Part shown: positions 1 to 43,574 of the stretch, piece by piece
How positions within the stretch are numbered: the first letter of the stretch is position 1
Layout of the letters: each line of letters opens with the position of its first letter
DNA from: Alphaproteobacteria bacterium
Lineage (GTDB): Bacteria; Pseudomonadota; Alphaproteobacteria; UBA8366; GCA-2717185
Assembly (NCBI GenBank): GCA_028822585.1
Contig: JAPKDL010000016.1
Location: forward strand, 1-43,574
Length of the DNA: 43,574 bases
Direction: 5' to 3'
Position numbers and translations under genes: made by a program
The notes under the pieces: generated by a model
Seen by the model: only the letters and a program-made list of their open reading frames with translations
The model's database searches: none
Told to the model about the DNA's origin: nothing

Positions 1-99
1 AATGCCCATCTCCACGTCGGTAAACGCCCCGCGTTCGATGGAAAAATTGTTCAGCAACGCTTGCCACACCGAAAAGCAGATGGTTCCAGCCGCCACCAT
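1..99 (-). CDS. MFS transporter, N-terminal part (cut by window edge)
   Basis: Reading leftwards from an ATG at 99, the frame gives MVAAGTICFSVWQALLNNF followed by SIERGAFTDVEMGI and runs off the window. A first membrane helix followed by an acidic, hydrophilic loop of this kind is seen at the start of one group of proteobacterial major-facilitator permeases; that match is from memory of the family. The frame stays open a few codons upstream (GPEILFFL) until a TAG, so the true start may lie slightly upstream at a non-ATG codon. It is the last member of a minus-strand series (serine hydrolase, alpha/beta hydrolase, VOC protein, permease), separated from the VOC gene by about 70 bases. The substrate cannot be told. 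Confidence 0.5.
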   Translation of the reverse strand, partial: MVAAGTICFSVWQALLNNFSIERGAFTDVEMGI

Positions 100-167
100 A
101 AGAAAAAACAGGATTTCCGGTCCCCACTAAAATTAAGGCTATTATTCAATAAAGTTACGTATGCCTT

Positions 168-554
168 TTAAATTGCAGGACCTTTTAGTTCCACCGTATT
201 CCCATCAGGGTCGGTAATGTAAACGGATGGTCCCGCGCCTTTTGCGCCAACGCGCGTGCGAACTTCGCCCATTTCAATTCCATGCGAGCCCAGATAAGTG
301 CGCAAGGCATCCACATCCAGACTTTCCAAACGCAGCGCGAAATGGTCCATGTTGGACGCTCCTTTCGGCGGGTTGTCCGACGCATCCACCAGATCTACCA
401 TACTGGACCCAGCCCGCAACTGCACCAGACCGATCCGTTCCACGCGTCGTTCTTCCCGGCAGCCCAGAACATCGCAGTAAAACCGTAGTGATTCAGGCAA
501 ATTGGCCGCGCGCACGACGACGTGGTCAAGATCGGCGATTTGAATGACAGGCAC
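168..554 (-). CDS. VOC (glyoxalase/bleomycin-resistance fold) family protein
   Basis: A 128-residue single-module vicinal-oxygen-chelate protein. The two beta-alpha-beta-beta-beta halves are recognisable: residues 8-58 start with DHVVVRAANLPESLRFYCDV, and residues 68-126 end with DPDGNTVELKG. Candidate metal ligands are His11, His71 (MDHFAL) and Glu122 (VELKG), the usual positions for a type I VOC metal site. Members include glyoxalase I, ring-cleaving dioxygenases and antibiotic-binding proteins; the sequence does not say which. The start is a GTG at 554 with a purine/G-rich stretch just upstream. It lies 12 bases downstream of the alpha/beta hydrolase and is probably co-transcribed with it, which hints at a small-molecule detoxification or catabolic operon. 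Confidence 0.85.
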   Translation of the reverse strand: MPVIQIADLDHVVVRAANLPESLRFYCDVLGCREERRVERIGLVQLRAGSSMVDLVDASDNPPKGASNMDHFALRLESLDVDALRTYLGSHGIEMGEVRTRVGAKGAGPSVYITDPDGNTVELKGPAI

Positions 555-566
555 CGGGCGCCCCCC

Positions 567-1343
567 TTATGGCTGCTTGTTCACAAACGCCGCCACGGTT
601 TCATTGAAGGCGTCCGGCATTTCAAAATAAGGCGAATGGCCCGCGCCTGGCAACTCGATCAATTCAGCACCGGGAATGAGGCCTGCAACCTCTCGAATGA
701 CGGCAGGGGGAAACAAGACGTCATGAGGACTGGTAATGCACAAGGTCGGCGTCGCGAAGCCTTCCAGACGGCTTTCGTTGATTGAGGCGCGAGGGTCATT
801 CATCCGTTCCCGCACCTGCGGCGTCACCGCAGCGTTCAACCCGTTGATATGGGTGTAAAGATAATAAAGATCCGGATGCCGGTTCCGGTAATCCTGCGCC
901 AGTGCGACAACGCCGAAACTTTCACCGGCGAATTTCTTTCGCGCGGCAACGGAGTGTGACCGAAATGACTCCCGGTCAATGCCCCCCGCCGTATTACTCA
1001 AAATCAAACAACGCACTCGTTCCGGCGCGTCCAATGCAGCACGAAGTCCGGTCCGGCCACCCATGGACTGGCACACGATGACGGCGCGCTCGATGCCTTC
1101 GGCATCCAGGATTGCGAACAAATCATCGGCGTATCTCGATTGGTCAAAATCTTCCAAAGCGCAAGTGCTGCGGCCAAATATTCGGTGATCAAACACAACG
1201 ACCTTATGATTACGCGCGAAATACGGAACTTGACGCCACCAACTGGCAGCGTTGCCCCCCGCGCCATGCGCAAAGACTATGGCGGGCCCTTCCCCATGCA
1301 CTTCATAATAAATCGAGGCACCGTTTGTTTTGACTATCGACAT
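567..1343 (-). CDS. Alpha/beta hydrolase fold protein
   Basis: A 258-residue protein with the full alpha/beta hydrolase layout. The oxyanion-hole motif HGAGG is at residues 26-30, the nucleophile elbow around Ser93 reads VCQSMGGRTG, an acid is likely at Asp in SPHDVLFPP near residue 209, and the catalytic His is in GAGHSPYFE near residue 237. The elbow has Cys where the first Gly of G-x-S-x-G normally stands, a tolerated variant in this family. Esterase, lactonase, epoxide hydrolase or C-C hydrolase activity cannot be separated by eye. The start codon follows the stop of the upstream serine hydrolase by 2 bases, so the two are very likely translated from one mRNA. Confidence 0.9.
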   Translation of the reverse strand: MSIVKTNGASIYYEVHGEGPAIVFAHGAGGNAASWWRQVPYFARNHKVVVFDHRIFGRSTCALEDFDQSRYADDLFAILDAEGIERAVIVCQSMGGRTGLRAALDAPERVRCLILSNTAGGIDRESFRSHSVAARKKFAGESFGVVALAQDYRNRHPDLYYLYTHINGLNAAVTPQVRERMNDPRASINESRLEGFATPTLCITSPHDVLFPPAVIREVAGLIPGAELIELPGAGHSPYFEMPDAFNETVAAFVNKQP

Positions 1344-1345
1344 CG

Positions 1346-2440
1346 CTATTTAAGGCTCCCCATGACATGGCCAATGAAGTCGTTGCTCTTGGCGGCGTCG
1401 ATCCAACGAGTGACCGAGACGATATTGCTCTCCGGCTCAATCCAGACCATGTGCTTACCGGCACCAACGGCAAAGAAGCTCGATTCGGGCGCATTCGGCA
1501 TGTATTTTCGGTCTGTGTTCAACCACCACAACAAACCATAACCCGGCCGAATGGCGCAGGGGGTCTGCAAGGCGTCGATCCAGGACTCGGAAATAATACG
1601 TTTTCCGTTCCACTCCCCCTTGGAGAGCACAAGGCGCCCCATGAGCGCATGATCGTGCGAGTTGATCCACAACCCACCACCCCAATGTGTACCACCAGGC
1701 ACTGAGGGCATTGGAACACCGCCAATTTCGTAAAATGCATTGCGGTAATGATGCCAGCGCCACGATGACGATGCGCCAATCGGATCCATAATTCGCGTTT
1801 TCAAAACATCCGGCAACGGACGGCGGAACACCTGCATCAGGCTCAGGCTTAATCGGTTGACGCGGACATCGTTGTATTCCCAGTGGGTCCCGGGTTTTTG
1901 CAGCGTCCTCGGCATGCCTTTTTTGGAATTATCGACGCCAACGCCCAGTTGCCGGTTACGGTCGACCATATCGGGTTTGTCCCACAAGGAACCTTCCCAT
2001 TCACTGGTCAATTGCAACATCTGGCGCCATGTAATGTCTTGATTTTGTTCCGTATGAAACATCCGGTCGAGCGCATAATCGCACATGGGGTCGTCGATAT
2101 CGCGGATCAAGCCGTCATCGACCGCGATCCCCGCTAATAGAGACAGGTAGCTCTTGGCGGCGCTGTACGTCATTTCAATCGACGAGGGATCCCCCCATTC
2201 AGCGACGGTTTCACCGTCCTTGATGATGAGGCCACTCGGTTTTCCGCGCCGCATCATGGGACCGGTCACTTCATTCCAGGGCGCGGGCTCGTTTGATTTC
2301 TCAACCGCGCTTAATCCACCGTCGAGGTCATAGGGCCAGCGGGTTTCCGCCGCTTCCGCGAAGGCGGCGGCGGCGGTGAGTTTTTGGGCGTCCATGCCAA
2401 CCGGCGCTTTCGTCCGTTGCGCCAATGATCCATCATCCAT
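1346..2440 (-). CDS. Beta-lactamase-fold serine hydrolase (class C / PBP-like)
   Basis: About 364 residues of the serine beta-lactamase-like superfamily (esterases, DD-peptidases and 6-aminohexanoate-dimer hydrolases share this fold). The S-x-x-K motif is present as SAAKS in the segment MTYSAAKSYLSLLAGIA, giving the nucleophile Ser and general base Lys. A Y-x-N-like element appears as WEYNDVRVN, and a late GAGKHMVWIEP segment fits the third conserved box. No signal peptide or membrane segment is seen, which favours a cytoplasmic esterase or amidase over a cell-wall enzyme. A longer frame starts at 2461, but GGAGAG lies about 8 bases before the ATG at 2440, so that start is preferred. It is first in the minus-strand set with the alpha/beta hydrolase and VOC genes. 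Confidence 0.85.
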   Translation of the reverse strand: MDDGSLAQRTKAPVGMDAQKLTAAAAFAEAAETRWPYDLDGGLSAVEKSNEPAPWNEVTGPMMRRGKPSGLIIKDGETVAEWGDPSSIEMTYSAAKSYLSLLAGIAVDDGLIRDIDDPMCDYALDRMFHTEQNQDITWRQMLQLTSEWEGSLWDKPDMVDRNRQLGVGVDNSKKGMPRTLQKPGTHWEYNDVRVNRLSLSLMQVFRRPLPDVLKTRIMDPIGASSSWRWHHYRNAFYEIGGVPMPSVPGGTHWGGGLWINSHDHALMGRLVLSKGEWNGKRIISESWIDALQTPCAIRPGYGLLWWLNTDRKYMPNAPESSFFAVGAGKHMVWIEPESNIVSVTRWIDAAKSNDFIGHVMGSLK

Positions 2441-2533
2441 GGTTTCGTCTCTCCGGTTCAATCATGACTTATCAGATGGCATCAAAGACCGGAGATGCAA
2501 AGGACGTCAAGCGTTGGAAATGACGTTGGGAGA

Positions 2534-2887
<354 letters not shown>

Positions 2888-2902
2888 TTACAGTGCGCCG
2901 CT

Positions 2903-4210
2903 TTAAAGCTCATAGCTGCGTTCGCCATGCGCGGTGATGTCCAGACCCTCGATTTCCTCTTCTTCCGGCACTCGTAGACCAAACAACGCATCAGACACCT
3001 TGAGAATTATAAAGGTCGCCATGGCTGACCATGCCGCAACGGCAGCAACGCCAATGAATTGTACCCAAATTTGGCTGCCAACAGTCGCGCCATCAGACAA
3101 TCCAAGCCCTTGGAACGTCGAAGTCGCCAGAAACGCCACACATAAAGTGCCTATAATACCACCAACCCCGTGAACCGCGAAAACATCGAGCGAATCATCA
3201 ATTTTCATGTTTTGTTTGATGAACATCGTCATCCATTGGCACACGACGCCGGACACAAGCCCCAGAATCAAACCGCCCATCGGTCCAATAAATCCGGACG
3301 CGGGCGTCACTGTCGCCAACCCGGCGACCATGCCGGTGACAATGCCGATAAGGCTGGGTTTGCCGAATTTAGCCCATTCCATCGCCGCCCAACTCAAGGA
3401 CGCCGCCGCGGCTGAAATATGCGTCACGGTCATCGCCATACCGGCGCCACCGCCTGCAGTAAGCGCACTACCCGCGTTGAACCCAAACCAACCGACCCAC
3501 AACATGGCCGCACCCGCCATGGTCAACCCAGGGTTATGGGGCGGGCGCAACGTGCTAGGAAACCCGCGTCGAGCGCCCAGACAATGCGCAAACACCAACG
3601 CCGAAACGCCCGCCGTCACATGAACGACAATGCCACCGGCGAAATCCATCACACCCATGTCAGCCAACCATCCTCCACCCCAGACCCAATGGGTCACGGG
3701 AACGTAAACAATCATCAACCACACCGCGCTGAAGAACAGAACGCTCGAAAACTTCACCCGTTCCGGATAGGCGCCAACAATAAGCGCCGGCGTGATAATG
3801 GCGAAGGTCATTTGAAACATAAAAAAGACAGTTTCCGGAATTGTTCCGGACAACGAATCCGGACCCACGCCCATCAGGAACGCTTTGTCCAAGCCGCCGA
3901 TTATAGCGTTGGCGCCGCCGCCATCGCCGAACGCCAAGCTGTATCCCGCGACCAACCAAAGTATCGATGAAACGCAACAAATCGCAAAGCAATGCATCAG
4001 CACTGAGAGAACGCTGCTGGACCGAACCAGACCACCGTAGAACAACGCCAGTCCTGGCAACGTCATGAACAACACCAACGCCGTCGATGTTAAAATCCAT
4101 GCGGTATCACCGCTGTTGAGTTCGTCAGCGGCGAAAACCGGACGCGCAGTCATGAATATAGCGAAGTAGGCCACGAATTTCGCGACCTTCGACAGGTGCA
4201 ACTTGAACAT
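2903..4210 (-). CDS. amtB: Ammonium transporter Amt/AmtB
   Basis: A trimeric-channel family protein of about 435 residues with a predicted cleaved signal segment (FVAYFAIFMTARPVFAADE) and eleven hydrophobic helices after it. Key residues are visible: the Phe gate in FQMTFA, the twin pore histidines in GGIVVHVTAG and DVFAVHGVGG, and the second gate Phe in GWFGFNAGSA. The C-terminal tail LFGLRVPEEEEIEGLD is the conserved cytoplasmic element contacting GlnK. Two ATGs are adjacent; GGAGG is spaced better for the second (4210) than the first (4213). It carries NH3/NH4+ across the inner membrane and sits first in the amtB-glnK unit behind a sigma-54 promoter, so it should be induced under nitrogen limitation. 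Confidence 0.96.
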   Translation of the reverse strand: MFKLHLSKVAKFVAYFAIFMTARPVFAADELNSGDTAWILTSTALVLFMTLPGLALFYGGLVRSSSVLSVLMHCFAICCVSSILWLVAGYSLAFGDGGGANAIIGGLDKAFLMGVGPDSLSGTIPETVFFMFQMTFAIITPALIVGAYPERVKFSSVLFFSAVWLMIVYVPVTHWVWGGGWLADMGVMDFAGGIVVHVTAGVSALVFAHCLGARRGFPSTLRPPHNPGLTMAGAAMLWVGWFGFNAGSALTAGGGAGMAMTVTHISAAAASLSWAAMEWAKFGKPSLIGIVTGMVAGLATVTPASGFIGPMGGLILGLVSGVVCQWMTMFIKQNMKIDDSLDVFAVHGVGGIIGTLCVAFLATSTFQGLGLSDGATVGSQIWVQFIGVAAVAAWSAMATFIILKVSDALFGLRVPEEEEIEGLDITAHGERSYEL

Positions 4211-4247
4211 CATTTCCTCCCAGTGATCCTATTACCCTGGCTATAAA

Positions 4248-4263
4248 TGCAAAATGAATGCCA
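4248..4263 (-). promoter_or_regulatory. Sigma-54 (RpoN) promoter of amtB-glnK
   Basis: On the minus strand the sequence is TGGCATTCATTTTGCA, matching the sigma-54 consensus TGGCAC-N5-TTGCW with exact GG/GC spacing and one mismatch (T for C at position 6). It lies about 35 bases upstream of amtB, so transcription would start roughly 20-25 bases before the start codon. This is what is expected for a nitrogen-limitation operon activated by NtrC, although no clear NtrC dyad was identified nearby. Confidence 0.85.
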
Positions 4264-4384
4264 CTTCAAAACTGCTTGAGGACAAAGGGGAAATTTGACC
4301 TTATAGGCTAAAGAATAAAAATAACGGCTAATATATCAGCAAATGACATATATTTGTCTATTTTTTGGGCACCTTCGCAAATTT

Positions 4385-4398
4385 AATCACAGGTGATT
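4385..4398. repeat. Perfect 14-bp palindrome upstream of amtB
   Basis: AATCACAGGTGATT has two 6-base arms around a 2-base centre. It lies about 120 bases upstream of the sigma-54 promoter, a distance compatible with an enhancer or operator, but it does not match the NtrC consensus well (CAC/GTG half-sites too close together). It is also just before the dead CPBP gene and could be that gene's old operator. Confidence 0.4.
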
Positions 4399-4417
4399 CA
4401 TTACAATTTAATCAGCA

Positions 4418-5151
4418 ATGAACATGCCGAGTAACAAACACCCCCTAACAGGTGACATTTTAAAGTTCACCGACCTAGCCTGGATCATAGACGGCCGCAC
4501 GCTCGTTTCAGCAGCGATAATCGTCACGGTCGTTTTGGGTCATACAATAATTAATACAGCAGATATTTTTCCACGTCGGACCAACAACATTCGACTTGTA
4601 ATTCATAGGGGCAATATATGGCATCTTTTTGGCAGCCACCAACATAAGACTAATTTATATGCATGGCGGGGTGTCTGCCTTAAATTCTACGTCGTAAATT
4701 TTATCGCTATGGGCACTCTTGTCACCCTGCTTTGGATTTCGGTTTCCTCGGCGCTTTATTCCGCCTTCGGATAATGAGAAACCATAGTTGCGTTCAACCG
4801 TGCGCTTTTCACGCCCTTCAAAACAGATACGTTCGCGCTCATTTTGTTTTACGCGTTGGTCGGACCGTTCGCCGCGATTGCTGAAGAGACGATTTTTCGC
4901 GGATCCAATCTATCGATGGCTTCGCCAGCGGAGGAACGTCGCGTACAGTACATCTGTTAACGTCACCCTATTCGCCTTGGCCCATCCATATTTATATTCC
5001 GGGTCAGCCGAACTGTTTTATTGTTTGCGATGGATTTGACCTTGCTGACGATTATTCTGGCCCTGCTGTTCGAAATAAGCGGCTCGTTGTGGCCCTGTGC
5101 ATTGTCGCCCATGCCGGCAACAATCTGCTTTTGCTGCGTGTGTTAGCCTAA
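4418..5151 (+). pseudogene. CPBP-family intramembrane metalloprotease, frameshifted pseudogene
   Basis: The three signature motifs of CPBP (CAAX protease and bacteriocin-processing, Abi) membrane proteases are all present, in order, but in different frames. Motif 1, EETIFRG, is at 4883-4903 in frame 2. Motif 2, FALAH, is at 4971-4985 in frame 3. Motif 3, AHAGNN, is at 5107-5124 in frame 1, ending with TAA at 5149. The upstream part (from the ATG at 4418) is in the same frame as motif 1 but separated from it by the stops TAA and TGA at 4772-4777. It contains hydrophobic stretches fitting the N-terminal helices. The total span of about 245 codons is close to full length, so the gene was inactivated in place. 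Identity of the N-terminal third is inferred from position and hydrophobicity only. Confidence 0.85.
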
Positions 5152-5157
5152 ATAGGC

Positions 5158-6519
5158 TTAATGCTCTAACCCAACCGCGTCCAGCGCGCGCGATTGTCGT
5201 CTGGTCAATTCCACCACATCAAAACCCTGTATCAAATTCTGGAAAAGTTCACTCCAATTCATTTCCGCCCGTAGATGCATAAATACTGACCCCAGGCCAA
5301 TCGCGGCGCGATCCATGAGCACAAATTCACGCGGCGGCGTCACACCCCCCAGCTCACGCAGCGCCACGTGAACCTTATTGGCGATCTTGGCACCATATAA
5401 CCCACTTTCGGATTCCTGAATTTTCTGGACCTTATCTTCCATCAACGGCGCGTAGATGAATCCGGCCCACATATTCAACACATCAATCAGTTCGCGGTTA
5501 AGTCCTGTGAACCCCCATGTTTCATAAGCATGAACCGCAAGGTCGTGATCATCGGTCCTCAAGGCGTTGTAGAGATCGATCACCGCGCCCACAAACGAAG
5601 GTGGAAACACCCGAATGCAGCCGAAATCAAGCAAATTGATCCCAAAATCGGGGCGCACGCTGTAATTTCCCAAATGAGGATCCCCATGAATGATCCCACA
5701 GTCATAGAGCGGCGCATACCAGGCGCGGAACATGTTGGCGGCAATCGTGTTGCGGGTTTCCAGCGGCGCATCGCAAAAAGTCATCAATGGCGTGCCCTCC
5801 AACCATGTCATCGTTAACAGGCGGTCTGTCGATAATTCCACCACGGATTTCGGAACATGCACGTCCGGTTCACCCGAAAGCATCTGGGCGTATAACGCCA
5901 TATGCTTGGCTTCACGGAGGTAGTCCAGTTCTTCACGCAATCTATCGGAAAGTTCAGCGTGAATTTGCTTGGTCGAGATGGCGTTGTCGTACCGTTCAAA
6001 AATTGAAAACGCCAAACGCAACTGCCGTAAATCTGCGTCGACGGCAGACAACATCTCCGGGTATTGTAATTTGCACGCATACGCCGCCCCGTCATGGCCG
6101 GTGGCGCGATGTACTTGCCCTAGCGATGCGGCATGGGCGGCCTCTCGCTCGAAGAGTGCGAACTTCGTCAACCAATTCGCACCCAATTCTGCCGACATTC
6201 GGCGTTTTACGAAAGGCCATCCCATGGCGGGCGCATTGGTCTGTAGCTGTTGCAATTCTTGAACATATTCGTCCGGCAAAACGTCTGGAATGGTCGAAAG
6301 AATCTGCGCGACCTTCATCAACGGCCCTTTCAAGCCACCCAACGCCGCTTTCAAGTCGCCCGCATGTTTTTCTTTGTCCAGATCAAGCCCGAGATACCGC
6401 GCGCCCGCAGCACGCGCCGCCAGACCTCCCATCGACGCCCCAACCTTCGCATAACGCCTAACACGGCCCGTGACGTCGCTGACCCGGTCGCGCGCCATAC
6501 GTTTAAAACTTCCTGTCAA
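5158..6519 (-). CDS. ABC1/AarF/UbiB-family atypical protein kinase-like ATPase
   Basis: A 453-residue member of the ABC1/COQ8/UbiB family. Seen: the N-terminal K-x-G-Q region in variant form (KVAQ, residues 69-72), the Ala-rich nucleotide loop AASLGQVHRA (130-139), the conserved Lys150 in YACKLQYP, the E-x-D motif REELDY (196-200), the catalytic loop HGDPHLGN (278-285) and DFG at 298-300. There is no C-terminal membrane pair as in UbiB, so it is closer to the soluble ABC1 ATPases. Family members support ubiquinone synthesis or lipid handling; the client here is unknown. Its start overlaps the end of the DadA-like gene by 17 bases, indicating coupled translation. Confidence 0.9.
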   Translation of the reverse strand: MTGSFKRMARDRVSDVTGRVRRYAKVGASMGGLAARAAGARYLGLDLDKEKHAGDLKAALGGLKGPLMKVAQILSTIPDVLPDEYVQELQQLQTNAPAMGWPFVKRRMSAELGANWLTKFALFEREAAHAASLGQVHRATGHDGAAYACKLQYPEMLSAVDADLRQLRLAFSIFERYDNAISTKQIHAELSDRLREELDYLREAKHMALYAQMLSGEPDVHVPKSVVELSTDRLLTMTWLEGTPLMTFCDAPLETRNTIAANMFRAWYAPLYDCGIIHGDPHLGNYSVRPDFGINLLDFGCIRVFPPSFVGAVIDLYNALRTDDHDLAVHAYETWGFTGLNRELIDVLNMWAGFIYAPLMEDKVQKIQESESGLYGAKIANKVHVALRELGGVTPPREFVLMDRAAIGLGSVFMHLRAEMNWSELFQNLIQGFDVVELTRRQSRALDAVGLEH

Positions 6520-7762
6520 TGCGATAGGGCGTCATATCAACGCCGGGGTCTCTGCCCGCCACCAAATCAGCAGCAATACGGCCATTCACAGGCCCTAGGG
6601 TCATCCCGATATGTCCGCCGCCCGCCGCCAGAACGATGTCGTCGTTGCCCGGCGCGTGATCCAGAAACGGCACACCGCTGGGCGTGGAGGGCCGGAAGCC
6701 AAGCCAGGCGCTTTGTTCTTCCAGTTGAACGCCTTCGACCGACGCCCCGACGATAGACATCATGCGCCGGATGCGGGTGTAATCCGCCGGCGCCTCGTTA
6801 CCGCCAAGCTCAACGCCGCTAGTCATGCGCAACCCATGCTCCATAGGAGATACGAATATTGAATGGTCCATCAAGGCTACCGGGCCGTTCAATGTCGGTT
6901 CGGGCTGCGGCAACATAATATGGTAACCACGTTCGGCGTCCAGCACTATGCGCGCGCCAAAACGCTTCATTAGTTTCGACGACCACGAGCCCGCCGCAAC
7001 GACAATACGTTCAAACGCGTAGTGGTCATTGTCGGTTTCGACGACCCGTTTGCTATGGGAACCGGAAAACCCCGCCACCCGTTCTCTCACAATCGTCCCA
7101 CCTTGGGCGGTGAAGGTTTCGCCGAACCGCACCACCAATTGGCCGGGGTGGCGGATGCCGGAATTGTCGTCGAAATAGAGACCATGCTTGAAGACCGGTT
7201 TCAACGCAGGCTCCAGGTCAAGTATATCATTACCGTTGATAATATCGAACCGCCGATTGCAAGCGCGATACAATTCAATATCTAACGCCGCCTGCGCAAA
7301 GGTCTCATCGCTTTCGTAGATTTTCAACAATCCACTGCGGCGCACCAAATCTTCGGTCCCTGTGGCCGAGATCAAGATATCGTAAGCAGATTGCGCATGG
7401 TCCAGCAACGCCGCTTTAGCGCTAGCGTTCGCCCTGACCCGGTCGATGCGGCTGTTCCGGACAAACCCCAACAGCCAAGGCGTTAGCTTTGGTAAGTACC
7501 CCCAGCGAATTGACAACGGCCCATACGGGTCAAGCAGCATTTTCGGAACGCGTCCGAGGATTCCTGGCACGGACACCGGCACGCAGCCGCCCAGGCTTAT
7601 CACCCCCGCATTTCCCGACGACGTGCCCGTCGCGGGATCACTTTGTTCGAATACGGTGACGTCATGGCCATCACGCTGTAGGAATAACGCGGCGCTTATG
7701 CCAGTAATCCCGGCGCCGATAACCGCAACCTTTCGGGGCTGAATCTGATCTTCAACTGTCAT
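6503..7762 (-). CDS. FAD-dependent oxidoreductase, DadA (D-amino-acid dehydrogenase)-like
   Basis: A 419-residue DAO-superfamily flavoprotein. The Rossmann FAD motif VAVIGAGITGISAALFLQ (GxGxxG at residues 16-21) is followed by the acidic ribose-binding residue in VTVFE. The DadA-type segment TGTSSGNAGVIS comes next, and the C-terminal part has VLAAGGGHIGMTLGP. DadA-type enzymes oxidise D-amino acids to 2-oxo acids and ammonia, passing electrons to the quinone pool; some relatives act on sarcosine, glycine or hydroxyproline epimers, so the substrate is open. The gene follows pepF by 9 bases and overlaps the ABC1 gene. A peptide to amino-acid degradation operon is a reasonable inference from the PepF neighbour. 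Confidence 0.88.
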   Translation of the reverse strand: MTVEDQIQPRKVAVIGAGITGISAALFLQRDGHDVTVFEQSDPATGTSSGNAGVISLGGCVPVSVPGILGRVPKMLLDPYGPLSIRWGYLPKLTPWLLGFVRNSRIDRVRANASAKAALLDHAQSAYDILISATGTEDLVRRSGLLKIYESDETFAQAALDIELYRACNRRFDIINGNDILDLEPALKPVFKHGLYFDDNSGIRHPGQLVVRFGETFTAQGGTIVRERVAGFSGSHSKRVVETDNDHYAFERIVVAAGSWSSKLMKRFGARIVLDAERGYHIMLPQPEPTLNGPVALMDHSIFVSPMEHGLRMTSGVELGGNEAPADYTRIRRMMSIVGASVEGVQLEEQSAWLGFRPSTPSGVPFLDHAPGNDDIVLAAGGGHIGMTLGPVNGRIAADLVAGRDPGVDMTPYRIDRKF

Positions 7763-7771
7763 ACAGTTAAC

Positions 7772-9550
7772 TTATATCGTCGCTTCAAGTTGATCCAGAA
7801 ACGATTCAACAACGGCGAGACCCTGCGCCCAGAAAGCCGGGTCCGACGCATCAAGCCCAAACGGTGCCAGTAATTCCTTGTGCCGTTTCACGCCGCCCGC
7901 GCGCAGCATATCAAGATACTTTTCGGCGAATCCGTCCGACGCGTTTTCGTATTGGGAATACAGCGAGTTCACCAAGCAATCACCGAACGCATAGGAATAC
8001 ACATAGAACGGCGAGTGGATGAAATGTGGGATGTAGGTCCAAAAATTTTTGTATTCATCATCGAACCGGATCGCTGGCCCCAAACTTTCGCCTTGGATAT
8101 CCATCCACACCTCACCAAGGCGTTCCCCAGTCAATTCACCGGTGCGGCGTTCGTCATGAACACGTTTTTCAAATTCGAAAAAGGCGACCTGCCGCACCAC
8201 AGTATTCAACATATCCTCGACCTTGCCCGCTAACATCACGCGGCGCTCCTTGGCGTTGGTCGTCGCGTCCAACATTGATTGAAACGTCAGCATTTCACCG
8301 AACACCGATGCGGTTTCCGCAAGGGTCAACGGCGTGTCAGACATCAAGTGTCCCTGCCCGCCCGCAAGCACCTGATGCACCCCATGCCCCAGTTCATGCG
8401 CCAAGGTCATCACATCACGCGTCTTGCCTTGGTAATTCAGCAGCAGATAAGGGTGCGCCGAGGGCACCGTCGGATGGGCAAACGCGCCCGACGCTTTGCC
8501 CGCACGCGCAGGCGCGTCTATCCAGGCGTTGTCAAAAAAACGTTGCCCCACATCCGCCAGTTCGCCGGAAAAGCGCCCATAAGCGTTCAACACGGTTTTT
8601 CGCGCCTCTTCCCAGGGAATGACCCGTTCGTCTTCATCCGGCAACGGCGCGTTACGGTCCCAATAATCCAGGGTCTCCCCGCCAAACCAGGACGCTTTAA
8701 GTTTGTAATAGCGATGTGCCAAGCGGGGATAGGAGTCTTTCACCGCATCAACCAACGCATCGACGACTTCGTCCTCAACCAGGTTCGACAAATTGCGCGA
8801 TGACACCGGACGGTCGAATTTACGCCATTTGTCATCGATCTCCTTGTCCTTGGCGAGCGTGTTGGTAATCAGTGAAAACAAACGCACGTTTTCTCCTAGC
8901 ACCGCGCCAAGGCTTTTCGCCGCCTCTTTGCGCACGGCGCCGTCATTGTCCGACAGTAAATCCAGAATTTCAGTCGTTGTCAGTTTTCGATTGCGATAGG
9001 GAAACCGTAAATCGGCCATTGTTTCGTCAAACAAGCGGACCCAGGCCGACCGCCCGGCAACGCTTTTTTCATGCAGAAGGGTTTCGATTTCATCGGAGAG
9101 TTGGTGCGGTCGCATAGCGCGGACATCCCGCAACCAGGGTTGGTATCGCGCCAACGCCGGGTCGATCATTTTGGCGGCAAGATCGTCTTCGTCAATTCGG
9201 TTGAGTTCCAAGGTGAAGAATAACAACGACGTAAAGATGTCGTTCACCCGTTCTTGAATGGTTTGATAGAACTTGCCGACCTCCGGATCACTGACAGCGC
9301 CCGCATGCAACAACCCTGCGTAACTCATGATGGCGGACAGAACTTCATCCATATTTTCGTAGTCAACAATTGCGCCAGCGAGCGCCGCGCCGTCCAACTT
9401 CGACAAATTGCCTTTATATTTTCCGGAGAATGCCAAGACCTTTTCCGTCGATTGCGTCAAATCGGCTTCCAATTCAGACGCATCCACGCCGGAATATAAA
9501 TCCGAAAGGTCCCATTCCGGCAGTTTGCCCAATGTCGCGCCGTCTGTCAT
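7772..9550 (-). CDS. pepF: Oligoendopeptidase F (M3 metallopeptidase)
   Basis: About 592 residues, the normal length for the M3B PepF family. The zinc motif HELGH is in MTLAHELGHGVHQ near residue 385, with the third ligand Glu in TLAETASVFGE about 25 residues on. The N-terminal LPEWDLSDLY segment is characteristic of PepF. It cleaves short oligopeptides in the cytoplasm. An in-frame ATG exists at 9565, but GGAGGG lies 6-7 bases before the ATG at 9550, which is the better start. It is divergent from the long-chain acyl-CoA synthetase, with about 95 bases between them that must hold both promoters. It leads the pepF-dadA-like-ABC1 unit. Confidence 0.95.
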   Translation of the reverse strand: MTDGATLGKLPEWDLSDLYSGVDASELEADLTQSTEKVLAFSGKYKGNLSKLDGAALAGAIVDYENMDEVLSAIMSYAGLLHAGAVSDPEVGKFYQTIQERVNDIFTSLLFFTLELNRIDEDDLAAKMIDPALARYQPWLRDVRAMRPHQLSDEIETLLHEKSVAGRSAWVRLFDETMADLRFPYRNRKLTTTEILDLLSDNDGAVRKEAAKSLGAVLGENVRLFSLITNTLAKDKEIDDKWRKFDRPVSSRNLSNLVEDEVVDALVDAVKDSYPRLAHRYYKLKASWFGGETLDYWDRNAPLPDEDERVIPWEEARKTVLNAYGRFSGELADVGQRFFDNAWIDAPARAGKASGAFAHPTVPSAHPYLLLNYQGKTRDVMTLAHELGHGVHQVLAGGQGHLMSDTPLTLAETASVFGEMLTFQSMLDATTNAKERRVMLAGKVEDMLNTVVRQVAFFEFEKRVHDERRTGELTGERLGEVWMDIQGESLGPAIRFDDEYKNFWTYIPHFIHSPFYVYSYAFGDCLVNSLYSQYENASDGFAEKYLDMLRAGGVKRHKELLAPFGLDASDPAFWAQGLAVVESFLDQLEATI

Positions 9551-9644
9551 ATCTTTACCCTCCATGTATGGTCTGGATATATGTGTGTCGCATCACGGAC
9601 GCAAGCAAAGTCCGCACGACCAAATTTTAATTGAGGGCGAGCCC

Positions 9645-11441
9645 ATGGATTACGCCGCGATAAAAAGCCTGCCGGAAATGTTTTTTCAACAGGCGGCGCA
9701 CTACGGCGACAAACCGTTCCTGTGGTGCAAACAAGGCGATGAATGGCGCGCCATGACCTGGCGGGAAACCGCCGAAGCCGTTTCCGCCTTATCGCAGGGG
9801 TTACGCTTGCTGGGCGTAGAGCCGGGCGACCGGGTCGTTATCGCATCGGAAAATCGCCCCGAATGGCCGATAGCCGATATCGCCATCATGGCCGCCGGCG
9901 CCATTAGCGTTCCCGCCTACACCACCAACACGACCGAAGACCATTATCACGTTCTGTCGAATAGCGGCGCCAAACTCGCCATCGTCTCCACCTCCGCCAT
10001 CGCCAAGCGATTGTTGCCCGCCGCCCAACGTTCACCAGAAACCAAAACCGTCATCGCCATGGAAACCGTCTTGGACTCCGCGCTAGGGATAAGAATCGTT
10101 TCCTGGGGTGACACCTTGGACCAGGGCCTTACGGTGCCGGAAGAAGTTGATGCAGGGTTAGCCAAACTTCAACGCACCGACACAGCGTGTATAATTTACA
10201 CATCGGGCACCGGTGGGCGCCCCAAAGGGGTTATGCTTAGCCACGGTGCCATCCTGTCCAATTGCAAAGGTGCCAACACGCTCTTATCCGGGCTTCCCGA
10301 CTACGCGTCCGGCAGCGAAGTGTTTTTATCGTTTCTGCCGCTGTCGCATTCCTACGAACACACAGCCGGGCAGTTCTTCCCAATCTCCATTGGCGCGCAA
10401 ATATACTACACGGCGGGCCTCGACAAACTGGTCGCCGACATGGCGACCGCCCAACCCACGATCATGACCGCTGTCCCACGCCTGTATGAAACAATCTATG
10501 GCCGTATTATGCGCGGCGTCACCCAATCCAAAGGCGTTCCAAAATCGCTGTTCCTCAAAACACTTGATATTGGCCACCGCGCCCGAACCAGTCCGGAAAC
10601 TCTGAGTCTGGGCGACCGAGCGTTGAATCCACTTTTGACCATGCTGGTTCGGCGCAAGGTCGCGAAGCGTTTCGGCGGGCGCCTCAAAGCATTCGTATCC
10701 GGCGGCGCGCCCTTGAATCCTGAAATCGGCGAGTTCTTCCTCGCGCTCGGCGTGCGCATTTTGCAGGGTTACGGGCAGACGGAATCGGCGCCAGTAATCA
10801 GTTGCAATCCGGTCGCGCCCATAAAAATAGAAACCGTCGGCCCGCCTTTGGAAGACGTGTCAGTGCGCATTGCCGAGGATGGCGAAATTCTCGTCCAAGG
10901 CGAGCTGGTCATGCAGGGCTATTGGAACAACAAATCCGCTACCGATGCGGCGATACAGGACAACTGGCTGCATACCGGCGATATCGGCGAAGTAGACTCG
11001 GACGGCTATATCCGAATTACCGACCGCAAGAAGGACATTATCGTTAATTCCGGCGGCGACAATCTTTCGCCGCAACGCGTCGAGGGCATGCTGACCATTG
11101 AGCCGGAAATTGCGCAAGCGATGGTGCACGGGGACAAACGCCCCCACATTGTCGCCTTGATCGTACCCGATCCAGATTTTGTAAAGGAATGGTCAGCGGA
11201 ATACGGCGACGCAAATGACCCAAATTTGTCGCTCACTCAGACTGCGTTTCAAACCGTCATCGCCGCCGCCGTGAAGCGCGTAAACGACAAACTCAACACC
11301 ATCGAACGGGTGCGTCGGTTTCATTTGATCCCCGAATCCTTCACGACCGACAATGAAATGATGACACCCAGCATGAAAATTCGCCGCCACGTCATCAATG
11401 AGCGCTACGGCGCCGATTTGGAAAGGTTGTATGGCGGTTAG
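9645..11441 (+). CDS. Long-chain acyl-CoA synthetase (AMP-forming, FAA1-like)
   Basis: A 598-residue ANL-superfamily enzyme activating fatty acids to acyl-CoA through acyl-AMP. The P-loop-like motif IIYTSGTGGRPKGVML lies near residues 182-197, LQGYGQTESAPV is the Y-G-x-T-E motif, and the hinge and lid are DRKKDIIVNSGG followed by the A-loop. The frame is open upstream to 9408, but that part is antisense to pepF. The ATG at 9645 has GAGG 8-11 bases upstream and begins MDYAAIKSLPEMF, the usual N-terminus for this subfamily. The FAA1-type (long-chain, non-FadD) assignment is by overall layout. It stands alone with no same-strand partner. Confidence 0.93.
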   Translation: MDYAAIKSLPEMFFQQAAHYGDKPFLWCKQGDEWRAMTWRETAEAVSALSQGLRLLGVEPGDRVVIASENRPEWPIADIAIMAAGAISVPAYTTNTTEDHYHVLSNSGAKLAIVSTSAIAKRLLPAAQRSPETKTVIAMETVLDSALGIRIVSWGDTLDQGLTVPEEVDAGLAKLQRTDTACIIYTSGTGGRPKGVMLSHGAILSNCKGANTLLSGLPDYASGSEVFLSFLPLSHSYEHTAGQFFPISIGAQIYYTAGLDKLVADMATAQPTIMTAVPRLYETIYGRIMRGVTQSKGVPKSLFLKTLDIGHRARTSPETLSLGDRALNPLLTMLVRRKVAKRFGGRLKAFVSGGAPLNPEIGEFFLALGVRILQGYGQTESAPVISCNPVAPIKIETVGPPLEDVSVRIAEDGEILVQGELVMQGYWNNKSATDAAIQDNWLHTGDIGEVDSDGYIRITDRKKDIIVNSGGDNLSPQRVEGMLTIEPEIAQAMVHGDKRPHIVALIVPDPDFVKEWSAEYGDANDPNLSLTQTAFQTVIAAAVKRVNDKLNTIERVRRFHLIPESFTTDNEMMTPSMKIRRHVINERYGADLERLYGG

Positions 11442-11462
11442 AGGCCCAGGCGAATAAAACCG

Positions 11463-11725
11463 AAAAATTTACTGTTAATTATGACCAACGGGCACGACCC
11501 CAAGTTATACGGGCGCCTCCGGCCAGCCTATGGTGCGCACACCGGCCATTGATAAGCTGGCCGCTCGCGGCCGTTCGGTTCACAAATAATTATACGCTTT
11601 GACCTATTTTCGTGCCCGCGCGCGGTCAAACAGGTTTTGTCGAACGTTCTTTTCAACCCAGTAAAATTCACACCCGATGGCAGCAGCGTCTCGTGGAGCG
11701 CCAGCCAATCAATCGACACCTTGAT
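11463..11725 (+). pseudogene. Sulfatase (arylsulfatase/choline-sulfatase type), N-terminal remnant
   Basis: Joining three frames gives a recognisable sulfatase start. Frame 3 reads KNLLLIMTNGHDPKLYG (11463-11513), matching the usual N-x-L-x-I-M-x-D-Q-x-D opening with Asp altered to Asn and the next residue to Gly. Frame 1 reads SGQPMVRTPAIDKLAARG (11518-11571), the hallmark T-P-x-I-D-x-L-A-x-x-G. Frame 2 reads VRFTNNYT (11573-11596), then after a TGA PIFVPARG, which corresponds to the active-site C-x-P-x-R with the formylglycine Cys replaced by Phe (a TGC to TTC change would suffice). A later DGSSVSW piece resembles the following DGS-x-P-S-W segment. About 88 of roughly 500 codons remain. The active-site loss and shifts make this a dead gene. 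Confidence 0.75.
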
Positions 11726-11799
11726 TGCTGAGTTTTGAGACGCTCGCCCCAGCATTATAAAGGAAAAATAAAAAACACATACCAATACCGTCGTGCGCT

Positions 11800-11954
11800 G
11801 GGAAATCGCCCCCTATTAAGACGGAATAGGGCGCAGGCTTGGTTTGCCGATCGTAAATTCCTTGATGGTACTCCATGGCGGTGAACTCATTATCAATAGT
11901 GAACTTGGCAAGGGAACTTCTGTCACAATGAAATTCCCCTTCTACGGGCCATAG
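11800..11954 (+). pseudogene. Sensor histidine kinase, C-terminal ATPase-domain remnant
   Basis: The plus strand encodes LGLPIVNSLMVLHGGELII followed by NSELGKGTSVTMKFP, then a TAG at 11952. This is the end of a HATPase_c domain: the G2-box tail (G-L-G-L-x-I-V) and the closing S-x-x-G-x-G-T-x-V-x-x-x-x-P strand. The N and G1 boxes and everything upstream are missing; a TAA interrupts the frame at 11817-11819. Alphaproteobacterial PAS-type kinases of the PleC/DivJ style end like this. Only about 50 codons survive, so partner and signal cannot be known. It lies directly behind the sulfatase remnant on the same strand. Confidence 0.75.
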
Positions 11955-11979
11955 ACGCTGCATATTAGAATCGGTAGAA

Positions 11980-13608
11980 TTATGCGGTCGGCAGTTTGTA
12001 GTCCTTGAATTTTTCGCGCAACTCGCCCTTTTGAATTTTTCCAGTCCCGCCGATGGGAAAGGACTCCATGACAATGACGTCGTCCGGGGTCCACCAGTTG
12101 GCGACCTTACCCTTAAAAAACGCCAAAATATCCGACATGTCCGGCGTGGTGCCAGGCTTAGGCGTGATCAGTAATAACGGACGTTCGTCCCACTTTGGAT
12201 GCGCCACGCCGATAACCGCGGCCTGCGCCACGTCGGGATGGCGCAATGCGACATCCTCCAACTCAATCGAACTGATCCATTCTCCGCCTGATTTAATGAC
12301 ATCCTTGGTTCTGTCAACGATTTGCATGTAACCCTCCGAATCGAGAGTGGCGACGTCGTCAGTGTTGAACCAACCTTCTTCCGCATGGGCTTTGGACTCG
12401 TCCATCGCGAAATAGCCGTTGCAGATCCACGGGCCACGCACTTTGAGTTCTCCAAATGTTTTACCGTCATGTGGCAATTCGGCACCATCCGCGTCGACAA
12501 TTTTCATATCGACGCCATACACCGGCTGTCCCTGCTTGGCTTGATACGCCATGCGTTCATTTGCCGCCAGGCCCGTTAGATTTGGCTTCAAGGTGTTGAT
12601 CGATCCGACCGGAGACATTTCTGTCATGCCCCAACCGTGACGAACCTCGATGCCAAATTCGTCCTGAAACGCTTCAATCATCGATGTCGGCGCGGCGCTC
12701 CCACCTATGATGACGCGTTGGAGTCCATCAAGTCGTTTACCGTTCCCGCGCATATATTCCAACAACGCCAGCCAGACCGTGGGCACGCCCGCCGTGGTGG
12801 TCACGCCCTCTCCGTCCAAAAGTTCGTACAACGGTTCGCCAATCAAATGCGCTCCTGGCAACACCAACTTCGCCCCTGTCATCGTCGCCGCATACGGAAT
12901 GCCCCAGGCGTTGGCGTGGAACATGGGCACAACCGGCAACACCGTTTCATGCGCGGACAGATGCAGAACCGACGGCAAGGCGACCGACATGGTATGCAAC
13001 ACGGTGGCGCGGTGGGAATACAACACGCCTTTGGGGTTTCCCGTCGTGCCTGACGTGTAACATAACGAAGACGCGGTGCGTTCATCGAATTCCGGCCAGG
13101 CGAAATCCGCGTCATTGTCCGCAATCAATGTTTCGTAACAATGCACATTGGGCAACGTCGTGTCCGGCATATCCGCCGCGTCCGCCATGATTATGATGCC
13201 CTTCAAGCTTTCCAGCGTGGCGTAGAAGGCTTCCAGCGGCTTCACAAAGGTTGGGTCTACAAAGAGATACCGATCGCTTGCATGGTTCATGATGTAGGTG
13301 AGCTGGCTCGGATGCAGTCTTGGGTTCAGCGTATGACAGACAGCACCCATACCCGAGACGGAGAAATACAGTTCGTAATGCCGGTGATCGTTCCAGGCCA
13401 GGGTTGCTATACGGTCGCCTGATTCAACACCCAGCGCCGTTAGCGCCTTCGCCATTCGGTGAACGCGGTTATCCGCTTGAGCGTAGGTATAACGGTGGAT
13501 ACCGCCCTCGACCGTTCGCGACACGATTTCCTGTTCGCCATAAATCGACGAAGCGTATTCCAAAAACGATGAAATCAACAATGGGCGATCCATCATCAAT
13601 CCATGCAT
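11980..13608 (-). CDS. Acyl-CoA synthetase, DmdB/AlkK-like (medium-chain or methylthiopropionyl-CoA ligase)
   Basis: A 542-residue AMP-forming ligase. The motif CYTSGTTGNPKGVLYSH and the following VPMFHANAWGIPY are typical of the AlkK/DmdB branch, and the Y/W-G-x-T-E motif is GWGMTEMSP. The C-terminal hinge and lid are DRTKDVIKSGGEWIS, and GGTGKIQKGELR carries the catalytic Lys. The opening MMDRPLLISSFLEYA is also shared with DmdB-type 3-(methylthio)propionyl-CoA ligases of marine alphaproteobacteria. A longer frame starts at 13644, but the ATG at 13608 has GAAGGGG about 7 bases upstream. DmdB, general medium-chain and branched-acid ligases cannot be separated by eye, and no other dmd gene is in the window. 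Confidence 0.88.
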   Translation of the reverse strand: MHGLMMDRPLLISSFLEYASSIYGEQEIVSRTVEGGIHRYTYAQADNRVHRMAKALTALGVESGDRIATLAWNDHRHYELYFSVSGMGAVCHTLNPRLHPSQLTYIMNHASDRYLFVDPTFVKPLEAFYATLESLKGIIIMADAADMPDTTLPNVHCYETLIADNDADFAWPEFDERTASSLCYTSGTTGNPKGVLYSHRATVLHTMSVALPSVLHLSAHETVLPVVPMFHANAWGIPYAATMTGAKLVLPGAHLIGEPLYELLDGEGVTTTAGVPTVWLALLEYMRGNGKRLDGLQRVIIGGSAAPTSMIEAFQDEFGIEVRHGWGMTEMSPVGSINTLKPNLTGLAANERMAYQAKQGQPVYGVDMKIVDADGAELPHDGKTFGELKVRGPWICNGYFAMDESKAHAEEGWFNTDDVATLDSEGYMQIVDRTKDVIKSGGEWISSIELEDVALRHPDVAQAAVIGVAHPKWDERPLLLITPKPGTTPDMSDILAFFKGKVANWWTPDDVIVMESFPIGGTGKIQKGELREKFKDYKLPTA

Positions 13609-13665
13609 ATGATTATCCCCTTCTAAATAAACCGAATGCCCCAAACCAGGATTTAAAGCATCACA

Positions 13666-14076
13666 TCAATTTTCTTCCGAAACGATAACTTTCCGGGCCG
13701 CATTATGCCCCTCCTTGCCTTGCGCTTCGATGAAAACCCGTGTGACGATGGGATAGGCTTGTTTCACCTCCGCTTCAAATTCGGAAATGGTGCGTTGGAC
13801 AGTGCCGGAATCAAGTGAACTGTCGAAATCTATGCTGAGGTTCAACAACACGTCGTGCGGTCCCATATGCATCGTCAAAATTTCATTTATGAAGCCTACA
13901 CGTCCGTCGGCCTCTATAATCCCACGAATACCATCCACCACATCACCGCGCGCTGCCTCGCCAATCAGCAATCCCTTACTTTCATACGCCAACAACACAG
14001 CGGTCAAACCTAGAATGACACCGATAACGATAGACGCAACGCCAAAAGGTAATATAGTTGACTCGATTGGCGTGCC
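13666..14076 (-). pseudogene. Cation diffusion facilitator (CDF) transporter, C-terminal remnant
   Basis: The minus strand is open from 14076 to the TAA at 13666 and begins, just after a TGA, in the middle of a CDF protein: VASIVIGVILGLTAVLLAYE is the last membrane helix, followed by SKGLLIGEAA, the conserved helix-to-cytoplasmic-domain junction. The cytoplasmic dimerisation domain follows, with ILTMHMGPHDVLLNLSIDF and a VTRVFIEAQ end. The first five helices with the zinc-binding H/D-x-x-x-D sites are missing, and only about 136 of roughly 300 codons remain. It could be expressed as a soluble fragment from a TTG or ATG inside, but lacking the pore it cannot transport. CDF proteins export Zn, Fe, Co or Mn. 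Confidence 0.85.
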
Positions 14077-14223
14077 TCAACGCAATAGTATTGCGAATCT
14101 TTAAAAAATCAGACCAATTCGGTTTGAATCTGCGCCCAAGAGCCGTACATTTAGTCTGTGCAATCCCAACACGTAGGCCACAACACGTAGACCAAAGACC
14201 CTAACGAAAGACCGAGAAATCTT

Positions 14224-17200
14224 ATGACAGCGACGCCAAAAGCCGCCACCCAAAACGCAACCGTAACGCTCGACGACAAATACACGTTGAATTCCGGTCG
14301 TGTGTTCCTGAACGGTATGCAAGCGCTCGTGCGGTTACCCTTGATGCAACGCCAGCGCGACGCCGCCGCCGGATTGCACACGGGCGGGTATATATCCGGT
14401 TATCGCGGATCGCCCTTGGGAGGGCTGGACCAACAATTATGGCAGGCACGGCCGTTCATCGAAAAAAACCACATTAAATTTCAGGCGGGCATTAACGAAG
14501 ATCTCGCCGCCACAGCAATCTGGGGCAGCCAGCAAGTCGGTATGTTCCCCGGCACGGATTACGACGGTGTGTTCGGTCTGTGGTACGCCAAAGGTCCTGG
14601 CGTTGACCGCTCCGGAGATGTTCTCCGTCACGGCAACCTCGCCGGGTCGTCGAAAAATGGCGGCGTGCTGCTCTTGGCGGGCGACGACCACACCTGCAAA
14701 TCCTCCACCACCGCGCATCAAACGGAATTCGCGTTTCGCGACGCCATGATTCCGGTGTTGAACCCCTCGGGTGTACAGGAATTCATCGACTTGGGTCTCT
14801 ATGGCTGGGCCATGTCTCGATTTTCCGGCTGCTGGGTGGCATTCAAAGTCATCGCCGAAACCGCCGACAGCTCCGCCTCGATTTATGTCGACCCTACACG
14901 GGTCGATATCGTTGAACCTACCGACTACGAAATGCCCGAAGGCGGCCTGAACATTCGCTGGCCCGACACGCCATTGGAGCAGGAAGAACGCCTCCATCGC
15001 CATAAGCTGGACGCCGTGCGCGCCTTCGCTCGCGCCAACAAGTTGGACAAAACAATTTTTGATGGGCCAAAGCGGCGTTTCGGCATCGTGACGGCGGGCA
15101 AGTCCTATCTCGATGTTCGCCAGGCATTGGAAGACCTCGGCATCGATGAAGCCGGTGCCCAAGCCATCGGCCTATCGATTTACAAAGTCGCGATGACGTG
15201 GCCGCTGGAGCCGGAAGGGATGCGGAAATTCGGCGAAGGGTTAGAGGAAATCCTCGTCGTCGAGGAAAAACGCTCCTTGATGGAAAACCAAATTAAGGAC
15301 CAGATGTACAACTGGCCCGCCGACAGTAGACCCCATGTCGTCGGCAAGCATGACGAAACCGGTTCCTGGATGCTCCCGTCAAACGGAGAGTTAACACCCG
15401 GCCAAATAGCCAAGGTAATCGCCAGCCGGATTGGTCGTTTTCATACCAGCCCCGCAATTGAAGAACGCGTCGCCTTTGTCGAGCGATCCCAGGCACGGCT
15501 GGCGCAAATCGTCTCGCCTCTGGAACGAATTCCCTACTTCTGTTCCGGCTGCCCACACAATACCTCGACCAAGGTGCCAGAAGGCAGTCGCGCGCTGGCC
15601 GGAATTGGGTGTCATTACCTGTCGCAATTCATGGACCGCGAAACTGCGACTTATACGCAAATGGGGGGCGAAGGCGGCACGTGGTTGGGGCAAGCACCGT
15701 TCACCAGCGAAAAACATATCTTCACGAACATTGGCGACGGCACTTATCTGCACTCAGGCCTGCTTGCCATTCGCGCCGCCGTCGCGTCGGGCAGCAACAT
15801 CACCTACAAAATCCTGTTCAACGACGCCGTCGCCATGACCGGCGGACAACCGCTCGACGACCTGCTGACTGTGCCGTCCATCACCCACCAGCTTTATGGC
15901 GAAGGCGTCGGCAAAATCATCGTCGTCACCGACGAACCAGACAAATATCCCATAGGCGTTGATTTCGCCAAGGGTGTGAAGGTCGAACATCGTGACGAAC
16001 TCGACCGGGTGCAGAAAGACATCCGCGAAATCCCCGGCGTCACCGCCATCATCTACGATCAGACCTGCGCCGCTGAAAAGCGTCGTCGACGCAAACGCGG
16101 AACGTTCCCTGACCCGGCGCGCCGCGTATTCATCAACGAATTGGTGTGCGAAGGCTGCGGTGATTGTTCAGTCGCATCAAACTGCCTATCAGTCGTGCCC
16201 AAAGAAACCGAATTCGGGCGCAAACGAACTATCGATCAATCCAGCTGCAACAAGGATTTTTCCTGCGTCAACGGGTTCTGTCCCAGTTTCGTCACCATCG
16301 AAGGCGGTCAATTGCGCAAACCGGCAGCCCTGACGCCCAGCGAATCCACTACTGATCTGTTCCCCGCCCTGCCCGATCCGGAATTACCCTCGGTCGACGA
16401 CACTTATGGCATTCTCGTTACGGGCGTTGGCGGAACCGGCATCGTGACCGTCGGCGCATTGATCGGCATGGCCGCACATATCGAAGGCAAAGGCTGCAGC
16501 ATTCTGGACATGACCGGATTAGCGCAGAAAGGCGGCGCGGTCATCAGCCATCTGCGCATCGCACCGTCGCCAGACGATATTCACGCCGTCCGATTGGCGT
16601 CTGGGGGTGCGAACGTGATTATCGGGTGCGACATGGTCGTCGCGGCGGGACGCGACGCCCTGTCCAGTATTGCGCCGGGCGAGACCCACGTGATCGTCAA
16701 CACCCATGAAACCATCGTCGGAGATTTTACGCGCAACCCGGATATGGAATTCCCCACCGATAAGCTTGAAATGACCATTGCGGCGACTGCTGGCAAGGAT
16801 CACGTCGATTTCGTCGAAGCAACTCGCTTGGCGACAACCCTGTTGGGCGATTCCATCGCCACCAACATGTTCATGCTAGGGTTCGCCTGGCAAAAGGGAA
16901 CGATTCCGTTGACGCTCGACTCAATTCACCAGGCCGTAGAATTGAACGCCGTTGCGGTCGACGCCAACAAACGCGCCTTCCTGTGGGGCCGACGCGCAGC
17001 GCACGACCTCGCCGCCGTCGAAAAACGTGCCACGCCGGAAACAACGTCGCCGATCACCGATATCGCCACCAAATTGGAAGACATCGTCGCACGACGCATC
17101 AGCTTCCTGACCGAGTACCAAAACGAAGCCTATGCAAGGCGATACAAGGATTTTGTCGCCGCGGTGCAAAAAAATGAGTCTCGCGCCTTGCCGGAAGGGG

Positions 17201-17730
17201 AAGACTTGGCCCGCGCGGTCGCACGTTATTACTTTAAACTATTGACCTATAAAGATGAATACGAAGTCGCGCGGCTTTATACTGACACCGGGTTTATGGA
17301 TAAAGTGAACCAGGCTTTCGAGGGAGACTTCAAGCTGAACTTCCATTTGGCGCCACCGATCCTCGCCGATCGCAATCTGGACACCGGCAATCTGGAGAAA
17401 AAGTCGTATGGCCCCTGGATCATGCGGGCATTTGGCGTATTGGCGAAATTAAAAGGCCTCCGCGGCACCGCCTTCGACCCCTTCGGGCGTAGCGCGGAAC
17501 GACGCAGAGAACGCCAATTAATCACCGATTACGAAAGAACTGTTGGAGGTTTGCTGGAGTCGCTTTCGGCTGAAAATTACGAAATCGCCGTAGATATCGC
17601 AAGCATTCCCGAACAAATTCGCGGCTATGGCCATGTGAAGGAACGTCATATCAAAGACGCCAAGGCGCACGAAGCCGATCTCTTGAATGCCTTTCGCGAC
17701 CCAACGCGGCGTCTGGATGCGGCAGAGTAG
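14224..17730 (+). CDS. Indolepyruvate:ferredoxin oxidoreductase family protein (fused alpha-gamma subunits)
   Basis: An 1168-residue fused 2-oxoacid:ferredoxin oxidoreductase. The N-terminal third is the thiamine-diphosphate pyrimidine half (from about residue 25, with SGYRGSPLGGLD). FCSGCPHNTST near 437-450 and GDGTYLHSG to LFNDAVAMTGGQ near 502-543 form the TPP pyrophosphate/Mg half. A ferredoxin-like cluster follows: NELVCEGCGDCSVASNC near 638-655, with further Cys in NKDFSCVNGFC. GVGGTGIVTVGALIG near 733 begins the gamma domain, and the end is the DUF6537-type tail. Such enzymes oxidise aryl- or branched-chain 2-oxo acids to acyl-CoA in amino-acid breakdown, reducing ferredoxin. The gene stands alone. 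The frame is intact across 3.5 kb, which matters because short genes on both sides are decayed. Confidence 0.94.
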   Translation: MTATPKAATQNATVTLDDKYTLNSGRVFLNGMQALVRLPLMQRQRDAAAGLHTGGYISGYRGSPLGGLDQQLWQARPFIEKNHIKFQAGINEDLAATAIWGSQQVGMFPGTDYDGVFGLWYAKGPGVDRSGDVLRHGNLAGSSKNGGVLLLAGDDHTCKSSTTAHQTEFAFRDAMIPVLNPSGVQEFIDLGLYGWAMSRFSGCWVAFKVIAETADSSASIYVDPTRVDIVEPTDYEMPEGGLNIRWPDTPLEQEERLHRHKLDAVRAFARANKLDKTIFDGPKRRFGIVTAGKSYLDVRQALEDLGIDEAGAQAIGLSIYKVAMTWPLEPEGMRKFGEGLEEILVVEEKRSLMENQIKDQMYNWPADSRPHVVGKHDETGSWMLPSNGELTPGQIAKVIASRIGRFHTSPAIEERVAFVERSQARLAQIVSPLERIPYFCSGCPHNTSTKVPEGSRALAGIGCHYLSQFMDRETATYTQMGGEGGTWLGQAPFTSEKHIFTNIGDGTYLHSGLLAIRAAVASGSNITYKILFNDAVAMTGGQPLDDLLTVPSITHQLYGEGVGKIIVVTDEPDKYPIGVDFAKGVKVEHRDELDRVQKDIREIPGVTAIIYDQTCAAEKRRRRKRGTFPDPARRVFINELVCEGCGDCSVASNCLSVVPKETEFGRKRTIDQSSCNKDFSCVNGFCPSFVTIEGGQLRKPAALTPSESTTDLFPALPDPELPSVDDTYGILVTGVGGTGIVTVGALIGMAAHIEGKGCSILDMTGLAQKGGAVISHLRIAPSPDDIHAVRLASGGANVIIGCDMVVAAGRDALSSIAPGETHVIVNTHETIVGDFTRNPDMEFPTDKLEMTIAATAGKDHVDFVEATRLATTLLGDSIATNMFMLGFAWQKGTIPLTLDSIHQAVELNAVAVDANKRAFLWGRRAAHDLAAVEKRATPETTSPITDIATKLEDIVARRISFLTEYQNEAYARRYKDFVAAVQKNESRALPEGEDLARAVARYYFKLLTYKDEYEVARLYTDTGFMDKVNQAFEGDFKLNFHLAPPILADRNLDTGNLEKKSYGPWIMRAFGVLAKLKGLRGTAFDPFGRSAERRRERQLITDYERTVGGLLESLSAENYEIAVDIASIPEQIRGYGHVKERHIKDAKAHEADLLNAFRDPTRRLDAAE

Positions 17731-17772
17731 AAGAGATACAATTACTTAATACTCGTTTAGAAATTAACAAGC

Positions 17773-17913
17773 GTGCCCTCAAACCGTGTTGAACGTCGAT
17801 TAACCGCGATCCTCACCGTCGATATGATGGTGTATTCGCGCCTGATGAATTTGATGAAACAGGCACGATTGAACGCCGGCGGGCTCATCGACATGAGCTC
17901 TCTAACCTACATC
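17773..17913 (+). pseudogene. Class III adenylate/guanylate cyclase, N-terminal remnant
   Basis: A GTG at 17773 opens MPSNRVERRLTAILTVDMMV followed by YSRLM, which matches the standard start R-R-L-x-A-I-L-x-x-D-x-x-G-Y-S-R-L-M of class III nucleotide cyclases in alphaproteobacteria, with a metal Asp retained and Gly replaced by Val. The frame then shifts (1 to 3) and continues DEFDETGTIERRRAHRHEL, the family's usual next segment (D-E-x-G-T-x-x-R-x-x-x-H-R-x-E-L). Homology stops near the GapR gene, so only about 45 codons of a gene normally over 500 codons remain. Confidence 0.75.
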
Positions 17914-18152
17914 ATGCCCAACGCGGCTTTGTAAGTATCCAAAATGGCTTCAAGTTCCGAGCGATCATTGCTGTCCATTTTCCGCAACCTGATAATCTGG
18001 CGCATGACTTTAACGTCGAATCCATTGCCCTTGGCTTCGGCGTACACCTCTTTGATGTCTTCCACCAACGCCGCTTTTTCTTCTTCCAGCCGTTCGATTC
18101 GTTCGATCAACGACCGCAATTGTTCGCCCGTAACGCCGCCGACATCCGCCAT
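17907..18152 (-). CDS. gapR: GapR-like DUF2312 (UPF0335) DNA-binding protein
   Basis: An 81-residue DUF2312 protein: a long helix [20 protein letters not shown] (coiled-coil), then [22 protein letters not shown], the most conserved block, and a short C-terminal helix. In Caulobacter the family member GapR is a nucleoid-associated protein that clamps overtwisted, AT-rich DNA ahead of the replication fork. The family is nearly confined to Alphaproteobacteria, making it one of the best taxonomic markers here. It is monocistronic; its 3' end touches the decayed cyclase fragment coming the other way. A GGAG lies about 11 bases before the ATG. Function is transferred from the family. Confidence 0.93.
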
Positions 18153-18737
18153 GAAACCTGTACTCCCCGCATGTTCGCCATTTTAAAGAAATCAACAGCG
18201 ACGCTTTTAGCAGGAATGCGCGTCCGTTCAAAGACCCATTTCTGCTATACACTCGAAAGATATTTCTTAATTTATAGGATCATTAATACTCTTCAATGCA
18301 ATCATATATAATATACATTTCATCTTATACATAAAGATTACAGGGCCATCGTCACCATAGATAACCTCGATAACATCATTCCTAACAAAGAGGAATATCG
18401 CGTCTTCGTTACCCCCCGGCGCAATTTTCCGCCATTGCGCCGGCGGCTTTCGAGAGGGTCGCCGTTCCCAGTCGATATAGGCGGATTCCAATGCTTCGAT
18501 GAAGGAGGCGAGGGTTTCCCGATCTGTGACGAGCGGCTAACCAGCATTCCCGGGGAAACCAATATACCATGGGGCCGTTCAACAGCGTCGCCAGCGGCAA
18601 CACCTCAGCTAATTCCGCTCCGGACCAAACCCCTCGTCCCAGACAATAAGCCACCTAGAGCGCGGTTCCAGCCCACACGGCATATTTATAAACGGCATAG
18701 AACACGGCGACGGATCCCGCCCTCTTAGGGCACCGGC
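18153..18737 (-). pseudogene. Decayed region, remnants of unrecognised membrane-protein ORF(s)
   Basis: No intact gene is visible in this 585-base stretch. On the minus strand, frame pieces look like former coding sequence. MFYAVYKYAVWAGTAL is a hydrophobic helix running from about 18705 to a TAG near 18655; the frame continues past the TAG as VAYCLGRGVWSGAELAEV. After a frame change there is LASFIEALESAYIDWERRPS followed by a block ending near 18410. Between 18260 and 18400 the sequence becomes AT-rich. I do not recognise the family. The in-frame stop inside an otherwise smooth hydrophobic segment is the main evidence for decay. Confidence 0.35.
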
Positions 18738-19046
18738 TTAGTGACCATCCGGATGGCTGACCGCCAACTTCGCTAATTTGTCTGGTGAGGCCACGGACTG
18801 GTGTTTGTCCTTCCACTCGCCGTATGGCATGCCATAGACAATCTCGCGGGCATCTTCGTAGCCAACTTCCACACCCTTTTCCTCGGCCGCCGCCACGTAC
18901 CATTTTGACAGGCAGTTTCGACAAAACCCAGATAGGTTCATTAAATCGATATTCTGCACATCGGTACGTTCGCGCAAATGAGCAACCAGCGTTCGAAACG
19001 CGGCGGCTTCCAATTCAGTGCGCGTTTGGTCGTTAATATCAGGCAT
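18738..19046 (-). CDS. DUF1244 family protein
   Basis: A 102-residue protein of the DUF1244 family, found mainly in alpha- and gammaproteobacteria. The conserved core is NLSGFCRNCLSKWYVAAAEE (residues 38-57), with the Cys-x-x-Cys pair, followed by the DAREIVYGMPYGEWK block. The family is structurally a small helical protein with no agreed function; a metal or redox role for the CxxC is only a guess. The start has GAGGGAAAACG directly upstream, a strong ribosome site. It is not obviously co-transcribed with either neighbour. Confidence 0.93.
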   Translation of the reverse strand: MPDINDQTRTELEAAAFRTLVAHLRERTDVQNIDLMNLSGFCRNCLSKWYVAAAEEKGVEVGYEDAREIVYGMPYGEWKDKHQSVASPDKLAKLAVSHPDGH

Positions 19047-19154
19047 CGTTTTCCCTCAGCAAATAATTCATCACTGATTTAGGCCAATGGCGTTGAAATT
19101 GCGAGTCCTGCGTTGTGCCACTTGCGACAAATTATGAATCAACCAGACATAATA

Positions 19155-19595
19155 ATGCAAATTCGAAGCGTCGTTAAAACCGACCATAAGACATCCTGCG
19201 CCTGCTCAGCGGCCTTCTGGAGTATCGACTGGCCCCGACAAAACCTATCGCGAGCCCTTGGCGCAACTGTTGAACGGTGATCTCAGCACCGTCCTGATTG
19301 CCGAAGGAAACGTCGAATCCCTAGGGTTTATTATAATTATCTTCGTCCTAGAGCTACGGTATCCAGTGAATTCCACCCAAATCGAAGAATTGATCGTGGA
19401 CTCCCGGGCGCGCGGACGGAAACTCGGCATATCCCTGGTCAACACCGCCATAAACGCTGCAAGGTCTGCAGATTGTCGCGGAATTGATCTCTATGCACGC
19501 GAACAGAACTAACCGTTCAACGCAGGTTTGGATTTCTAATATACGAGGCTGGAATTACAGTTGAAACTGCTTTGAATTCGGCGCTACAGGAATAG
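19155..19595 (+). pseudogene. GNAT-family N-acetyltransferase, frameshifted pseudogene
   Basis: A complete GNAT domain can be read by changing frame at least three times. The ATG at 19155 gives MQIRSVVKTDH. LLSGLLEYRLAP comes next in another frame. DKTYREPLAQLLNGD then runs through STVLIAEGNVESLGFI and IEELIVDSRARGRKLGISL (the acetyl-CoA pyrophosphate-binding motif A, normally R/Q-x-x-G-x-G/A) in frame 1 to a TAA at 19510-19512. Finally VQRRFGFLIYEAGITVETAL follows in frame 3 to a TAG at 19593. Motif A is degraded too, with Lys-Leu in place of Gly-Ile. Total length matches a normal 145-150-residue acetyltransferase, so it was lost by small indels rather than deletion. The substrate is unknown. 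Confidence 0.82.
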
Positions 19596-19700
19596 TGTAT
19601 TGAAATTGCTGGGCAGTTGGTCCAAAAAGTTAAATAACGCTCATCCATTGTCTCAATTTCGGGCTACCTCATTGGCGGAAAACAACTGGAAGACCACGAC

Positions 19701-21119
19701 ATGAGACGGCTTCACCGTACGAAAATTGTCGCGACGCTCGGCCCCGCCACCTCCTCGGCAAAGATGATCGGCGCACTGTTTGACGCCGGTGTCGATGTCT
19801 TCCGCCTTAATTTTAGCCATGGCGAGCATGAAGACCACCGCAAGAATGTGGAGCATATCCGGGCGCTTGAAGCAAAAATCGGGCGCCCCGCCGCCATCCT
19901 TATGGATCTGCAGGGACCAAAGTTGCGCATTGGCGCTTTTACCGGCGACCAGATCACGCTGGAGCCAGGTGCGGCGTTCCGTTTTATTCTGGCCCCATGC
20001 GAGGGCGATGTGCATCAGGTAAGCTTGCCCCATAAAGAAATCTACGCTGGGATCGAATCTGGTACGGAATTATTGCTAGACGATGGCCGTTTGCGCGTGC
20101 GCGTCACCGACTGCGGCGCAGACTTCGCCGATTGTGAAGTTGTCACCGGCGGCGTCCTGTCCAACCGCAAGGGCGTCAACGTACCTGGCGTTTTATTGCC
20201 AATATCCCCCTTGACCTCGAAGGACCGCGCGGATTTACAGTTCGGACTGGATTTGGGCGTCGATCTGATAGGGTTGTCGTTTGTGCAACGCCCCGAAGAT
20301 ATCGCCGAAGCGCGACGCCTCATCGCGGGACGCGCAGGTGTGTTAGCCAAACTGGAAAAGCCCGCCGCCATCGATCATTTAGATGAAATTATCGAACTCA
20401 GCGACGCCGTGATGGTCGCCCGCGGAGATTTGGGCGTTGAAATGCCACCGGAAGATGTCCCGGTGCTGCAAAAACGTATAATTTTGGCCTGCCGGCAGGT
20501 TGGCAAACCGGTCGTCGTCGCTACACAGATGCTAGAATCAATGATCGATTCACCGACGCCGACCCGCGCCGAGGCCTCCGACGTTGCAACCGCTGTTTAT
20601 GACGGCGCCGACGCCGTTATGTTGTCAGCGGAAACCGCCGTTGGCAAATATCCAGTCGACGCGGCTGGCATGATGAACCGCATTATCGAACGCGTGGAGC
20701 GCGCGCCAAATTACCGCCGCGTCCTTTCCGCCGAAGAATTAGTGCCCGAAGCCACCGCCGCCGACGCCATCAGCGCCGCCGCACGTCAAGTCGCGCACAC
20801 CTTAAGCGCCGCCGCCATCGTGACCTTCACTACATCGGGTTCAACAACACTACGCGCCGCGCGGGAACGCCCAGAAGTGCCAATTATCGGATTAACGCCC
20901 AATTTGGAAACCGCCCGCCGGTTGGCCATTGTTTGGGGCGTGCATTCTATCCATTCCAGCGATGCACGGGATTTTCAGGAGATGGTCGACAAGGCCAGTC
21001 ATTTCGCCGTGGACGACGATTTTGCTAAATTTGGCGACCGCATAATCATCACCGCTGGCGTTCCCTTTGGCACGCCAGGCGCGACCAATGTACTTCGCAT
21101 CGCCCGCGTCACGGCTTGA
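19701..21119 (+). CDS. pyk: Pyruvate kinase
   Basis: A 472-residue single pyruvate kinase: phosphoenolpyruvate + ADP to pyruvate + ATP, the last step of glycolysis. Visible: RTKIVATLGPA at the start, RLNFSHG, MDLQGPKLRIG (B-domain entry), AKLEKPAAIDH with the catalytic-site Lys/Glu, VMVARGDLGVEMP (metal/PEP site), VATQMLESM and DVATAVYDGADAVMLSAETA. The C-terminal allosteric domain is present. Length and all catalytic boxes are normal. The start ATG follows GGAAG by about 8 bases. The rhodanese gene follows 23 bases downstream and is probably in the same transcript. Confidence 0.97.
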   Translation: MRRLHRTKIVATLGPATSSAKMIGALFDAGVDVFRLNFSHGEHEDHRKNVEHIRALEAKIGRPAAILMDLQGPKLRIGAFTGDQITLEPGAAFRFILAPCEGDVHQVSLPHKEIYAGIESGTELLLDDGRLRVRVTDCGADFADCEVVTGGVLSNRKGVNVPGVLLPISPLTSKDRADLQFGLDLGVDLIGLSFVQRPEDIAEARRLIAGRAGVLAKLEKPAAIDHLDEIIELSDAVMVARGDLGVEMPPEDVPVLQKRIILACRQVGKPVVVATQMLESMIDSPTPTRAEASDVATAVYDGADAVMLSAETAVGKYPVDAAGMMNRIIERVERAPNYRRVLSAEELVPEATAADAISAAARQVAHTLSAAAIVTFTTSGSTTLRAARERPEVPIIGLTPNLETARRLAIVWGVHSIHSSDARDFQEMVDKASHFAVDDDFAKFGDRIIITAGVPFGTPGATNVLRIARVTA

Positions 21120-21142
21120 ACTAGCATAGGAAACCCCAAACC

Positions 21143-22741
21143 ATGCCCCATGCGGCCCCGCGTATCGACGCCCCATCGCTCAAAATTATAATTAGCGACA
21201 AAAATGAACTAGCGATCATCGATGTACGCGAGGACGGGCAATTCGGATTATCACATCTGTTGCTTGCGGTTTCGGTACCCTACAGCCTCCTGGAAGCGCG
21301 GATTCTCCCCTTGGTCCCGCGCCGTGCTGCGCGAATGGTTTTGATCGACGCCAATGATGGCATTGCGGACAAAGCCGCAATACGTCTCGCTGCACTGGGC
21401 TATAGCGACATCTCCATCCTCGAAGGCGGCGTAGAAAGCTGGGAGGTTGCGGGATTCGAACTGTTCAAGGGCGTTAATGTGCCTAGCAAAGCCTTCGCCG
21501 AAGTGGTCGAACATGAATGCGGAACACCCACGATTTCCGCCGAGGAACTTCAGGCCATGTTCGATTCGGGTGACGATCTGGTCGTTCTGGACAGCCGGAC
21601 ACCTGCGGAATTCAATCGCATGAGCATTCCAAATGGGATCAATTGTCCAGGAGCCGAATTGGCGTACCGCGCCCACGACCTTGTCCCCTCGCCCGACACC
21701 CTTATCGTCGTCAACTGCGCCGGACGCACACGTAGCATCATCGGCGCGCAATCCTTGATAAACGCAGGCGTCAAAAACAAAATTGTATCCTTGCAGGGCG
21801 GAACCCAGGGTTGGGTGCTCGCTGGGCTAGACCTCGACCGGGGTCAGACCCGTGGATACGGCCCGGTGTCACCAGAAGGCGCGCAAAAGGCGGAAACGAA
21901 GGCAGCTCACATCAAAGCAAAGTTTAACGTCGTCTCAGTCAGTCACGAGACCTTGGCAGCCTGGAAAACAGAAGACCGCACGCTCTATCTGTTCGATGTC
22001 CGCGACGAAGAGTCATACAAATCCGGGCATATTTCAGGTGCTGTGTCCGCGCCGGGTGGCCAGTTGGTGCAAGCGATGGATTTGAAAGCTGCGACACGCA
22101 ACGCGCGCGTGGTCCTGATTGATGACGCTGAAATTCACGCGACTATCACAGCGCATTGGCTTCTTCAAATGGGTTGGGACGTCTATGTATTGGAAGGTGG
22201 GCTTGGCACCGCCACATTGGAAATCGGTGTCCCGGCGCCCGAAGATTATGCAGCCTCCAGCGACGCCGCCATCGAAACCATATCGCTGGAAAACTTGGCG
22301 GATGCGTTGAAGACAGGCGAGGCCATTGCCATCGACACCGACATCAGCCTCGACTACCGGTCAACGCGGTTGCCAGGCGCATTATGGTGCAATCGTGCGC
22401 GCCTCGACCAATTTATCAAGACACTGCCCATGGATCGCCAAATAGTGCTGTATTCGGAACACGAAACCCGCGCACGGCTCGCTATCAACGATGTCCGCGC
22501 GCTGACCGATGCACCCGTTAAATTGCTTAAAGGCGGACGGGAAGCCTGGAAAAAAGCGGGCCTACCAACCGAAGCCTCGCCCGATGCCCCAACGGACGAA
22601 GACTGCATCGATTTTCTGTTCTGGGTGCATGACCGACATTTAGGTAATGAAGACTCCATGCGTAGTTATCTTGCCTGGGAAGAACAGCTGCCCGCGCAAA
22701 TCGAAGCCGATGGCACCGCACAGTATCGCATCCTCAGTTAA
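21143..22741 (+). CDS. Multidomain rhodanese-like protein (four rhodanese modules)
   Basis: A 532-residue cytoplasmic protein with four consecutive rhodanese-like modules, roughly residues 8-115, 128-240, 265-375 and 390-480. Module 2 has DSRTPAEFNRMSIPNGINCP and an active-site loop NCAGRTRSI with Cys192. The corresponding loops of modules 1 (LIDANDGIADKAA), 3 (LIDDAEIHATITA) and 4 (LYSEHETRARLA) have Asp, Asp and Ser in place of Cys, so they are probably inactive. Related multi-rhodanese proteins transfer sulfane sulfur or bind substrates through inactive copies. The C-terminus carries a helical tail with LFWVHDRHLGNEDSMRSY, found in several such proteins. It sits behind pyk; the functional link to it is not obvious. 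Confidence 0.85.
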   Translation: MPHAAPRIDAPSLKIIISDKNELAIIDVREDGQFGLSHLLLAVSVPYSLLEARILPLVPRRAARMVLIDANDGIADKAAIRLAALGYSDISILEGGVESWEVAGFELFKGVNVPSKAFAEVVEHECGTPTISAEELQAMFDSGDDLVVLDSRTPAEFNRMSIPNGINCPGAELAYRAHDLVPSPDTLIVVNCAGRTRSIIGAQSLINAGVKNKIVSLQGGTQGWVLAGLDLDRGQTRGYGPVSPEGAQKAETKAAHIKAKFNVVSVSHETLAAWKTEDRTLYLFDVRDEESYKSGHISGAVSAPGGQLVQAMDLKAATRNARVVLIDDAEIHATITAHWLLQMGWDVYVLEGGLGTATLEIGVPAPEDYAASSDAAIETISLENLADALKTGEAIAIDTDISLDYRSTRLPGALWCNRARLDQFIKTLPMDRQIVLYSEHETRARLAINDVRALTDAPVKLLKGGREAWKKAGLPTEASPDAPTDEDCIDFLFWVHDRHLGNEDSMRSYLAWEEQLPAQIEADGTAQYRILS

Positions 22742-22759
22742 GGCCTAAAAATTCGAATC

Positions 22760-23115
22760 CTAGATTTCCTGCGCGATCTGCTTGGCCTTTTCATTAATCG
22801 CCTTCATATGGGGGTTAATGTCTAAACCCGCGCGAAAGGCTTTTAATGCCGACGCTTTATCTCCCAGGGCCTCATAGGTCACGCCGAGCCTCGCCAACGC
22901 GCCGAAGTGCCGGGGCTCCAGCGCCAGCGTATGTTTCACGTCCTCAATAGACCGTTTAAAGTTCCCCATCATGAAATGCAGCGTCCCGCGATTGCCCCAT
23001 CCCTATCCACTCGCGACAGGCGCGAACGATATCAGCGAATGTTTTACCCTGAATCGCCTCCATGGCGGGAAAACACAGCCAGAGAAGCCAAAAGCATAAT
23101 TCAACGCGTCGCACA
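22760..23115 (-). pseudogene. Secreted TPR protein, internally deleted and frameshifted
   Basis: The intact tail, MMGNFKRSIEDVKHTLALEP then RHFGALARLGVTYEALGDKA and a final helix, makes one and a half good TPR units. In the same frame upstream is WGNRGTLHF, the end of the preceding repeat, but its start is in another frame. That other frame reads from a GTG at 23115: MRRVELCFWLLWLCFPAMEA, a signal-peptide-like start, then IQGKTFADIVRACREWIG. Alphaproteobacterial relatives are about 180-200 residues long with a signal peptide and three or four TPRs. Here the middle seems lost and the ends joined out of frame. It lies directly downstream of glcF on the same strand. Confidence 0.62.
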
Positions 23116-23128
23116 GGGACTGGACCGC

Positions 23129-24436
23129 TTACAACGATAAGACGGGTAACATCGATAAAACGAGCGGTTTCGGGCCGCCACTCGCCCAATCTAAAAGCTC
23201 GACCGTATGCAAAACCGGTATATCCGCGCCACTGGCGATTTGCGTGATGCAACCGATATTGCCTGCCGCCACCACATCTGCGCCGGTCTTGGCGATATTT
23301 TCGATTTTTCGCTGGCGCAGTTTCTCCGCTAATTCAGGCTGCAGAATATTGTACGTCCCCGCCGACCCGCAACAAAGGTGGGCTTCCGACACATCGCGAA
23401 CGTCAAATCCTGCCCGCCGCAGCAATTCTTTCGGCAATGTGGTGATTTTCTGACCATGCTGCATTGAACATGCGGAATGATACGCGATAGTTGGCGCTTG
23501 GGGTTGCGACGCAAAGGATAGGTCCAGCGTGTCGATAAATTCGGTTACATCCAGCGCCATAGCGGAAATGCGCGCCGCGTCGTCCTTCAACGCCGCGTCC
23601 TTCCGGAACATGAACCCGTAATCCTTCACCGTCGTCCCACAGCCCGACGCATTGACCACTATGGCGTCCAACCCTTCACCTTCGATTTCCTGCGTCCATA
23701 CCCGAATATTCGCCGCCGCCTGCGCGTGACTCTCCCCCACCTTGCCCATGTGATGGGTAAGCGCACCACAACACCCCGCGCCCTTGGCGTGCACGACATC
23801 AACGCCATGCCGGGTCAACAATCGCACCGTGGCTTCATTTATTTGCGGACTAAGGACGGGTTGCGCACACCCCCACAACAACGCCACACGGGCCCGGCGC
23901 GCGCCCTTGGCCCGGAAAATCTGGGGGCGGTCCATGGATGAAGGTGACGTCGGCTGAGACGGTGCCAACCGTAACATCGCGCCCAACCGCCCCGGTGCCC
24001 ATTTAGCGAACGGTCGCGCCGCCCACGCCGCCAACAGCGCCACGCGGAACAATCCAGGACGCGGCAATAACGTCGCCAACACTTGTCGAAGGCAACGATC
24101 CATCAATGGACGTCTAAAAGTTCGCTCAATGTATGCCCGACCATGGTCAACCAGATGCATATAATCCACGCCGGACGGACAAGTCGTCATGCACGACATG
24201 CACGACAGACAACGATCAATATGTTTGACGATTTTCGGGCTCGCAGGCGCGGCTTTTTCCAACATGTCTTTGATTTGATAAATTCGTCCCCGCGGACTGT
24301 CCAATTCATCGCCCAACAATACATAGGTCGGGCAGGTCGCCGTGCAAAATCCGCAATGAACACAGGCGCGCAATATATCATTCGCGTTAGCGATATCGGG
24401 ATCTCCCATTTGCGCCAGGGTAAAATTGGTTTGCAT
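23129..24436 (-). CDS. glcF: Glycolate oxidase iron-sulfur subunit GlcF
   Basis: A 435-residue Fe-S subunit. Two 4Fe-4S motifs are at the N-terminus: CVHCGFCTATCP (Cys25, 28, 31 and 35) and CLSCMSCMTTCPSG about 50 residues later. Two CCG (cysteine-rich, heterodisulfide-reductase-like) domains follow, with GAGCCGALTHHMG and HLCCGSAGTYN. It passes electrons from the flavin subunits GlcD/GlcE to the quinone pool during oxidation of glycolate to glyoxylate. Its start is one base after the glcE stop, giving a compact glcD-glcE-glcF operon. Length and Cys content are normal. Confidence 0.96.
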   Translation of the reverse strand: MQTNFTLAQMGDPDIANANDILRACVHCGFCTATCPTYVLLGDELDSPRGRIYQIKDMLEKAAPASPKIVKHIDRCLSCMSCMTTCPSGVDYMHLVDHGRAYIERTFRRPLMDRCLRQVLATLLPRPGLFRVALLAAWAARPFAKWAPGRLGAMLRLAPSQPTSPSSMDRPQIFRAKGARRARVALLWGCAQPVLSPQINEATVRLLTRHGVDVVHAKGAGCCGALTHHMGKVGESHAQAAANIRVWTQEIEGEGLDAIVVNASGCGTTVKDYGFMFRKDAALKDDAARISAMALDVTEFIDTLDLSFASQPQAPTIAYHSACSMQHGQKITTLPKELLRRAGFDVRDVSEAHLCCGSAGTYNILQPELAEKLRQRKIENIAKTGADVVAAGNIGCITQIASGADIPVLHTVELLDWASGGPKPLVLSMLPVLSL

Positions 24437-24437
24437 G

Positions 24438-25670
24438 TTACATCCCCACTGTCATGCGACCGACATTAAGAACGCCAAGCGGGTCAAAGCTTTCCTTCAA
24501 CCGCCGCGAGAGCGCCTGCACGCCTGCCGCTTGAGGCTGAAACACCGGGACCTTCGCCCGCAACGCCACATTGGCGCGGATGAGCGTCGCGTGCCCGCCA
24601 CAAGCCGCGATCACGTCGCGCACGACCTCATGCGCCCCATCCGTCGCGTTTTCCACAGGAAACGCTAGCCAGATTAATCCGCCCGCCCAATCCAAATAGG
24701 CTTCACTCTGCAGCATTTCCGTCAACGCTGCAGCTGCCGTCGCGCCATTTTGCGGCGGTACGGAAATTTTCCACACGATCCGGTCATCGCCCGGTTGGGC
24801 GAACGGCGTCACATCACGCACTTCACGCCAGAATGTACCGGAATTATGCCCGTGCAATTCTTCAATTTCACCAAATGTCGCCAGTTGTTCGCGCAATTTG
24901 GCACATCTATATTCGACAGATGGCCCCGGTCCTTCGACGCGAATACCCGCCACCGCCGCGCCCGCGCCGCGCACATAGGACACGTTTGAAATCTTGGCGA
25001 GCGAGTCCGGCAACCATGCGGCGCCGGATACTTCATAGGGCATCTGTAGCGCTTTAGTCATCGCCGCGACACCCGTCGCCGCGTCGCAACCCAGTACTAA
25101 AATGGTGCGTACTTTCTCCGCCATCGGCAGGACTTTCAACGTCACCGACGTCAGCGCCCCCAAGGTTCCCCAGGACCCGGCCATGACTTTTGACAAATCG
25201 TATCCGGTTACATTCTTCACTACGCGCCCGCCAGATTTAAACGCTTCACCCCGACCGCTGACGGCGTCAAACCCCAGAAAATGATCCCGCGCCGCACCCA
25301 CCTTCAAACGACGTGGCCCCGCAAGGTTCGCCGACACCGCGCCGCCAATTGTGCCCGCGCCAGGCTCTCCATTCAGCAAGGACCCGTAATCCGGTGGTTC
25401 AAACGCAAGCTCCTGTCGTTGTTCCGCCAGCGCCGCATGGATATTGGCAAGCGGTGTTCCCGGGCCAGCGGACAATACCAATTCTTCCGCTTCGTAGAGT
25501 GTTATCCCGGTCAGCGCTGACAAATCCAACGTGTGGCCCGCATTGACCGGGCGACCGATGGCGCGTTTCGAGCCGCCGCCGACGACTTCAAGCGGCGTTT
25601 CCGCCACAACCGCCCACGCTACGGCGTCGAGCACCTGGGCCGCGTTATCAGGTTTTATTATAGTATTCAT
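24438..25670 (-). CDS. glcE: Glycolate oxidase FAD-binding subunit GlcE
   Basis: About 410 residues with a PCMH-type FAD domain: PLEVVGGGSKRAIGRP near the N-terminus, the VLSAGPGTPLANIHAAL strand, and GAGTIGGAVSANLAGPRRLK with the flavin-contact Gly-rich segment. The C-terminal LSRRLKESFDPLGVLNVGRM is the usual ending of GlcE. The frame is open upstream to 25799, but that part overlaps glcD. The ATG at 25670 (MNTIIKPDNAAQV) is one base after the glcD stop and is the natural start. It is smaller than GlcD, as expected for GlcE, and is required with GlcD and GlcF for glycolate dehydrogenase activity. Confidence 0.94.
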   Translation of the reverse strand: MNTIIKPDNAAQVLDAVAWAVVAETPLEVVGGGSKRAIGRPVNAGHTLDLSALTGITLYEAEELVLSAGPGTPLANIHAALAEQRQELAFEPPDYGSLLNGEPGAGTIGGAVSANLAGPRRLKVGAARDHFLGFDAVSGRGEAFKSGGRVVKNVTGYDLSKVMAGSWGTLGALTSVTLKVLPMAEKVRTILVLGCDAATGVAAMTKALQMPYEVSGAAWLPDSLAKISNVSYVRGAGAAVAGIRVEGPGPSVEYRCAKLREQLATFGEIEELHGHNSGTFWREVRDVTPFAQPGDDRIVWKISVPPQNGATAAAALTEMLQSEAYLDWAGGLIWLAFPVENATDGAHEVVRDVIAACGGHATLIRANVALRAKVPVFQPQAAGVQALSRRLKESFDPLGVLNVGRMTVGM

Positions 25671-25671
25671 T

Positions 25672-27159
25672 TTAAAATCTTGGCAGATCCGGGAACCGGG
25701 TCTTACCTTTATGAATGTGAACGCGACCCAATTCCGCACATCGATGCAATTGGGGAAACACTTTGCCGGGATTAAGCAGTGAACTCGGGTCGAAGGCACA
25801 TTTAACGCGTTGTTGCTGTTTCAAATCATCTTCGGTGAACATGGCGCTCATTAAGTCTCGTTTTTCCACACCAACCCCGTGTTCCCCGGTCAACACGCCA
25901 CCTACTTCGACACACAATCGCAAAATATCCGACCCGAACGCTTCCGCACTGTCAAGTTCGCCCGGAATATTGGCATCATATAAGATCAACGGATGCAAAT
26001 TTCCATCACCCGCGTGAAATACATTGGCGACCCGCAAGCCATATTGCGTAGATAATTCGGCCATTCGACTCAGCACCTCGGGCAAGCGCCCACGCGGAAT
26101 CGTCCCATCCATGCAATAATAATCGGGCGACAGGCGGCCAATCGCAGGGAACGCCGCCTTGCGGCCGGCCCAGAACGACACACGCTCGTCTTCCGATTCG
26201 GAAATCCTAATAGACACCGCAGCGTTTTCTCCAGCGATCCGTTCAACTTCACCGATCAGATAATCCACTTCGATTTCCGGTCCGTCCAACTCGATAATCA
26301 ACAGCGCCTCGACATCCAGCGGATAACCAGCCTGAACGAAGGCTTCCGCCGCTTTAATCGCCGGGCGATCCATCATTTCCATGCCGCCAGGAATAATGCC
26401 CGAGCCGATCACCCGCGCCACACAGGCACCCGCCGCTTCGTTCGACGGAAATCCGATCAACAGCGCCCGCGCGGTTTCCGGCGCACGTAAGATACGCACT
26501 GTGACTTCGGTGACAACGCCTAGCAACCCTTCCGAACCGGTCAGTAGACCCAGCAGATCATAACCATCGGAATCAAGGTGCTTGCCGCCAATTCGGATAA
26601 TTTCGCCGTCTATCATTACCAGTTCGAGACCAAGCACGTTGTTCGTCGTCATACCGTATTTCAAACTGTGAATGCCGCCAGAATTTTCTGCGATATTACC
26701 ACCGATGGTGCAGGCGATTTGGCTGGACGGGTCCGGCGCGTAATAGAAGCCAAGGTCGCGCACGGCGTCGGTAATTCCTAGATTGGTGACGCCCGGTTGC
26801 ACAACAGCGCACCGGTTGTCGTAATCAATCTCGATAATTTTCTTGAACTTTCCCAGGCCGAGAATCACGCCGTCAGCCAAAGGCAGCGCGCCGCCGGACA
26901 AGGACGTTCCCGCGCCACGCGGCACGACCTTCACACCATTGGCATGGCAATAGCGCAACACCTCAGCGACTTGCTCTGTGGTTTCAGGCAAGACGACGAT
27001 CAGCGGCAATTGTCGATAGGCAGTCAGGCCATCCGATTCGTAAGGCCGCAATTCGTCTTCGTCGACAATCACGCCTTCACCGGGCACAATTTCCTGCAAC
27101 GCTGTCGCAATTTCGACGCGCCGCGCGATTACATTCTGGTCGGGTTTTGGCATTTCCAT
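25672..27159 (-). CDS. glcD: Glycolate oxidase subunit GlcD (FAD-linked)
   Basis: A 495-residue FAD-linked oxidase of the GlcD/D-lactate dehydrogenase family. The PCMH FAD domain shows LIVVLPETTEQVAEVLRYC, then VVPRGAGTSLSGGALP and CTIGGNIAENSGG. The C-terminal cap domain has the metal/substrate region NVFHAGDGNLHPLI and LTGEHGVGVEKR. It oxidises glycolate (possibly also D-lactate) to glyoxylate. It is first of glcDEF, 56 bases after an intrinsic terminator that isolates it from rpmJ, so its promoter must lie in that gap. No glcC regulator is in the window. Confidence 0.96.
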   Translation of the reverse strand: MEMPKPDQNVIARRVEIATALQEIVPGEGVIVDEDELRPYESDGLTAYRQLPLIVVLPETTEQVAEVLRYCHANGVKVVPRGAGTSLSGGALPLADGVILGLGKFKKIIEIDYDNRCAVVQPGVTNLGITDAVRDLGFYYAPDPSSQIACTIGGNIAENSGGIHSLKYGMTTNNVLGLELVMIDGEIIRIGGKHLDSDGYDLLGLLTGSEGLLGVVTEVTVRILRAPETARALLIGFPSNEAAGACVARVIGSGIIPGGMEMMDRPAIKAAEAFVQAGYPLDVEALLIIELDGPEIEVDYLIGEVERIAGENAAVSIRISESEDERVSFWAGRKAAFPAIGRLSPDYYCMDGTIPRGRLPEVLSRMAELSTQYGLRVANVFHAGDGNLHPLILYDANIPGELDSAEAFGSDILRLCVEVGGVLTGEHGVGVEKRDLMSAMFTEDDLKQQQRVKCAFDPSSLLNPGKVFPQLHRCAELGRVHIHKGKTRFPDLPRF

Positions 27160-27214
27160 GGCAGGGCCTACGTTCGCGCAATTTCAACTTGCCTGATATT
27201 ATAGGCGCAAACGC

Positions 27215-27240
27215 AAAAAGCCGCGAGTGCGGCTTTTTTT
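27215..27240 (-). terminator. Intrinsic terminator of rpmJ (possibly bidirectional)
   Basis: GCCGC-GAGT-GCGGC forms a compact hairpin flanked by an A-run on the left and seven T on the right, so on the minus strand it is a hairpin followed by five T. It lies about 37 bases past the rpmJ stop and before glcD, and should stop rpmJ transcription. Confidence 0.85.
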
Positions 27241-27276
27241 ATAACAAATATTCAGCGACAAATCGCTGGCGGGCGT

Positions 27277-27402
27277 TCAGCCTTGGCGAGCTTTAAAACG
27301 CGGGTTTTTCTTGTTGATGACATAAATGCGGCCCTTGCGCCGAACCACGATACAATCCTTGTGCCGCGTTTTCATCGATTTAATCGAATGAACTACCTTC
27401 AT
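27277..27402 (-). CDS. rpmJ: 50S ribosomal protein L36 (zinc-free form)
   Basis: A 41-residue protein: [20 protein letters not shown], then [21 protein letters not shown], ending in TGA at 27277. This is ribosomal protein L36; the R-R-K-G-R-x-Y-V-I-N-K-x-N-P-R-F-K-x-R-Q-G end is diagnostic. It has a single Cys in place of the zinc-binding C-x-x-C / C-x4-H set, so it is the C-minus (zinc-independent, YkgO-type) form, standard in Alphaproteobacteria. GGAAGAAGAAG directly precedes the ATG at 27402. The gene is monocistronic with its own terminator. Confidence 0.96.
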
Positions 27403-27547
27403 CTTCTTCTTCCGTTTACTAATTGGGCGCTAAAGACAGCGCCGTTCAATCCACACTCACTTCACCAAATCAGCGAAGAGCGCGGAACATAAGAGGGGAG
27501 TCCGCCCCTGTCAACGGCTCTAACGACTTGATTGATCGCGTTCTCCT

Positions 27548-27995
27548 AATGATCCGGCGTAAAAAAACGACGATGACCCAAAGCCAAAACGCATATGCGT
27601 CTTTCGCCTCTGCAGTATCGGCGATGGTGCCTGCAGCGCCCTATGCTCACCGCCTCACCCACAACCGCAATCACGGGCCGTTAGGCGATTGTCACACCAA
27701 ATTCCAGCGAGAAGGCGAACAGCAACAATATGGGCAAGCTGTCTTTGCCCGCCATCGCCTGGACCATCGTCTCGCCAATGGGAAACAGGCCCATTTCGAG
27801 GCCTTGGACAAACAACGCCAAGCCGAGAACAACACAAATCAACCCACCGAAAACGCCGCCAAGCTCAGGAACCGGCTGGCGCAGGACAACGATCTTAAAA
27901 ACGCAACCACCCGAACAATAGGCACAAGATTTAGCGCGGTGCCGCCGAGAATGCCCAGGAACCGATATAACGCCGCGCCCATGCCCGCTCTAGCC
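27548..27995 (-). pseudogene. DUF1538 membrane protein, decayed remnant
   Basis: On the minus strand three frames join into a DUF1538-type membrane protein. NLVPIVRVVAF is followed, after a shift, by KIVVLRQPVPELGGVFGGLI, then CVVLGLALFVQGLEMGLFPI and GETMVQAMAGKDSLPILLLF. TIA is then followed by a TAA at the place of the conserved Glu-Pro pair, and beyond it come RPVIAVVGEA and IADTAEAKDAYAFWL. The last piece corresponds to the next helix region, ending near LRRII. The family has about 230 residues per unit, so part of the N-terminus is lost as well. DUF1538 proteins are predicted transporters of unknown substrate. The Gln/Asn-rich plus-strand ORF over this region is only its antisense. Confidence 0.78.
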
Positions 27996-28015
27996 GCCCT
28001 TAAGACGTCCTATTA

Positions 28016-29233
28016 TTAAATGACGCCCTTTTCGCGCAAAGAGGCGATTTCATCCGCTGAAATGCCCAATTTTTGCTGCAGAATATCGTCAGTATGCTCG
28101 CCCAATAACGGTGGTGGCAACCGATAATCCACGGGCGTTTCCGACATCTTAATCGGACTCGCGATCAGCTTTGCCTTTTTCGATCCGGTCGCCGGATGAT
28201 CCATCTCGATCACCATGTCGCGGGATTTGACCTGTGGGTCATCAAAGACCTGCGCCAAATTGTTGATAGGGCCGCAACCAATCTGTGCTTTCTCCAACGC
28301 GTCCAACCACCACGTTGACGGATGCTGACGTGTGATTTCATTGAGGGTTGCCGTGACATGGTCCCGGTTTTTCACCCGTTCCACAGCTTTATTAAAGCGC
28401 GCGTCCTCCAACAAATTTTGACAACCTGCAACGTCACAAAAGCGTTCGAAGGTAGGGTCATTGCCCACGGACAACACAAAATACCCATCCGCCGACGGCA
28501 TCACCTGATAAGGGACGATATTAGGATGGTTGTTGCCAAGACGTTCGGGAATTTCCCCAGTCGCCAGATAATTCATCCCCTGGTTCGCTAACCAGGCAAC
28601 ATGGGTGTCGAGCATGCTGATATCGATATGTTGGCCCGAACCGGTGTCACGTTGGTGATTGACCGCCGCCAGGATCGACACACAAGCGTACATGCCCGAC
28701 ATCAGGTCAGCGATGGACACGCCGATCTTCATGGGTTCGCCCTCGGGTTCACCGGTCAGGCTCATCACACCGCCCATCCCCTGGACCAGCGCGTCATACC
28801 CAGGACGGGCCGCGTAGGGACCCGTGTGGCCAAACCCCGTGATAGAGCAATAGATGAGTTTGGGAAATTTAGCCTTCAATTGCTCAAACCCTAGGCCGTA
28901 TTTTTCCAAAGTCCCGGTTTTGAAATTTTCAACCAGGATATCCGCGTCCGCAAGCAACCGCCGCGCCAAAGCCTGGCCTTCCGGGTCGCTCAAATTCAGG
29001 GTGACCGACCGCTTGTTGCGGTTGGTTCCTGCGAAATAGGCGCTCTCGCCGGTATCTGCGCCTTTGTCATCCGGCAAATAGGGCGGCGCGAAGTTGCGCG
29101 TGTCATCGCCCACGCCGGGGCGTTCGATTTTAATGACCTCCGCCCCTAAGTCTCCCAGAATTTGCGTGCAGGACGGTCCTGCCAGAATGCGGGTCAAGTC
29201 AAATACTTTTATGCCTGTAAGGGGACCAGCCAT
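28016..29233 (-). CDS. CaiB/BaiF class III CoA-transferase
   Basis: A 405-residue family III CoA-transferase. It begins GIKVFDLTRILAGPSCTQIL and LGAEVIKIERPG, with the NRNKRSVTLNL and DILVENFKTG motifs. The catalytic Asp is expected at Asp147 in RPGYDALVQGMGGVMSLTG. The C-terminal LPPPLLGEHTDDIL is also typical. These enzymes move CoA between carboxylic acids through an aspartyl-CoA thioester (formyl-CoA/oxalate, succinyl-CoA/malate or mesaconate, carnitine). The substrate cannot be assigned; the neighbouring glycolate and C5-CoA genes make a dicarboxylate plausible. It starts 130 bases from the divergent SpmAB-like gene. Confidence 0.92.
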   Translation of the reverse strand: MAGPLTGIKVFDLTRILAGPSCTQILGDLGAEVIKIERPGVGDDTRNFAPPYLPDDKGADTGESAYFAGTNRNKRSVTLNLSDPEGQALARRLLADADILVENFKTGTLEKYGLGFEQLKAKFPKLIYCSITGFGHTGPYAARPGYDALVQGMGGVMSLTGEPEGEPMKIGVSIADLMSGMYACVSILAAVNHQRDTGSGQHIDISMLDTHVAWLANQGMNYLATGEIPERLGNNHPNIVPYQVMPSADGYFVLSVGNDPTFERFCDVAGCQNLLEDARFNKAVERVKNRDHVTATLNEITRQHPSTWWLDALEKAQIGCGPINNLAQVFDDPQVKSRDMVIEMDHPATGSKKAKLIASPIKMSETPVDYRLPPPLLGEHTDDILQQKLGISADEIASLREKGVI

Positions 29234-29366
29234 GTTCGTGAACCTCTCAGATAAATGTCAAAACTAGCTTGTAACAAAAGATTAGCGTTTCTGACATTGG
29301 CGTCCGGTAAGGTCAAATTCCTTTTCCTCATTTATAGAGGGCTCCGAATCGGGTATAAGAGTACTC

Positions 29367-30680
29367 ATGAATGGAATTTTCTTCGGTGCCGTCCTGATCG
29401 CCTTCGTCGTCGCGGGATACCGGCAAGTCACCTGGATACCTTTGTCAGAACAGGTCGTGCCCCAAATCATGCCTATGCAGGCGCTGGCTACGTCGATGAT
29501 TGATGCGGCGAAAGGGTCGGTTACGTTGGCAATTGGTCTGGTCGGCGTCATGGCGTTGTTCCTGGGACTAATGAAGGTCGGCGAAGCAGGCGGGCTGCTG
29601 AAAATCATTGCGCGTGTGGTGCGGCCCTTGATGACGCGACTGTTTCCCGAAGTGCCGCCAGAACACCCCGCAATGGGTGCCATGGTGCTCAATATTTCCG
29701 CTAATGTTTTGGGCCTAGGCAACGCTGCAACGCCGTTTGGCGTCCGTGCGATGCAGGAATTGGACAAACTCAATCCGCAAAAAGGCACGGCCACCAACGC
29801 CATGGCGATGTTCCTGGCGATCAACACGTCTTCGGTGACGCTGCTGCCCACCGGCGTCATTGCGTTGCGGGCGTCGGCGGGGTCGATGGACCCGGCGGGA
29901 ATTTTACCCACGACCCTGTTCGCGACCATCTGTTCCACCACGGTGGCGATAATTGTGGTGAAATTATATCAACGGTTCAGCGCATTCCCGATTCCCAATG
30001 TTGAAGCGGAAATGATTGAGACACCGGCGGCGACAGCCGACGCTGATTTATTCGCCAACCTGTCTGTCGAACCTAACGCCCCCTACCCGGCTTGGGTGTC
30101 CGTGACGTGCCTGCTGGCCATACTGTGCTTTGTGCCACTCACCATCGTATATGGCCGGGTCATCTCGCCCTGGCTCATTCCGGGTTTAATGGTGTCGATT
30201 CTTGGATTTGGAATCATCCGGAAGGTGCGCGTTTACGAGGCCTTCGTGGAGGGCGCGCGCGATGGCTTCAACGTCGCCTTGCGGATTATCCCCTACATGG
30301 TCGCAATCTTGGTCGCGGTGGCGATGTTGCGGGAAAGCGGGGCGTTGTCGTTGCTTATCACCCCTCTTGGCGCCATCACGGGGCCGTTTGGTCTACCTGC
30401 CGACGCCTTGCCGATGGCGTTGTTGCGCCCCTTATCGGGCAGCGGCGCATACGGTATCCTCGCGTCCACTATTCAAGATCCCGCCATCGGGCCGGACAGT
30501 TATGTAGGGTATCTGGTCAGCACATTCCAGGGATCAACCGAGACGACATTCTATGTCATCGCGGTGTATTTTGGCGCGGTGCAGGTCCGGCGCATCCGAC
30601 ACACGTTGGCGGCGGCGCTTACGGCGGATATCGCGGGCGTTATCGCCGCCGTTGTTATTTGCATGATACTTTTTGGGTAA
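29367..30680 (+). CDS. SpmA-SpmB fusion (nucleoside-recognition/Gate domain) membrane protein
   Basis: A 437-residue polytopic inner-membrane protein joining two halves known as separate spore maturation proteins in Firmicutes. The first half (1-about 210) carries LGLMKVGEAGGLLKIIARVV, NISANVLGLGNAATPFGVRA and NTSSVTLLPTGVIALR, all SpmA signatures. The second (about 240-437) has VEGARDGFNVALRIIPYMVA, the RPLSGSGAYG motif and STFQGSTETTFYVIAVYFG of SpmB. Each contains a Gate (YjiH/nucleoside-recognition) domain. A role in transport is likely, but the substrate is unknown. The organism class does not sporulate, so the name reflects homology only. No strong ribosome site is seen before the ATG. 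Confidence 0.93.
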   Translation: MNGIFFGAVLIAFVVAGYRQVTWIPLSEQVVPQIMPMQALATSMIDAAKGSVTLAIGLVGVMALFLGLMKVGEAGGLLKIIARVVRPLMTRLFPEVPPEHPAMGAMVLNISANVLGLGNAATPFGVRAMQELDKLNPQKGTATNAMAMFLAINTSSVTLLPTGVIALRASAGSMDPAGILPTTLFATICSTTVAIIVVKLYQRFSAFPIPNVEAEMIETPAATADADLFANLSVEPNAPYPAWVSVTCLLAILCFVPLTIVYGRVISPWLIPGLMVSILGFGIIRKVRVYEAFVEGARDGFNVALRIIPYMVAILVAVAMLRESGALSLLITPLGAITGPFGLPADALPMALLRPLSGSGAYGILASTIQDPAIGPDSYVGYLVSTFQGSTETTFYVIAVYFGAVQVRRIRHTLAAALTADIAGVIAAVVICMILFG

Positions 30681-30793
30681 GGGTCAGGCCCTAATTAAAC
30701 CCCAATCGATGCACTCGGCGGGCTTTACGTTGCCTACCGAGCTTTGACGCCCAGCAACTTCAACGCTTGTTTCAATGGAAATCTGAAACCAGC

Positions 30794-31516
30794 TCATATT
30801 TTTCGGGCCAGCACCTGCAACGTCGGGGCGTCTTTCGGGTACCGTTTGATAACTTCGAACCCATATTCGGCTAACAAACAGTACAAATTTCTCTCGTTGA
30901 ACAGCTGCACATGGCGCGGGGGGCTGACCATGTTCCATTGCGCGGGGTCGTCGGGCACGTTGGGGTGCCCCATATCCGGCGTGGTGAGATACAGCCGCGC
31001 GCCCGGCGCCGCCACACCCGCCAGAAACCGCATATATCCCTCCACGTCCCCGATATGTTCGATCACTTCCGACGAATACAGAAACGCGAATTTGCGCCCT
31101 TGCGCCAGAAACGCCTCGAAGGTTTCATTCACGAAGTCGGCGCGGGGAAACCGTGCACGCGCGTATTTAATCGATTCTCGGCTGATGTCGATGCCCACAG
31201 ACCGCGCGCCCAAGCGGCGCATCGCCGCAACCATAAAGCCGCCGCCGCACCCAACATCCAACGCGTCACGGCCAACATAGTACGGCCACAGCCCGAGCGC
31301 CTTCAACATCGCCCGGCGCATCCGCGACGCTGCCTTGGGATAGGAGGCCACGTCGATGGCGCTTTCGTCTTCATTGTAAACCCGGCTCAGGAATTCCGCA
31401 TCGGGCATGGGGTCCAGAAACACGAACCCACAGTTAGGACATCGGACATACGCATAGTCGTCGCGCCGAATGTAGACTTCGGCTGTCTCGGTTTTACAGA
31501 TCGTGCAGTTTGACAT
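30794..31516 (-). CDS. SAM-dependent methyltransferase with N-terminal zinc ribbon
   Basis: A 240-residue class I methyltransferase. It opens with a rubredoxin-like zinc ribbon: C-x2-C at Cys4/Cys7 and RCPNCGFVFLDP with a second C-x2-C. A Rossmann methyltransferase fold follows: ALDVGCGGGFMVAAMRRLGA is the SAM-binding motif I, GIDIS motif II, and LYSSEVIEHIGDVEGYM motif IV. C-terminal strands follow. Such zinc-ribbon methyltransferases often modify sugars or small acceptors in surface polysaccharide clusters, but no such cluster is present here. Immediately after the TGA the same frame continues 20 more codons (AGFRFPLKQALKLLGVKAR) to a TAG at 30734, and that reads like a natural C-terminal tail. 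Confidence 0.9.
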   Translation of the reverse strand: MSNCTICKTETAEVYIRRDDYAYVRCPNCGFVFLDPMPDAEFLSRVYNEDESAIDVASYPKAASRMRRAMLKALGLWPYYVGRDALDVGCGGGFMVAAMRRLGARSVGIDISRESIKYARARFPRADFVNETFEAFLAQGRKFAFLYSSEVIEHIGDVEGYMRFLAGVAAPGARLYLTTPDMGHPNVPDDPAQWNMVSPPRHVQLFNERNLYCLLAEYGFEVIKRYPKDAPTLQVLARKI

Positions 31517-31690
31517 GACGGTTTCTCTAACGCCCCGACATCGCGAACACCATTAAATTCTTTGCGTTCGAAAATTTCATGAGGCTGGCCTTGAGCAGGT
31601 GCGCCGCACGCCGTAGACTTATGAAAACATTCTTTCAAGCGCTCTTTTCTGGAGCGTTATTTTTTTCGAAAACAAATTGGAGTAGCGGTG

Positions 31691-32779
31691 GTGTCAAGCA
31701 CAGCGGACGAGTTTCAAGCCCTACATGAAATAGTAAAACGCGCACGCATTCGGTTGCCGCAAGACCGGTGGGATTATCTGGTCGGTGGCACGGAGACAGA
31801 AACCACCCTGCGGCGCAATCGCCACTCGCTCGACACTTGGGGATTCAAGCCCCGGGTTTGCCGCAACGTGAATGAAATCGACACCACGTCGACGTTGTTT
31901 GGGCAGAAGCTGAACCTTCCGCTGTTGCTGGCACCCATCGGGTCCCTGGAATCGTTTGATCCCGGCGGCGGCGCCACATCGGCCAAGGCGGCGGAAGAAT
32001 TTGGCGTTGCGCATATGTTGAGTTCACGCTGCAATCCCGGCTTGGAAGAAGTCGCGGCAGCGGCGGATAACGCGCGTATTTTCCAGCTTTACGTCCGCGG
32101 CGATGACAGCTTCGAAGACGATTATGCCAGACGCGCCATCGACAATGGATATTTCGCGTTCGCCATCACCATCGATACGGCGGTGTACAGCCGTCGCGAA
32201 CGCGACAACGCTAACCGCTTCGTTAAATCCTGGCGCACCAGCGCGAGCGGCACGCAATACCAAGCACTGTACACCTGGGATAACGTGAAACGATTCAAGG
32301 ACACCCATGACATCCCGTTGATCCTGAAAGGTATCGGCACGGCGGAAGATGCAGGGCTTGCCGTTGAGCATGGCGTCGATGGTATTTATGTCTCCAACCA
32401 TGGCGGTCGGCAGCTCGATCATGGGCGCGGTAGCATTGGCGTGTTACCGGAAGTCGTGAAGGAAGTGGACGGCAAGGCGACGGTCATCGTCGATGGCGCT
32501 ATCAATCGTGGCACCGACATCGTCAAGGCGATTGCGCTGGGCGCCGATGCGGTTGGCATTGGCCGGATGCAAGGCTATGGCCTGGCGGCGGACGGTCAGG
32601 CGGGCCTGCTCCGAACGTTGGAATTACTACAGGAAGAAACCATGCTGGCGATGGGATTGTTGGGTGTCACAAGCTTGGATGAACTGGGGCCGCATTGCCT
32701 GGAGCGAGTGGAATCGATGAACCCACCGCACGTCCACAGCGCCTTTCCGCATATCGATGTGCTCAATCAACTCTACTAA
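31691..32779 (+). CDS. FMN-dependent alpha-hydroxyacid oxidase/dehydrogenase (LldD/glycolate-oxidase type)
   Basis: About 362 residues, one FMN TIM barrel. Motifs: PLLLAPIGS (FMN-contact strand), the conserved Lys in IPLILKGIGTAEDA near residue 213, the catalytic His in GIYVSNHGGRQLDHG near residue 237, and the phosphate-binding ALGADAVGIGR. It oxidises 2-hydroxy acids such as lactate, glycolate or mandelate to 2-oxo acids. Lactate and glycolate oxidation cannot be separated by eye, and some relatives act on long-chain hydroxy acids. Two in-frame GTG codons compete as start (31688 and 31691); GGAG at 31679-31682 fits 31691 better. No membrane anchor is seen. It is convergent with the ThiE-like gene. 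Confidence 0.9.
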   Translation: MSSTADEFQALHEIVKRARIRLPQDRWDYLVGGTETETTLRRNRHSLDTWGFKPRVCRNVNEIDTTSTLFGQKLNLPLLLAPIGSLESFDPGGGATSAKAAEEFGVAHMLSSRCNPGLEEVAAAADNARIFQLYVRGDDSFEDDYARRAIDNGYFAFAITIDTAVYSRRERDNANRFVKSWRTSASGTQYQALYTWDNVKRFKDTHDIPLILKGIGTAEDAGLAVEHGVDGIYVSNHGGRQLDHGRGSIGVLPEVVKEVDGKATVIVDGAINRGTDIVKAIALGADAVGIGRMQGYGLAADGQAGLLRTLELLQEETMLAMGLLGVTSLDELGPHCLERVESMNPPHVHSAFPHIDVLNQLY

Positions 32780-32788
32780 CGCTTATGC

Positions 32789-33412
32789 TTAGGTCGCGAC
32801 GGTGGAAAGCGTCTCGATCAGATCCCGGATGATCGTGCCCGGCGTTGGCGACCGCATTACAGAGCCCATCACGGCGACCCCCGCCGCCCCCGCGCGGACG
32901 CAATCGGCGGCGTTGTCCACCGTCACGCCGCCGAGCGCCAACACCGGCGCGCGGATGGCCTGCGTCATAACCCTCAAATTTTCCAGCCCCAGCGCCGGGC
33001 CGTATCCCGGTTTGCTATCGGTCAGGAAAATCGGGCTCATGGTGACGTAGTTCGCCCCTTCTGCGATGGCAGTTTGCGCTTCAGCCAATGAATGTGTGGA
33101 CGCACCAATCAACATCTGTGCGCCCACAACCCGGCGAACTGTCGCCACCGGCTCCCTTTGTGGCAAATGAACGCCGGGAATTTTACAGAGCGATGCTGCG
33201 GTATAGTTGCTATTCACGGTCACCGCAGCACCAAAATCGGCCGAAAGGGCGACAATAGAATCAAGTAACGGACACAATTCAGCCGTCGCCATTTTTTTTT
33301 CCCGCACCATAATCCATCGGCACCCGGCCTCCAGCGCCTCCAAAATTACGGCATCGAAAGGGAGCGTGGTGTTATTCCGGTCGGTAATCAACAACAAGGA
33401 AGGGGCGGCCAT
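32789..33412 (-). CDS. Thiamine phosphate synthase-like (ThiE/TenI) protein
   Basis: A 207-residue TIM-barrel protein. Residues 36-41 hold VREK (ThiE consensus Q-x-R-x-K is altered to M-V-R-E-K), PGVHLPQRE follows, and NYVTMSPIFLTDSKPGYGPA resembles the G-P-I/V-F-x-T-x-(S)K phosphate-binding loop. LALGGVTVDNAADCVRAGA is the usual A-I-G-G-I segment, and GVAVMGSVM ends the barrel. The normal Asn-Asp-Arg diphosphate contact appears as NSN. This suggests a ThiE/TenI paralogue, either a synthase with divergent substrate binding or a TenI-type aminase/tautomerase. No other thi genes lie near. An FNR-type box is centred 58 bases upstream of the start. Confidence 0.8.
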   Translation of the reverse strand: MAAPSLLLITDRNNTTLPFDAVILEALEAGCRWIMVREKKMATAELCPLLDSIVALSADFGAAVTVNSNYTAASLCKIPGVHLPQREPVATVRRVVGAQMLIGASTHSLAEAQTAIAEGANYVTMSPIFLTDSKPGYGPALGLENLRVMTQAIRAPVLALGGVTVDNAADCVRAGAAGVAVMGSVMRSPTPGTIIRDLIETLSTVAT

Positions 33413-33463
33413 GGTCTTTAATTCAGCCTTATTTAATGAGACTTCGATAATTTATGCGTTCAC

Positions 33464-33477
33464 TTGACATAGATCAA
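33464..33477. promoter_or_regulatory. FNR/CRP-family binding box
   Basis: TTGACATAGATCAA matches the FNR-type palindrome TTGAT-N4-ATCAA with one half-site mismatch (C for T), and TTGAC is a common variant in alphaproteobacterial FnrL sites. It lies in the gap between the ThiE-like gene (minus) and the broken MarR-like gene (plus). Centred about 58 bases from the ThiE start, it could place an activated promoter 41 bases away with a leader of about 17 bases. A target on the plus strand is also possible. Confidence 0.6.
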
Positions 33478-33687
33478 TTCATGACGCGCTGCCATCGCCT
33501 AAAGTGAAAATGTTGAAAGAAGAGAGCACGTCAGTGTCTCCCTTCCCCTCTGCTCCATAACCGAGTCACGTCCCATGCCTGACCCATTTCGATTCATATT
33601 TACAACAGTGTTAATTCTCGCCTAAGGGGGATGCAAATTTAATTCAGTTTAGTATGTTGACGGAATATTTTTGAAAGGGCGACAGGA

Positions 33688-34085
33688 ATGGCGCTGAAGT
33701 ACACGGCGGCACAGCGCAAACTTTACCTTGGCATGACCGATAACATCGGCGCCAATTGGGTCGACGTGTTTCAAGGCGACACCGAATTCTACAGCACCGC
33801 CTACTGGGACTTGCTGACCAATATCTGGTGCCAGGACGAAGCAGTTTGCAAAACCGACGCTCTACAGTTTATGACCAGACTCAAAAGCGCCCATACTGCC
33901 GGAAAATATATCGAGTCGGCGTTGCAGCGCGGATTTCTTCTGGAATCCGACCCTCCCCCCGTGACGCACGATCTAAATTGCTCACATTTTCAACAGGTAT
34001 GCGGGCCAGCCTGGACCAGTTTTTCGACCTCGCGGTCGACGATGTTCAACAAATGAGCGCCGCCCCCCTCCACCAGCCTGATTAA
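33688..34085 (+). pseudogene. MarR-like winged-helix regulator, broken by a frameshift
   Basis: The first frame from the ATG at 33688 gives AYWDLLTNIWCQDEAVCKTD and SAHTAGKYIESALQRGFLLE, a winged-helix DNA-binding core of a MarR-like family in which the SAHTAGKY helix would be the recognition helix. Downstream of a C6 run at 33955-33960 the homology moves to frame 3: PRDARSKLLTFSTGMRASL then DQFFDLAVDD, the family's wing and dimerisation helix, ending at 34085. The shift fits loss of one base (or gain of two) in or near the C-run. Unshifted, the first frame runs on to 34056 with an unrelated tail. It lies 29 bases before the Mct-like gene on the same strand, so it may once have regulated that gene. 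Confidence 0.72.
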
Positions 34086-34114
34086 ATTTCGCCACCGATA
34101 AGGATACCGTTTCC

Positions 34115-35347
34115 ATGAGCAATATTGTCAAAGGCCTTCGCGTTGTCGAAGTTTCCGCCTTCATCGCAGCCCCCTACGCCGGCTTGACCCTGGCGCAAAT
34201 GGGTGCAGACGTTATCCGTATTGATCCTGTTGGCGGCGGCCTGGATCATGGCCGATGGCCGGTCACGAAAGACGGCGTCAGCCTTTACTGGGCAGGATTA
34301 AACAAAGGCAAGCGATCAATCATGTTGAACGTCCGAACTGATGAAGGGCGCGAATTGGCGCATGGGATTATGACCGCCAGTGATTCCGATAATGGACATC
34401 CGAACGGCGGTATCGTCATCACCAATCTGCCCGCGCGCGGTTGGCTCGACTTCGAGGGATTGAGAGCGCAGCGCGAAGACTTGATCATGCTAGCGATTAC
34501 CGGCAACCGGGACGGCTCTGTCGCACTCGATTACACCGTCAATGCCGCCGCCGGTTTTCCAACCGTCACCGGCCCTGCGGATCATGACGGCCCGGTTAAC
34601 CACGTCATGCCGGTCTGGGACCTTATCGCGGGAATGACCGGTGCCAATGGGATTCTCGCCGCCGACCGTCACCGAGCGGCGACCGGCGATGGCCAGCTCA
34701 TCAAACTCGCATTGTCTGACACGGCGTTTTCCACGCTCAGCCACCTAGGATACGTGGCGGAAGTCCAGATCAACGGCGATGAACGGCCCGCCATGGGCAA
34801 TCATGTTTATGGCACTTTTGGTTGTGATTTTGAAACCAAGGGAAATCGCCGAGTCATGATTACTGCCTTCACCCCCCGCCATTGGTCCGCCCTTATTGAC
34901 GCCACGGGCACCGGTGAGCGGATCAAAAAACTGGAACAGGCGCTTGATGTTGATCTGGGCCGAGAAGATGCCCGGTTCGACGCCCGCGACGCCATTTTCA
35001 CTATCCTGAAGCCCTGGTTCCTCGCGCGCACCATCGACGAAATCCGCATCGCGTTGGACGCCGTCGGCGCGTGCTGGGGGCCCTATCAATCCTTCGCACA
35101 AGCGGTCCACGATGACCCGCGCCTGTCCACGGACAACCCAATGTTCCAAACCATCAACCAGCCCGGCGTCGGCCCATATCTAGCGTCGGGTGAAATGCTG
35201 GATTTCAGCGCCTTGCCCCGCGGCGAAACCAAACCAGCGCCACGCATAGGCGATAATACAGACGAAGTTCTAGCCTCCGTCTTAGGGCTTTCCGACGGTG
35301 AAATTGGAAAACTGCACGACAAAAAAATTGTTAGCGGCGTAATTTAA
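34115..35347 (+). CDS. CaiB/BaiF family protein, 2-methylfumaryl-CoA isomerase (Mct)-like
   Basis: A 410-residue class III CoA-transferase fold protein. Its N-terminus reads GLRVVEVSAFIAAPYAGLTL and GADVIRIDPVGGGLDHGRWP, then YWAGLNKGKRSIMLNVR. It also has ITNLPARGWLDFEGL, LDYTVNAAAGFPTVTGP with the candidate catalytic Asp139, DGPVNHVMPVWD and STDNPMFQTINQPGVG. From memory this block pattern matches 2-methylfumaryl-CoA isomerase (Mct) of Chloroflexus far better than ordinary CaiB/Frc proteins. Mct moves CoA within mesaconate between C1 and C4 in the 3-hydroxypropionate bi-cycle. The same pattern occurs in uncharacterised proteobacterial proteins, so the exact reaction is not proven. It follows a broken MarR-like gene. 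Confidence 0.82.
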   Translation: MSNIVKGLRVVEVSAFIAAPYAGLTLAQMGADVIRIDPVGGGLDHGRWPVTKDGVSLYWAGLNKGKRSIMLNVRTDEGRELAHGIMTASDSDNGHPNGGIVITNLPARGWLDFEGLRAQREDLIMLAITGNRDGSVALDYTVNAAAGFPTVTGPADHDGPVNHVMPVWDLIAGMTGANGILAADRHRAATGDGQLIKLALSDTAFSTLSHLGYVAEVQINGDERPAMGNHVYGTFGCDFETKGNRRVMITAFTPRHWSALIDATGTGERIKKLEQALDVDLGREDARFDARDAIFTILKPWFLARTIDEIRIALDAVGACWGPYQSFAQAVHDDPRLSTDNPMFQTINQPGVGPYLASGEMLDFSALPRGETKPAPRIGDNTDEVLASVLGLSDGEIGKLHDKKIVSGVI

Positions 35348-35815
35348 CAGACTGCTGCATGAATCGGTAGAAAACCATCCGGTTCGGTTGCACCATAAAA
35401 CTCTATAAATTCTGAATTTTATCGGACCAATCCTATAGAGTTGGCTCGAAAAATATATTCTGCCCGTGTTAACGGACAGGTAAGGTAAACTCGTTTATGC
35501 GTGCTAGTTTGTTAGGTGAAATACCTTACTGAACAGAAAATTTCTTAAACAAAGTAGCAATAAATTATGTTCTAGAGACCTCTGCATAAGTCGTTTTGAA
35601 TAAATTTTATTACTGACTATATTCGTAATTAATAGTTCTGATGTTAGTGTCCAGCTAAAATTAATTTTTTATGAATGCTATTTATTGGTGATTATAAATC
35701 AAAGTGCACATTTTTAGTCTTTACTTTCAATACGCTAAAAATTTTTATGTTAACTAAATGTCACCCAATTAGACTAAGACTTTAAGACTGCATTATTTTC
35801 AACCTTGGAGCCCCC
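35348..35815. other. AT-rich gene-free gap with possible mobile-element scar
   Basis: No ORF or decayed protein could be recognised in these 468 bases, which are clearly more AT-rich than the flanking genes. They hold an inverted repeat at 35400-35441 and, at 35575-35590, GAGACCTCTGCATAAG, which resembles the terminal repeats of some IS5-group elements (GAGACCTTTGCA...). No matching opposite end was found in the window, so the IS relation is only a suggestion. The hyuB promoter must lie here, and a former hyuA may have been deleted from here. Confidence 0.4.
35400..35441. repeat. Inverted repeat downstream of the Mct-like gene
   Basis: ACTCTATA (35400-35407) is repeated in inverted form as TATAGAGT (35434-35441) across a 26-base loop, and the loop itself contains AAATT-CTG-AATTT. 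It lies 53 bases after the Mct-like stop, so a transcript-end structure is possible, but there is no T-run and the stem is AT-rich and weak. Confidence 0.4.
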
Positions 35816-37483
35816 ATGCTCACCGGTCTCAGCCAGATTAATCTGCAAATCATGTGGCACCGTTTGATTTCGGTGGTCGAGGAACAGGCGCAGACGTTGC
35901 TGCGCACAGCGTTCAGCTCCATGGTGCGCGAATGCGGCGATCTCTCCGCCGGTGTGTTCGACATGAATGGGCGGATGCTGGCTCAGGCCGTCACCGGAAC
36001 GCCGGGCCATGTGAATTCCATGGCGGAATCAGTGAAGCATTTCCTACGCTACTTTCCCGCTGATACGATGAAACCAGGCGATATATACATCACCAACGAC
36101 CCGTGGATGGGCACCGGACACCTCAATGATTTTGTGTTGACGACGCCGGCCTTTCACAAGGGGCGCATGGTCGCGCTGTTTTCCTGCACCAGCCATTTGA
36201 TCGACATCGGCGGCATCGGGTTTGGCCCAGACGCCACCGATGTTCATATGGAAGGCATCTATATCCCGTTTTTGAAACTGGCCGATCAGGGCGAGATGAA
36301 CGATACGCTTTTGGCGATGATTCGCGCCAATACGCGCCAACCCGTGGAATCTGAAGGTGACGTTTACTCGCTAGCCGCGTGCAATGACATTGGTTGTCAG
36401 CGCCTGTCCGAAATGATGGGCGAGTTCGAGCTTGATGATCTGGTGGAATTGGGCGGGTATATAGAAGAGAGTTCCCGCGCGGCGGGGCTGACGGAATTGG
36501 CCAAACTGCCGAACGGTGTGTATCAAAATACGATGCGGATCGACGGTTACGACGCGCCTCTGGACCTTTGCGCGACAGTGACGGTTTCGGACACGGGCAT
36601 CCATGTGGATTTCGACGGCACGTCGCCTGAATCCCGGTATGGAATTAACGTCCCCCTCTCCTACACCACCGCCTACACCTGTTTCGGGTTGTCTTGCATC
36701 GTGGCGCCCAAGGTGCCCAACAATGCCGGGTCGCTGGGCTTGATGAGTGTGTCCGCGCCATCAGGGTGTATTTTGAATGCGCAAAAACCGGCCGCCGTAT
36801 CCTCCCGTCATGTCATCGGCCAATTGCTGCCCGACGTGGTATTCGGATGCCTGCGTCAGGCGGCATCAGAACGCACCCCAGCAGAGGGCACTTCGTGCCT
36901 GTACAACATCAACATGCGCGGCCGCACCCTGGGCGCCAATGGAGCGGGCGCGGGGTATGTGGTGACCGCCGTCACCAATGGCGGCACCGGCGCACGGCCC
37001 ACCAAGGATGGCTTGTCCGCCACCGCCTACCCAAGCGGCGTGCGTGCGTCTCCCATTGAAATACTGGAATCCATTGCGCCATTGGTGTTTTGGCGCAAGG
37101 AATTGCGGCCCGATTCCGGCGGCGCAGGTCGATTTCGCGGCGGCCACGGGCAGTACCTGGAGATCGAAAACCGGGATTCGCAGAACTTTGAACTGCTCGC
37201 CGCCTTCGATCGTATCGATAACCCGCCACGCGGCCATGACGGGGGTGAAAACGGCGCCAAGGGCCGAATTACCCTGTCTTCCGGCACCGTATTGAAAGGC
37301 AAAGGGTTTCAGGATATCCCCGCCGGCCAACGCTTGATGGTGGAAACCCCCGGTGGCGCGGGCATTGGAAACCCACATGAACGCGCGCCGGAAGCAATCG
37401 TCGCCGATATCCGCGACGGATTGGTCACACCCGACGCCGCCGAACGGGATTACGCATATGCCGCTTCGAAAAGGAGCGCTTAA
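35816..37483 (+). CDS. Hydantoinase B/oxoprolinase family protein (HyuB), orphan
   Basis: A 555-residue HyuB-type subunit of ATP-dependent hydantoinase/5-oxoprolinase/acetone-carboxylase-like enzymes. Typical blocks: RTAFSSMVRECGDLSAGVFD, GTPGHVNSMAES, GDIYITNDPWMGTGHLNDF, VPNNAGSLG, ATAYPSGVRASPIEILE, SGGAGRFRGGHGQY and the ending ETPGGAGIGNPHER. The start has GGAG five bases upstream of the ATG. In known enzymes HyuB works with a HyuA (ATPase) partner encoded next to it. Here the upstream side is a 468-base AT-rich gap and the downstream side is a dead beta-helix gene, so HyuA is absent nearby. The substrate is unknown. Its stop codon overlaps the stop of the convergent pseudogene. Confidence 0.92.
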   Translation: MLTGLSQINLQIMWHRLISVVEEQAQTLLRTAFSSMVRECGDLSAGVFDMNGRMLAQAVTGTPGHVNSMAESVKHFLRYFPADTMKPGDIYITNDPWMGTGHLNDFVLTTPAFHKGRMVALFSCTSHLIDIGGIGFGPDATDVHMEGIYIPFLKLADQGEMNDTLLAMIRANTRQPVESEGDVYSLAACNDIGCQRLSEMMGEFELDDLVELGGYIEESSRAAGLTELAKLPNGVYQNTMRIDGYDAPLDLCATVTVSDTGIHVDFDGTSPESRYGINVPLSYTTAYTCFGLSCIVAPKVPNNAGSLGLMSVSAPSGCILNAQKPAAVSSRHVIGQLLPDVVFGCLRQAASERTPAEGTSCLYNINMRGRTLGANGAGAGYVVTAVTNGGTGARPTKDGLSATAYPSGVRASPIEILESIAPLVFWRKELRPDSGGAGRFRGGHGQYLEIENRDSQNFELLAAFDRIDNPPRGHDGGENGAKGRITLSSGTVLKGKGFQDIPAGQRLMVETPGGAGIGNPHERAPEAIVADIRDGLVTPDAAERDYAYAASKRSA

Positions 37484-38060
37484 TGTTTGCCATAATTCTC
37501 CGCAGCGCGCTGCATCGCCGACGGATCGCAAGGCCCGGCACCATATTCTATCGCACCGATATCCGGCGTACCGTTATTACGCGAATTGCCGTAGAGGTCA
37601 TCGGTGACATGAGGTAATTTTACGGCTTTATCAACGGTTTTTCGATCCTTTAGAAGTGATAAATCGTACTTTTGGGACCTTTAAAATACCGTCACGTCCA
37701 GAAAATTTGCGTTTATTTAAATTTTGGACAGCGCCTGAAAAGGTATTATTACTGATATCTGCCCGGCTGGTATTAAAGCATACATCAACGCCAGAACCCG
37801 TGTTAAACGACATATTATTGTATATTTTGCGTCACTGGCCCCGCTTAGGTGGATCCCCATATCGCGGGGACAGTTAAGGATTGTGTTATTACGGATGACC
37901 CTGTTGGTGAGTTCAACCTTGCAATCCTGATTGACGCAAAACCTTTTACCCATGCCGCCGCCCAAAGACAAACCCAAGCGGACACCACCGGAATGGCAGC
38001 ATTCGCACACCAGCAGATTCTGTTCGATCATGCCATAACGGTGATTTATCTTTAAATATA
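37480..38060 (-). pseudogene. Right-handed beta-helix repeat protein, decayed
   Basis: Minus-strand pieces in several frames form the C-terminal part of a parallel beta-helix protein (pectate-lyase-like or choice-of-anchor Q type). NHRYGMIEQNLLVCECCHSG begins near 38053. VELTNRVIRNNTILNCPRDM and GIHLSGA are typical N-N-T-I coil repeats. After a shift, YNNMSFNTGSGVDVCFNTSR and ADISNNTFSGA follow. After a stop and a frame change comes LPHVTDDLYGNSRNNGTPDI then GAIEYGAG, the standard closing D-x-x-G-x-x-R-x-x-x-P-D-I-G-A-x-E-Y of these secreted proteins. A further open piece upstream (to 38159) may belong to it but is not recognisable. Such proteins are surface or secreted polysaccharide-active enzymes or adhesins. 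Confidence 0.7.
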
Positions 38061-38201
38061 ACCGAAAATTTTATTGCCGTCCGCCTTTTCAAAGTCGGCG
38101 ATCAGATTGCGGTGGCGAATCCGGCCTTTCCCACCGACAACGTCAATCAAGGGAACCATGCAGCTAGCAAGATCCGCCTAACACGTATCGGTTAAATATA
38201 G

Positions 38202-39368
38202 TCAATACGAGCGCGGCAATTCCAGAACGCGTTCAGAAATATAGTTGAGAATCATTTGTGGACTAACCGGCGCAATGCGCGGTAGCAGAGATTCCCGCAA
38301 CAACCGCTCGACATGAAATTCCTTGGCATACCCCATGCCGCCATGGGTCATGACGGCATTAGTCGCAGCTTTGAATCCCGCCTCGGCACCCAGATACTTT
38401 GCCGCATTGGCCTCGGCGCCACATGGCAGTCCCTTATCGTACAACGACCCCGCCTTCATACCCATCATGTACGCCGCCTCAAGCTCCATCCAGCTTTCCG
38501 CCAACGGGTGCTGGATCGACTGGTTCTGACCAATGGGTCGGTCGAATACGACTCTGTCTTGCGCATACTTCACCGCCCGGGCCAGCGCGTTTTGCCCAAT
38601 GCCAACGGCTTCCATCCCAATCAAAACCCGTTCTGGATTAAGGCTATGCAGGATATAGCGAAAGCCCATACCTTCTTCACCTATCCGATCTTCTAGCGGC
38701 ACCGGTAAGCCATCAAAAAAGACTTCATTGGAATCGACCGATTTTCGGCCCATTTTTTCAATTTCACGGATATCACAATATTTTCGATCGAGGTCGGTGT
38801 AAAATAGCGACAACCCATCGGTCGGACTTTTGCAATCTTCCACCGCCGTGGTGCGCGCCAGCAGCAAAATTTTGCTGGCCTCTTGCGCTGTTGTTGTCCA
38901 AATTTTCTTACCGTTGACCACGTAACCGTTGCCACTTCGCTCCGCGCGCGTTTTCAATTTCGTCGTATTCAAACCGGCGTCTGGTTCCGTAACGCCAAAA
39001 CATGTCAGCAAATTCCCTTGCACCAGATCCGGTATCCAACGTTGTTTTTGTTCATCATTACCAAACACCACAATGGAATGTGGACCAAAAATATTGATAT
39101 GAATCGCCGAGGCCGCGCTCATGGCACCCGGCGCGCGGGCAACCTGATGCATCATCAAGGCGGCTTCGGTAACGCCCAAGTTAGCGCCGCCGTATTCTTC
39201 CGGCATCGCGATACCCAACCAACCGCCATCGGCCATCGCTTTATGAAACTCAATCGGAAAATCCCCGGTATGGTCCCTATCAAACCAATACTCATCGTCG
39301 AATCCTGCGCACAACTTGGCGACACTGTCGACAATCGTTTCCTGTTGTTCAGTTAGTTGAAATTCCAT
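38202..39368 (-). CDS. Acyl-CoA dehydrogenase
   Basis: A 388-residue FAD acyl-CoA dehydrogenase. It has the N-terminal helical domain (MEFQLTEQQETIVDSVAKLC), CFGVTEPDAGLNTTKLKTRA with the flavin-contact motif, and VVNGKKIWTTTAQEASKILL. The C-terminal THGGMGYAKEFHVERLLRES is followed by the final helix. It oxidises an acyl-CoA to the trans-2-enoyl-CoA, feeding ETF. The chain specificity cannot be read by eye, and catalytic-base placement needs alignment. It is the most downstream of a minus-strand run (MaoC, CitE-like, enoyl-CoA hydratase, this gene), with gaps of 263 bases before the hydratase and 93 before this gene, so it may have its own promoter. Confidence 0.93.
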   Translation of the reverse strand: MEFQLTEQQETIVDSVAKLCAGFDDEYWFDRDHTGDFPIEFHKAMADGGWLGIAMPEEYGGANLGVTEAALMMHQVARAPGAMSAASAIHINIFGPHSIVVFGNDEQKQRWIPDLVQGNLLTCFGVTEPDAGLNTTKLKTRAERSGNGYVVNGKKIWTTTAQEASKILLLARTTAVEDCKSPTDGLSLFYTDLDRKYCDIREIEKMGRKSVDSNEVFFDGLPVPLEDRIGEEGMGFRYILHSLNPERVLIGMEAVGIGQNALARAVKYAQDRVVFDRPIGQNQSIQHPLAESWMELEAAYMMGMKAGSLYDKGLPCGAEANAAKYLGAEAGFKAATNAVMTHGGMGYAKEFHVERLLRESLLPRIAPVSPQMILNYISERVLELPRSY

Positions 39369-39461
39369 AATTTTATCTCTGTTGATGAAGGATTATCGCA
39401 CGCTTTGATTATAAGGCTAGAAAGATTGTGGAACCATGCTCATTCATACCATAGCTATGGC

Positions 39462-40253
39462 TCACCTCTTCAAACTAGGCCAGTCCGGCGCCCGTTTTTC
39501 GTTGAACGCAGCGAGCCCTTCGGCATGATCACGTGTGGCGAATAATTGCGCCAGTTCTGATTGTCCATGCGCCAACGACCCCTCCAGGGTCATATCCCAC
39601 ATGTGCCGCAACGCGTGCTTGCCGCGCTGCACCGCCGTCGGCGATTTATCAACGATGCGCCCGACCAGCCAATCGACCTTCACATCCAATTCACTCAAAG
39701 GAACGACGTAATTCACCAGCCCAATTTCACGAGCGAACTGGGCGCCAAAGAACTCTCCCGTCAACGCCATCTCCGTCATCATGCGTCGAGGTATTAATCG
39801 GCGCAGGGCGGCGACGATCAAAACCGGGAACAGACCGATGCGAACTTCAGGCAACGAAAAACGTGCATGATCTGCCGCCACCGCCATGTCACACATCGCC
39901 AACACGCCCATACCACCCGCCATAGCATCGCCATTAACACGAGCGATCAAAGGCTTTGAGAACGCATCGGCGGCAAGAAAAAATCGCACGGCGGGATGCA
40001 CCAATTCCTCCTCCTCTCTCGACAACGGACTGTCCTCGGTATCGGGTTTCAAGTCGGCGCCAGTCGAGAACGCTTTGTCGCCCACCCCTGTCAGCACGAC
40101 CGCCAACACCTCGGGATCCGCCTCCGCCGCCGCCAGCGCATCGAGCATCCGCGAAAATAAAACGCCATTATACGCGTTCCGGCGCGCCGGTCGGTTCACG
40201 GATAGCCAACAAACTGCACCGCGTTGTTCTACCAGCAATATGTCGTCTTCCAT
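39462..40253 (-). CDS. Enoyl-CoA hydratase/isomerase (crotonase) family protein
   Basis: A 263-residue crotonase-fold protein. Oxyanion-hole segments are KAFSTGADLKPD and VNGDAMAGGMGVLAMCDMAV. The usual first catalytic Glu (in G-G-G-x-E-L of classic hydratases, Glu144 in rat mitochondrial enoyl-CoA hydratase) is replaced: the sequence reads GGMGVL, with Val there. The second Glu is kept in FSLPEVRIGLFP. This pattern occurs in a proteobacterial subgroup whose substrates are mostly unknown, so hydratase activity should not be assumed. The start is taken at the ATG at 40253 (MEDDILLVEQR). The 263-base gap to the CitE-like gene holds only a short unassigned hydrophobic piece on the plus strand (VVIGTGTVVYGLLYALARLY). 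Confidence 0.88.
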   Translation of the reverse strand: MEDDILLVEQRGAVCWLSVNRPARRNAYNGVLFSRMLDALAAAEADPEVLAVVLTGVGDKAFSTGADLKPDTEDSPLSREEEELVHPAVRFFLAADAFSKPLIARVNGDAMAGGMGVLAMCDMAVAADHARFSLPEVRIGLFPVLIVAALRRLIPRRMMTEMALTGEFFGAQFAREIGLVNYVVPLSELDVKVDWLVGRIVDKSPTAVQRGKHALRHMWDMTLEGSLAHGQSELAQLFATRDHAEGLAAFNEKRAPDWPSLKR

Positions 40254-40522
40254 CCACAAATCTCCAACAGCCGTTGCTTAATCCGTTTGAGCACGTAAAT
40301 TTAGTCTAGAGTCAACAAAGCAACAATTGAAGCGGACATACAAATACACCGCAACTCGCCGGCAAGGTCGTGATTGGGACCGGCACCGTCGTCTACGGGC
40401 TGCTTTACGCCCTTGCACGACTCTATGTATTAAAACGGCGTTGACTAGCATTACTTACAACTTATCGCGCAAACTTGGGAAAGAGTGGATGCGCGTCAAG
40501 GCCGTTGTGACCTCGCGGGCCT

Positions 40523-41407
40523 TTAACGCCCGTCCATTTCGGCGGACAGCGCCAAAATTGTTTCCGCTTGTTTCAAATGCGGCATATCCACCATCTTACC
40601 GTCGATGCCAATGGTGCCAAGACCTGGGTTTTGCGCGAAAGCGGCCACGATGCGTCTTGCGTGCGCAACTTCTTCATCAGTGGGCGTAAAGGCCCGGTTA
40701 ATTGTTTCCACCTGATCCGGGTGAATCGCCATCTTGCCTACATACCCCGATTGGCGCGCCTGCAGCGCTTCAGCCTCCAACCCTTCTTGGTCGCGGAAGC
40801 TGATATAAACCGTGTCGACCGGAAGGACGCCCGCAGCGCGGCTGGCCGCCAGACATAACGTGCGTGCCAATTGATACGGCCCGTCATAGGTCCCATCCGG
40901 CAAGGTGTTATTCGTGGCACCCAAGGCCGCGGCAAGGTCTTCCGCGCCCCAGGTCAGGCCGTACAAACGTTCGGTCGAACCAATGAAACTGTCCAGAGTG
41001 AATAGCGAGCGACTGGTCTCCGTCGCCACTACTAAAATACGGGTCGCACCCAACTCAACGCCTTCTCGTGTCTCCAAGGCGGACAGCCAATGATCCAACT
41101 TGATCGCATCGGCGGCGGATTCAGTTTTGGGGAGAATAATTCCATCCGGTTTACCGGGCATCACCGCCGCCAGATCAGGCAGCGCCAAATCCGTGTCCAA
41201 CGGGTTGATGCGCACCCAGAGTTGTTGGCGTTGTCGATCTGGTTGCGCGGTCAGGAACGCACAAACCATGTCGCGCGCAATATCTTGCCGGTCATTCGAC
41301 ACCGAATCTTCCAAATCGAGGATTAGCGCATCGGCGGCGGATCCACGACCCTTCTCCATTTTCCGTTCGCTGTCCCCAGGGACAAAAAGAAACGAGCGTA
41401 AGATCAT
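40523..41407 (-). CDS. CitE/HpcH-family CoA-ester lyase (malyl-CoA/citramalyl-CoA lyase-like)
   Basis: A 294-residue TIM-barrel CoA-ester lyase. It begins [17 protein letters not shown], with [10 protein letters not shown] (Asp31, Glu33, Asp34), Arg66 in WVRINPL, the metal ligand Glu130 in [11 protein letters not shown] and Asp157 in [13 protein letters not shown], and a C-terminal lid with [13 protein letters not shown]. Family enzymes cleave or form malyl-CoA, beta-methylmalyl-CoA or citramalyl-CoA (glyoxylate or pyruvate plus acyl-CoA), or hydrolyse malyl-CoA. The standalone CitE subtype is supported by length. The MaoC gene upstream overlaps it by four bases (ATGA), so the two are translationally coupled and likely act in sequence. 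Confidence 0.9.
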
Positions 41408-41859
41408 GCCGCTTTCCCCTTATGCATGAAGGCGGAGCGCACACAATACCCTACTTCCTCGTCACGTTGATTAAAGGCGCGATGTTCAAACACGATGACC
41501 CCTGCGTTGGGCCGCGATTTGCTTTCCCGCATTTCCTTTACCGTCGTCGTCGCGCGTAACGTGTCGCCATGAAACACCGGTTTGTCGAACCGTACATCGG
41601 TCATACCCAGATTAGCGATGGTCGTGCCCAGGGTCGTGTCGCCTACGGAGACGCCAATCATCAGCCCAAGCGTGAAAAGACTGTTCACGATGCGCGCGCC
41701 AAATTCTGTCTCTTTTGCGAATTCTTCATCCAGGTGCAACGGTTGCGGGTTGTGGGTCAGCGCGCTGAACAAAACATTGTCCATTTCCGTCACTGTCCGC
41801 GTGATGGGATGTTCAAATACCATCCCAACCTTAAATTCTTCATAGTACAACCCGGCCAT
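41404..41859 (-). CDS. MaoC-family (R)-specific dehydratase, single hot-dog
   Basis: A 151-residue hot-dog fold protein, a MaoC-type enoyl-CoA hydratase/dehydratase. The active-site region is [20 protein letters not shown], where the His/Asp positions of the hydratase-2 motif lie, followed by [17 protein letters not shown] and [17 protein letters not shown]. The length is that of a single-domain dehydratase, unlike the roughly double-length mesaconyl-C1-CoA hydratase of Chloroflexus. It overlaps the CitE-like gene by 4 bases. MaoC-CitE pairs occur in leucine/itaconate-type C5 pathways (Mycobacterium Rv2499c-Rv2498c) and elsewhere, so dehydration of methylmalyl-CoA or citramalyl-CoA is a fair guess. 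A CAGGAG (RC) lies just before its ATG. Confidence 0.88.
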
Positions 41860-42226
41860 AATAACTCCTGTTAACTCATTAAAACTGTTTTGGTTATCTG
41901 GCGCAATCGATGCGTTATTCCAGCAATCCTACCTTCTACATACACATTAAGAAGAACGCGCCGAACCCGCAAGGCATGGCGCGGCCAGATCAATAGGCTG
42001 ACGGTCTGATGACAATAAGCGCCGTGCATTACCTGCGACGACGAGACTTAAATTAGCGACATGCCTTGAGTCCGTCTTATCACAAAAGTGCGCGATGGTC
42101 TGGAGACCACGATCAAAGGTCATTAGTATTCGATTTAAGCGACGTTTTGCGGTGCCTTCGAATTGGCGCATTTCTGCAAAAAAATATCGAATTTAATTTC
42201 GATCAACAAGGGTAGAGGGACAAGCT
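41860..42226. other. Intergenic gap without recognisable gene
   Basis: These 367 bases separate the minus-strand MaoC gene from the plus-strand GST gene and so should contain both promoters. The minus strand holds a 74-codon open frame (41947-42171) with sequence such as RILMTFDRGLQTIAHF that I do not recognise. It has no clear ribosome site and no obvious homology, and could be another decayed fragment. Confidence 0.4.
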
Positions 42227-43090
42227 ATGAATAAGTCGTCGACCTACACACCGCCAAAGATCTGGAAATGGGACAACCAGGATGGGGGCAAGTTCACCGG
42301 CACCAACCGTCCCATTGCAGGTCCTACGCATGACAAGGAACGCCCCGTCGGAAAACACCCGTTACAGCTTTACTCACTCGGCACGCCCAACGGCGTGAAG
42401 GTCACGGTGATGCTGGAAGAACTGTTGGCTCTTGGCCATAAAGGCGCGGAATATGACGCTTGGTTAATTAAAATCGGCGATGGAGATCAGTTTGGGAGCG
42501 GCTTTGTAGGGGCCAATCCAAACTCAAAAATCCCAGCGCTGATGGATCATAGCACAACGCCGCCGACGCGCGTTTTTGAATCCGGCGCGATTTTACTGCA
42601 CCTTGCGGAGAAGTTTGGCACCTTGCTGCCATCCGACCCGGCGAACCGTGCGGAGTGCCTATCATGGCTGTTCTGGCAGATGGGCAGCACACCGTATCTG
42701 GGTGGTGGGTTTGGGCATTTCTATCATTATGCGCCGCGGCCCATGGAATATGCCATTGACCGCTTCACCATGGAAGTGAAGCGTCAATTGGATGTTCTCG
42801 ACCGCCATTTAGCCGACAACCGCTATATGTGCGCGAATGAATACACCATCGCCGACATCGCCATCTGGCCTTGGTATGGCGGGCTGCTTCTCTTCAATCA
42901 ATACGAAGCGGCCGAATTCCTGGACGCGGAATCCTATACGCATGTCATGCGGTGGGCGAAAGAAATTGGCGAGCGGGACGCCGTCAAACGCGGCCGCATG
43001 GTCAACCGGCTACGCGGTGAATCTCATGAACAACTGCACGAACGACACGACGCCAGTGATTTCGAAAATAAAACGCAGGACAAGGTTTAA
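42227..43090 (+). CDS. yghU: Glutathione transferase YghU-type (disulfide-bond reductase)
   Basis: A 287-residue Nu-class glutathione transferase. The long N-terminal extension YTPPKIWKWDNQDGGKFTGT and NRPIAGPTH is the hallmark of YghU. The catalytic region is SLGTPNGVKVTVMLEE with Thr53-Pro-Asn55. The G-site follows with FESGAILLHLAEKFG, then the helical domain with YTIADIAIWPWYGG and a C-terminal tail. YghU binds two glutathione molecules and reduces disulfides or peroxides, including 2-hydroxyethyl disulfide and organic hydroperoxides. The start has AGAGGGA upstream. It is monocistronic; a possible second short ORF starts 100 bases downstream. Confidence 0.95.
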   Translation: MNKSSTYTPPKIWKWDNQDGGKFTGTNRPIAGPTHDKERPVGKHPLQLYSLGTPNGVKVTVMLEELLALGHKGAEYDAWLIKIGDGDQFGSGFVGANPNSKIPALMDHSTTPPTRVFESGAILLHLAEKFGTLLPSDPANRAECLSWLFWQMGSTPYLGGGFGHFYHYAPRPMEYAIDRFTMEVKRQLDVLDRHLADNRYMCANEYTIADIAIWPWYGGLLLFNQYEAAEFLDAESYTHVMRWAKEIGERDAVKRGRMVNRLRGESHEQLHERHDASDFENKTQDKV

Positions 43091-43190
43091 GACGACTAAA
43101 TTCTATAAAATTTCTACTTATCAGTCCTATGAATGCTTGATTAGAATTATTATCATTATAGATTCTAGCGTCACTTTCATGGAGTGAGCC

Positions 43191-43310
43191 ATGAGATATC
43201 TGATACCCGCCTGCGTTTGTGCCATGCTGCTGTCATCTCCAGCTCCGGTGTGCCGCGGCATGGTCCAATATTCCGAGATCAAAGCCCGCTTGGCGCTGTC
43301 CAGCTTGTGA
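43191..43310 (+). pseudogene. Short secreted-protein start, probably truncated
   Basis: GGAG at 43181 precedes an ATG at 43191 giving MRYLIPACVCAMLLSSPAPV, a good signal-peptide-like sequence, then CRGMVQYSEIKARLALSSL and a TGA. The same frame continues after the stop as PASKTTYKNQLEEGLGPA to a second TGA at 43363. Either this is a very small exported peptide, or a longer secreted protein that has acquired stops; the second is favoured given the decay elsewhere. No family was recognised. Confidence 0.4.
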
Positions 43311-43517
43311 CCCGCCAGCAAGACGACTTATAAAAATCAGTTGGAAGAAGGTTTGGGCCCTGCATGAGAGTGGCCATCACAAAAAATAAGGAATTGCGTT
43401 TAAAACCATCGAAAATTCCGGACGAGATCAAAGTTAAAATAGGCATGTAATTCGTTGTCGCCGAGCGCGTTAAGCGAACTTACGCCGTGAAACGACCGGC
43501 CGGTTCGGGGAACACGC

Positions 43518-43574
43518 GTGGAAAAAACGGCTGTTAAACTTAGATTAAAAGTCATTCTGGCTGCCGGCGTCGTG
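43518..43574 (+). CDS. Possible start of a further ORF (cut by window edge)
   Basis: A GTG at 43518 opens MEKTAVKLRLKVILAAGVV, a charged start followed by a hydrophobic stretch, up to the window end. It could be the N-terminus of an exported or membrane protein, but only 19 codons are visible. Confidence 0.2.
   Translation, partial: MEKTAVKLRLKVILAAGVV

Follow-up and report, generated by a model that had tools for sequence, protein, structure and literature searches.

Is a regulator gene whose reading frame changes at a short C run a real pseudogene, or is it an intact gene that was misread? The question is raised by a regulator gene on the plus strand of an alphaproteobacterial DNA stretch of 43,574 nucleotides, which as a whole is called the window below. 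The window is one contig (C143) of a 3.8 Mb draft genome that comprises 265 contigs and is 95.7% complete.

Reading frame 1, which starts with the ATG at 33688, gives an open reading frame (ORF) of 122 amino acids with a stop ending at 34056. Its first part, the 5' piece of the gene (33688–33957), encodes dimerisation helix 1, the helix-turn-helix and the first wing strand, as assigned by a profile match and by the secondary structure of a homologue model (from genome G001). The first 90 residues of the ORF share 52 to 78% identity with 13 relatives. The frame changes at the wing tip, where the sequence and the comparison with homologues place a C6 run (33955–33960). From there the ORF continues as an out-of-frame tail (33958–34056) without counterpart in the aligned homologues. 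The second wing strand and the long C-terminal dimerisation helix (RDARSKLLTFSTGMRASLDQFFDLAVDDVQQM) are encoded in the other frame by the 3' piece (33963–34085), which is open until the stop ending at 34085.

We searched the window genome with a profile of 14 intact homologues. Positions 1–90 were matched at 33688–33957 (E = 1.2 × 10−42), and positions 89–124 were matched separately at 33954–34061 (E = 1.9 × 10−8). Because the two pieces were matched separately, the split is not a product of chance. No second frameshift was found in the gene and no stop inside either piece, and the profile search detected no second copy of the regulator in the window genome at E = 0.001. The preliminary description of this DNA had reported a MarR-like regulator split between frames at a C6 run, and the ORFs, the two profile matches and 16 unbroken homologues all confirm the split.

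The homologues came from two collections, each with a sampling depth of one genome per species. The first search covered 59 genomes and matched 15 of them, namely the window's own genome, 13 with good homologues and one with a weak match that was dropped. The second collection contributed five loci, two of which duplicated the first set. The 16 homologues correspond to 15 distinct proteins, as those of G007 and G010 are identical. Three loci were left out of the counts: L016, a weak 41-aa match in G029 with an internal stop, and L017 and L018, duplicates of G001:C412 and G002:C281. One homologue (L014) has its N-terminus cut by a contig end and retains the wing and the second segment. The alignment used for invariant columns, rate counts and the profile held 14 of the 16 homologues, without L009 and L014.

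The family of the regulator was examined by sequence and by predicted structure. In Pfam and NCBIfam scans, the window regulator and three homologues all scored below the cut-offs. The best scores of the three homologues were 14.5 bits for HTH_27 (cut-off 22.2) and 12.7 for MarR_2 (cut-off 27), so that none of the curated MarR families (Pfam MarR, MarR_2 and HTH_27, NCBIfam) claims them. An AlphaFold model of the G001 homologue, built with five sequences, had a pLDDT of 90 and a pTM of 0.80. It predicts helices at residues 7–27, 37–48, 55–59, 68–80 and 102–125 and wing strands at 84–88 and 96–100, that is, a MarR winged-helix fold with N- and C-terminal dimerisation helices for the intact homologues. 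Structural matches of the model were mainly MarR-family proteins (Foldseek TM-scores about 0.45 to 0.68; VIA-align Z up to 11.8), with matches spanning residues 1–130. The model shows the elements in the order typical of MarR proteins. The match to MepR (4l9t_A) had a Z of 11.8 with 121 aligned residues and an rmsd of 4.1; HucR and MexR were also among the matches. A sequence profile search of the PDB found the MarR-family chains 7xl9 and 2fbk (E = 0.0043). The predicted fold and the structural matches thus support the MarR-type identity proposed in the preliminary description, and the intact regulator is probably a repressor. Unlike MepR, HucR and MexR, the regulator scores below the Pfam and NCBIfam cut-offs in every protein tested, is short (about 130 aa) and is broken in the window.

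In all 16 homologues, the helix-turn-helix, the wing and the last helix share one frame. The preliminary description had considered that some homologues might naturally lack the second segment, and none of the 16 does. In the window copy, the wing and the C-terminal dimerisation helix are not in one frame with the helix-turn-helix. Because the frame change sits at the wing tip, the truncated product is without the second wing strand and without the helix at 102–125. By analogy with other MarR folds, such a product would have lost its function.

The length of the wing allows the break to be described more closely. The distance from position 88 (Glu or Asp) to the DARSK motif is exactly three codons in 16/16 homologues. 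The stretch between codon 88 and the Asp of DARSK measures 11 nt in the window and 9 nt in every homologue; the window is therefore longer by a net two bases, not shorter by one base. It had been proposed earlier that seven C would leave the gene intact. A hypothetical seven-C version does have an open frame, but it would carry one codon more than any of the 16 homologues. The C run itself is absent at this site from all 16 (13 compared by codons and three by protein).

We then estimated selection with a two-ratio codon model, which was written for this purpose and applied to seven genomes on a tree that was not inferred but set manually according to genus kinship. These tests omitted G004, whose Mct-like gene is split, G009, whose regulator is cut at a contig end, and G010, whose regulator protein is identical to that of G007. 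For the regulator, omega was 0.239 on the window branch and 0.054 elsewhere (2ΔlnL = 8.60, p-value = 0.003), and for its 88 N-terminal codons alone it was 0.323 against 0.039 (p-value = 0.001). These values are only approximate because synonymous sites are near saturation. In 200 simulations with a single omega, the regulator statistic never reached its observed value, and no significant change of omega was found when G001 or G002 was the marked branch. The downstream Mct-like gene showed no rise (0.026 on the window branch and 0.041 elsewhere, p-value = 0.14). If the omega of 0.24 is taken to average constrained and neutral periods, about a fifth of the window branch would have been unconstrained, a rough figure with synonymous distances near saturation. 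In addition, the window changes three of the 41 columns that are invariant in 14 relatives (A37T, R54C and L100F); the other sequences change 0 to 2 each.

Relative-rate counts gave a weaker signal. Window-unique amino-acid changes in the regulator numbered 16 against 4 with outgroup G002 (p-value = 0.012), 10 against 8 with G003 and 12 against 7 with G007. The counts were significant with one of three outgroups and never distinct from those of the Mct-like gene (Fisher's test, p-values from 0.34 to 1.0). The Mct-like gene had 24 changes in the window against 7 in G001 (outgroup G007, p-value = 0.003), and the thiE-like gene had 21 against 8 (outgroup G005, p-value = 0.024). Since these two genes are also faster in the window, part of the regulator excess comes from a longer branch. 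The omega test allows for this longer branch, and its result supports a relaxed constraint on the regulator in the window lineage, as judged from codon comparisons.

A broken frame, unbroken orthologues and relaxed selection are therefore all found for this gene, with the run length taken from a draft assembly. So far as the sequences can tell, the break probably marks a true pseudogene, and one that is not very fresh. A fresh inactivation, which the preliminary description had offered first, is not supported, given the relaxed selection seen in the codon test and the simulations.

The best surviving alternative is an assembly or sequencing indel in the C run, with a gene that is intact in the organism. 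The sole disruption does sit at a homopolymer, both pieces are free of stops, the draft assembly is in 265 contigs, and the Mct-like gene of G004 is likewise split in its own draft. However, the relaxed selection on the window branch is independent of the indel, and a one-base error would leave a wing of a length seen in no homologue, so that an error would need to have added two bases to match them. C and G runs can also be followed across the window, which holds 11 runs of six or more. Seven of the others fall inside open ORFs (six different ORFs, not all compared with relatives), one is part of the 3' piece of the regulator itself (34063–34068) and two lie outside the listed ORFs. A pure sequencing indel, one of the readings in the preliminary description, is less likely in view of the relaxed selection and the wing length, and we regard it as improbable. 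An indel error might still have come on top of a gene under relaxed selection.

Productive slippage, either ribosomal −1 frameshifting or transcriptional slippage at the C run, might yield some full-length regulator. In general, a C6 run would let pairing survive a −1 shift, and the profile still detects the second segment. However, joining the two frames would give a product whose wing is one residue longer, and the regulator has been under relaxed selection on the window branch; such slippage is very improbable. A conserved programmed frameshift is ruled out, as the split and the C run occur in 0/16 homologues. The proposal of a phase-variable homopolymer that toggles the regulator on and off, which has in its favour a homopolymer inside a regulator gene, is hardly credible, for C6 is short for phase-variable switches, six-C runs are not unusual in this window, the homologues are without the run, and selection on the window branch is relaxed.

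If the regulator is a decaying pseudogene, the question becomes which gene it served. Directly downstream lies a gene for a family III CoA-transferase, here called Mct-like (34115–35347, plus strand), which is open and constrained on the window branch. Its ATG at 34115 lies 29 nt past the second-frame stop of the regulator, the gap given in the preliminary description, and the intact regulator of G001 likewise ends 29 nt before the Mct-like gene. The regulator directly precedes the Mct-like gene in 9/9 same-family relatives that have the regulator (G001–G005 and G007–G010). No Mct-like gene was found beside the regulator in the other seven homologues (G019, G028, G035, G039 and L019–L021); the four G genomes among them belong to another family of the order. 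The best NCBIfam match of the Mct-like gene, nearly full length, is Mct (TIGR04253, 2-methylfumaryl-CoA isomerase/mesaconyl-CoA C1-C4 CoA transferase). Its score of 479.4 bits is below the equivalog cut-off of 725, and the substrate is only putative. The G004 copy (L026, 468–1690) is the one divided between two frames in its draft genome.

A different gene proved to be the conserved neighbour. In 12/12 homologues with a readable flank (G001, G003–G005, G007, G010, G019, G035, L019, L020, L021 and, as a fragment at a contig end, G002), a 17-kDa-antigen/glycine-zipper gene is divergent to the regulator; contig ends hide this neighbour in G008, G009, G028 and G039. Five of the 12 have no Mct-like gene beside the regulator. 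The conserved neighbour of the regulator is thus the antigen-type gene, not the Mct-like gene. The preliminary description had expected that the break would change how the Mct-like gene is controlled. This is plausible only in the family where the two genes adjoin, and the conserved partner is the antigen-type gene, which is gone from the window locus. The distance between the antigen-type gene and the regulator ranges from about 150 to about 1060 nt among homologues; in both G019 and G035, an additional ORF of >80 aa, called mechanically, separates the divergent pair. The divergent gene of G001 passes both Pfam cut-offs for the 17 kDa surface antigen/glycine-zipper 2TM proteins (PF16998 and PF05433), a family that is missing at the window locus. 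Its product is probably a lipoprotein, judging from an N-terminus that carries what we take to be a lipobox.

On its other side, the regulator of the window faces a ThiE/TenI-like gene on the minus strand (32789–33412), which borders the deleted stretch. A nine-T run (33292–33300) lies within this gene, which remains open. The gap between thiE and the regulator is 275 nt in the window and 878 nt in G001. The thiE-side flank of G001 aligns with window positions 33423–33594 and the regulator-side flank with 33624–33680, leaving an unaligned stretch at 33595–33623. G001 carries at this site a 17-kDa-antigen-type gene of 498 bp together with 123 nt of intergenic DNA. A search of the window gap for a remnant of the antigen-type gene found none (the local score of 19 was below the mean of 22.8 for shuffled sequences). 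By this comparison, about 600 bp was deleted in the window lineage, including the antigen-type gene and the adjoining part of the intergenic region. One antigen-type paralogue exists elsewhere in the window genome (C77, one match); used as a query, it gave two or more matches in each of the 12 relatives searched.

Taken with the split frame, these results make it rather probable that the MarR-fold regulator gene of the window is a true pseudogene in decay, that the antigen-type gene, its likely target, has been lost, and that the Mct-like gene was left without a neighbouring regulator. The loss of the main target may have relaxed selection on the regulator. A net length change of two bases in the wing codons has left the product without its second wing strand and its C-terminal dimerisation helix, and this frameshift is most likely part of the decay. 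The Mct-like gene is still open and constrained; its expression presumably starts from what is left of the upstream region, now without the neighbouring regulator.

A wider reading is more tentative, and we would sooner doubt it than rely on it. The MarR-type family, below all the cut-offs tested, may be devoted to the local repression of a 17-kDa glycine-zipper surface lipoprotein; in one alphaproteobacterial family the regulator also stands before an Mct-like gene. In the window lineage, the lipoprotein gene would have been deleted first, which would have allowed the repressor to decay and freed the CoA-transferase gene. Keyword searches found no paper on MarR regulators divergent to 17 kDa surface antigen or glycine zipper genes, and none that combines a MarR operator, divergent transcription, a pseudogene and alphaproteobacteria. 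Target loss with regulator decay is an event of an ordinary kind, and what is new is the gene that the regulator is likely to be truly paired with. If the main reading is right, the locus is a compact natural case in which a local repressor decays with the loss of its divergent target and the downstream gene survives. The antigen-type gene would then be the likely real target in the intact relatives, a target that is invisible from the window alone.

We also looked for binding sites upstream of the regulator. The hexamer ATGCAA, on either strand, occurs in 9 of the 11 intergenic regions taken from relatives, against 3.5 expected from shuffles; TGTCAA is likewise found in 9/11 (1.6 expected). 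Both hexamers were chosen because their enrichment ranked highest among all 6-mers. On the opposite strand, TGTCAA reads TTGACA and faces the antigen-type gene. TGCAT and ATGCA together occur 27 times against 13 expected, and the largest total of 300 shuffles was 25. The window has kept one box, ATGCAAATT (33631–33639, plus strand), as a candidate operator upstream of the regulator. The regulator may bind such an ATGCAA-type box in its own divergent promoter. A sigma-70 scan of 33400–34200 gave one match on the minus strand, no more than chance.

Another motif lies nearer to the ThiE/TenI-like gene. The 14-mer TTGACATAGATCAA at 33464–33477 is presumably an FNR/FixK-type palindrome; it alone in the window fits TTGAYNNNRATCAA, for which 0.11 matches would be expected. 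G001 and G007 carry an identical 14-mer upstream of their thiE-like genes, and G010 has one beyond the antigen-type gene (thiE was not read there).
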